From positions 1 to 37,674 of the forward strand of contig JAFXXU010000040.1 of NCBI GenBank assembly GCA_017542125.1: a stretch of 37,674 nucleotides of DNA. The letters run 5' to 3'. Both the position numbers and the translations under genes were made by a program. Shown one piece after another: positions 1 through 37,674 of the stretch (positions within the stretch are counted from its first letter, which is position 1; each line of letters opens with the position of its first letter). A model generated the notes under the pieces. That model was not told where the DNA came from. It saw nothing but the letters and a program-made list of their open reading frames with translations, and ran no database searches. The stretch is from Ruminococcus sp. Its GTDB lineage: Bacteria > Bacillota > Clostridia > Oscillospirales > Ruminococcaceae.

Positions 1-144
1 ACCGTGTCAACTTGTTGACACTATTCTCCTTGCCGGGCGCCAGCCCGCCTGCGTCGAATTTAGGCAATCTGACGAAAACCTGTGCCTCAACGCCAGTTGA
101 GGTTGCGCATACTGACGCACAGGGGTCGTGCGGTGTTGCCTTAA
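1..144. repeat. Partial dispersed element, right end
   Basis: No gene is visible before 171. Positions 47-78 are identical over 32 nt to 37632-37663, and 23-32 match 37608-37617, in the same orientation. Positions 123-141 (GGGTCGTGCGGTGTTGCCT) are the exact reverse complement of 37534-37552. I read this as the right part of an element whose left part is at the other edge of the window, with terminal inverted repeats of about 19 nt. No transposase is visible, so it could be a MITE-like or other non-coding repeat. The left boundary lies outside the window. Confidence 0.7.
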
Positions 145-170
145 AGAAATAACTGAAAGGAGCTCCTGCT

Positions 171-2123
171 ATGGAGTCTGCATATTCAAAGCTCTGGCTT
201 GATTATAAGCCGCTGGATATCCCCTTTGCGGGGAAGGTGGCGGTGAGATGTCTTAAAGGGGTGAGCCGCGAGTGCGCGGCTGTGAGCGAGCTGATAACCT
301 CACTCTCCGCCCTGCTGCCCCAGGCGGAGCTTACCTTCGGCGCCGACAGCGCAGCTGTGATAATCGAGCTGGATGTGGCGGAATACCTTAGCCTCGAGGA
401 ATATGTCATCACCGCGGACGAGCGGGGAGCCTTTATCTCCGGCGGCTCGGAGACGGGTCTGCTCTACGGCGTTTTCGCATATGTGAGGGAGCTCATCACC
501 GAGCAGGGCTTTACCCGCCTCAGCAAAAGGGTGCGCCCCGCCCTGCCCCTGCGTATGCTGGACCACTGGGACAATGCCGACGGCTCCATTGAGCGGGGTT
601 ATTCCGGCAGCAGCTTCTTCTTCAAGAACAACGAGCTCATCGTCAGCGACAGGACGGTGCATTACGCCAGACTGCTGGCCTCGGTGGGAATCAATGCCGC
701 CGCTATAAACAACGTGAACGTCCGGGGGGCAGCCGTAAGGCTCATAACCAAGGACTACTACCGCAAGCTGGATATGCTTTCGGAGCTGCTGGGCAGGTGG
801 GGCATAAAGCTCTACCTCTGCATAGATTTCTCGGCGCCTATATCCGTGGGCGGCCTCACCACCGCCGACCCCCTGGACCCCCGTGTCCAGAGCTGGTGGA
901 GGGATAAGGCCGCGGAGCTGTTCTCCGAGGTGAGGAACCTGGGAGGCTTCCTTGTAAAGGCGGATTCCGAGGGTCAGCCGGGGCCCTATGCCTACGGCCG
1001 CTCCCACGCCGACGGCGCGAATATGCTGGCGAGGGCCATCAAGCCCTACGGGGGCAGGGTCATCTGGAGATGCTTCGTCTACAACTGCTCCCAGGACTGG
1101 CGCGACCTCCGCACCGACCGTGCCTGCGCGGGCTGCAACACCTTTGCTCCCCTTGACGGGCGGTTTGACGACAACGTTTCCCTTCAGGTCAAGAACGGGC
1201 CTATGGATTTCCAGATAAGAGAGCCTGTCCACCCCCTCTTCGGCGTGATGAAGAACACCTCTCTCACCGCCGAGTTCCAGATCGCACAGGAATATACCGG
1301 CCAGCAGCTCCACGTCTGCTGCCTGATACCGATGATAAAGGAGATACTCGCCTTCCGCACCTGCAACGGCAGGGAGCGGGACACCGTCCTGGATATGATA
1401 GACGGTGCCGCCGCAGTCTCCAACACGGGGGACAGCTTTTGCTGGACGGGCAGCGAGCTTGCCGCCGCCAACCTCTACGGCTTCGGCAGGATATGCTCCG
1501 AGCCGGGGCTCTCCGCCGAGGATATCCTGGAGGAATGGATAACCCTTACCTTCGGCCGCAGCGAGGAGGTCAAGGAGAAGCTGCTCTACATCCTGCTGGG
1601 CTCCCGGGAGGCATATGAGAATTACACCGTTCCCCTGGGAATGGGCTGGATGTGCAAGCCCAACCACCACTACGGCCCCGACCCCTGGGGCTACGAGTTC
1701 GACCGCTGGGGCACCTACAACCGCGCCGACCGCGACGCCGTGGGCGTTGACCGGGGTCCCGAGGGCACCGGCTACTCCGAGCTTTATTATCCCCCGCTTT
1801 CGGATATGTATTCCTCCCCCGACACCTGTCCCGACGAGCTGCTTTTGTTCTTCTGCCGGGTGCCCTACACCCATATCCTCAAAAGCGGCAAGACGCTGAT
1901 ACAGCACATCTATGACAGCCACTTTGAGGGCTACGCCCAGGCCGAGGAATTCTTCCGGCTCTGGCGCTCCCTTGACGGCAGCATCGACGAGCGCACCTAC
2001 CGCAACGGCTGCGACCGCTTCAAGGAACAGCTCCGCTGCGCTGCCGAATGGCGAGATATAGTCAACGCATTCTTCCACCGCCTCTCGGGCATCCCCGACG
2101 AACAGGGGAGAAAGCTGTATTAG
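171..2123 (+). CDS. aguA: GH67 alpha-glucuronidase
   Basis: This enzyme removes 4-O-methyl-glucuronic acid from the ends of xylo-oligosaccharides. The family signatures are clear: WDNADGSIERGYSG, INNVNVRG, KADSEGQPGP and NGPMDFQIREP. The proposed catalytic residues are Glu267 in SEGQPGP (acid), with Asp346 and Glu374 as the carboxylate pair. The spacings of 79 and 28 residues match those known for the Geobacillus enzyme. The length of 650 aa is normal for GH67. No signal peptide is seen, so it is probably cytoplasmic and acts on imported aldouronic acids. The start has AAAGGAG at 156-162, eight bases upstream. The Shine-Dalgarno lies in a small palindrome (AGGAGCTCCT) that could restrain translation. 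The next gene, a SASA esterase, fits a xylan side-chain removal pair. The promoter would lie in or before the repeat upstream. Confidence 0.95.
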   Translation: MESAYSKLWLDYKPLDIPFAGKVAVRCLKGVSRECAAVSELITSLSALLPQAELTFGADSAAVIIELDVAEYLSLEEYVITADERGAFISGGSETGLLYGVFAYVRELITEQGFTRLSKRVRPALPLRMLDHWDNADGSIERGYSGSSFFFKNNELIVSDRTVHYARLLASVGINAAAINNVNVRGAAVRLITKDYYRKLDMLSELLGRWGIKLYLCIDFSAPISVGGLTTADPLDPRVQSWWRDKAAELFSEVRNLGGFLVKADSEGQPGPYAYGRSHADGANMLARAIKPYGGRVIWRCFVYNCSQDWRDLRTDRACAGCNTFAPLDGRFDDNVSLQVKNGPMDFQIREPVHPLFGVMKNTSLTAEFQIAQEYTGQQLHVCCLIPMIKEILAFRTCNGRERDTVLDMIDGAAAVSNTGDSFCWTGSELAAANLYGFGRICSEPGLSAEDILEEWITLTFGRSEEVKEKLLYILLGSREAYENYTVPLGMGWMCKPNHHYGPDPWGYEFDRWGTYNRADRDAVGVDRGPEGTGYSELYYPPLSDMYSSPDTCPDELLLFFCRVPYTHILKSGKTLIQHIYDSHFEGYAQAEEFFRLWRSLDGSIDERTYRNGCDRFKEQLRCAAEWRDIVNAFFHRLSGIPDEQGRKLY

Positions 2124-2172
2124 TTAGAATGGCTTTAGGCGGAAAATGACTGTTTCGATAGGAGTGAAAAAT

Positions 2173-3990
2173 ATGACATCATTCGTTCTTGACCCGATAG
2201 TTTCAAACGGGATGGTCTTACAGAGAGATATCGAAAACACCCTTTGGGGCTCCGCACCTGCGGGGAGCGCGGTCACGCTGACCATGAACGGCAGCGTTAT
2301 CGAAGCCTCCGCCGATGAGAGCGGCAGGTTTGCTATTGTCCTGCCCCCGCAGCCCGCATCGGAGGCCCCCTGCGAGCTTGTGTTCACCTGCGGCGGGGAG
2401 ATCCTCACCGTGGAGGACGTGCTTTTCGGTGACGTTTTCCATATCACGGGGCAGTCGAATATGGAGCTGCCCATCTCCCGCACCTATGACCCCTTCTCGG
2501 ATATCTTCCGCAAGCCGGATCACCCGCTGATAAGGGAGTTCCGCGCCCCCATAGAGAACTGCTTCGACCCGGAGCTCGAGCTCACCGCCTTTGACGGCGG
2601 CCACTGGATCCGCTCCGACAGCGGGGAGGCTATGTCAATGAGCGCGGCGGGGTATTTCTTCGCCAGAACGCTGATAGACGAGATAAAGGTCCCCATAGGG
2701 CTTGTGAACACCTCCGCAGGCGGCGCTCCCATAGAGGGCAGGCTGCCCTGCAGCATCCTCCGGGAGTATGGCGATTACGACAAATTCCTGGATGAAGCCA
2801 CCGCCCCCGGCTACATCGAGCGCACCGCCGCCGAGGATATGGCGCGGGACAGCGCCCATTGGCGTGAGCTGGAGGAAAAGGACAAGCTGGGCTCCCGCAT
2901 CCTGGCAGGAGAATCCCCCGAGGGGGAGAAGGTCTCCTTCCCCTACGCCATAAGCGATTTTGCGGGCAGGCTCTGGTTCTACCGCGAGCTGACCGTTCCC
3001 GAGGGCTTTGACACCGATAACGCCATGCTCCTGCTGGGCACAATGACCGACCGGGACGTTGCCTACGTCAACGGCACCCGTGTGGGCGAGACAGGCTATA
3101 TGTACCCCCCCAGGTTCTATAACATCCCCGCAGGAGTGCTGAAAGCGGGGGTCAACCGCATAGCCTTCCTGCTGGACATCCACGGCGGCAGAGGCGGTGT
3201 TACCGTCGGCAAGCGCTGGTGCGTAAAGAGCGGCAAGGACATCCTCGACCTCACTGACGGCTGGACGGTCTGCAAGGCGGTAAAGGTGGAGCCGGTCAAG
3301 CCCGGGACGTTTTTCCAGGGGCTTCCCCTTGCTATGTACGGCAGGAGCTTTGCCCCCGCATACGGTCTTAAGTTCAAGGCTATGCTCATCTATCAGGGAG
3401 AATCCAACTGCGGCAATGCGGATAAGTATGAGGAGCTCTACACCCGCTTCGTGACCTATTACCGTCAGCGCTGCGGGTACGATATACCGGTGATAGCCAC
3501 CCAGCTGCCCGAGTTCGGCTTTGACGGCTACGGCGGGTGGGCAAGGCTCCGGGATGCACAGCTGCGCTGCTGCAGGATACCCGGTACGGCTATGGCTGTC
3601 ACTATCGGCGTAGGCGAATGGAACGACCTCCACCCCCTGAACAAGTGGGATGTGGGTTACAGGCTCGCCCTCTGCACCAAGGCTCTTGTTTACGACAAGA
3701 AGGGCTATGAGCCCGTAAGCTGCGTATCTGCGGAATATTCGGAGGGCAAGGCCAAGCTCCGCTTCTCCGAACCCGTGACCCTCAAAGAGGGCGGCAGCGG
3801 CTATTTCGAGGCAGTCTTCGAGGACGGCGTCAAGCCCGTTCAGGCAGAGGCCTCCGAGGGCGGGATAATCCTCACCCTCCCCGAGGGCAAGCCCACGGAG
3901 CTTAGATATGCGTTCTTCGATGACCCCAACGAGCCCGTCCTCTTCGACGGAAAGGGCCTGCCCGTATCGCCTTTCAGATTCAAGCTGTAA
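2173..3990 (+). CDS. SASA-domain carbohydrate esterase (sialate O-acetylesterase / acetylxylan esterase type)
   Basis: This is a serine esterase of the SGNH/SASA superfamily that removes acetyl groups from carbohydrates. The nucleophile block is GQSNMELP with Ser95, and the C-terminal DLHP block supplies Asp485 and His487. Residues of about 255-350 look like the galactose-binding-like beta-sandwich insert (GRLWFYRELTVPEG to LLDIHGG) found in sialate O-acetylesterases. No signal peptide is visible. The start at 2173 is chosen because GGAGTG lies six bases upstream. An in-frame ATG at 2146 would add nine residues without a ribosome-binding site. It follows the GH67 gene by 49 bases on the same strand, so the likely substrates are acetylated xylo-oligosaccharides rather than sialic acid. 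That assignment is inference from context. Confidence 0.9.
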   Translation: MTSFVLDPIVSNGMVLQRDIENTLWGSAPAGSAVTLTMNGSVIEASADESGRFAIVLPPQPASEAPCELVFTCGGEILTVEDVLFGDVFHITGQSNMELPISRTYDPFSDIFRKPDHPLIREFRAPIENCFDPELELTAFDGGHWIRSDSGEAMSMSAAGYFFARTLIDEIKVPIGLVNTSAGGAPIEGRLPCSILREYGDYDKFLDEATAPGYIERTAAEDMARDSAHWRELEEKDKLGSRILAGESPEGEKVSFPYAISDFAGRLWFYRELTVPEGFDTDNAMLLLGTMTDRDVAYVNGTRVGETGYMYPPRFYNIPAGVLKAGVNRIAFLLDIHGGRGGVTVGKRWCVKSGKDILDLTDGWTVCKAVKVEPVKPGTFFQGLPLAMYGRSFAPAYGLKFKAMLIYQGESNCGNADKYEELYTRFVTYYRQRCGYDIPVIATQLPEFGFDGYGGWARLRDAQLRCCRIPGTAMAVTIGVGEWNDLHPLNKWDVGYRLALCTKALVYDKKGYEPVSCVSAEYSEGKAKLRFSEPVTLKEGGSGYFEAVFEDGVKPVQAEASEGGIILTLPEGKPTELRYAFFDDPNEPVLFDGKGLPVSPFRFKL

Positions 3991-4023
3991 TGATCCGTTT
4001 ATCTTAAAAAAGGAGTGTTCTTT

Positions 4024-4764
4024 ATGAGCCTGTTCTCAAAAAAAGACCCGGCACCGAGCGTTAAGCGGGTCTCCATCTTCGATACCGATTATCCCCTTGA
4101 CCGCACCAGCTGGTTTGAGGTGTTCTCGGCCTGCCTGGGGCGCTCTGCCGCCGTGCAGGAGGGCCTTGCAAAGTTTGTGGTAAAGAACCGCAACTGGAAT
4201 GTGGATTTCTCCAAGGGGACACTTTCCTTCGGCAGCGATGCCTACCCCTTACAGTTCCTTGGCAGCGAGTCCTCAGTGAGCAACAGCTGGATGTGGGGCT
4301 GGAACAACATCAACAATTTCGATGACAGGCTGCTGGTCCTCGCCAACGAGATAAAGGCTCTGGGCGACAAATGGCAGCTGGAGGTCTTCACCACTCCCCA
4401 GTTCTCCCTAGACGAGACCTTCAACGGTCACACCCTGGCTATCGCCGCCACGGGTGTTTCCCAGAGGAATTACTGCTACTACAAGGGGCCTCACGCCAAC
4501 GGCGCCGTGCTTATGGCAATTGAGCCCAAGGAGCCCAAGGTCTTTGCACCGGTGGGGCTTAAGGACTTTCTTGACTGGACGATGTCAGGGCTCCGGACCT
4601 ATTATGTGGATCACCCCATTTTCATCGAGAGCTTCCTGATGTGGAACGGCACCCCCTACGACAAGGAGGGGCTTAGGATCATCGCCCACTTTGAAAAGGA
4701 CCTGCTCATCGACTTTGAGCAGGCGGATGAGTTCCTGCGCGTCAAGGGCTTCAAAACTCTTTAA
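4024..4764 (+). CDS. DUF6882-like protein of unknown function
   Basis: This is a 246-residue soluble protein with no signal peptide or membrane segment. It resembles the DUF6882 family, whose members carry a central tract like the one here, FLGSESSVSNSWMWGWNN, followed by helical and strand segments. No catalytic motif is recognisable. The match is from memory of the family and needs a profile search. The start is at 4024, seven bases after AGGAGTG (4011-4017). A GTG at 4015 falls inside that Shine-Dalgarno and is unlikely to be used. It sits 33 bases after the esterase and 12 bases before bcp, so it is probably co-transcribed. Nothing in the sequence links it biochemically to xylan breakdown. 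Confidence 0.7.
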   Translation: MSLFSKKDPAPSVKRVSIFDTDYPLDRTSWFEVFSACLGRSAAVQEGLAKFVVKNRNWNVDFSKGTLSFGSDAYPLQFLGSESSVSNSWMWGWNNINNFDDRLLVLANEIKALGDKWQLEVFTTPQFSLDETFNGHTLAIAATGVSQRNYCYYKGPHANGAVLMAIEPKEPKVFAPVGLKDFLDWTMSGLRTYYVDHPIFIESFLMWNGTPYDKEGLRIIAHFEKDLLIDFEQADEFLRVKGFKTL

Positions 4765-4776
4765 GGAGGTATCATT

Positions 4777-5244
4777 ATGCTGCAAACAGGCACCCCCGCA
4801 CCCGATTTCGCCCTCAGGGACAAGGACGACAAGGAGGTAACGCTGTCCTCCTTCAAGGGCAAGAAGGTGGTGCTCTACTTCTATCCCCGGGACAACACCC
4901 CCGGCTGCACCCGTCAGGCCTGCGCTTATGCTCTGGCCTACTCAAAGTTCAAAAAGCTGGGAGTTGTTGTAATAGGCATCAGCAAGGATTCCGAGGCCTC
5001 CCATCAGAAGTTTGCCGAGAAGAACTCCCTGCCCTTTATACTCCTCTCCGACCCCGAACGCAAGGCTATCGAGGCTTACGGCGTATGGCAGGAGAAGAAG
5101 AACTACGGCAAGGTGTCGATGGGCGTGGTGCGCTCCACCTTCATCATTGATGAGAACGGCACAGTTGAAAAGGTGATGCCCAAGGTCAAGCCCGACACCA
5201 ACGCCGATGAAGTGCTCGCTTACCTCACCGGGGGAGATCAGTGA
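4777..5244 (+). CDS. bcp: Thioredoxin-dependent peroxiredoxin, Bcp/PrxQ type
   Basis: This enzyme reduces hydrogen peroxide and organic hydroperoxides, using thioredoxin as electron donor. The peroxidatic block TPGCTRQAC holds Cys44 and the putative resolving Cys49, the five-residue spacing typical of atypical two-Cys PrxQ proteins. The N-terminal motif GTPAPDFALRDKD and the thioredoxin-fold strands (VVLYFYPRD, VVVIGISKD) are intact. At 155 aa it has the usual length. It would act in the cytoplasm and help an anaerobe survive brief exposure to oxygen. AAGGAGG (4764-4770) precedes the ATG. It is packed between the DUF6882-like gene and def with nearly no spacing, so translation of def is probably coupled to it. 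Confidence 0.95.
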   Translation: MLQTGTPAPDFALRDKDDKEVTLSSFKGKKVVLYFYPRDNTPGCTRQACAYALAYSKFKKLGVVVIGISKDSEASHQKFAEKNSLPFILLSDPERKAIEAYGVWQEKKNYGKVSMGVVRSTFIIDENGTVEKVMPKVKPDTNADEVLAYLTGGDQ

Positions 5245-5245
5245 T

Positions 5246-5656
5246 ATGGTCAAGCCGATAGTTACTGATGTGGTATTCTTAAAACGCCGCTCGCTGCCCG
5301 TCACCAAGGCCGACCTGCCCCTCGCCGCCGATATGCGGGACACCCTGGCCCATAACCGGGACCGCTGCGTAGGTATGGCGGCAAATATGATAGGGGTCTC
5401 AAAGCGGATGATAATCTTTACCGATGCGGGCAAGGACACCGTTATGATCAACCCCGTCATAATCTCCCGCTCCGGCAGATTCGAGACCGAGGAGGGCTGC
5501 CTCTCCCTCATAGGCGTCCGCAGGGCCATACGCTACAAGCAGATAGAGGTGCACTGGCTGGACGAGGATATGAAGCAGCATCAGGCAAAATTCTCCGGCT
5601 TCACCGCCCAGATCATCCAGCACGAATGCGACCACCTCAACGGAGTGATAATATAG
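5246..5656 (+). CDS. def: Peptide deformylase, short form with altered motif I
   Basis: This metalloprotease removes the N-formyl group from new proteins. Motif II EEGCLS (metal ligand Cys85) and motif III QHECDHLNG (ligands His126 and His130, catalytic Glu127) are intact. In motif I the usual invariant Gln that helps form the oxyanion hole is replaced: the tract reads GMAANMIG at residues 43-50, with Met48 where Gln is expected. At 136 aa the protein is shorter than typical deformylases and ends just after motif III, lacking the usual C-terminal helix. The start at 5246 lies one base after the bcp stop, with GGGGGAGA about ten bases upstream inside bcp. It may be a second, specialised deformylase. 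Whether it is fully active cannot be seen. Confidence 0.88.
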   Translation: MVKPIVTDVVFLKRRSLPVTKADLPLAADMRDTLAHNRDRCVGMAANMIGVSKRMIIFTDAGKDTVMINPVIISRSGRFETEEGCLSLIGVRRAIRYKQIEVHWLDEDMKQHQAKFSGFTAQIIQHECDHLNGVII

Positions 5657-5662
5657 CATAGA

Positions 5663-5710
5663 TAACAGACCGCCCCCGATAATACTGTCACGGGGGCGGC
5701 GTTTCTGTTA
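5663..5710. terminator. Bidirectional hairpin between def and spoVG
   Basis: CCGCCCCCG (5670-5678) pairs with CGGGGGCGG (5691-5699) around a 12-base loop. An outer stem TAACAG/CTGTTA (5663-5668 with 5705-5710) extends it. The genes converge here, so it probably stops transcription from both sides. U-tracts are poor, and the spoVG stop codon lies in the outer stem. Confidence 0.7.
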
Positions 5711-5983
5711 TTGGGGCTGGTTTTGATCCGCTGCCGCGCTGAGGTATGCGTCGATTATCCTCCGCTCCAGCTCTGCTCTTGAGGCTGCCGAGATGGGGTG
5801 GACGATATCGCGGTAGATGCCCGAATCGTCCCGGCGGGAGGGCATTGCGGCAAAGAGCCGCCGATCCCCCTGGATGATCTTTATGTCGTGTACCGCGATG
5901 ACTCCGTCAAGGGTTATGCTGACTATTCCGCGAAGCCTGCCCTCGTTCAGCAGCTTGCGGACCTTTATATCCGTTATCTCCAT
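5708..5983 (-). CDS. spoVG: SpoVG regulator
   Basis: SpoVG is a small DNA/RNA-binding regulator first known from sporulation (septation control) and later as a broad regulator in Firmicutes. The 91-aa product starts MEITDIKVRKL and contains the family core SITLDGVIAVHDIKIIQG and PSRRDDSGIYRDIVHPI, so the call is safe. AAAGGAG precedes the ATG by eight bases. It is a single gene, convergent with def and divergent from murC, with its own sigma-A-like promoter. The sigma-H promoter known for Bacillus spoVG was not found. Together with the solitary spoVAC at the other end of the window it suggests a lineage with at least remnants of sporulation genes. Confidence 0.96.
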   Translation of the reverse strand: MEITDIKVRKLLNEGRLRGIVSITLDGVIAVHDIKIIQGDRRLFAAMPSRRDDSGIYRDIVHPISAASRAELERRIIDAYLSAAADQNQPQ

Positions 5984-6025
5984 TTTGGCTCTCCTTTTGC
6001 GTCGGTCTTTTGTAGCTATATTAGA

Positions 6026-6055
6026 ATTTTACCGCGCCCGGAAAAAATTATTCAA
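6026..6055 (-). promoter_or_regulatory. spoVG promoter
   Basis: On the minus strand TTGAAT (6055-6050) is followed by an 18-bp spacer and TAAAAT (6031-6026), about 40 bases before the spoVG start. This fits the vegetative sigma-A consensus. It is divergent from the murC promoter. Confidence 0.6.
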
Positions 6056-6067
6056 AAAGGGGTTTAT

Positions 6068-6096
6068 TTTTTTGAACAAATGTACTATAATATAAT
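6068..6096 (+). promoter_or_regulatory. murC-lexA promoter with possible LexA half-site pair
   Basis: Two overlapping TATAAT hexamers lie at 6086-6091 and 6091-6096, with a T-rich, poor -35 region 17 bp before the second. Positions 6074-6085 read GAACAAATGTAC, one mismatch from the Firmicutes LexA-type pattern GAAC-N4-GTTC, and sit between -35 and -10. The promoter call is moderate. The LexA site is only suggestive. Confidence 0.5.
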
Positions 6097-6145
6097 CAGA
6101 TATGTATACCTATATCTAATCATTATCGGAAATGAGGCATAGGAT

Positions 6146-7561
6146 ATGATCTCCGACGAGATACTGAGGCAGGCTAAACACATCCATTTTATAGGCATAG
6201 GCGGCTCGGGAATGTACCCGCTGGCGCAGATACTCCACTCCCAGGGGGCTTACATCACCGGCTCGGACAACAACGAGACCGAGACCCTAGAAGCTGTCAG
6301 GAAGATGGGGATAGAGGTTTTCATCGGTCAGAGAGCTGAGAATATAAAAGGCGCGGATGTTATCATCTACACCGCCGCCATTATGGACGACAACCCGGAG
6401 CTGATCGCGGCAAAGGCCAGCGGTGCGGTATGCGCCGAGAGAGCCGAGCTGCTGGGTCTCCTGACAGGGAGATACCCCGATGCGGTCTGCGTCTGCGGCA
6501 CCCACGGCAAGACCACCGCGACCTCGATGATAACCCAGATAATGCTGGAAAGCGGCAGGGACATCTCTTGCTTCATAGGCGGCAAGCTCCCCCTCATCGG
6601 CGGCTCGGGACGCGCCGGCAGCTCGGAGACTATGGTCTGCGAGGCCTGCGAGTTCAAGGATCATTTCCTGATGCTCCACCCCGATGTTGCGGTGATCCTG
6701 AATGTTGACGCCGATCATCTTGACTATTTCGGCACCCTGGAGAACGTGATAAAGAGCTTCCGCAGGTTCGCTGAGATGACCTCGAAGCTGCTCATCGTCA
6801 ACGGCGATGACGAAAACACCCTCAAAGCCGTTGAGGGGCTGGACAAGGAGCGGGTGACCTTCGGCTTCGGCAGGGGGAACGACTATTCGGCGGTGATAAC
6901 CTCCAAGAGAGGGCTGCACACCGAGTTCGAGCTGTATGTAAAGGGCGAGAAGAAGGCTCTGCTGGCAATAAACGTCCCCGGCGAGCACAACGTCCTCAAC
7001 GCGCTGGCTGCCATCGCTGCCGCTGAGCACGAGGGGATCTCCCTGGAGGACATCCGCCGCGGGCTTGAGAACTTCACCGGAGCATTAAGAAGATTTCAGA
7101 AGATAGACGAGGTAAAGGGCGTCACCATAGTTGACGACTACGCCCACCATCCCGCCGAGCTGGCAGCCACCCTCAAAGCCGCCAAGAGCCTGGATTTCAG
7201 ACGGGTATGGGCGGTGTTCCAGCCCTTTACCTATTCGAGGACCAGCCTGCTGCTTGACGATTTCGTCAGCGCCCTCTCCATAGCGGATACAGCGGTGATC
7301 ACCGATATCATGGGCAGCCGCGAGAAAAACGATGTGGGGATCTACTCCGAGGATCTCGCCTCGAAGATAGACGGGGCGGTATGGTTCGAGACCGACCACG
7401 CTCTCGCCGATCAGCAGACGGCGGAGCAGAAGGAATACAATTTCAGGCAGTGCGTTGACTACATCGCAGAGCACTGCGAGGCAGGGGACTTAGTCATAAC
7501 CCTGGGCTGCGGCGACGCCTACAAGGCCGCCAGGATGCTGGCAAAGAAGCTGGCGGAATAA
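6146..7561 (+). CDS. murC: UDP-N-acetylmuramate--L-alanine ligase
   Basis: MurC adds L-alanine to UDP-MurNAc using ATP, the first peptide step of cytoplasmic peptidoglycan precursor synthesis. The N-terminal UDP-binding motif is HFIGIGGSGMYPLA. The ATP loop is GTHGKTT (residues 118-124, Lys122). Further Mur-ligase blocks are LNVDADHLDYF, NVPGEHNVLNALAA and DDYAHHPAEL. At 471 aa it has the normal length and all three domains. The ATG at 6146 follows GAGGCATAGG. It lies 15 bases before lexA and is probably co-transcribed with it, an unusual pairing of wall synthesis with the DNA-damage repressor. The upstream region carries a candidate LexA-like site. Confidence 0.97.
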   Translation: MISDEILRQAKHIHFIGIGGSGMYPLAQILHSQGAYITGSDNNETETLEAVRKMGIEVFIGQRAENIKGADVIIYTAAIMDDNPELIAAKASGAVCAERAELLGLLTGRYPDAVCVCGTHGKTTATSMITQIMLESGRDISCFIGGKLPLIGGSGRAGSSETMVCEACEFKDHFLMLHPDVAVILNVDADHLDYFGTLENVIKSFRRFAEMTSKLLIVNGDDENTLKAVEGLDKERVTFGFGRGNDYSAVITSKRGLHTEFELYVKGEKKALLAINVPGEHNVLNALAAIAAAEHEGISLEDIRRGLENFTGALRRFQKIDEVKGVTIVDDYAHHPAELAATLKAAKSLDFRRVWAVFQPFTYSRTSLLLDDFVSALSIADTAVITDIMGSREKNDVGIYSEDLASKIDGAVWFETDHALADQQTAEQKEYNFRQCVDYIAEHCEAGDLVITLGCGDAYKAARMLAKKLAE

Positions 7562-7576
7562 AAGGGAGGTTTGCAA

Positions 7577-8161
7577 ATGAAGCTTTCGGAAAACGAAAAG
7601 AAGGTATATGAATACGTCAAGCAGAGGATAGAGGACGGCTATGCCCCCTCGATACGGGAGATCTGCGCGGAGTTCGGCTTCCGCTCCACCTCCACTGCTC
7701 ACAGATACATAAATTCCCTGACAGAAAAGGGGCTGCTGGAAAAGGGTGAGAACCAGAACCGTGCCATAAAGCTGGTGGGTGCAAAGGCTGCCCTCGTGCC
7801 TCTTATGGGTACGGTAACGGCAGGCCAGCCCATAACCGCAGTTGAGGATATCACAGGCTACATAAGCTTTATGCCCAACAAAAGCTTCACCTACCCCCTC
7901 TTTGCCCTTAAGGTGCGGGGAGATTCAATGATCAACGCCGCCATCCTGGACGGTGATGTAGTCATCGCCGAGCAGGTGCCCGTGGTAGCCAACGGCGAGA
8001 TAGCCGTCTGCCTGGTGGACGGTGAGAGCGCTACGGTAAAGCGCTTTTTCAAGGAGAACGGCGGCTACCGCCTCCAGCCCGAGAACGACACCATGGAGCC
8101 TATCTACTCCGACCGTGTGGCGATACTCGGCAAGGTAGTCGCGGTGGTAAGATATATCTGA
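7577..8161 (+). CDS. lexA: LexA repressor
   Basis: LexA represses DNA-damage genes and cleaves itself when RecA filaments form. The N-terminal winged helix (residues about 1-65) has the signature GYAPSIREICAEFGFRSTSTAHRYI. The cleavage site is Ala82-Gly83 (TAGQP). The catalytic dyad is Ser117 in GDSMI and Lys155 in ATVKRFF, 38 residues apart as in Bacillus LexA. The protein has 194 residues. The ATG at 7577 is preceded by GGGAGG (7563-7568). A TTG at 7571 is less likely. Placement behind murC suggests that it is transcribed from the murC promoter. If the near-palindrome at 6074-6085 is a real LexA box, the repressor would control itself and murC. Confidence 0.95.
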   Translation: MKLSENEKKVYEYVKQRIEDGYAPSIREICAEFGFRSTSTAHRYINSLTEKGLLEKGENQNRAIKLVGAKAALVPLMGTVTAGQPITAVEDITGYISFMPNKSFTYPLFALKVRGDSMINAAILDGDVVIAEQVPVVANGEIAVCLVDGESATVKRFFKENGGYRLQPENDTMEPIYSDRVAILGKVVAVVRYI

Positions 8162-8200
8162 AAATAAATAACAGAGAACAAAGGAAAGAAAGAGAATAAT

Positions 8201-8779
8201 ATGAATAATTTCTGCACGTCCTGCGGAGCAAGGCTCCCGGAGGGAACACGCATCTGCCCCAACTGCGGCAAGCTGATCCCTGCCCCGAAGCAGACTCCCC
8301 GCCCCGCAGAGGAACCTAGGCGCAGGCGTCCGCCCGAGGCTGTAAAGAAGCAGCGGCCGAAGCGTCCGAAGACCGTACCCATGACCGAGGCCGATACGGA
8401 AAACCGGCCTAAGCACTCCAAACGGTACAGGGTGATAAGGGGGCTCATCATTACCGCCGTGGTATTGGCGGCGGTGTATTTTTCGCTGTTCGGGCTGCAG
8501 GTGCTGAGGATAAGGCACAGCAGCTACGACTTTGAATCCACTATGAAGCTCAGCTGCGAGACCTACGGCGAAGCCTTCGACCGCTCGGTCGAGGAGGGCA
8601 GCTGGAGCTATGATCCATTCAGATTTGAGGCATCATATACCGGCATCCACGACGGGAAGAGCATAAAGCTGGTGTTTTCGGCGCTGGTGGATGTAAAGGT
8701 GAAATACATAGAAGTCGGCGGGGAGAAAAAGGATACCGACAAACAGAAAGAAACATATCTTATGGGGTTGTTTATCTGA
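8201..8779 (+). CDS. Zinc-ribbon membrane protein of unknown function
   Basis: This 192-aa protein begins with a zinc-ribbon, CTSCG at residues 5-9 and CPNCGK at about 23-28, giving four Cys ligands. A Pro/Arg/Lys-rich cytoplasmic linker follows (about 30-78), then one membrane segment, LIITAVVLAAVYFSLFGLQV (about 84-104), and an outer domain of about 85 residues. This layout is common among small Firmicutes membrane proteins annotated only as zinc-ribbon proteins. The outer domain has no recognised fold. The start has a weak purine-rich ribosome site. It lies 39 bases after lexA and 29 before the cardiolipin synthase gene, so the three may share a transcript. A role in the envelope is inference. 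Confidence 0.75.
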   Translation: MNNFCTSCGARLPEGTRICPNCGKLIPAPKQTPRPAEEPRRRRPPEAVKKQRPKRPKTVPMTEADTENRPKHSKRYRVIRGLIITAVVLAAVYFSLFGLQVLRIRHSSYDFESTMKLSCETYGEAFDRSVEEGSWSYDPFRFEASYTGIHDGKSIKLVFSALVDVKVKYIEVGGEKKDTDKQKETYLMGLFI

Positions 8780-8808
8780 CCTCACATTATGAGTGAAAGG
8801 ATAAATAA

Positions 8809-10350
8809 ATGTCAACGTTCTGGAAAAAGCTGTTGAAGCTGCTGTTTTCACAAAAAACAACGATCATATTCCTTTTGCTGCTCCAGATCATATTCCTGAT
8901 GCTGATGCTGGTCGGAATGATCGAGTATTCGGCCTGGATATACTATCTGTTCACAGCGATAGGGCTGGGGCTTGCCATATATATCTGCAATCAGGACGAG
9001 AACCCTGCCTATAAACTGGCCTGGGTCATCCCGCTGCTGGCGATACCCCTGTTCGCTACCGTTGCCTATTTCATCCTTTCAAACCAGTACAGTACAAAGC
9101 GTGCCCGCCAGGCACATATGGAGATCTGCCGCCGCACGATGCCCCTCCTCAAACAGAGCAAGCGGGTCCTGAACGATCTGCGCACCGAGAACAAGAACGT
9201 CTACTCGCTGGCAAAGTATCTCCACGATTTCGGGGGATATCCTACCTGTGCCAATTCCACCGTCCGCTATTTCTGCGACGGTATGGAGAAGTTCACCGCT
9301 ATGGTCTCGGAGCTGAAAAAGGCTAAGAGCTTCATCTTTATGGAGTATTTCATCGTCGATCAGGGCGAGATGTGGGACGGCATTGAAAAGATCCTGGTGG
9401 AAAAAGCTGCCGAGGGCGTGGACGTCAGGCTGATGTATGACGGCATGGGCTCCCAGTCCCTGCTGCCGCTGCACTACGACAGAAAGCTGCGGGAAAAGGG
9501 CATCAAATGCCATGTGTTCAACCCCTTCCGCCCGCTGCTCTCCAGCATACAGAACAACCGCGACCACAGAAAGATCTGCGTCGTGGACGGGAACGTGGCC
9601 TTTACGGGGGGCATCAATCTGGCAGACGAGTATATCAACCGCAAGATGCGCTTCGGCTACTGGAAGGACACCGCCGTTATGGTGGGGGGGGATGCGGTCT
9701 GGAACTTCACAATGATGTTCCTCCAAATGTGGGAGGTAGTTGACGGCACAGGCAACGACTACGACCTTTACCGTCCCACCGACACCTCTGCCCAGCAGGG
9801 TGCAAAGGGCTACATCTGCCCCTACGGCGACTCTCCGCTGGACACCGAGAATGTAGGGGAGATGGTGTATCTTGACATTATCAACAACGCCAACGATTAC
9901 CTCTACATAACCACGCCTTACCTTATCCCCAACAACGAGCTTGTCACGGCTCTGGAATATGCGGCTAAGAAGGGTGTGGATGTGCGGATAATCACTCCCG
10001 GGATACCTGACAAATGGTTCTGCCGGTCGATAGCGTGGTCATACTACCGTGACCTGCTGGAGCTGGGGGTAAAGATATACGAATTCAACGGATTCATTCA
10101 CGCGAAGAATTTTGTCTCGGACGATGACACAGCGGTAGTGGGGACGATAAACCTGGATTACAGGAGCTTGTATCTCCATTTTGAATGTGCGACATATATG
10201 TACGGCACGGGCTGCGAGAAGATAGTAAGGCAGGATTTCTGGGACACATTAAAGCAGAGCAAGGAGATAACGCTTTTAGACTGTGACAAGAGGTCGCTGT
10301 TCAGCTGTGCGGTATCGGCGGTATTGAGGATGTTCGCGCCGCTGTTATAA
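8809..10350 (+). CDS. cls: Cardiolipin synthase (phospholipase D family)
   Basis: This enzyme joins two phosphatidylglycerol molecules to make cardiolipin and glycerol at the membrane. Two or three N-terminal membrane segments lie within residues 1-90. Two PLD catalytic motifs follow: NNRDHRKICVVDG near residue 252, and HAKNFVSDDDTAVVGTINLD near 434. Each keeps the H-x-K-x4-D pattern. At 513 aa it is a full-length Firmicutes-type Cls. AAAGGA precedes the ATG. It converges with the trpB gene across a repeat and a strong hairpin. Nothing is missing in the catalytic core. Confidence 0.95.
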   Translation: MSTFWKKLLKLLFSQKTTIIFLLLLQIIFLMLMLVGMIEYSAWIYYLFTAIGLGLAIYICNQDENPAYKLAWVIPLLAIPLFATVAYFILSNQYSTKRARQAHMEICRRTMPLLKQSKRVLNDLRTENKNVYSLAKYLHDFGGYPTCANSTVRYFCDGMEKFTAMVSELKKAKSFIFMEYFIVDQGEMWDGIEKILVEKAAEGVDVRLMYDGMGSQSLLPLHYDRKLREKGIKCHVFNPFRPLLSSIQNNRDHRKICVVDGNVAFTGGINLADEYINRKMRFGYWKDTAVMVGGDAVWNFTMMFLQMWEVVDGTGNDYDLYRPTDTSAQQGAKGYICPYGDSPLDTENVGEMVYLDIINNANDYLYITTPYLIPNNELVTALEYAAKKGVDVRIITPGIPDKWFCRSIAWSYYRDLLELGVKIYEFNGFIHAKNFVSDDDTAVVGTINLDYRSLYLHFECATYMYGTGCEKIVRQDFWDTLKQSKEITLLDCDKRSLFSCAVSAVLRMFAPLL

Positions 10351-10355
10351 GCTCT

Positions 10356-10415
10356 GCACAAACAATAATCAAGGCACAAAGCCCATAGACCGCGCCCCTG
10401 GACCTGCGGTCTATG
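10356..10415. repeat. Dispersed intergenic repeat, copy A
   Basis: Positions 10356-10393 (38 nt) are the exact reverse complement of 37490-37527. The core TCAAGGCACAAAGCC is at 10369-10383. CATAGACCGC (10384-10393) can pair with GCGGTCTATG (10406-10415). It lies directly after cls. Confidence 0.85.
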
Positions 10416-10446
10416 CTCCGCGCTTTGCTTTTTCTCTCATAACTAA

Positions 10447-10480
10447 ACCGCGGCACCCCGGATCTCCGGAGTACCGCGGT
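10447..10480. terminator. Bidirectional terminator between cls and trpB
   Basis: ACCGCGG (10447-10453) pairs with CCGCGGT (10474-10480), with a second inner stem of CCGGA/TCCGG type. CTTTTATTAT follows on the plus strand. The convergent cls and trpB genes probably share it. Confidence 0.8.
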
Positions 10481-10503
10481 CTTTTATTATGGCTTGGGAG
10501 TAA

Positions 10504-11871
10504 TCAGAACTTGGGAAGCTTCGCAAGACTAGCTGCGATCTCTTCGTCAGAAGGAATGTAATCACTCATCTCGTGATCGTTGTACTTCTGATATGCTACC
10601 ATATCAAAGTATCCGGTTCCCGTCAGACCGAAGAGGATCGTCTTCTCTTCACCCGTCTCCTTGCACTTCAGAGCTTCGTCGATCGCTACTCTGATAGCGT
10701 GGCTGCTCTCGGGTGCAGGCAGGATGCCCTCTACTCTCGCAAACTTCTCAGCAGCCTCAAATACCGAGGTCTGCTCAACGCTTCTCGCGGTAATGAGACC
10801 GTCATCGTAAAGCTGCGATACAACAGAGCTCATACCGTGATATCTCAGACCGCCTGCGTGGTTGGCAGAAGGAATGAAGCCCGAACCCAGGGTGTACATC
10901 TTAGCCAGCGGGCAAACCATTCCCGTGTCGCAGAAGTCGTATGCGTACTTGCCCCTTGTAAGCGAAGGACAGGATGCAGGCTCTACTGCAATGAACTCGT
11001 AGTCAGCCTCGCCGCGGAGCTTTCTGCCCATAAACGGCGAGATGAGTCCGCCCAGATTGGAGCCGCCGCCGGCGCATCCGATGATGACATCGGGCTTGAT
11101 GTCGTACTTGTCGCAGGCTGCCATCGTCTCAAGACCGATAACGCTCTGATGCAGCAGTACCTGAGAAAGCACCGAGCCGAGAACGTATCTGTAACCCTCG
11201 GAGCTTACAGCCACCTCTACAGCCTCGGAGATAGCGCAGCCCAGAGAACCGGTGGTTCCGGGGAACTGCTCCAGGATCTTTCTGCCGATGTTGGTGGTGT
11301 TGGAGGGCGAGGGGGTAACGTCGGCACCGTAGGTGCGCATTACCTCGCGGCGGAAGGGCTTCTGCTCATAGCTTACCTTTACCATATATACCTTGCAGTC
11401 CAGGCCGAGATAAGCGCAGGCCATAGAGAGCGCAGTACCCCACTGGCCGGCACCGGTCTCGGTGGTAACGCCCTTGAGGCCCTGCTTCTTGGCATAGTAG
11501 GCCTGAGCGATAGCGGAGTTGAGCTTATGTGAGCCGGAGGTATTGTTGCCCTCGAACTTATAGTAGATCTTTGCGGGGGTACCCAGCGCCTTTTCGAGGC
11601 AGTAGGCTCTTACCAGAGGCGAGGGACGGTACATCTTGTAGAAATCGAGGATCTCCTGGGGGATATCGATATAGGGATCCTTGTCGTTGAGCTCCTGCTC
11701 AGCGAGCTCGCGGCAGAAAACGCCTGAGAGCTCTTCGACGGTCATAGGCTCGTGGGTGCCGGGGTTAAGGAGAGGAGCCGGCTTATTCTTCATATCAGCG
11801 CGGACATTATACCACTGCTTAGGCATCTCACTCTCTTCCAGATAGATCTTGTAAGGGATCTCTTTGCTCAT
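10504..11871 (-). CDS. trpB: TrpB2-type tryptophan synthase beta chain
   Basis: This PLP enzyme condenses indole with L-serine to give tryptophan. The 455-aa length and the N-terminal extension (IPYKIYLEESEMPKQWYNV) mark the long TrpB2 branch. The PLP lysine is Lys116 in SGSHKLNS. The phosphate-binding loop is CAGGGSNLGG, and TETGAGQWGTA is the substrate loop. TrpB2 proteins often act without TrpA, and no trpA or other trp gene is nearby, so indole salvage is likely. The start at 11871 is chosen because AAAGGAAG lies just upstream and because the longer reading frame runs back into the T-box leader. The Trp T-box upstream gives strong independent support that the product serves tryptophan supply. 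Confidence 0.95.
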   Translation of the reverse strand: MSKEIPYKIYLEESEMPKQWYNVRADMKNKPAPLLNPGTHEPMTVEELSGVFCRELAEQELNDKDPYIDIPQEILDFYKMYRPSPLVRAYCLEKALGTPAKIYYKFEGNNTSGSHKLNSAIAQAYYAKKQGLKGVTTETGAGQWGTALSMACAYLGLDCKVYMVKVSYEQKPFRREVMRTYGADVTPSPSNTTNIGRKILEQFPGTTGSLGCAISEAVEVAVSSEGYRYVLGSVLSQVLLHQSVIGLETMAACDKYDIKPDVIIGCAGGGSNLGGLISPFMGRKLRGEADYEFIAVEPASCPSLTRGKYAYDFCDTGMVCPLAKMYTLGSGFIPSANHAGGLRYHGMSSVVSQLYDDGLITARSVEQTSVFEAAEKFARVEGILPAPESSHAIRVAIDEALKCKETGEEKTILFGLTGTGYFDMVAYQKYNDHEMSDYIPSDEEIAASLAKLPKF

Positions 11872-11899
11872 AATACATCTTCCTTTCGTAAAAATAGAA

Positions 11900-12178
11900 A
11901 TAAAAAACCCGTCCCGACGAAACTTCGGGACAGGTAAATTCCTGCGGTGCCACCCAAATTGATGCTTACGCATCCTCTCGGTGCTCATACTGACATACGA
12001 GCCTGCGTTGGTAACGGGGGCAGAACACCCGTTGACTGCTACTGACCGCTGCAGCGGCTTTCGGTCACCCTCAGAAGTCCATTCATCCACGTTTTGACTG
12101 CTGCCTTTCAGCGCACGGCAGCTCTCTGGGAGCCAAAGCTCGCGGACTACTTACTCTTCTTCAACGGTTTAACATATT
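11900..12178 (-). promoter_or_regulatory. T-box leader, tryptophan-specific
   Basis: The leader has all the main T-box marks on the minus strand: the stem I element AGAGAGCTGCCG (12127-12116), a specifier loop with TGG (12081-12079) in the context GAATGGAC, the T-box sequence GGGTGGCACCGCAGG (from 11955), and the attenuator. TGG is the Trp codon. The four bases TGGC (11952-11949) would pair with a tRNA ending GCCA, matching the G discriminator usual for bacterial tRNA-Trp. It therefore should let transcription of trpB continue when tRNA-Trp is uncharged. Confidence 0.95.
11902..11934 (-). terminator. Attenuator terminator of the T-box
   Basis: On the minus strand CCTGTCCCGA (11934-11925) pairs with TCGGGACGGG (11917-11908), allowing one mismatch. 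A run of T follows (11907-11902). This is the Rho-independent terminator that uncharged tRNA prevents from forming. Confidence 0.92.
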
Positions 12179-12184
12179 AAACAC

Positions 12185-12213
12185 ATTATACACCGCAAGA
12201 TGGGATTTGTCAA
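12185..12213 (-). promoter_or_regulatory. trpB T-box promoter
   Basis: On the minus strand TTGACA (12213-12208), a 17-bp spacer and TATAAT (12190-12185) form a perfect sigma-A promoter. Transcription should start near 12178, so regulation must come mostly from the T-box downstream. Confidence 0.92.
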
Positions 12214-12245
12214 GGGGGTGGAGAGAAAGAATTAAAAAATAAGCT

Positions 12246-12290
12246 GCACAAGCAAGGCGTCAAGGCACAAAGCCAAATACTGTGCCTTGA
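12246..12290. repeat. Dispersed intergenic repeat, copy B
   Basis: The core TCAAGGCACAAAGCC is at 12260-12274, preceded by GCACAA as in the 37.4-kb copy. TCAAGGCACA (12260-12269) pairs perfectly with TGTGCCTTGA (12281-12290), so the copy forms a hairpin just after the 3' end of the 12300-13331 gene. It could act as a weak terminator or protect the transcript end. Confidence 0.8.
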
Positions 12291-12299
12291 CTTTTCACT

Positions 12300-13331
12300 T
12301 TACTCCCCCTCGTCAAGCACGAACTCCCCGTTTTCATCTGCGAAGAAAGCCGTCCCTACCGGCGAGTGCAGCAGCGGTATTATGCCGGGGACCCTGTCCG
12401 CCAGGCCGTGGGTGCTGTAAAGCACAAAATTTTCCGGATCATCCCAATAAGCATTGTCTTCATCAAACCCGTAGAATATCCACCCGTTGTAGCTTTCCTC
12501 GTTCGCGGTCTCGTAGCGGCACATATATGCGATCTTGCCGCCCTCGTTTATATGCTTGGTGACGATGCAGGGCTCCACACCGTCCCAGATCTCCAGATAC
12601 TTAAGGTTCTGCTCCTCCATATCCGCGGGATCTATCAGCGGGACTGCCAGCTCGCAGAGCTCACCCTCGCTGTCATAGCCCCAGAAGGCCTGATACAGCC
12701 CGTCGCCGAAGCCGGAGGCGTTCATTACTATCCTTCCGCCCTCCCCGGGTACAGTCCACTCGATGAAGTCGCCGCCTTCTCTTTGATATGCGGGCAGGCG
12801 CTCACAGCTCTCGGCGAACAGCGCCGCAAAATAGTCATCGTAGTGGTTGCCCTCGGGGTTCTCGCTGTGCCACTTCCTGCACCAGCTGATATAGCTCTCC
12901 ACCGTCCTCCGGTCGGCAAAGGCCATCATTCCCGCATCAACGGGGAAAGCTGCAAAGCAGCCGTCCGAGGACTTGAAGGCTGCGGTCTCCGGGTCAGCCA
13001 TAGCCAGCTCATAGCGCACCGCGGGCTTGTCCGAGAGCTTCACCCGTGAGGTGCAGATCCTCACCGAGTCAAAGGCCGTCCGCACAAAGGAAAGCTCCAC
13101 GGGATAGGAGCCGGGCTCAACGGTCTTTTCCATAGCAGGTGAGGCTTCGCCCACGCACATATATGCAAGCGGGTCCCCCACACAGAGCTGCCCGCTGGGG
13201 AGATCCACCGTTCCGATGACCAGGTGATCTCTGGTCTCGCTGTTTACAAATTGCGCCGCAATTGCTGCGGCGTCAAGTGTGTCGGAGGAGATGTACTCCC
13301 TGTTCTTTTTCAAGAGCTCTTTCATATCCAC
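12300..13331 (-). CDS. DUF4241-DUF2185 fusion, immunity-like protein
   Basis: The 343-aa product has two parts. Residues about 30-215 resemble DUF4241 (VDLPSGQLCVGDPLAYM, PGSYPVELSFV, then FPVDAGMMAFAD). Residues about 250-340 resemble DUF2185 (GWIFYGFDEDNAYWDDPENF, then IIPLLHSPVGTAFF). Both families are often seen as immunity or accessory proteins around polymorphic toxins, but no toxin is recognised here. There is no signal peptide or membrane segment. The GTG start at 13331 has GGAGG eight bases upstream. ATG at 13325 is the alternative. It is the last gene of a three-gene unit whose promoter is at 14530-14558. The domain calls are from memory of the families, and the function is unknown. 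Confidence 0.75.
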   Translation of the reverse strand: MDMKELLKKNREYISSDTLDAAAIAAQFVNSETRDHLVIGTVDLPSGQLCVGDPLAYMCVGEASPAMEKTVEPGSYPVELSFVRTAFDSVRICTSRVKLSDKPAVRYELAMADPETAAFKSSDGCFAAFPVDAGMMAFADRRTVESYISWCRKWHSENPEGNHYDDYFAALFAESCERLPAYQREGGDFIEWTVPGEGGRIVMNASGFGDGLYQAFWGYDSEGELCELAVPLIDPADMEEQNLKYLEIWDGVEPCIVTKHINEGGKIAYMCRYETANEESYNGWIFYGFDEDNAYWDDPENFVLYSTHGLADRVPGIIPLLHSPVGTAFFADENGEFVLDEGE

Positions 13332-13344
13332 AGAGGTATCCTCC

Positions 13345-14112
13345 TTAATAGTCGTATATCACGCAGACCCCGTGCTCCAAAGCGAAATCAGCGGCCTGCC
13401 TCAGTATTGAGAAAGCCAGCTTCGCCAGAGAGACGGTGTCGTATTCCTCGTGTTTTTCGAGGAACTCCACGCCCTTGTCCTTGGAGTAGAGGGCATCGTC
13501 AGGGTAGCCCTCGGTCTCCCGCCAGCCGATGATAGTTTCCTTATCGGCGTGCCACTCGATGTCGTTTATGGCATCCAGCTCCATACTGAGCATACCCACG
13601 GTAGCCAGCATCTTCTGCTGATTTGTGGGCAGCGGGCAGGGGATCATAAAGCTGTCCTTAAGGGGCAGCCACCAGCAATCGCTGTCGAAAAGTGAGACCG
13701 CTCCCTGCTTTTTCTCCATAAACTCCTTATATATCGGATGCTCGTAGACATTAAAGCCCTTCTTCACCTTTTCGGGCAGGGGCACGCCCATCCATTTTGC
13801 GGCGGCATAGAGCATCAGAGCCTCGACTGCGTCCCAGTCGGGCTTATCGGTGTAGTAGGGGGTGGTATCGTGATCCTCCGACCAGTTGACGGGCTCAGAG
13901 AGCTCTCCGCCAATCTGACCGAGGAACCAATCCTTCCAGCCTGCCACGCCCTCGGTGATCTCCTCCGGGGAAGCAAGGGTCTCATCGCCCTGACCCTCGG
14001 GTCTGACGATATTCACCTGCATACCGTTCTTGATCCCCCACTGCTGAACGGAGGTCAGCCAGTTGCGTCCGTAATAGCGGGTCATCGTCCCCGCATATAT
14101 ATCCAGCCCCAT
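13345..14112 (-). CDS. Unknown protein starting MGLDIYAG
   Basis: This is a 255-residue soluble protein, acidic and rich in Trp and Tyr. The N terminus MGLDIYAGTMTRYYGRNW recalls a group of uncharacterised proteins in Firmicutes that begin in the same way. I cannot name a domain. A Trp-rich centre (DSDCWWLPLKDSF) and a tail, CVIYDY, are visible. No transmembrane segment, signal or catalytic triad is seen. It lies seven bases after the 109-aa gene and 13 bases before the immunity-like gene, so these three should be one transcript. A weak AATAGG lies just before the ATG. The stable linkage to a DUF4241-DUF2185 protein is the best clue, but the function stays open. Confidence 0.8.
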   Translation of the reverse strand: MGLDIYAGTMTRYYGRNWLTSVQQWGIKNGMQVNIVRPEGQGDETLASPEEITEGVAGWKDWFLGQIGGELSEPVNWSEDHDTTPYYTDKPDWDAVEALMLYAAAKWMGVPLPEKVKKGFNVYEHPIYKEFMEKKQGAVSLFDSDCWWLPLKDSFMIPCPLPTNQQKMLATVGMLSMELDAINDIEWHADKETIIGWRETEGYPDDALYSKDKGVEFLEKHEEYDTVSLAKLAFSILRQAADFALEHGVCVIYDY

Positions 14113-14118
14113 AGCCTA

Positions 14119-14448
14119 TTACCAGGTCCTGAGCCTGAGAGCTGCGTCCACCTTGACAGGCAGGTCGAAATACTTAATGATGTTTATAACATCTATGGCG
14201 ATGGCGTTCCTGGCGTTGGTATCCAGCTCGCTGTCGTTCTCGTAGAAGATGCCCGAAAGCTCGTTTATAGCCTTGGTCATGCTGTCGAACTCAGCCTGGA
14301 TCTCGTCAGCGTCGTGCTCACCCAGCTCAAGCCAGCCCACAACTCTTTCAAGCTCGGCTCTTACCCTGTCAACAAGTATCTTCGGATAATACCTGTCGGC
14401 ATACATACCCTGGAGCCAGTGGTAAGCTCTGTCGTACTTACTGCCCAT
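14119..14448 (-). CDS. Small helical protein of unknown function
   Basis: From the ATG at 14448 the product has 109 residues (MGSKYDRAYHWLQGMYADRY onward). It looks all-helical, with hydrophobic heptads in the tract ILVDRVRAELERVVGWLELG and a C-terminal tract NAIAIDVINIIKYFDLPV. No domain is recognised. An upstream in-frame ATG at 14523 would add 25 Lys/Ala-rich residues. It coincides with the predicted transcription start and has no ribosome site, so I prefer 14448, which has AAAGGA about 13 bases upstream. It is the first gene of a unit with the MGLDIYAG protein and the DUF4241-DUF2185 protein. A small partner or antitoxin-like role is possible but unproven. Confidence 0.7.
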   Translation of the reverse strand: MGSKYDRAYHWLQGMYADRYYPKILVDRVRAELERVVGWLELGEHDADEIQAEFDSMTKAINELSGIFYENDSELDTNARNAIAIDVINIIKYFDLPVKVDAALRLRTW

Positions 14449-14529
14449 ATCAAGATCACTTTCCTTTCGTTTTGCCGTTTTCGCTGCGGCTGCTGTACGT
14501 TTTCGTGCCTTTTTCGGCACCATACACCT

Positions 14530-14558
14530 ATAATAACACAAAATCGCGCAGGTTGCAA
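14530..14558 (-). promoter_or_regulatory. Promoter of the three-gene unknown/immunity unit
   Basis: On the minus strand TTGCAA (14558-14553), a 17-bp spacer and TATTAT (14535-14530) fit a sigma-A promoter, with a start near 14523. The -35 lies in the loop of the preceding terminator, a very compact arrangement. Confidence 0.75.
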
Positions 14559-14569
14559 TGCCCTGCGCG
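14541..14569 (-). terminator. Terminator of the PspA-like operon
   Basis: CGCGCAGG (14569-14562) pairs with CCTGCGCG (14552-14545), followed by ATTTTGTG on the minus strand. It ends the transcript that carries the 14615-14992 gene. The loop contains the -35 of the next promoter. Confidence 0.65.
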
Positions 14570-14614
14570 AAATTTTTCGCTATTTCTTATAATTTTTTCA
14601 TAGATTTTCGATAT

Positions 14615-14992
14615 TCAGTAGAGCTCCGCCGCAGGGTAATCCCCCGGATCGAGGTACTGAGGTATGCCGCTGCCCAGATCGCTGGTCTTTTTGATGCGCC
14701 CGTCGGGAAGCTTCTTGTATTCGATGAACCTTCTGGCGTCGTCGCTTTCCGGCTCGCCGTAGAGATCCCACTCCCAGACGATCATATCCGCATCCGCGAC
14801 GCTGAATTTCCCCTCATCGGAGGTTATACCCTTCGCCCCGTAGACGGTCAGGCTTTCGCCGTCGGCGAACTCAGCCATCAGCAGGTCGCCCTGGAGGGTC
14901 GCCCCGGTGCAGCGGTGGGAATTATCCAGCGGTCTGCCGAACCAGTCCCCCCAGAAGCGGAAGGAGCCGCACTTGGTGATATCAAAGCCCAT
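14615..14992 (-). CDS. Unknown 125-aa protein linked to PspA-like gene
   Basis: The product starts MGFDITKCGSFRFWGDWFG and is rich in aromatic residues and Asp. It appears to be a soluble beta-rich protein, with tracts such as LLMAEFADGESLTVYGAKGI and DMIVWEWDLYGEP. I do not recognise a family. The start at 14992 is set by a near-perfect Shine-Dalgarno, GGAGGTGATC, which lies inside the end of the upstream PspA-like gene. The two genes overlap by 11 bases, so translation is probably coupled and the products are likely made in step. This suggests a partner of the PspA-like protein, which is inference from gene order alone. Confidence 0.78.
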   Translation of the reverse strand: MGFDITKCGSFRFWGDWFGRPLDNSHRCTGATLQGDLLMAEFADGESLTVYGAKGITSDEGKFSVADADMIVWEWDLYGEPESDDARRFIEYKKLPDGRIKKTSDLGSGIPQYLDPGDYPAAELY

Positions 14993-15521
14993 CGGGATCA
15001 CCTCCGTCGCCGTTAACATAGCGCTTGGCATCGTTCATGGCCTCACGGAGCTCGCTCTCCGTCTCCAGACCCGAGAGCTTCTCCTCAAACTCATGGCTGC
15101 CCGCGGTCTTGGAGTATTTCAGTGAGACCTCCGCCGCGGCATCTCTGGCCTCAAGCACCGCCAGACGGGACTTTGTCTCATTGAGCTCCCGGACTATCTG
15201 GTCGTGGAGCTCGACGGCGTTCTTCTTGGTGGCCCCCACGGTAAGGAGCTGCTCTTTCAGGCGCTCGGTCTTTAAGTCGAATTTATGCTTTTCGTTGAGG
15301 AAAGTCCTCGCGTCCTGCTCATTGCCCGCAGCGAGGGCCTTCTTTGCATAGCGCTCCAGCTCGATGGACTGCCTGCCCGCATCCAGCATACGGGTCTCGA
15401 TACGGCTGTACTCGCCGCTCAGCTCACCCACCTGCTTTCTGACATCAGCCAGCTTGACAGCCAGCTCCGCCAATTGGAGCCTTATCTCATCCTTGGGATC
15501 GTCCTTCTCGAATAAGCCCAT
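14982..15521 (-). CDS. PspA/IM30-like coiled-coil protein
   Basis: This 179-aa, highly charged helical protein has coiled coils over nearly its whole length. The tract AKKALAAGNEQDARTFLNEK (about 60-80) followed by a long helix is typical of the PspA/IM30 (ESCRT-III-like) family, which coats and repairs stressed membranes. It is shorter than classical PspA of about 220 aa and lacks the usual amphipathic N-terminal helix. Instead it begins MGLFEKDDPKDEIRLQLAE. The assignment is therefore to the superfamily, not to an orthologue. It sits between a two-TM low-complexity protein (22-base gap) and a 125-aa unknown (11-base overlap), which points to an envelope-stress module. No PspF-, LiaFSR- or PspC-like gene is adjacent. 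Confidence 0.72.
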   Translation of the reverse strand: MGLFEKDDPKDEIRLQLAELAVKLADVRKQVGELSGEYSRIETRMLDAGRQSIELERYAKKALAAGNEQDARTFLNEKHKFDLKTERLKEQLLTVGATKKNAVELHDQIVRELNETKSRLAVLEARDAAAEVSLKYSKTAGSHEFEEKLSGLETESELREAMNDAKRYVNGDGGDPDGL

Positions 15522-15543
15522 AGCCTGTTCCTCCGAATGTCCG

Positions 15544-16689
15544 TCAGTTGTCGTACTTCTTCTTCAGCTCTTCAACATTGCTCTCCGCCTCGGAGCCCGA
15601 ATAGGACGAGCTGCCGTAGCCCGTTCCCGGATAGGAGGAGCTGTCATAGCTGCCTGCCGTATAGGAAGAGCTGCCGAATTCGTTCAGGTCGGAATTGAGT
15701 ATATCCTGCGCCTGCTTCATCTGGTCGAGCTTGTGCTTTTTCTTCTTCCTCCACCATACGAACAGCACTATCACTATTACCAGCACCAGCACGAATATCA
15801 GCGCTATCCAGCCGTAGCTGGGGGTGATGCGCATCATTCTGTCCGCCGCCTCGGAGAAGGACTTGGAGAAGAATGTTGCCTCGTCGTAATCGGAATAGTA
15901 GTAATGGTCGATGTAATCCAGCAGTATCTCGCCCGCCTCGTCATCCACGACCGTCTTGGCTTCAAGACCCGTCACATAGCAGCTCTTGTAGCTGCCGTTC
16001 TTCTCGTAGAAGAGCACCACCAGGTGCGCCTCGTCCTTAAAGTAGTTGTCGTAGACTTCGTTGGTGAATTTCTGGAGCCTGTCATTGGTAGGCGAGCCGT
16101 CCACATCATCGGTGATGTAGAGGAAGGGCTGAACGCCCGTGGTCTCGTAGAAATGCGTCATTCCGCTTTTAAGCGTCATGGGATCCTTGATCCAGTCAAG
16201 GCCGTCGTAGAAATACTGGTCGCTCACCACCAGAGATGAGCTCTCCAGCTTCTGGCGGTCAACGGTGGACTTGGTAACGCCCCCTACGGGAGCCTCGTCA
16301 CCGAAGGAGCCGGCTTGTGCCAGCGACGAGATTATCGACAGGATGATGAATCCCCATATGATATACCTTAGCAGCTTCCCTCTTCCGGAAGCGCCGGAGC
16401 TGCCGGAGCTGCTCTTATAGCCCCCGGAATAGCCGCTGTTATATCTGCTGCCGCCGAAGTAATAGAACCTCGGCCCCGAATTATACCTTCTATGGTAAGA
16501 GCTGTGGCTGCCCGAGCTCCAGGATGAGCTTCTCGAGGAGGAATACCCGCTCCTGTGGGAGGAGCTCCCCGAGGAGGAATACCCGCTCCTGTGGGAGGAG
16601 CTCCCCGAATGGGAACCGAAGCCCCGGGAGCCTCCGAAGCCGCCGCCTCTCGACCCGCCTCCGCCGCCTCCGCGTCCTGCTCTGCCCAT
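15544..16689 (-). CDS. Low-complexity two-TM membrane protein, possibly TPM-like
   Basis: The 381-aa product has an N-terminal disordered region of about 105 residues made almost only of Gly, Ser, Arg and Tyr. One membrane segment follows (LLRYIIWGFIILSIISSLAQ, about 107-126), then a globular domain of about 180 residues, a second membrane segment (WIALIFVLVLVIVIVLFVWW) with a Lys-rich stop, and a Ser/Tyr/Gly-rich tail. The middle domain (TTGVQPFLYI, DEAHLVVLFYEKNG, YYYSDYDEATFFSKSFSEAA) recalls TPM/YgcG-type domains, but I cannot confirm it. ATG 16689 is chosen because GAGGTG lies six bases upstream. The N-terminal part includes a 36-bp tandem duplication. It is the first gene of the PspA-like operon. 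Confidence 0.78.
   Translation of the reverse strand: MGRAGRGGGGGGSRGGGFGGSRGFGSHSGSSSHRSGYSSSGSSSHRSGYSSSRSSSWSSGSHSSYHRRYNSGPRFYYFGGSRYNSGYSGGYKSSSGSSGASGRGKLLRYIIWGFIILSIISSLAQAGSFGDEAPVGGVTKSTVDRQKLESSSLVVSDQYFYDGLDWIKDPMTLKSGMTHFYETTGVQPFLYITDDVDGSPTNDRLQKFTNEVYDNYFKDEAHLVVLFYEKNGSYKSCYVTGLEAKTVVDDEAGEILLDYIDHYYYSDYDEATFFSKSFSEAADRMMRITPSYGWIALIFVLVLVIVIVLFVWWRKKKKHKLDQMKQAQDILNSDLNEFGSSSYTAGSYDSSSYPGTGYGSSSYSGSEAESNVEELKKKYDN
16535..16606. repeat. 36-bp tandem duplication inside coding sequence
   Basis: Two identical 36-bp units, 16535-16570 and 16571-16606, lie in frame in the 15544-16689 gene. Each encodes a 12-residue Ser-rich unit containing HRSGYSSS. The copies do not differ at any base, so the duplication is recent or kept uniform. 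Confidence 0.9.
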
Positions 16690-16727
16690 ATCATACACCT
16701 CACTTCAAAGTAATACAAGCTCTATCA

Positions 16728-16756
16728 ATTATACATTAAAATTATAAAAAAGTCAA
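16728..16756 (-). promoter_or_regulatory. Promoter of the PspA-like operon
   Basis: On the minus strand TTGACT (16756-16751), a 17-bp spacer and TATAAT (16733-16728) precede the 16689 start, with an AT-rich spacer. It is a strong sigma-A match and separates this operon from the CNNM/DUF6472 unit upstream. Confidence 0.85.
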
Positions 16757-16768
16757 TAAGAAGGGTAA

Positions 16769-16948
16769 CTAATTCTGCTTGCGGACCACCTTATATTCGT
16801 CGCCGTCGCGGTAGTATGGGCAATCGCGGCGGGTGCCGGAAACAAAGGCTGCCAGCTCATCCTCATCCAGATCCATATCGCAGACCCAGCACTCATACTC
16901 GTCGTCGTAATAAAAATAGGCGCAGGTCTCGCACTGATCGCCGTTCAC
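16769..16948 (-). CDS. DUF6472-like small Cys-rich acidic protein
   Basis: This 59-aa gene is read from the GTG at 16948, with AAGGGGGC upstream. The product reads (M)NGDQCETCAYFYYDDEYECW and continues with VCDMDLDEDELAAFVSGT, then RRDCPYYRDGDEYKVVRKQN. The Cys pattern (C-x2-C near the N terminus, C-x2-C in the middle, then CPYY) and the end DEYKVVRKQN match the DUF6472 family as I remember it, a short protein widespread in Clostridia. Its function is unknown. The cysteines suggest metal binding. It lies 12 bases after the small membrane protein gene and closes the CNNM-led transcript. Confidence 0.88.
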   Translation of the reverse strand: MNGDQCETCAYFYYDDEYECWVCDMDLDEDELAAFVSGTRRDCPYYRDGDEYKVVRKQN

Positions 16949-16960
16949 GGTGATGCCCCC

Positions 16961-17461
16961 TTAGCGTTTGGCCAGCTTGACGGCGGCGGTTATGCCGACG
17001 AAAAGCATTATCGACATCGCTATCACCAGGCAGGCAAAAGCGGGAGCCTGGTTTTCGATGAATTTCGAGTAGCTGTTATCGCCGATGATCTTATCGACGG
17101 TATCCTCCTTGCCGAGGCCGGAGAAAAACAGCGCCAGCATGAATCTCACCGCCAGCAGCGAGAGAAATGCGCTGATCAGAGAGAAGAAGCCCCGCATAAG
17201 ATCCCCCGCCTGACCGCTCTTTTTGCGGCAGATGAGGGATAGTATCCCCGAGACCGACGCCCCTGCGAAGAAGAGCACATATCCTATGGCAAGGGCCATA
17301 CTTTTAGCCAGCTGCTCCGAGGTCGAAGCATTCTCCAGCTCGGGGATGAATATAATGAAAGCCACGGCGAAGATGAGCCCTATGGTCATCCCGGCGATCG
17401 CCGCGATGCACGCCGCCTTTTCGCCGCCTGTTATCTGTCTTTTCTTTATCTGCTTAGGCAT
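16961..17461 (-). CDS. Small four-TM membrane protein of unknown function
   Basis: The 166-aa product is mostly membrane: segments at about 15-38 (ACIAAIAGMTIGLIFAVAFI), 55-76, 88-112 and 140-162. A basic N terminus (MPKQIKKRQ) suggests an inside start. No family is recognised. It resembles many small uncharacterised Firmicutes membrane proteins. Its start overlaps the end of the CNNM/CorC gene by eight bases, so the two are translationally coupled. A supporting role to the transporter-like protein is possible but cannot be shown from sequence. Confidence 0.75.
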   Translation of the reverse strand: MPKQIKKRQITGGEKAACIAAIAGMTIGLIFAVAFIIFIPELENASTSEQLAKSMALAIGYVLFFAGASVSGILSLICRKKSGQAGDLMRGFFSLISAFLSLLAVRFMLALFFSGLGKEDTVDKIIGDNSYSKFIENQAPAFACLVIAMSIMLFVGITAAVKLAKR

Positions 17462-18710
17462 CAGCCTGTTCCTCCTTGTCCTCCTGCCTTACTTTTACTA
17501 TAAGGCTGTCTATCTTCTGTTCGTCAGCCATCTGCACCGTGAGATCGAAATGTTCGGTGCGGATGAACTCATTCTGCTCGGGGATGCGCTCCAGCAGCTC
17601 CATAACATAGCCGCCCACCGAGGTCATATCCGTTTTTACGGTGTCGTCGGGAAGGTCGAGCCGGTCCAGAAAATCGCTGACCGCCAGCCCCGCCGAGACC
17701 TTATAGCGGTTCTCCCCCAGCTTGATAAAGGAGGTGTCCTCGTCGTCGCTCTCGTCGTAGATCTCCCCCACAAGCTCCTCGATGATGTCCTCCAGAGTGC
17801 AGATGCCCTCGGTGCCGCCGTATTCATCGACCACCACCGCCATATGGAGCTTGGCCTTCTGCATATCCCGCAGAGCTTCGGAGATCCGCTTGCTCTCCGC
17901 AAGATAGATGGGGGGCTTCATTATCCCGTCTATGTCCCTGCCGCCGGAGAGGTAAAGCTCGAAGAAATCTGCCGCGTGGATGACCCCCACGATGCTGTCG
18001 AGGGTGCCCTCGTAGACCGGCAGCCGGGAGAATTTGGTCTGGATAAAGATATCCTTGATCTCATCCAGGGGGGCAGAGCGCTCGATGCCGATTATCCGCA
18101 CCCTGGGCACCAGGACCTTAGAAATGGTGATCTCGTCGAATTCCAGCGCCGAGCGGACAAGCTCGCTCTCCTGCTCCTCCAGCACGCCCTGATCCTCGAT
18201 CTCGTCGATTATGTATTTCAGCTCCTCCTCGGTGACGGAGGGCTGATCCTCCTTATGACCCACCAGCTTCACGACAAGCTTTCTTATCCCCGAGAATATC
18301 CATATGAGGGGAGTGATCACAAATATGAAGGCCGACAGCAGCGGCGCCATGAACACCGAGAACCGCTCGGAGTTCTCCTTGGCTAAGCTCTTTGGCAGTA
18401 TCTCGCCGAAAATCAGCACCAGGACGGTCATCACCAGGGTGGCGATGCCCACGCTCCCGCTGCCGAAGCGCTCGGTAAAGAAGACCGTCGCCAGCGCCGA
18501 GGATGCGATGTTCACCACATTGTTGGCGATGAGTATGGCTGTCAATGCCTTGTCAAAGTCCTCGGCCAAAGCCAGAGCCTTCTGTGCACGCTTGCTCCCC
18601 GAGGCTGCCATATTTTTGAGCCTTATCCTGTTTGCCGACGAAAAAGCCGTCTCCGTAGCGGAGCATACAGCCGAGATCAGCAGCAGGATAACGATAACTA
18701 ACGGTATCAT
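17454..18710 (-). CDS. CNNM/CorC-family protein (hemolysin-like, DUF21 plus CBS pair)
   Basis: These membrane proteins are linked to magnesium or cobalt transport and are often annotated as hemolysin C. The N-terminal DUF21 domain (about residues 1-170) has several membrane segments with SATETAFSSANRIRLKNMA and IFGEILPKSLAKEN. Two CBS domains follow (VPRVRIIGIERSAPLDEI, then MAVVVDEYGGTEGICTLEDI), and a CorC/HlyC C-terminal domain ends the protein. The start is uncertain. ATG 18710 has GGAGGG 13 bases upstream, while ATG 18731 lies only about 11 bases after the predicted transcription start and has no ribosome site. It overlaps the next gene by eight bases. Confidence 0.92.
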   Translation of the reverse strand: MIPLVIVILLLISAVCSATETAFSSANRIRLKNMAASGSKRAQKALALAEDFDKALTAILIANNVVNIASSALATVFFTERFGSGSVGIATLVMTVLVLIFGEILPKSLAKENSERFSVFMAPLLSAFIFVITPLIWIFSGIRKLVVKLVGHKEDQPSVTEEELKYIIDEIEDQGVLEEQESELVRSALEFDEITISKVLVPRVRIIGIERSAPLDEIKDIFIQTKFSRLPVYEGTLDSIVGVIHAADFFELYLSGGRDIDGIMKPPIYLAESKRISEALRDMQKAKLHMAVVVDEYGGTEGICTLEDIIEELVGEIYDESDDEDTSFIKLGENRYKVSAGLAVSDFLDRLDLPDDTVKTDMTSVGGYVMELLERIPEQNEFIRTEHFDLTVQMADEQKIDSLIVKVRQEDKEEQADA

Positions 18711-18748
18711 CAGACGGGTATATCCCTCCATTTTATACGGATAATAAC

Positions 18749-18777
18749 ATAATATCACATTTCCGGCACAAAATCAA
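18749..18777 (-). promoter_or_regulatory. Promoter of the CNNM/CorC operon
   Basis: On the minus strand TTGATT (18777-18772), a 17-bp spacer and TATTAT (18754-18749) predict a start near 18742. This rules out the longest reading frame, which begins at 18758. Confidence 0.75.
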
Positions 18778-18851
18778 GGAGTTTTTGAGCGCTGGCGCTA
18801 AAAGAATAATGAAGGTATCGCCGGCGGCGATGGGAGTTTCGGAAAACCGAC

Positions 18852-18878
18852 AAAAAGGGCGGGAGATCTCTCCCGCCC
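18852..18878 (-). terminator. Terminator of the Cys-rich micropeptide gene
   Basis: GGGCGGGAGA (18878-18869) and TCTCCCGCCC (18866-18857) form a ten-bp perfect stem on the minus strand with a two-base centre, opening to a four-base loop, followed by TTTTT (18856-18852). It is a strong Rho-independent terminator 13 bases after the stop. Confidence 0.93.
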
Positions 18879-18890
18879 CGGCAGGGCTGC

Positions 18891-19025
18891 TCAGTTGCAG
18901 CCGCAGTTGTTGTTGCAGCCGCATCCGAAACCGCAGCCGCAGTTGTCATTGCAGCCGCACCCGCAGCCGCCGAAAGCAACGACGATGAGAATGAGGATAA
19001 GGATCCACCAGTAACCGTTGTTCAT
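18891..19025 (-). CDS. 44-aa Cys/Gly-rich membrane micropeptide
   Basis: The product is MNNGYWWILILILIVVAFGG followed by a 24-residue tail of Gly, Asn and Cys. Nine cysteines occur at 21, 23, 25, 29, 31, 35, 37, 41 and 43, nearly all in C-G or C-N pairs. Residues 6-18 form a short membrane anchor. AAGGAG lies eight bases before the ATG, and a strong terminator follows, so it is a complete single-gene unit. The design is reminiscent of small YjcZ-type sporulation peptides (short anchor plus Gly-rich part), but the Cys density suggests metal binding or disulfide cross-linking. The function is unknown. It is divergent from the clpC-like gene and shares with it a 20-base identical start region. 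Confidence 0.85.
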   Translation of the reverse strand: MNNGYWWILILILIVVAFGGCGCGCNDNCGCGFGCGCNNNCGCN

Positions 19026-19238
19026 AGCAATTCTCCTTTTCAGATGATTTAAGGCGCGTTCCCCGACGCCTTATATTACAGGATATGCCGCACCCCTCCG
19101 TTCGGTCACAGGGTCCCGCCGCAACTTTGTGCAACTTTTACGGCAAGTACACAGGAAAGGCGGATCTGTCCCGTGAATAGTATTACAATGCACAGGCGAT
19201 ACTTTATACGAAACAACGATCCCGAAAGGAGAATTGCT

Positions 19239-21593
19239 ATGAACGGTAACGGCTTTGACACGGGGCTGCTGACAAAAAAGGCAAAGACGGCTTTGCGCCT
19301 TGCGGTGAATACCGCCGGGAGGCTGGGTCAGGGATATATAGGCTCGGAGCATATCCTCTGCGGGCTGATAGGCGAGGGAACGGGTACAGCGGCGGTGATA
19401 CTCACGGAAAACGGAGCGACCCTTTCGGGGGCCGAGGCTCTCATCACCGCATTTTCGGGGAGGGGCGAGCCCTGCCGGCTCTCACTCTCGGATCTGAACG
19501 CCGAGGCGTTTTCGATAATGCAGAGCGCGGCGGAGGCAGCAGCCTCCGAGGGAGCAGAGCTTATCGGCACCGAGCATATACTGGGGGCTATCCTCCGGGA
19601 CACCGGCTGCGGGGCGGTGAGGGTGCTAGGAGAGCTGGGGTGCAGCCTCACCGGGCTGTATTCCCAATGCGTTTCCTGCGGCGGAGCCTTCCCGGAGGAG
19701 GCAAAGCCCCGGCTGCGGCAGCTGGAGAAGTACGGCAGGGAGCTGACCCGCCGCTCGGTCTGCGAGGGTTTTGACCCGGTCATCGGGCGTGAGGAGGAGA
19801 TCTCCCGCATTCAGGAGATACTCTGCCGCCGGGGTAAGAACAACCCCTGCCTTACGGGCGAAGCAGGGGTGGGCAAGACGGCGATCGTCGAGGGGCTGGC
19901 TGCAAGGATAGTCTCGGGGGAGGTGCCCCGGAAGCTGGCGGGGAAGCGGATCTTCGCCCTTGACCTCACCCTGCTGCTGGCGGGGGCGAAATACCGGGGT
20001 GACTTCGAGGAACGGCTGAAAGCCTGCATCGACGAGGCCTGCGCTGCGGGGAACGTCATCCTCTTCATTGACGAGCTGCATAACATAATGGGCACAGGTG
20101 CCGCCGAGGGCGCCATCGACGCGGCGAACATCTTAAAGCCCCAGCTGGCAAGGGGCGAGCTGCGGCTCATCGGGGCCACCACCTTTGACGAGTACCGCAG
20201 GACCATCGAAAAGGACAGCGCTATGGACAGACGCTTTCAGCGGATAAACGTCTCAGAGCCGGACGGGGAAAGGACTCTGGAGATACTCAAAGGCCTCCGC
20301 CCGGGGTATGAGCAGTTCCACGGCATAACCGTTCCCGACGGGGTGCTGGGGGAGATAGTCGCCCTGGCAGGGAGGTATATCCCGGAGCGCAGGTTCCCCG
20401 ACAAGGCCATAGACATCCTGGACGAAGCCTGTGCAAAAGAACGCCTCCGGGGAGAGGAGGCCTCCGCCCGCCGGGAGCTTTCGGAGACCTTTGAGAGCTA
20501 TATCAGCGGGCGTATCGGCAGGGAGGAATACCTTGAAGCGGTCACGAAGCAGCAGCGGATGCGCCGTCCCCGGCTGAAAAAGGAGACCTGCTGTGAGGTG
20601 GTATCACGGCTGACGGGGATAGCCTGCGGCGAGCTGACTGTCAGTGAGGCGGAGCGTCTTGCCACGCTGCCCGCTCTGATGAAGTCGGAGGTCATCGGTC
20701 AGGACGGGGCTATAGACCGCCTCTGCGACGCGGTGATACGCAGCCGCTCCGGCCTCCGGGGAGACCGCAGGCCCATAGGGTCATTCCTGTTCATAGGCCC
20801 CAGCGGGGCGGGCAAGAGCCGCACCGCCCTTACTCTGGCAAAGGCGCTGTTTCGCCGCCCCGATGCCCTCATCAGGCTGGATATGTCGGAATACGGCGAG
20901 AGCCACAGCGCCTCGAAGCTCATAGGCGCCCCTCCGGGATATGTGGGCTTCGACAGCGGCGGTCTGCTGACAGAGCAGGTCAGGCGGAGACCTGCCTGCG
21001 TCCTGCTGCTGGATGAGATCGAAAAGGCTGACCGCAGCATCTACGAGCTGCTGCTCCAGATCACCGAGGAGGGCGTTCTTACCGATTCCTCCGGCAGGAG
21101 GGTGTCCTTTACCGACACGGTGCTGATAATGACCTCAAACGCCGGAATGTCGGAGCCGGAAAACGGCACCCTGGGCTTCGGGGAGCGCTCAGGGGGGAGC
21201 CGTGAGCTGCGGGCTGCCGCCGAAAGCGCCGCGAAAAAGCTGTTCTCGCCGGAGCTTCTCGGCAGGCTGGACGGGGTCATCTGCTTTGATAAGCTGGGTG
21301 CGGAGAGCATGGAGGCCATCGCCCGCCTCCAGCTTGAAGAGCTTGCCGCCAGAGCCTCCGCCCTGGGGTGCAGCCTCACCTGGAGCGAGGACACAGCCTC
21401 GGTCCTCGCCGGGAAAGCCGCAGGCAGCAGCGCGGGAGCCCGGGAGCTGCGGAGGATAATGTCCTCGGAGATAGAGACCCTGCTGGGGCGCAGGCTCATC
21501 TCGGGAGGCTGCCGGGAATTCCGCCTCGGCTGCGAGGGAGGGGAGTTCACCCTCACCCCTGCGGAGGGCGTTCACACATTGTTTACAAAATAA
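19239..21593 (+). CDS. clpC: ClpC-type AAA+ unfoldase with short middle domain
   Basis: This double-ATPase unfoldase feeds substrates to ClpP. Two N-terminal Clp repeats ([11 protein letters not shown] and [11 protein letters not shown]) come first. AAA-1 has GEAGVGKT near 206 and [16 protein letters not shown]-2 has GPSGAGKS with Lys526 and [12 protein letters not shown]. The tripeptide LGF in NGTLGFGE lies where ClpC carries its ClpP-docking loop, so a ClpP partner is expected. At 784 aa it is shorter than usual ClpC of about 810-850, and the stretch between the ATPases (about 405-460) is too short for a full UVR-type middle domain, which normally mediates adaptor control. ATG 19239 has AAAGGAG upstream. 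No ctsR, mcsA or mcsB is adjacent, so it may be a divergent second Clp. No CtsR-like operator was seen. Confidence 0.9.
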
Positions 21594-21617
21594 AAGCCGG
21601 AAATCTTTTGAAAACTG

Positions 21618-21647
21618 TTGTGCAAAGCCTATCTGTTATGCTATAAT
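21618..21647 (+). promoter_or_regulatory. degV promoter
   Basis: TTGTGC (21618-21623), an 18-bp spacer and TATAAT (21642-21647), with TG one base before the -10 as in extended promoters. It lies 39 bases before the degV start. Confidence 0.7.
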
Positions 21648-21685
21648 CATTATGTATAATTATGATCTTAGGGAGGCCAAGCACA

Positions 21686-22555
21686 ATGTCTGACAAGAAA
21701 TACGTCCTCGTTTCCGACTCCACCAGCGATCTGCCCAAGGAGCTCTACAATCAGATGGACGTAAAAACCATGAGTTTCTCCTTTGAAATAGACGGTAAGT
21801 CCTACCCCGACGGCGGTATGGATTTTCACGAGTTCTACGATAAAATGAGAGGCGGCTCCTCTACCAAGACCTCGCAGATCTCCCCCGACACCTCCGAGAA
21901 ATGCTTTGAAGGGTTCATAAAGGAAGGCTACGATATCATCTGCCTCAGCTTTTCCTCGGGGCTCAGCGGCAGCTACAACAGCGCCTGCATCGCCCGGGAC
22001 AATCTTATGGAAAAGTATCCCGACGCCAGGATCATCTGCATCGACAGCCTCTGCGCCTCCACCGGCGAGGGTCTGCTGCTCTACAAGGCGTGGGAGAAGA
22101 AGAAAGAGGGTATGGGCATCGACGAGCTTGCCCGCTGGATCGAGGAAAACAAGCTCCACCTCTGCCACCTGTTCACCGTTGACGATCTCAAATACCTCCA
22201 GCGCGGAGGACGCATCTCCAAGGCTACGGCAGTAGCAGGCTCGATACTGGGCATCAAGCCCATCCTCCACGTTGACGACGAGGGCAGGCTGGTGGCTATC
22301 GGCAAGGTAAGGGGCAGAAAGCAGAGCCTCAACAAGCTGATCGAGCTTATGGGCGAGCGCATCGCAGGCTACGATAACCCCGTTATCGGCATCTGCCACG
22401 GCGACTGCTGGGGCGACGCAGACTACGTTGCCGACCTGGCAAGGCAGAAGCTGGGTCAGAACATCAAGGTGATAACCTCCTACACGGGCACCGTTATCGG
22501 AGCCCACTCCGGCCCCGGAACGCTGGCGCTGTTCTTTATGGGCGAAAAAAGATAA
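21686..22555 (+). CDS. DegV family fatty-acid-binding protein
   Basis: DegV proteins bind a fatty acid in a deep cleft. FakB members present it to the kinase FakA for phosphorylation and entry into phospholipid synthesis. The 289-aa product begins with the family motif VLVSDSTSDLP and contains TSQISPDTSEKCFEG, FSSGLSGSYNSA, LKYLQRGGRISK and IGAHSGPGTLALFF, all characteristic. The start at 21686 has GGGAGG nine bases upstream. The frame could be opened eight codons earlier, but without a ribosome site. It is a single gene between its own promoter and a strong terminator. No fakA-like DAK2 gene is in view, so the FakB role is likely but not proven. Confidence 0.95.
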   Translation: MSDKKYVLVSDSTSDLPKELYNQMDVKTMSFSFEIDGKSYPDGGMDFHEFYDKMRGGSSTKTSQISPDTSEKCFEGFIKEGYDIICLSFSSGLSGSYNSACIARDNLMEKYPDARIICIDSLCASTGEGLLLYKAWEKKKEGMGIDELARWIEENKLHLCHLFTVDDLKYLQRGGRISKATAVAGSILGIKPILHVDDEGRLVAIGKVRGRKQSLNKLIELMGERIAGYDNPVIGICHGDCWGDADYVADLARQKLGQNIKVITSYTGTVIGAHSGPGTLALFFMGEKR

Positions 22556-22603
22556 CAGCCCGGATGCAGCGGATCGCTCCGGAAAAACAAACAATAACAA
22601 AGC

Positions 22604-22644
22604 AAACCTCCTGCGGTTTCTGATATACCGCAGGAGGTTTTATT
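22604..22644 (+). terminator. degV terminator
   Basis: AAACCTCCTGCGGT (22604-22617) pairs with ACCGCAGGAGGTTT (22627-22640), followed by TATTATTAT. This is a long perfect stem 48 bases after the degV stop. Confidence 0.93.
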
Positions 22645-22699
22645 ATTATAGCTAAAAGCCTGCAGATGCAGTCTCCGCCTCGCTTTCAAGGTTCCGTCA

Positions 22700-22820
22700 G
22701 GTGCAAAGTAACCGACCGATCATAAGTCCATACCCTCCCCTCCGGGGAGGGCAAACCCAGCCGGAGCTTTGCATAATGCCCCGAGGGAGGGGGAAGTGGG
22801 TGCAGGGGCTTCGCCCCTGC
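22700..22820. other. Intergenic hairpin cluster
   Basis: The gap between degV and the DUF4956 gene has no reading frame of note but dense foldback structure. CCCTCCCC/GGGGAGGG is at 22733-22751 and GCAGGGGC/GCCCCTGC at 22802-22820. The second hairpin abuts the DUF4956 stop codon and may end or protect that minus-strand transcript, though it lacks a T run. Outer arms GCAAAG (near 22702) and CTTTGC (near 22767) suggest a small palindromic element. Confidence 0.55.
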
Positions 22821-23510
22821 TTATAACTGATCCGGGATCTCTGCTTTCTTTGCGCAGGTGATCTCCAGATTGCCGTTGCGGCAGCGGAGCTCGTCGATCA
22901 TTTTCTTTTCGTCGTTTACGTCCTTGAGCTTGATGTCGTAGCTCAGCTTGTAGAGGCTGCCCATTCCGGTGGTCTTGGTGGAGATGAGCTCGGAGTGGGT
23001 GGTGTACTTCTCGAAGATGTCGTCAAAGACCTCGCTGTAATCCAGGCTCTCGGGGATGGTGATGTGCAGCTCCTTCATAGCTGCTGCGGTGCCGCCTATG
23101 GGAACTACGGTAAATATCAGCGTTATCGCGCAGACTATGGCAGTTACCACGCAGGCCAGAACTATCTGCTCGCTGCCCGTTGCAAGACCGACAGCCATAG
23201 CCAGGAATATCCCGCAGATATCCTTGGCGTTGCCGGGCACGGAACGGAACCTTACCAGGCTGAATGCGCCCATTACCGCAACACCCGTTCCGATGTTGCC
23301 GTTAACCATCATAATGACTACCTGAACTATCAGGGGGAGTATGGTGAGGGCGAGGATGAAGCCCTTTGTCCTCTTCTGCTTAAAGCTGAAAGTAAAGCCT
23401 ATCACGGCTCCCAGCAGCACCGATACCGCGCTGCTTACGGCGAAGGATTCATTGGTCACGGTAAGTGACGAGGACGTTGTTTCAATGGTAGTTATTAAAT
23501 TTTCAAGCAC
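22821..23510 (-). CDS. DUF4956 membrane protein
   Basis: The 229-aa product has four membrane segments (about 26-45, 50-70, 72-95 and 112-138), then a cytoplasmic domain of about 85 residues. The motif NIGTGVAVMGAFSLVRFRSV followed by PGNAKDICGIFLAMAVGLATG is the hallmark of DUF4956, a family regularly found beside VTC-domain genes in bacteria. The GTG start at 23510 is preceded by AAGGTGATC and overlaps the VTC gene by eight bases, so the two are translationally coupled. A plausible reading is that this protein anchors the cytoplasmic VTC polymerase or forms a channel for its product. That is inference. A hairpin directly follows the stop. Confidence 0.92.
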   Translation of the reverse strand: MLENLITTIETTSSSLTVTNESFAVSSAVSVLLGAVIGFTFSFKQKRTKGFILALTILPLIVQVVIMMVNGNIGTGVAVMGAFSLVRFRSVPGNAKDICGIFLAMAVGLATGSEQIVLACVVTAIVCAITLIFTVVPIGGTAAAMKELHITIPESLDYSEVFDDIFEKYTTHSELISTKTTGMGSLYKLSYDIKLKDVNDEKKMIDELRCRNGNLEITCAKKAEIPDQL

Positions 23511-24261
23511 AGCTGATCACCTTTTCCTTATTCTTTACTTCTGTTGTCTCCGGCTTCTCTGCGGCGATCCTTTCCTTTGTGACTATGGTGTAGGCAGAGC
23601 CGTATTTCGAGAGGGATGCGGGGTATATCTTAAGCTCGTCAAGCATATGGGCGAGCCAGAGGGGCATGGCGTTGGTTATCTTGATCTCCATTACCCTTAC
23701 GCCGTCGGGCAGGATCGTTCTTCCGTAGGAGCCGCTCTCCAGGAGCAGATCGTTCTCACGGAAGGTTATGTTGCGGTCAAAGGTCACACGCAGCTCGGGA
23801 TCCTCGTTGCCGAACATGGCGATCCGGTCGTAGCTCAGATACATTGCGGGGCCTATGCCCTTATAGAATTTCATAAAGTATATGAGCTCGTTTTCGATCT
23901 GGGTATCCTTGCAGCCTACGGATCTGCCGCTGATGAGCTCTGCTACCTGATCCAGCTTGACCGAGATCCTCCGCTTGTAGACGATGCCCTTGAATTTCTT
24001 CTTCACCTCTACGAACACGCTCTCGCCCGGCTTCGGTACTCCGTAGCTGCGTACCCTGAGCTTTTCCTTGTAGATAGGCTTCTCTAAGGAGCGCCGCACC
24101 AGAAGATGCTCGGGGGTGTCGTAGTAGATGTTGCAGATCTTGGTCTCGCCGTACTTGTCAACGGTCATATAACCTTCGAGGCGCTTCCGGAGCTCGGTGT
24201 ACTGCTGCTCATCGAGGATGTATTTCCTCTCGACCCGCTTGAACACAGCCTGGAAAGCCAT
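23503..24261 (-). CDS. VTC-domain protein, polyphosphate-polymerase type
   Basis: The 252-aa product is a stand-alone VTC domain. In yeast Vtc4 this fold makes polyphosphate from ATP inside a basic tunnel. The charged strands expected for the tunnel are all present: FKRVERKYIL (about 7-16), YYDTPEHLLVRRSLEKPIYK, KLRVRSYG, VFVEVKKKFKGIVYKRRISV, VMEIKITNAMPLW, and the C-terminal LSKYGSAY. No membrane segment, signal peptide or SPX domain is seen, so the protein should be cytoplasmic and depend on the DUF4956 partner for the membrane. Its promoter carries the same 11-bp repeat operator as the response regulator gene. Family members without proven activity exist, so polyphosphate synthesis is a prediction. 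Confidence 0.9.
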   Translation of the reverse strand: MAFQAVFKRVERKYILDEQQYTELRKRLEGYMTVDKYGETKICNIYYDTPEHLLVRRSLEKPIYKEKLRVRSYGVPKPGESVFVEVKKKFKGIVYKRRISVKLDQVAELISGRSVGCKDTQIENELIYFMKFYKGIGPAMYLSYDRIAMFGNEDPELRVTFDRNITFRENDLLLESGSYGRTILPDGVRVMEIKITNAMPLWLAHMLDELKIYPASLSKYGSAYTIVTKERIAAEKPETTEVKNKEKVISCA

Positions 24262-24335
24262 TTCATCAACCCCTTTTTCATATCCTGCGGACGGAAGACC
24301 TTACTTCACAGCCCTCCGCCCGCGTCTTTAACTAT

Positions 24336-24367
24336 ATTATAGCCCCTCACCTTTAATTTGACTTTAA
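24336..24367 (-). promoter_or_regulatory. VTC-DUF4956 promoter with tandem regulator hexamers
   Basis: On the minus strand TTAAAG (24367-24362), five bases, TTAAAG (24356-24351), nine bases, TATAAT (24341-24336). The 11-bp repeat period is typical for OmpR/PhoB-family regulators, and the inner hexamer falls where a -35 would be. No good -35 is present, so activation is likely. The arrangement is repeated at 26432-26463. Confidence 0.72.
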
Positions 24368-24390
24368 CCGAAGGTGAAAGTTTTGTGATA

Positions 24391-25686
24391 TCAGCCCTTG
24401 AATGTTATTGAGAAGGTTATCCTGCCCTCGGAAGCGGAGCAGGAGATCTTTGCCTTGTGAGCGTCGGCGGTGGCCTTTGCTATGGAGAGACCGATGCCGT
24501 AGCCGCCGCTGCCCTTGCGCTGCCTTGCCTCGTCGGCGCGGTAGAAGCGGTCAAAGAGCCGGGAGAGATCCCCCTTCGGGGGCTCCTTGCAGTCGTTTGA
24601 GACCGAGAGCTTCACGCCCTTATGGGTGTGCTTGAGGCTCACGGTGATGTTTCCGCCCTCGTCGCAGTATTTGACGGCGTTATCGCAGAAGATGCCCACC
24701 GTCTGGGCTATGGAGGCGCTGTCGCCCACTATGAGGATGTCCTCATCTATATCCAGCTTGAAGCTCTCGCCGTGAGTTCTTGCGGGGGCTTCAAACTCCG
24801 CGGCGGTTTTCATTACCACCTCCGAGAGATCAAAGCTTATAAACTCCTTCTTCTCCTGAGCCTCGTCCATTTTCGAGAGGCGCATAAGATCTTTTACCAG
24901 CCCGTCGAGGCGCTTGATCTGGTTCTTGGTGCTTTCCGTCCACTCGCTGGGCTCTGAGGTCATCTCGAGGACCTCGGTGTTGGCGGAGATTATGGCGAGG
25001 GGCGTTTTGATCTCGTGGCTGGCGTCGGTGATGAACTGCTTCTGCTTTTCGTGGGCTGCTATAAAGGGCTTGACCGCTCTGCGGGAGAGCAGGACTATCA
25101 GCCCCAGCACGAACACGAAGCTGGCTGCGGATATGCCTATGGAGATCAGCAGGAACCTCTGCTTGGTCTCCATATTCTGTCTGCGGTCGAGGAAGATGAT
25201 GAAATCGCTTGTCCCCCCGTCGCAGATCTGGTAGCGGTAATTGCCGATGGTGCCGGTCTCCTCGCCGGAGGCTTTTGCCTCCTGTGCCAGCTCCTCGGCC
25301 TTTTCGCTGTCAACGGCGGCAATATGGGTCATATCCTTATTGGCGATCTCCCCCGCCTCGTTGTAGTAGACTACGAAATAACGGGTCTGGTAGCGGGTCT
25401 CCTCATTTATTGATTTGCGGTCGCGGAAGTCGAACTTCGGCATCGACCCCATTTTCTGATCGTTATTCTTCTGGTCGTTGTTTTTCATATCGGGAGGATT
25501 GCCGTCCCGGCCGAAGAAGTCGGGGAAGCTGCCGCCTCCGCCGCTTATCATAGCGATGAGCTCATCCTCGTTTTCTCTGAGCTGATAGCTGTTTATGATA
25601 TTTATAGCCGCGACGACCGCCGTCAGCACGGAAAACAGCGAGACGGCAGTAATGAGTATAAATTTTCTCCGGAGCTTTTTTATCAT
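24391..25686 (-). CDS. Sensor histidine kinase
   Basis: This 431-aa membrane kinase has TM1 at about 10-30, an outer region of about 140 residues with a low-complexity Asp/Asn/Lys/Met tract (repeats of KNNDQK), TM2 (about 175-198), the dimerisation helix with His224 in FITDASHEIKTPLA, and an ATPase domain with DNAVKYCDEGG and GSGGYGIGLSIA. No HAMP domain is clear. The ATG at 25686 is preferred because GAGGTG lies six bases upstream. A GTG at 25695 is part of that ribosome site. The gene follows the response regulator by 27 bases and precedes the VTC gene on the same strand. Its signal is unknown. Envelope or phosphate conditions are guesses from the neighbours. Confidence 0.94.
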   Translation of the reverse strand: MIKKLRRKFILITAVSLFSVLTAVVAAINIINSYQLRENEDELIAMISGGGGSFPDFFGRDGNPPDMKNNDQKNNDQKMGSMPKFDFRDRKSINEETRYQTRYFVVYYNEAGEIANKDMTHIAAVDSEKAEELAQEAKASGEETGTIGNYRYQICDGGTSDFIIFLDRRQNMETKQRFLLISIGISAASFVFVLGLIVLLSRRAVKPFIAAHEKQKQFITDASHEIKTPLAIISANTEVLEMTSEPSEWTESTKNQIKRLDGLVKDLMRLSKMDEAQEKKEFISFDLSEVVMKTAAEFEAPARTHGESFKLDIDEDILIVGDSASIAQTVGIFCDNAVKYCDEGGNITVSLKHTHKGVKLSVSNDCKEPPKGDLSRLFDRFYRADEARQRKGSGGYGIGLSIAKATADAHKAKISCSASEGRITFSITFKG

Positions 25687-25713
25687 ATCCGTCACCTCAG
25701 AGCGGGCGGGGCA

Positions 25714-26388
25714 TCATTTCTTCTCTTCAAGAGAATATCCCACGCCTCGGGTAGCTTTTATCTCGATATCAGCGCCTATCTGCTGGAGCTTTTTGCGGAG
25801 GTAGGAGATGTAGACCCACACCACATTGATCTCTGCGTCGGAGTCATAGCCCCAGATCTTCTCCATAAAGCGCTCGGTGGAGATAAGGCGGTTCTTGTTC
25901 ATCATCATCATTTCCAGCAGCTGGAACTCCTTAGAGCTCAGTTTCTGGGAGCCGTTGGGCCCCGTGAGGTCGAAGGACTCGCGGCTGAGGGTAGTGTTGC
26001 CCATTTTAAGGTCATTGGGGGCGAACTCTGTTTTTCTGCGGGTCATAGCTCTGATCCTTGCCAGGAGCTCCCCCATTGAAAACGGCTTGGTGAGGTAGTC
26101 ATCAGCTCCGGCATCGAGGCCGGTGATCTTATCGTCGGTCTCCGACTTAGCGGTAAGGATGAGCACGGGGGAATCCACGCCCTCGGCTCTGAGCTTTTTG
26201 AGCACCTCGATACCGTTCATTTTAGGCATCATAACGTCCAGGACGATACCGTCGTAATCGCCTGTTCTGCCGTAGGCATAGGCATCTGCGCCGTCGTAGA
26301 CGGCATCGACGGAATAATTATTATGTTTAAGGATCGCGCACAGTGCATTTGAGAGCTCACGCTCATCTTCTGCGAGAAGTAGTCTCAT
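25714..26388 (-). CDS. OmpR-family response regulator
   Basis: The 224-aa product has an N-terminal receiver with Asp51 in VLDVMMPKMNG, the acidic pair AEDE (about 7-10), Thr in LTAKSE and Lys in YLTKPF. A winged-helix DNA-binding domain follows from about 125 (LSSKEFQLLEMMMMNKNRLI to WVYISYLRKKL). It is intact and of standard length. The start at 26388 is set by GGGAGG eight bases upstream. ATG 26394 would be too close. It is the first gene of the RR-HK unit. Regulators of this family bind direct repeats with an 11-bp period. Such repeats lie in its own promoter and in the VTC promoter, so autoregulation and control of VTC-DUF4956 are predicted. Confidence 0.95.
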   Translation of the reverse strand: MRLLLAEDERELSNALCAILKHNNYSVDAVYDGADAYAYGRTGDYDGIVLDVMMPKMNGIEVLKKLRAEGVDSPVLILTAKSETDDKITGLDAGADDYLTKPFSMGELLARIRAMTRRKTEFAPNDLKMGNTTLSRESFDLTGPNGSQKLSSKEFQLLEMMMMNKNRLISTERFMEKIWGYDSDAEINVVWVYISYLRKKLQQIGADIEIKATRGVGYSLEEKK

Positions 26389-26431
26389 ACTCATTACCTC
26401 CCAGGTTGAGGGTCATTTATCTTCGTATTCC

Positions 26432-26463
26432 ATTATATATGACGGACTTTAATTATACTTAAA
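26432..26463 (-). promoter_or_regulatory. Response regulator promoter with tandem hexamers
   Basis: On the minus strand TTTAAG (26463-26458), five bases, TTAAAG (26452-26447), nine bases, TATAAT (26437-26432). Spacing is identical to that of the VTC promoter, with one mismatch in the outer hexamer. It predicts that the regulator controls its own operon. Confidence 0.7.
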
Positions 26464-26465
26464 GC

Positions 26466-26540
26466 GCACACAGAGCAAAATTCAAGGCACAAAGCCAAAT
26501 AGACCCCGCCCCCTTGACCCGCGTTTGATTTAATGGCTTT
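26466..26540. repeat. Dispersed intergenic repeat, copy C
   Basis: GCACA begins the copy at 26466 and the core TCAAGGCACAAAGCC is at 26482-26496. The following AAATAGACC and CGCCCCCTTGACC tracts recall the copies at 10.4 and 37.4 kb. It is more diverged, and the inverted right part is weak (TGGCTTTGCTT near 26533-26543). It lies beside the 3' end of the 26549-27106 gene and directly upstream of the regulator promoter. Confidence 0.75.
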
Positions 26541-26548
26541 GCTTGGTC

Positions 26549-27106
26549 TTAGCTTTCTTCATCCTCTGCTTCCGGCTTCTTGTAAATGAGCTCTGTCCAG
26601 ACTCTCTCTCCGTCAGTGTAAACTCTCACTCTCTCTTGATCGTAACACGGCTTTAACCGGAATCTCCCCTCCGGCTTCTCCATAAGCGAAAGGTAACTGT
26701 AGCTCTCCGAAAGCGCTTCTCTCTCTTCCCCGCTGAACGGGTCGGTGTACTTCACCCGGAACCGGCAGATGATGTTCTTAGCCTTGTATCCCTCTGTCGT
26801 GTCCAGCTCCTTGCCGAAAAAGATCGCTTTCTTTTCCGTGCCGGTTATCTCCCCGCTGACCTCCGTAAGCGTCAGCATCTCTTCCATATGAGCTATCTTC
26901 GGCCTCGCCTTCTTGTTCACCGTGTAGTCGGATATGAACCCGCCCGCAAAGAACATTACTGCGATTATAATGAAGGGCAGGGCCTGTATTATCCCGCCCT
27001 CCATAATTAGCATCGCTCCCGCAAGCAGCACCGAGAATACCCCGAAGATCACTCCCACCGTCCTGCCTGATTCGGTCAGGCGGTAGCCGATAGGATATAT
27101 CCTCAT
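26549..27106 (-). CDS. Two-TM membrane protein coupled to alpha-galactosidase
   Basis: The 185-aa product has two membrane segments (about 17-36 and 43-62) separated by a few residues, then a soluble domain of about 120 residues with charged beta-strand-like stretches (IICRFRVKYTDPFSGEE, RVRVYTDGERVWTELIY). I recognise no family. DUF3592-like proteins have a related layout of membrane segments plus a small strand-rich domain, but the match is weak. The ATG lies one base after the GH36 stop, so translation is coupled, although the two products have no obvious functional link. A repeat copy sits at its 3' end. Confidence 0.75.
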   Translation of the reverse strand: MRIYPIGYRLTESGRTVGVIFGVFSVLLAGAMLIMEGGIIQALPFIIIAVMFFAGGFISDYTVNKKARPKIAHMEEMLTLTEVSGEITGTEKKAIFFGKELDTTEGYKAKNIICRFRVKYTDPFSGEEREALSESYSYLSLMEKPEGRFRLKPCYDQERVRVYTDGERVWTELIYKKPEAEDEES

Positions 27107-27107
27107 A

Positions 27108-29306
27108 TCATTCCGCCCGGATGAAGTGTATCAGCTTGCTCTGGTAATCTCCCCACAGCCCGCCGATGTTTATGCCGCAGTTCATCAGCGCCGCTCCCGA
27201 GAGCCTGACCTCGGGCTTTTCTTCATCGAAGTAGTAAGCCTCCGGGTCGAGACCCTTGAGCATTATCCTCCTGCTGCGCTGGTTGGGTCTTGCCGATACC
27301 TGCACGAACTCGAACAGAGCCTCGCTCCTGTCCTTGGCGACAAACTCCCAGGCGTCGAAGCTGTTGTCCTCGAACATATTGCCTATGCGGTAATGGTCGC
27401 CGGTGCGGACGAGGGAGTTGTACTTTTTGAACTCAGCGATCTGCCCGGGGATGGCGTCTCTGTCCTGCTGAGGGATGCGGGTAACATCAAGCTCGTAGCC
27501 GAAGGTGCCCACCATAGCAACGTGGCCTCTGGTCTGGAAGGGTGTGCTCCTGCCCACGGTGTGGTTCGGGCAGTCGGAGACGTGGGCGCCCATTGCCGAG
27601 CAGGGATAGCACATAGAGGTGCCGTGCTGTATCTTCAGACGCTCAATGGCGTCGGTGTCGTCGGAGCACCAGATCTGCGGCGAGAAGTAGAGCATACCCG
27701 GGTCGAAGCGTGCTCCGCCGCCGGAGCAGTTCTCCAGCAGGATATGGGGATAATCTGTGGTGAGCCTGCCCATGAGCTCATAAACTCCCAGGACATAGCG
27801 GTGCCAAAGCTCTTTCTGCTTTTCCGGGGGCAGAGCTGAGGAGCCCACCTCGGTGAGCTGGCGGTTCATATCCCATTTGATGTATTCGATATTTGCCGAG
27901 TCGAGGATCTTTCTCATCATAGAGTAGACATAGTCCCTGACCTCCTTGCGGGAGTAGTCGAGGACGTACTGATCCCGGCAGAGGGTCATAGGTCTGCCCT
28001 TGACCTGCAATGCCCAATCGGGGTGAGCGCGGTAGAGGTCGGAGTCGGGGCTTATCATTTCCGGCTCGAACCAGATGCCGAACATCATCCCCAGCTTGTT
28101 TACCTCATCCACCAGGTATTTAAGGGTGGTGCCCAGCTTCTTCTCATAGACGAACCAGTCACCCAGGGAGGAATTATCGCTGTCCCGGTGGCCGAACCAG
28201 CCGTCATCCATGACCAGCATCTCGATGCCCAGCTTTGAGGCTTCTCTGGCTATGGAGATGAGCTTTTCGGTATCGAAGCCGAAGTAGGTGGCCTCCCAGT
28301 TGTTTATCAGAATGGGGCGGCGCTTATCCTTATATTCCCCGCGGATAAGGTTCTCGCGGTAGAGGTCGTGGAAGGTGCGGCTCATAGCTCCGAGGCCGCT
28401 GTCCGAATGCACCATTACCACCTCGGGGGCGGTGAAGCTCTCGCCGGGGCCCAGCTCCCAGCTGAAATCGGTATCGTTAATACCCATAACGAAGCGGGTC
28501 TTCTTATGCTGAGTGACCTCGGCCTGAGATTTGAAGTTGCCGGAATAAACGAAATTGAAGCCGAAGACCTGGCCGCTGTCCTCATCGGCATTGCGGGCGC
28601 AGAGGGCGGTGAAGGGGTTGTTCTGGTGAGAGCTCTCTCCCCGCATAGAGTCGATCGACTGCTTGCCGTGGTGGAGGGGCGCTCTTTCGACAGCCCGTTC
28701 TCTCGCCCAGGAGCCGTTCAAGGTTATCATATCGAACCTATCGGTGTCAAAGTCCACGCAGGCGGAGAAAACTCTCGACAGCCCGCAGGGCTTGTCGCCC
28801 GCATTCTTCACGATGACCGAGCGGGTGATGACATCCAGCTTTTCAAAGGCGGTATAGATAAGGGTCACCTCCAGATTTGCGGGGGCATCCTCCATAACTA
28901 TCTCAAGGGTCTCGCAGGGGCTTTTCTCGGTGGCAAAGGTGGCGGGGAGGCCTTCAAGCGCAGGCTTGCCGCTGTATATCCTGTGGGACTTATATCTCAG
29001 GTCACAGGTAGAGGTGCCGTCGGGGGCTGAGATACGGAAGGCGTGCTCCCGGTAATCTCCCAGGCCGTAGCAGGGGTATTCAAAGGGGAGGGTATCGAGA
29101 TAAACTGCGCGGTCGCGGTCATTGACCTCGGGGGTCCAGGGGTTCTCGTCGAGGCGGAGAAGGTAGGTGAGGTCCTCGTCGGGGACGGCATTGCCGAACC
29201 AGACGTGGGCGAGGTAGCCGCAGGGGGCTATCTTGATGATATAATCGGTATTACTGCCTGCTCTGAGGCGGAACTGTCCTGCTGATCCATTGAATGAAAC
29301 GGGCAT
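27108..29306 (-). CDS. GH36 alpha-galactosidase
   Basis: This enzyme hydrolyses terminal alpha-1,6-galactose from raffinose-type sugars and galactomannan. The 732-aa length is normal. The N-terminal beta-supersandwich is followed by a TIM barrel with NNWEATYFGFDTEKL, LVMDDGWFGHR, the nucleophile Asp479 in YIKWDMNR, and the acid/base Asp549 in WCSDDTDAIERL. Their spacing of 70 residues equals that of Geobacillus AgaA (478 and 548). There is no signal peptide, so it is probably cytoplasmic. The start at 29306 (MPVSFNGSAG) follows AAGGAG. The longest frame begins at 29381, upstream of the predicted transcription start, and is rejected. No transporter or LacI regulator lies beside it. Confidence 0.95.
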   Translation of the reverse strand: MPVSFNGSAGQFRLRAGSNTDYIIKIAPCGYLAHVWFGNAVPDEDLTYLLRLDENPWTPEVNDRDRAVYLDTLPFEYPCYGLGDYREHAFRISAPDGTSTCDLRYKSHRIYSGKPALEGLPATFATEKSPCETLEIVMEDAPANLEVTLIYTAFEKLDVITRSVIVKNAGDKPCGLSRVFSACVDFDTDRFDMITLNGSWARERAVERAPLHHGKQSIDSMRGESSHQNNPFTALCARNADEDSGQVFGFNFVYSGNFKSQAEVTQHKKTRFVMGINDTDFSWELGPGESFTAPEVVMVHSDSGLGAMSRTFHDLYRENLIRGEYKDKRRPILINNWEATYFGFDTEKLISIAREASKLGIEMLVMDDGWFGHRDSDNSSLGDWFVYEKKLGTTLKYLVDEVNKLGMMFGIWFEPEMISPDSDLYRAHPDWALQVKGRPMTLCRDQYVLDYSRKEVRDYVYSMMRKILDSANIEYIKWDMNRQLTEVGSSALPPEKQKELWHRYVLGVYELMGRLTTDYPHILLENCSGGGARFDPGMLYFSPQIWCSDDTDAIERLKIQHGTSMCYPCSAMGAHVSDCPNHTVGRSTPFQTRGHVAMVGTFGYELDVTRIPQQDRDAIPGQIAEFKKYNSLVRTGDHYRIGNMFEDNSFDAWEFVAKDRSEALFEFVQVSARPNQRSRRIMLKGLDPEAYYFDEEKPEVRLSGAALMNCGINIGGLWGDYQSKLIHFIRAE

Positions 29307-29379
29307 AACGGGCATCTCCTTTTTTCTGAAATGTGGGGTATTACCGGGCTGCGGGACCACCGTGCCGATAATTAGTTTC

Positions 29380-29408
29380 ATTATAGCAATTTTTTAAAGA
29401 TAATGCAA
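29380..29408 (-). promoter_or_regulatory. GH36 promoter
   Basis: On the minus strand TTGCAT (29408-29403), a 17-bp spacer and TATAAT (29385-29380) predict a start near 29373, giving a leader of about 67 bases. No catabolite (cre) operator was recognised in it. Confidence 0.8.
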
Positions 29409-29451
29409 GGGCAGAAAACGATTAAGAGAAAATAAAATCTCCGGACAAAAC

Positions 29452-29484
29452 AAAAACCCGGAAGCAGCTCCTGCCGCCTCCGGG
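29452..29484 (-). terminator. Aquaporin gene terminator
   Basis: CCCGGA (29484-29479) pairs with TCCGGG (29462-29457) on the minus strand, with further partial pairing of GGCAG with CTGCT inside, followed by TTTTTG. It lies about 25 bases after the aquaporin stop. Confidence 0.85.
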
Positions 29485-29508
29485 CTGTATTAGTTATAGT
29501 GCCTGGGA

Positions 29509-30207
29509 TCAGTTCTTGTCCTTGATCACCATCGAGTAGATAAGTGCTGCACAGAAAGCACCGCACATAGGAGCAACGATGAACAGGATCATGTAAAGCA
29601 GTGACCAGCCGCTTGTGGCAGCAGCGCCGAAGATAGCGGGTCCGATGCTTCTTGCGGGGTTAACGGAAGTACCGGTGAGCGGGATACCAACGAGGTGAAC
29701 GAAGGTAAGAGCGATACCGATGAAGATACCGGCGTTGTTTCTGGTGCTCTCATTCTTGCTGGCAGTAACACTGAGGATAACAGTGATGAATACTGTGGTA
29801 AGAATAAGCTCAACAACGAATGCACCGAAGAAGTTGATGCCGGAGCCGCTGTAATCGCCGAAGGTGTTGGCACCGAAGCTGCAGTTCTTGATCTTAGCGG
29901 AGGTGCAGGCAACGATCACGAGATGACACAGAGAAGCAAATGTGCCTCCTGCGATCTGAGCTACGCTGTAACCAATAGCCTCTCCCAGAGACATTCTGCC
30001 GTCAAATACCATAGCAAAGGAAACTGCGGGGTTCAGATGAGCGCCGCTGATCTTGCCGATCGTATATGCTGCAACGATTATCGAAAGACCGAAGGCGACA
30101 GCGATAGCAAGAGTGTTTCCGCCGAAGATGGCAGTGCCGCAGCCGAAGAACACGAGACCGAAGGTACCCAGGAACTCAGCCAGAAGCTTTTGTGTTTTGG
30201 AATACAT
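29509..30207 (-). CDS. MIP-family channel (aquaporin / aquaglyceroporin)
   Basis: This membrane channel for water or small neutral solutes has six membrane segments. Both half-helix motifs are intact: SGAHLNPAVS and GTSVNPARSIGPA, the latter with the selectivity Arg directly after NPA. The 232-aa length and the sequence after the second NPA look closer to AqpZ-type water channels than to GlpF, which usually has an NPARD-type motif, but substrate choice cannot be settled. GGGAGG precedes the ATG by about seven bases. It is a single gene with its own promoter and terminator. A perfect 20-bp palindrome at the predicted transcription start suggests that a dimeric repressor controls it. Confidence 0.94.
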   Translation of the reverse strand: MYSKTQKLLAEFLGTFGLVFFGCGTAIFGGNTLAIAVAFGLSIIVAAYTIGKISGAHLNPAVSFAMVFDGRMSLGEAIGYSVAQIAGGTFASLCHLVIVACTSAKIKNCSFGANTFGDYSGSGINFFGAFVVELILTTVFITVILSVTASKNESTRNNAGIFIGIALTFVHLVGIPLTGTSVNPARSIGPAIFGAAATSGWSLLYMILFIVAPMCGAFCAALIYSMVIKDKN

Positions 30208-30230
30208 AATTATCTTCCTCCCAAAAATAG

Positions 30231-30250
30231 TATTAACCCAAAGGTTAATA
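30231..30250. promoter_or_regulatory. Perfect palindromic operator at the aquaporin start site
   Basis: TATTAACC-CAAA-GGTTAATA has eight-base perfect arms around four bases. It begins three bases downstream of the aquaporin -10 and covers the predicted +1. The position is ideal for a repressor. The cognate protein is unknown. Confidence 0.7.
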
Positions 30251-30252
30251 AT

Positions 30253-30281
30253 ATTTTAACTCATTTTTTTGATTTTGTCTA
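30253..30281 (-). promoter_or_regulatory. Aquaporin promoter
   Basis: On the minus strand TAGACA (30281-30276), a 17-bp spacer and TAAAAT (30258-30253). It lies about 46 bases before the coding start, in a very AT-rich stretch. Confidence 0.72.
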
Positions 30282-30395
30282 GTAGTAGAGTAAAATTTTT
30301 TAAAATTTTTGTATTTTGAACAAATATTACTAAACGTTTTAGTCGCTTTGAACACAAAACCTGCACGCTTTTGCGCACTATCCCCATGCCGGGCG

Positions 30396-30415
30396 GCCCC
30401 CGTAAGCCCGGGGGC
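30396..30415. other. GC-rich hairpin in the aquaporin-nifJ gap
   Basis: GCCCCCG (30396-30402) pairs with CGGGGGC (30409-30415) around six bases. The 473-base gap has AT-rich promoter DNA on both sides and this GC-rich island, but no reading frame I can support. The hairpin may insulate the two divergent promoters. Confidence 0.5.
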
Positions 30416-30504
30416 TATGTAAAGCAACGGATTTGAGACCGCGCAGAATACGGGTTTTCGGCAATTACCACAAAAAATATTAACAACTCTTTACAAAAAT
30501 ACTA

Positions 30505-30533
30505 TTTACAAAATCAAAATATAGTGATATAAT
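30505..30533 (+). promoter_or_regulatory. nifJ promoter
   Basis: TTTACA (30505-30510), a 17-bp spacer and TATAAT (30528-30533), preceded by an A/T-rich stretch that may act as an UP-like element. The predicted start is near 30540, about 140 bases before the coding start. Confidence 0.82.
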
Positions 30534-30539
30534 ATAAAG

Positions 30540-30681
30540 GATAAGGCGGGTGCTTTTTGTGCCTGCTTTTCCTGCGCGTTTGAGATAGTGCGCGCGATGT
30601 GCGGAGGGTGCCTCACCGCAAGACGGGGAGCGTCCGCCGCGAGCCATAGGTTTCTAATAAAATGAAAGGAATGATACTAAC
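30540..30681 (+). promoter_or_regulatory. Structured 5' leader of nifJ
   Basis: The leader of about 140 bases contains a hairpin with GCGG/CCGC and AGG/CCT stems (30601-30619) and directly after it GACG/CGTC (30622-30634). Then comes a loose stretch with the ribosome site AAAGGA. No known riboswitch consensus fits well. It may regulate or stabilise a highly expressed message. Confidence 0.45.
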
Positions 30682-33600
30682 ATGGCAAGAAAAATGAAAA
30701 CCATGGATGGTAACAACGCTGCTGCATGGGCATCCTACCCCTTTACAGAAGTCGCTGCTATCTATCCGATCACCCCTTCCTCTGTCATGGCAGAGCACAC
30801 CGATGAGTGGTCCGCCAAGGGGCAGAAGAACATCTTCGGTACTCCCGTAAAGGTTACCGAGATGCAGTCTGAGGCAGGTGCCGCAGGTGCCGTTCACGGC
30901 TCCCTTTCCGCCGGCGCTCTGACCACCACCTACACGGCTTCTCAGGGCCTGCTCCTGATGATCCCGAATATGTATAAGATCGCAGGCGAGCTGCTTCCCT
31001 GCGTTATCCACGTTTCCGCAAGATGCGTAGCTTCCCACGCTCTCAACATCTTCGGCGACCATTCCGATATCTATGCCTGCCGTCAGACAGGTTTCGCTAT
31101 GCTCTGCTCCTCCAACGTTCAGGAGGTAATGGATCTGGGTACTGTTGCTCACCTCTCCACCATCAAGGGCAGAGTTCCTTTCCTCCATTTCTTCGACGGC
31201 TTCCGTACCTCTCACGAGATCCAGAAGATCGAGGTATGGGATCAGAAGGACGTTGCTGAGATGCTGGATATGGATGCTGTTGAGGCTTTCAGAAAGAGAG
31301 CTATCAACCCCGAGCATCCCGTGCTCCGCGGTACCGCTCAGAACGGCGATATCTTCTTCCAGGCTCGTGAGGCCTGCAACGCTTACTATGACGCTATCCC
31401 CGGCATCGTAGAGGATTATATGGCTAAGGTAAATGCCAAGATCGGCACCAACTATCAGCTGTTCAACTACTACGGCGCTCCCGATGCTACCCATGTTATC
31501 GTAGCTATGGGTTCGGTTTGCGACACCATCGAGGAGACCATTGACTACCTCAACCAGAACGAGGGCACCAAGCTGGGTCTCGTTAAGGTACGTCTCTACA
31601 GACCTTTCTGCGCTGAGAAGCTCATCGCTGCTATCCCCGAGACCTGCGAGCAGATCTCCGTTCTCGACAGAACGAAGGAGCCCGGTTCTCTCGGCGAGCC
31701 CCTCTACCTCGACGTAGTTGCAGCTCTCAAGGATTCCAGATTCCACGACATCCCCGTTGCTACCGGCAGATACGGCCTGGGCTCCAAGGATACCACTCCC
31801 GCTCAGATCAAGGCTGTATTCTGGAACGCAAGCTGGAAGGATACCTTCAAGCCCCGCTTCACCATCGGTATCGAGGACGATGTTACCAACCTCTCGCTGC
31901 CTATCGAGGGCAAGCTCGACTCCGCTCCTGCCGGCACCACCGCCTGCAAGTTCTGGGGCCTCGGCGCTGACGGTACCGTCGGTGCAAACAAGAACTCCAT
32001 CAAGATCATCGGCGACCATACCGATCTCTTCGCTCAGGCATACTTTGCTTATGACTCCAAGAAGTCGGGCGGCGTTACCGTTTCTCACCTGAGATTCGGC
32101 AAGACTCCCATCAAGTCCACCTACCTGATCAACCAGGCTGACTTCGTTGCCTGCCATAACGAGAGCTATATCAGCAAGTACGATATGGTTTCCGACATCA
32201 AGCCCGGCGGAACCTTCCTGCTCAACTGCCAGTGGGATGAGAAGGAACTGGATAAGCACCTTCCCGGCCAGGTAAAGAGATATATCGCTCAGAACGGCAT
32301 CAAGTTCTACACCATCAACGGCGTTAAGATCGGTAAAGAGGTAGGCCTCGGCACCAGGATCAATACCGTTCTCCAGTCCGCATTCTTCAAGCTCTCCGGC
32401 ATCCTGCCCATCGAGGACGCTGTTAAGTATATGAAGGACGCTGCCACCGCTTCCTACTCCAGAAAGGGCGATGCCATCGTTAAGATGAACCACGACGCTA
32501 TCGACGCCGGCTATCAGCAGGTAGTTGAGGTCAAGGTACCCGCTTCCTGGAAGAAGGCGAAGGATACCCAGATGGGTATGGCTAAGGTAAAGTGCGCTAA
32601 CAAGGATCTTGAGAAGTTCGTTAACGAGATCCAGATCCCCTGCAACGCTCAGAAGGGCGACACCCTCCCCGTTTCCACCTTCACCTATATGGCTGACGGT
32701 ACCTTCCCCCAGGGCGCTGCCGCATTCGAGAAGAGAGGCATCGCTGTTGACGTTCCCGCCTGGAACGGCGAGAACTGCATCCAGTGCAACTTCTGCTCTT
32801 ATGTATGTCCTCACGCTGTTATCCGTCCCGTTGTCATGACCGATGCCGAGCTGAAGAAGGCTCCCGAGCTTGCTAAGAAGAAGGCTATCCCCATGACCGG
32901 TATGCCCGGATACAACTTCGTAATGACCATGTCCGCCCTCGACTGCACCGGCTGCGGCTCCTGCGTGAACGTATGCCCCGGCAAGAAGGGCAACAAGGCT
33001 CTGAATATGATGCCTCTGGAGAGCCAGCTTGCTGAGCAGGAGGTATTCAACTACGGTCTTACTCTGGCTGAAAAGCCCGAGATCCTTGAGAAGTTCAAGG
33101 AGACCACCGTTAAGGGCTCGCAGTTCAAGCAGCCCCTGCTCGAGTTCTCCGGCGCCTGCGCAGGCTGCGGCGAGACTCCTTACGCTAAGCTCGTAACACA
33201 GCTCTTCGGCGACAGAATGTATATCGCAAACGCTACCGGCTGCTCGTCCATCTGGGGCGGTTCGGCTCCCTCGACTCCTTACACCACCAACAAGGCAGGC
33301 AAGGGTCCCGCTTGGGCTAACTCGCTGTTTGAGGATAACGCTGAGTACGGCTACGGTATGTTCCTCGCTCAGAACACCATCCGTCAGAGGACCATCGGCA
33401 AGGTACTTGAGCTGGAGAAGAACACCAAGAAGGCTGACCTCAAGAAGGCTATCGAGGGTTATCTCTCCACCGTTGACGACGGCGCTGCAAATACTCCCGC
33501 TACCGAGGCTCTGATCGCTGCCCTCAAGAAGGACAAGACCAAGGCTTCCACCGAGATCCTTAAGGATGCCGATTACCTCCGCAAGAAGTCCATCTGGATC

Positions 33601-34251
33601 TTCGGCGGCGACGGCTGGGCTTACGATATCGGCTTCTCCGGCCTTGACCACGTTATCGCTTCCGGCGAGGATGTAAACATCTTCGTATTCGATACCGAGG
33701 TTTACTCCAACACCGGCGGACAGTCCTCCAAGTCCACTCCTACCGGCGCTATCGCTCAGTTCGCAGCAGCAGGTAAGGAAGTTAAGAAGAAGGATCTGGC
33801 AGGCATCGCAATGAGCTACGGCTACGTTTATGTTGCACACATCTCCATGGGTGCCGATATGAACCAGTGCATCAAGGCTATCAGCGAGGCTGAGGCTTAC
33901 AAGGGTCCTTCCCTCATCATCGCTTATGCTCCGTGTATCAACCACGGTATCAAGGGCGGTATGTCCATCTCCCAGACCGAGGAGAAGAAGGCTGTTGAGT
34001 GCGGCTACTGGCATCTGTACAGATACAATCCTCAGCTGAAGCTGGAGGGCAAGAACCCCTTCACCCTGGACAGCAAGGCTCCTTCCAAGGACTATAAGGA
34101 CTTCCTTATGGGTGAGGTCCGTTACAACTCGCTCGTTAAGCAGAACCCCGAGAGAGCAGAGAAGCTCTTCAACAAGGCTATCAAGAACGCTGCTGACAGA
34201 TATGATTACCTGCTCAGATTTGCAAAGCTCTACAACGACGAGACCAAGTGA
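30682..34251 (+). CDS. nifJ: Pyruvate:ferredoxin (flavodoxin) oxidoreductase
   Basis: This single-chain PFOR turns pyruvate and CoA into acetyl-CoA, CO2 and reduced ferredoxin, central to fermentative energy metabolism. The 1189-aa length is full. The N-terminal domain has YPITPSSVMAEH. Two 4Fe-4S clusters are marked by CIQCNFCSYVCPH (about 699) and CTGCGSCVNVCPG (about 757). The third-cluster and TPP region has SGACAGCGETPYAKL, GDGWAYDIGF and TEVYSNTGGQSSKSTPTG. Codon use is much more biased than in neighbours (heavy use of aag, gag, ctc/ctg, gct), the mark of a highly expressed gene. It is a single gene between its own promoter and a strong terminator. AAAGGA precedes the ATG. Confidence 0.98.
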   Translation: MARKMKTMDGNNAAAWASYPFTEVAAIYPITPSSVMAEHTDEWSAKGQKNIFGTPVKVTEMQSEAGAAGAVHGSLSAGALTTTYTASQGLLLMIPNMYKIAGELLPCVIHVSARCVASHALNIFGDHSDIYACRQTGFAMLCSSNVQEVMDLGTVAHLSTIKGRVPFLHFFDGFRTSHEIQKIEVWDQKDVAEMLDMDAVEAFRKRAINPEHPVLRGTAQNGDIFFQAREACNAYYDAIPGIVEDYMAKVNAKIGTNYQLFNYYGAPDATHVIVAMGSVCDTIEETIDYLNQNEGTKLGLVKVRLYRPFCAEKLIAAIPETCEQISVLDRTKEPGSLGEPLYLDVVAALKDSRFHDIPVATGRYGLGSKDTTPAQIKAVFWNASWKDTFKPRFTIGIEDDVTNLSLPIEGKLDSAPAGTTACKFWGLGADGTVGANKNSIKIIGDHTDLFAQAYFAYDSKKSGGVTVSHLRFGKTPIKSTYLINQADFVACHNESYISKYDMVSDIKPGGTFLLNCQWDEKELDKHLPGQVKRYIAQNGIKFYTINGVKIGKEVGLGTRINTVLQSAFFKLSGILPIEDAVKYMKDAATASYSRKGDAIVKMNHDAIDAGYQQVVEVKVPASWKKAKDTQMGMAKVKCANKDLEKFVNEIQIPCNAQKGDTLPVSTFTYMADGTFPQGAAAFEKRGIAVDVPAWNGENCIQCNFCSYVCPHAVIRPVVMTDAELKKAPELAKKKAIPMTGMPGYNFVMTMSALDCTGCGSCVNVCPGKKGNKALNMMPLESQLAEQEVFNYGLTLAEKPEILEKFKETTVKGSQFKQPLLEFSGACAGCGETPYAKLVTQLFGDRMYIANATGCSSIWGGSAPSTPYTTNKAGKGPAWANSLFEDNAEYGYGMFLAQNTIRQRTIGKVLELEKNTKKADLKKAIEGYLSTVDDGAANTPATEALIAALKKDKTKASTEILKDADYLRKKSIWIFGGDGWAYDIGFSGLDHVIASGEDVNIFVFDTEVYSNTGGQSSKSTPTGAIAQFAAAGKEVKKKDLAGIAMSYGYVYVAHISMGADMNQCIKAISEAEAYKGPSLIIAYAPCINHGIKGGMSISQTEEKKAVECGYWHLYRYNPQLKLEGKNPFTLDSKAPSKDYKDFLMGEVRYNSLVKQNPERAEKLFNKAIKNAADRYDYLLRFAKLYNDETK

Positions 34252-34266
34252 TCCCCAATAACAAGA

Positions 34267-34293
34267 CCCCCGTGCTGAGCACGGGGGTTTTTT
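34267..34293 (+). terminator. nifJ terminator
   Basis: CCCCCGTGC (34267-34275) pairs perfectly with GCACGGGGG (34279-34287) around TGA, followed by six T. It lies 15 bases after the nifJ stop and may also serve the convergent lipoprotein gene. Confidence 0.96.
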
Positions 34294-34304
34294 GTGTCTG
34301 TATA

Positions 34305-34985
34305 TCAGGTGAGGTCGAAACGCTCGTAGATCTCCCTGCATAGGTTTTCGTCGAAGCGGATGTCCTCCTCGTAGCGCCCGTTCACAAAGCCGAGAGCATC
34401 GGGCTTGCCGAGCTGTTCGGGGAGGGGGTATCGTCCGTTTGCATCACTTGTCGTCCACCAGGAGCCATCCTCGGAGCGGGTGAGAAAGATTATCCATTTT
34501 TCACCGATGTTCATAGGCGCAAGCTCGGTGAACAGGATAAGCTTTCTGCCGTCGGGGCGGTCATCCTGAAAGCAGTAGTTCTCACAGAGAACGATGCTTT
34601 CCTCATCAAGAGTGCCTGCCAGCACCTTCTCGATCTTTAAGCCTGCTTTGGTCACTGCTCCGAACAGCTCTTTCTTCTGCTCGGGATACTGATAGAAATA
34701 CTCTGTGCCTTCATCGGATGTGAACTCCCCTATCACAACAGCGTCGGAGTGAGAGATGAGATCGTCAAGGTTTGTCCAGATCCCGCTCCGTTCGACCAGA
34801 ACGGAGATCGTTTCAAAAGAATCGTCAGGCGAGCTATCAGCTTCGGAGGCTGTGGTAACGGCCTCGGAGACCGGGCTGCTATCGGGGATATCAGCCGCAG
34901 CGTCAGAGCCCGATTCGCCGCAGGAGGACATACTGCCCAATATCAAAACGGATGACAGTAAAGAAATAATAGTGTCCTTTTTCAT
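34305..34985 (-). CDS. Secreted lipoprotein of unknown function
   Basis: The 226-aa product has a lipoprotein signal: MKKDTIISLLSSVLILGSMSSC with Cys22 as the lipid-attachment site. The box reads MSSC, a slightly loose fit. Residues 23-60 form a Ser/Asp/Ala/Glu-rich linker that would hold the domain away from the membrane. The remaining domain of about 165 residues (LDDLISHSDAVVIGEFTSDE, LKIEKVLAGTLDEESIVL, LILFTELAPMNIGEKWIIFL) looks beta-rich and recalls small extracellular domains of Firmicutes lipoproteins with the pattern 'SDAVVIGEV... V..VLKG'. No function is known for those. GGGGGA precedes the ATG. It is monocistronic with its own promoter. Confidence 0.83.
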   Translation of the reverse strand: MKKDTIISLLSSVLILGSMSSCGESGSDAAADIPDSSPVSEAVTTASEADSSPDDSFETISVLVERSGIWTNLDDLISHSDAVVIGEFTSDEGTEYFYQYPEQKKELFGAVTKAGLKIEKVLAGTLDEESIVLCENYCFQDDRPDGRKLILFTELAPMNIGEKWIIFLTRSEDGSWWTTSDANGRYPLPEQLGKPDALGFVNGRYEEDIRFDENLCREIYERFDLT

Positions 34986-35054
34986 ATCAATTCCCCCATT
35001 TATAACATGACGAAGTTCGCAAAAATAACCAACAAATGTTATATCCCCTTATAT

Positions 35055-35083
35055 ATTATAACACAAAGCGGGGCGTTGGTCAA
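35055..35083 (-). promoter_or_regulatory. Lipoprotein gene promoter
   Basis: On the minus strand TTGACC (35083-35078), a 17-bp spacer and TATAAT (35060-35055). It predicts a leader of about 63 bases before the 34985 start. Confidence 0.8.
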
Positions 35084-35098
35084 TACTATACAACTCAA

Positions 35099-35126
35099 AA
35101 GCGGCCGCCCAACCGGGACAGCCGCT
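35099..35126 (-). terminator. htrA terminator
   Basis: On the minus strand AGCGGC (35126-35121) pairs with GCCGCT (35105-35100), with an inner TCCC/GGG stem, followed by TTTTG. It lies about 45 bases after the protease stop. Confidence 0.75.
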
Positions 35127-35169
35127 TCCGAGAAGTAAAAGAATATGAAAAATAGGGGAGAAAGCTAAC

Positions 35170-36591
35170 TTAGAAGGGGAACTGGTTGAAGAACTCTCTG
35201 TACTGACGGTACAGCTCTTCTTCACTGGTAGTCCTCTGGTCATCGGTGGACTCTTCCTTCTGCGAGAGCTCGTCAAGGACTACATCAAAGTCTATGATCT
35301 CGCCGTTTCTGTAAACAGAGATCTTGATGGTGTCGCCTGCCTTGTAGTTCTTAACGACGTTGTTGAATTCCGAAAGGGACTCTATCAGCTTGCCCTCAAC
35401 ACCGATGATGATGTCGTTGACCTGAATGCCCGCAGCCTTGGCTCCGCTGCCTTCCTTGATGCTCCTTACAAAGAAGCCCTTGGGGATGTTGTAATACTGC
35501 GAATATACGTTGGATACAGTCTCACCCGTGATGCCCGTGGTGGGTCTGCCCGTTACATAGCCGTTGGCAATGAGCTCCTTGACTATGGGGATAGCCTCAT
35601 CTATCGGGATCGCAAAACCGAGGCCCTCACCGTAGGTGTTGGTCACCTTCGCAGAGGTGATGCCCACTACCTGTCCGTAGGAGTTGATCAGCGGGCCGCC
35701 GGAGTTTCCGTTGTTGATGGATGCATCCGTCTGGATGGTGTTCATCGTTCTGTCGTCAACGGTGATAGTTCTGTCAAGGGCCGAGATGATGCCGGCAGTT
35801 ACGGAATTGGCAAGCTCAAAGCCCAGAGGGTTGCCTATTACGATAGCAGCCTCGCCTACCTGAAGATCCGAGGACTTTCCGAACTCGGCCTTGGTAAGAC
35901 CGGTCTTGTCTACCTTGAGGACTGCGATATCGGTCTGGGTGTCCTTGCCCACCAGAGTAGCTGCGATGGTCAGATTGCTGTTATCGGAATCGCTCTCGTC
36001 AGCGTAGGAGTTGGGGAGCAGTACCGAGATGGACTGTGCGCCGTCAACAACGTGAGCGTTGGTGATGATGTAGCCGTCCTCGGTCATTATGATGCCTGTG
36101 CCCTTTGCAACGCCCTGCCTGGTAACGGTGCTGATGCCGACTACCGAGGGGGATACCTTCTTGACGATATCGGTGATCTTCATCGCATCGTCAGGTGAGG
36201 AGAGCTGCATAATGGTGGGAACCTCGCGGGTCACGGTCTCCTCTTTTTCGGCCTGCTTGTTCTGGGTGGTGGCAACATCCTTGGAAGCTGCTGCCGACTT
36301 GGCGGAGGACTCGGAGCTGTCGTCGCTGCCGACGAGCTTTCCGCCGGTCACGAGGTTGTAGCCCACGATAGAGGTGGTGCCTATGGCAGCCACAGCCAGA
36401 ACTCCGACGATACCGGCGAGGATCTTTTTGCCCTTGCCCTTTTTCTTCTTCTCGGGCTTGTAGACTACCTCGTTGGTCTCGGTGCCGTAGCCCTGCTGAT
36501 AGCCGTAGCTGTAATAATTCTGAGCATTGTAGCTGTTCTGCTGCTCGCTGTCGTAATTGTTGTAGCCGTTGTTATTATTGAACTCATTCAT
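35170..36591 (-). CDS. htrA: HtrA/DegP-type membrane-anchored serine protease
   Basis: This surface protease degrades or refolds damaged exported proteins. The 473-aa product has a cytoplasmic N terminus rich in Asn, Tyr and Gln (1-50), a Lys-rich stop and one membrane segment (ILAGIVGVLAVAAIGTTSIV, about 57-76). A Ser/Ala/Glu-rich linker leads to the trypsin-like domain, with the triad His180 (TNAHVV), Asp221 (TDIAVLKV) and Ser297 (GNSGGPL). One PDZ domain covers about 360-450 (GFFVRSIKEGSGAKAAGIQV). All catalytic residues are present. GGAGG lies ten bases before the ATG. It is a single gene; a CssRS- or sigma-type stress operator was not recognised. Confidence 0.96.
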   Translation of the reverse strand: MNEFNNNNGYNNYDSEQQNSYNAQNYYSYGYQQGYGTETNEVVYKPEKKKKGKGKKILAGIVGVLAVAAIGTTSIVGYNLVTGGKLVGSDDSSESSAKSAAASKDVATTQNKQAEKEETVTREVPTIMQLSSPDDAMKITDIVKKVSPSVVGISTVTRQGVAKGTGIIMTEDGYIITNAHVVDGAQSISVLLPNSYADESDSDNSNLTIAATLVGKDTQTDIAVLKVDKTGLTKAEFGKSSDLQVGEAAIVIGNPLGFELANSVTAGIISALDRTITVDDRTMNTIQTDASINNGNSGGPLINSYGQVVGITSAKVTNTYGEGLGFAIPIDEAIPIVKELIANGYVTGRPTTGITGETVSNVYSQYYNIPKGFFVRSIKEGSGAKAAGIQVNDIIIGVEGKLIESLSEFNNVVKNYKAGDTIKISVYRNGEIIDFDVVLDELSQKEESTDDQRTTSEEELYRQYREFFNQFPF

Positions 36592-36667
36592 ACTAAACGC
36601 CTCCGTGAGTTTATCATTCTTATCGCACCAGGTGATGAGCCTGTGCTCTTTTTTGTTTCTATAATCA

Positions 36668-36673
36668 ATTATA
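36668..36673 (-). promoter_or_regulatory. htrA -10 element
   Basis: TATAAT (minus strand, 36673-36668) lies 77 bases before the htrA start. No clear TTGACA-like -35 is present at the right distance, only T-rich DNA, so an activator may be needed. Confidence 0.5.
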
Positions 36674-36729
36674 CCCCCGAATGTGATAAAAAAATGATAA
36701 GAAACGCAAATATTTTTGAAGACGGAGTG

Positions 36730-36744
36730 TTTTGACTGTCAAAA
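36730..36744. promoter_or_regulatory. 15-bp perfect palindrome in the htrA-spoVAC gap
   Basis: TTTTGAC-T-GTCAAAA lies 57 bp upstream of the htrA -10 and 166 bp before spoVAC. It may be an operator for either divergent gene. The rest of the 318-base gap shows no further gene. Confidence 0.45.
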
Positions 36745-36909
36745 AGCGAAAAAGCACATCAAATGGCGCCGTAAGGAGCATCTGCGGAATAAACCCAGGG
36801 GCTTGCGGGAAGAATACCCGTATACAGATCGGGCGATCGTAAAACCGCCGCATAATCATGCGCTTTCGCAGTTTTGCGATCGGCTGATACAAAAAAAGGA
36901 GGGGCACAG

Positions 36910-37353
36910 ATGAAACTTGACATGACCTATGAGCAATACGAGAAAATGTATAAGCGAGCCTCGCGGGATTCCTCGTCGATACAAAACTGTGTAAAGGCAT
37001 TTATGATCGGCGGGGGCATCTGCGTGATCGGGCAGGGACTTTCGGAGCTTTACGGGGCGCTGGGATTATCTGAGAAGGCAGCGGGGGCCGGGGTATCGCT
37101 TTCGCTGATAGCTTTATCGGTGATCCTGACGGCTTTGGGGATATACAGCCGGATAGCGAAGCACGGCGGAGCAGGCACGCTCATACCGATAACGGGCTTT
37201 GCGAACGCGGTAGCGTCGCCGGCAATAGAGTTCAAGACAGAGGGAATGATAACCGGATTAGGGGTAAAGATCTTTTCGATAGCGGGGCCGGTGATACTAT
37301 ACGGCTCATTAGCGGGGGTAATAATAGGGGCGGTATATTATATAATAAAATAG
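36910..37353 (+). CDS. spoVAC: SpoVAC-type spore membrane protein
   Basis: SpoVA proteins carry dipicolinic acid into the developing spore and release it on germination. SpoVAC is the channel-like member. The 147-aa product has a charged N terminus (MKLDMTYEQYEKMYKRASRD) and then four membrane segments: about 31-50, 61-84, 90-115 and 120-145. The tract VKAFMIGGGICVIGQGLSELY and the later ITGFANAVASPAIEFKTEG are characteristic. AAGGAGG lies seven bases before the ATG at 36910. SpoVAC is usually followed by spoVAD and spoVAE. Here repeats follow within 12 bases, so the gene is isolated at least to the end of the window. No sigma-G promoter was found. Confidence 0.92.
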   Translation: MKLDMTYEQYEKMYKRASRDSSSIQNCVKAFMIGGGICVIGQGLSELYGALGLSEKAAGAGVSLSLIALSVILTALGIYSRIAKHGGAGTLIPITGFANAVASPAIEFKTEGMITGLGVKIFSIAGPVILYGSLAGVIIGAVYYIIK

Positions 37354-37364
37354 GAAAGGGAGAA

Positions 37365-37527
37365 GCACAAGCTAAGCTCAAGGCACAAAGCCCATATCGC
37401 GCCGGTCGAACTTTATTCCTCGGCCATGCTCGGAATAAAGCGGGGCGCGCCGGCCCCTGCAAGGGGGGCTGACCGCGCCCCCTTGACCTGCGGTCTATGG
37501 GCTTTGTGCCTTGATTATTGTTTGTGC
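37365..37527. repeat. Dispersed intergenic repeat, copy D (complete, with inverted ends)
   Basis: This copy has both ends. The left core TCAAGGCACAAAGCC is at 37378-37392 and its inverted copy GGCTTTGTGCCTTGA at 37500-37514. GCACAA (37365-37370) and TTTGTGC (37521-37527) border them. The middle is GC-rich and folds on itself (ATTCC/GGAAT and GGCGCGCC-like tracts). Positions 37490-37527 match 10356-10393 in reverse. At 163 bp without a reading frame it resembles a MITE or BIME-type element. Confidence 0.85.
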
Positions 37528-37533
37528 GGGCTT

Positions 37534-37674
37534 AGGCAACACCGCACGACCCGCGGCTAACGCCTCTGCACATCATCTGCTTGCCAGCTTTCCGTCATAT
37601 TACCCAAATTCTCCTTGACTTGCGTCAGCAAGCCTGCGTCGAATTTAGGCAATCTGACGAAAATCTGGACGGCG
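37534..37674. repeat. Partial dispersed element, left end
   Basis: It begins AGGCAACACCGCACGACCC (37534-37552), the exact inverse of 123-141. It also contains 37632-37663, identical to 47-78, in direct orientation. Together with the copy at 1-144 this indicates one repeat family with inverted ends, cut by the window at both edges. No coding sequence is visible. Confidence 0.75.

Follow-up and report, generated by a model that had tools for sequence, protein, structure and literature searches.

The pho box, which is recognized by PhoB, consists of direct repeats that take the place of the -35 element about 10 bp before the -10 hexamer; its half-site sequence and its targets differ from those described here. 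CiaR, the streptococcal response regulator, has a box at its own promoter, and htrA is a hallmark target of it. Several papers describe the systems closest to the one reported here. The streptococcal CiaR box is given as NTTAAG-N5-WTTAAG with the -10 hexamer at a spacing of 10 bp (N10), its half-sites contain an invariant G, and the CiaR recognition helix, VVEVYVSKVRKKL, is nearly invariant in streptococci (PMC3091779). In the Bacillus cereus group, the CiaR-like system BAS0540-BAS0541 has CiaR-type sites for which binding was shown, including one upstream of its own gene (PMC4938410). The Listeria two-component system LisRK drives the LhrC small RNAs, whose CU-rich motifs bind Shine-Dalgarno sequences (PMC4132741). 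Gram-positive Pel clusters carry accessory genes for CotH, a poly-phosphate polymerase and DUF4956 (PMC7112168).

The window analyzed here is a stretch of 37,674 nucleotides of Ruminococcus sp. DNA. It contains, on the minus strand, a two-component system and a VTC-DUF4956 gene pair:
25714..26394, minus strand, OmpR-family response regulator (RR), 226 aa (Pfam Response_reg, 102.8 bits, and Trans_reg_C, 77.5 bits)
24391..25695, minus strand, sensor histidine kinase, 434 aa (Pfam HisKA and HATPase_c)
23503..24261, minus strand, VTC-domain protein, predicted polyphosphate polymerase core, 252 aa (Pfam VTC, 144.3 bits)
22821..23510, minus strand, DUF4956 protein, 229 aa (Pfam DUF4956, 53.3 bits)

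The VTC and DUF4956 genes overlap by 8 bp. The receiver domain and winged-helix C-terminal domain that Pfam identifies in the RR place it in the OmpR/PhoB family. Among the NCBIfam matches listed for the RR (25 of 96 families), none reached its cut-off, the highest being RppA with 224 of the 250 bits, and no CiaR model appeared.

The original prediction was that the RR and VTC promoters have a common layout, and both do read TTWAAG-N5-TTWAAG-N9-TATAAT:
26432..26463, minus strand, RR promoter: TTTAAG (26458-26463), N5, TTAAAG (26447-26452), N9, TATAAT (26432-26437)
24336..24367, minus strand, VTC promoter in the N9 frame: TTAAAG (24362-24367), N5, TTAAAG (24351-24356), N9, TATAAT (24336-24341)

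Written out, the RR promoter is TTTAAG-TATAA-TTAAAG-TCCGTCATA-TATAAT (26463-26432) and the VTC promoter is TTAAAG-TCAAA-TTAAAG-GTGAGGGGC-TATAAT (24367-24336). The absence of a clear -35 element was also correctly predicted, as the best match at 16-18 bp spacing agrees at three of six positions (VTC) and two of six (RR). The inner hexamer, however, had been assigned to the -35 position, which is wrong: it lies 9 bp from the -10 hexamer rather than about 17. Counted from their starts, the inner and outer hexamers precede the -10 hexamer by 15 and 26 bp, and a -35 element with a 17-bp spacer would precede it by 23 bp, so it is the outer hexamer that overlaps the -35 slot. This layout suits activation in the absence of a -35 element; the direction of regulation is one that we infer. 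As expected, the window holds no other site with up to three mismatches (N9 or N10, both strands).

We propose that the locus belongs to a CiaR-like two-component regulon in which an activating RR acts at sites before its own gene and the VTC gene, a reading that, judged from the DNA, we hold with considerable confidence. In its phosphorylated form, the RR most likely recognizes direct half-sites 11 bp apart, and once bound it would activate promoters that have a -10 hexamer and no usable -35 element, with the RR dimer sitting over the -35 region like PhoB at the pho box. One dimer site would drive the RR's own operon, and two tandem dimer sites (four half-sites) would drive VTC-DUF4956. In the genus, the regulon would further include PF14262 (Cthe_2159-type) and other secreted lipoproteins and a GT2-GtrA and phosphodiester-glycosidase operon, together with a csRNA-like small RNA in some members. 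VTC would make polyphosphate, and DUF4956 would help to move or anchor it. The interval between the kinase and VTC genes has no terminator-like site on the minus strand; therefore, VTC may also be transcribed from the RR promoter.

A genome scan with the strict pattern first suggested (TTAAAG twice) found the VTC promoter and no site elsewhere, and did not match the RR promoter. With TTWAAG in both positions, the 2,907,601-base assembly contains two zero-mismatch matches, which are the RR and VTC promoters, and the next best match has one mismatch. Three matches were obtained with at most one mismatch, compared with none for the pattern read backward. With up to three mismatches there is no enrichment in this genome (19 matches against 16 in the control), so that genome-wide only strong matches are informative, and sites were therefore scored upstream of chosen genes, with controls. 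Across 61 genomes, the N9 pattern with at most one mismatch gave 46 matches against 7 for the backward control, two of the 46 being one duplicated stretch in genome G013 (contigs C36 and C68); for the 16 genomes of the genus the figures were 36 and 3. The N10 pattern gave 25 matches against 1. Perfect copies of TTTAAG-N5-TTTAAG-N9/10-TATAAT occur in 7 of the 61 genomes, including the own genome (contig C10). Two members of the genus without VTC or PF14262 (G004 and G012) have no N9 or N10 match, and their RRs are only distant ones (best E 9.1e-35 and 2.5e-32).

Of 562 confirmed named VTC loci, the best 80 were scored; a site with up to three mismatches is present at 52 of the 80 VTC promoters (0.8 in shuffles) and at 18 of the 33 RR promoters (0.6 in shuffles). 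It is absent from 28 VTC and 15 RR promoters, the latter including L137, whose RR upstream region is cut by a contig end. Because the species are related, these counts are not independent. Three loci (L137-L139) seem to come from species already among the genus genomes, and were kept in the 52/80 and omitted from the upstream-pair counts given below; L144, probably genome G015, was kept in both. The box is rare elsewhere, as it precedes 6 of 488 other ORFs of at least 200 aa in the named VTC loci, a control that is approximate since the ORFs were called mechanically and some are surely not genes. The AT-rich intergenic DNA and the lack of enrichment at up to three mismatches in the own genome could speak for both sites being chance AT-rich matches, or for a strong core promoter acting alone. 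Against conservation and the control counts (46 vs 7; 52/80 vs 0.8; 6/488), this explanation is extremely improbable, and a chance match is rejected on the shuffles and the ORF upstream regions.

The hexamers are kept in relatives. They occur at the RR promoter in 11 of the 13 genus genomes with a close RR and at the VTC promoter in all 14 with VTC; the RR misses are G011 and G014, in which the contig ends 116 bp upstream. When promoters are aligned by the -10 hexamer, the hexamers and the -10 carry 1.6-1.9 bits per position and the flanks and spacers 0.5-1.0, a contrast inflated by the fact that the 11 VTC and 9 RR promoters were chosen for having a site. The gene neighborhood recurs as well. 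The best named matches of the VTC family include several Ruminococcus MAGs, some from rumen samples, and in the 80 best named loci DUF4956 follows VTC in 76, PF14262 is a same-strand neighbor of VTC in 49, and an RR above 230 bits lies within 3.5 kb of VTC in 32 (22 on the same strand, 10 on the opposite one). Culturable relatives that have the box together with the cluster include Mobilisporobacter senegalensis DSM 26537 (L141) and Ruminococcus albus KH2T6 (L152).

VTC matches were found in 41 of the 61 genomes, and the best 30 of the 41 were scored for box and RR. Of these, 18 have a VTC box and 12 lack it; 15 of the former and 3 of the latter contain a close RR, defined as one of 219 bits or more (Fisher p 0.002, relatedness ignored). 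In seven of these 30 genomes the close RR is not linked to VTC, being on another contig or far away; the box is then at both promoters in G003, G009 and G034, at VTC only in G011 (3 mismatches) and G020, and at the RR only in G025 and G055. Three genomes have a VTC box and no close RR was found in them (G008, which is 85% complete, G033 and G049), and three have a close RR and no VTC box (G025, G051 and G055). Another RR may thus serve some sites.

The same three boxes without a close RR could indicate that a genuine box is served mainly by another OmpR-family regulator, of which the genomes have many, with the neighboring RR as one more target. The own genome holds 22 matches to the RR, and TTTAAG or TTTCAG boxes also stand before the genes of RRs with an NNVEAYISF-type helix. 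This view is nevertheless improbable in light of the box at the RR's own promoter in 11 of the 13 genus genomes with a close RR and the association of close RRs with boxed VTC promoters. In addition, an altered helix goes with an altered box in G039, G045 and G051, whose RRs have T or A before RKK and whose box reads TTCAA(G/T); with n = 3, this is only suggestive of a specificity link. Conservation, the 52 of 80 loci and the scarcity of the box elsewhere thus support the operator that was predicted to be common to the OmpR-family system and the VTC-DUF4956 pair.

The operator had been described as two hexamers. This holds for the RR promoter; the VTC promoter has four half-sites with an 11-bp period. 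With promoters aligned by the -10 hexamer, they are as follows:
24385..24390, minus strand, VTC half-site 1, TATCAC, upstream pair, immediately following the stop codon of the kinase gene
24374..24379, minus strand, VTC half-site 2, TTTCAC, upstream pair, in 11-bp phase
24363..24368, minus strand, VTC half-site 3, GTTAAA, N10 frame
24352..24357, minus strand, VTC half-site 4, ATTAAA, N10 (CiaR) frame

The full array therefore reads TATCAC-N5-TTTCAC-N5-GTTAAA-N5-ATTAAA-N10-TATAAT. In target promoters aligned in this way, the proximal pair lies at -27 and -16, and TTTCAC-like half-sites (at most one mismatch) keep its 11-bp phase, falling exactly at -38 and -49. Of the 43 target promoters counted (VTC 18, PF14262 10, small RNA 8, lipoprotein and GT2 7), 21 have one at -38 and 24 at -49, compared with an average of 0.7% at other offsets. 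The C10 site of the own genome, which was left out of the 43, also carries the upstream pair. An upstream half-site is present in 10 of 18 VTC promoters at each offset and in none of 18 RR promoters. Outside the genus, a second pair lies 22 or 23 bp upstream in 9 of 49 VTC promoters, in some cases made of TTTAAG-like sites; a spacing of 24 bp accounts for three more, and spacings of 17, 30 and 44 occur once each. The 17 RR promoters outside the genus have no second pair at 22-24 bp, and one has a pair at 39.

The simplest reading is that the VTC promoter has two tandem dimer sites and the RR gene one, which would be occupied by the same regulator. Since the upstream pair differs in sequence and is missing from all 18 RR promoters, the two pairs could instead be bound by two regulators, with the VTC promoter integrating two signals. 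We regard this as possible though rather unlikely, given the exact 11-bp phase of the upstream pair and its TTTAAG-like sequence in six loci of other lineages (L141, L143, L149, L151, L156 and L184).

Returning to the single-regulator reading, the sensor-regulator operon and VTC, the two targets in the original prediction, both have the box, and so do further genes. Besides the window sites, the own genome has six sites with one or two mismatches to the N9 pattern. That on C58 precedes a GT2-GtrA gene and a phosphodiester-glycosidase gene, a pair that recurs in G007 (C37, by Pfam) and G014 (C173, by eye). The C77 site precedes a PF14262 lipoprotein gene, C44:62174 precedes a lipoprotein gene whose beta-helix match falls below the threshold, and the C52 site is 183 nt upstream of an ABC-FtsX gene. 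Between the C10 site, a perfect N10 match, and the end of its contig there is no clear gene, and C44:36708, inside a reading frame, is probably a chance match. A distant VTC-DUF4956-CotH operon in G026 also has the box upstream. For PF14262, 40 genes not adjacent to VTC were picked by eye, from which four found via their own box were excluded (stretches L240, L254 and L255 were left out of scoring); 13 of the remaining 36 have a site with up to three mismatches, with shuffles as the sole control. Such a site is found in none of 10 members of a lower-scoring PF14262 group (one per genome, grouped by eye).

The box also precedes a conserved, predicted csRNA-like RNA of 107-120 nt in 6 of the 16 genus genomes (G010, G002, G007, G008, G013 and G006). 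In G010 and G002, the roughly 120 nt behind it contain a pyrimidine-rich stretch and a strong terminator-like hairpin in place of an ORF. When the G010 transcript alone was used as a blastn query, it retrieved two more RNAs (G007 and G008), and an RNA model built from these four seeds, with the box excluded, gave two further strong matches in G013 (E 7e-5) and G006 (E 0.0015), where the box has 3 and 2 mismatches, respectively, and the gap between its end and the start of the RNA is 0 and 2 nt. None of the 18 other model matches, from which two opposite-strand matches of seed loci were left out, has a site better than 6 mismatches. Likewise, the core TCCTTN(0-1)CTTAAAT occurs at 20 places: the six RNAs, with a box 44-56 nt upstream (up to three mismatches), and 14 others with no site better than 6 mismatches.

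The terminal stems vary in sequence and still fold. Five of the twelve consensus pairs changed on both sides, and others are broken in one or two sequences; the covariation term of +0.5 is weak support for RNA structure. G010 and G013 have a good U tract, G007 and G008 a poor one. In predicted folds, a 5' hairpin forms in G002, G007 and G008 and is absent from the best fold of G010, G013 and G006; only G002 and G008 leave the core entirely unpaired. No Rfam family reached the gathering threshold for the small RNA. Unrelated, similarly built candidates are present in G034 and G020. In the own genome (G000), which is about 90% complete, the RNA model, with 150 of 609 candidates scored, gave no match better than E 0.02, and those matches have no box, a result that at this completeness and coverage does not prove the RNA absent. 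The core pattern has no match in G000, and no small RNA precedes the orthologous acylphosphatase gene there (comparison without G001). A blastn match on its contig C38 was rejected as a small RNA, as only 17 bases are common with the query and the rest of the RNA is missing.

The VTC family profile matched yeast Vtc4 chains in the PDB (3g3q, E 1.3e-8; 5iiq, E 5.2e-8). Eleven positions (R69, R71, E85, K87, K96, R98, R146, R158, E192, K194 and K219) are invariant in 20 sequences, and we take these basic and acidic residues to line the enzyme tunnel. These observations support, without proving, a polyphosphate-synthesizing or other tunnel-enzyme activity. The protein does not resemble a yeast-type VTC complex with SPX and Vtc1-like domains, as Pfam finds the VTC domain alone in its 252 aa. 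In a sequence comparison against the PDB, the DUF4956 profile retrieved no VTC chain up to an E of 5, so a relation of DUF4956 to Vtc1 is not supported.

Taken more widely, it is plausible, and somewhat favored by our data, that a CiaR-type regulon extends through Clostridia, with one RR family controlling VTC-DUF4956-PF14262 via one or two dimer sites and csRNA-like RNAs in several lineages. If so, two-component-driven small RNAs of the csRNA kind would be older or more mobile than Streptococcus, and bacterial VTC would belong to an envelope-response program. Among the matches listed in a search of titles and abstract starts of open-licence PMC papers, none links a CiaR-type site to VTC or DUF4956 and none concerns csRNAs in Clostridia; we found no paper that gives a role to the VTC-DUF4956 pair, which occurs in many Clostridia here. 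The system has a target set for which no published link was found, a four-half-site variant of the operator and, in relatives, csRNA-like RNAs. The regulator, its operator and the co-regulated genes offer a handle on when VTC-DUF4956 is used and point to the cell surface, and the small RNAs behind the same box make csRNA-type control outside streptococci testable.

On the basis of box and helix comparison, we class the system as CiaR-like. It has the box at the regulator's own promoter, as expected of a CiaR regulon. It is not classed as CiaR because the helix and the htrA target differ: the RR helix VVWVYISYLRKKL is identical to the CiaR helix at 9 of 13 positions and, unlike in CiaRH, the HtrA-type gene of the window (35170-36591) has no box, its best upstream site having 6 mismatches. 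The targets, VTC-DUF4956 and PF14262 genes, and the four half-sites with a TTTCAC pair also set it apart from CiaRH. The window sites fit in the N9 frame; read in the N10 frame, their half-sites have a final A in place of the G that is invariant in streptococcal CiaR sites (PMC3091779).

Other described systems each have part of this arrangement. As in the Pel clusters, a poly-phosphate polymerase gene accompanies a DUF4956 gene; there, however, the pair adjoins pel genes, and the available part of the paper mentions no operator (PMC7112168). LisRK-LhrC likewise has a two-component system that drives small RNAs, here predicted in relatives, but its LisR-responsive residues lie at -55 to -75 and, according to its authors, there was no known binding consensus at publication (PMC4132741). 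CiaR-type sites outside streptococci, including one at the regulator's own promoter, are common to BAS0540-BAS0541 and, by sequence, to the present system, and the word VTC is absent from the main text of that paper (PMC4938410). The predicted small RNAs in relatives resemble csRNAs in their position behind the box, their pyrimidine-rich stretches and their terminator-like hairpin (PMC3091779, PMC8186281). The operator itself resembles that of streptococcal CiaRH in half-site sequence, in the 5-bp gap and in the distance to the -10 hexamer (PMC3091779).

Downstream of the CiaR-type box, six genus relatives carry a conserved family of predicted csRNA-like small RNAs, resembling those of the streptococcal CiaR regulon, at the following positions in their loci:
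L303:2388-2506, minus strand
L307:2754-2877, minus strand
L324:1470-1589, minus strand
L322:1469-1578, minus strand
L366:1501-1607, plus strand
L367:1501-1620, plus strand

The family core reads CUUCCUUC(C)UUAAAU, with UCUCCUUCC as the variant in genome G002, and an Rfam scan of the four seed loci (G010, G002, G007 and G008) returned no match. One further csRNA-like candidate each, unrelated in sequence, lies behind a box in genomes G034 and G020; both are C-rich, with terminator-like hairpins:
L098:3961-4050, minus strand, G034
L316:2749-2840, minus strand, G020

Several other features were annotated in the window:
11923-12173, minus strand, T-box leader (Rfam RF00230, 105.9 bits)
12300-13331, minus strand, DUF4241 and Imm33 immunity-type domain protein
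30613-34341, minus strand, 1242-aa ORF without Pfam match
30682-34251, plus strand, opposed long ORF, Pfam pyruvate:ferredoxin oxidoreductase
35170-36591, minus strand, HtrA-type serine protease with PDZ domain

Because Pfam matches only the plus-strand member of the opposed pair, the 1242-aa ORF is probably spurious. A pyridoxal-phosphate enzyme ORF is called at 10504-12090, with a start that overlaps the T-box leader; the real start of this ORF probably lies further downstream. No CiaR-type box was found at the HtrA-type gene.

The box recurs, with one mismatch, at a distant VTC-DUF4956-CotH operon in genome G026 (L309, C58:3000-6200). Three response regulators (L163, L182 and L203) have a different recognition helix, NNVEAYISFLRKK, and their own promoters carry TTTCAG-N5-TTTCAG boxes, hinting that operator and helix change together.
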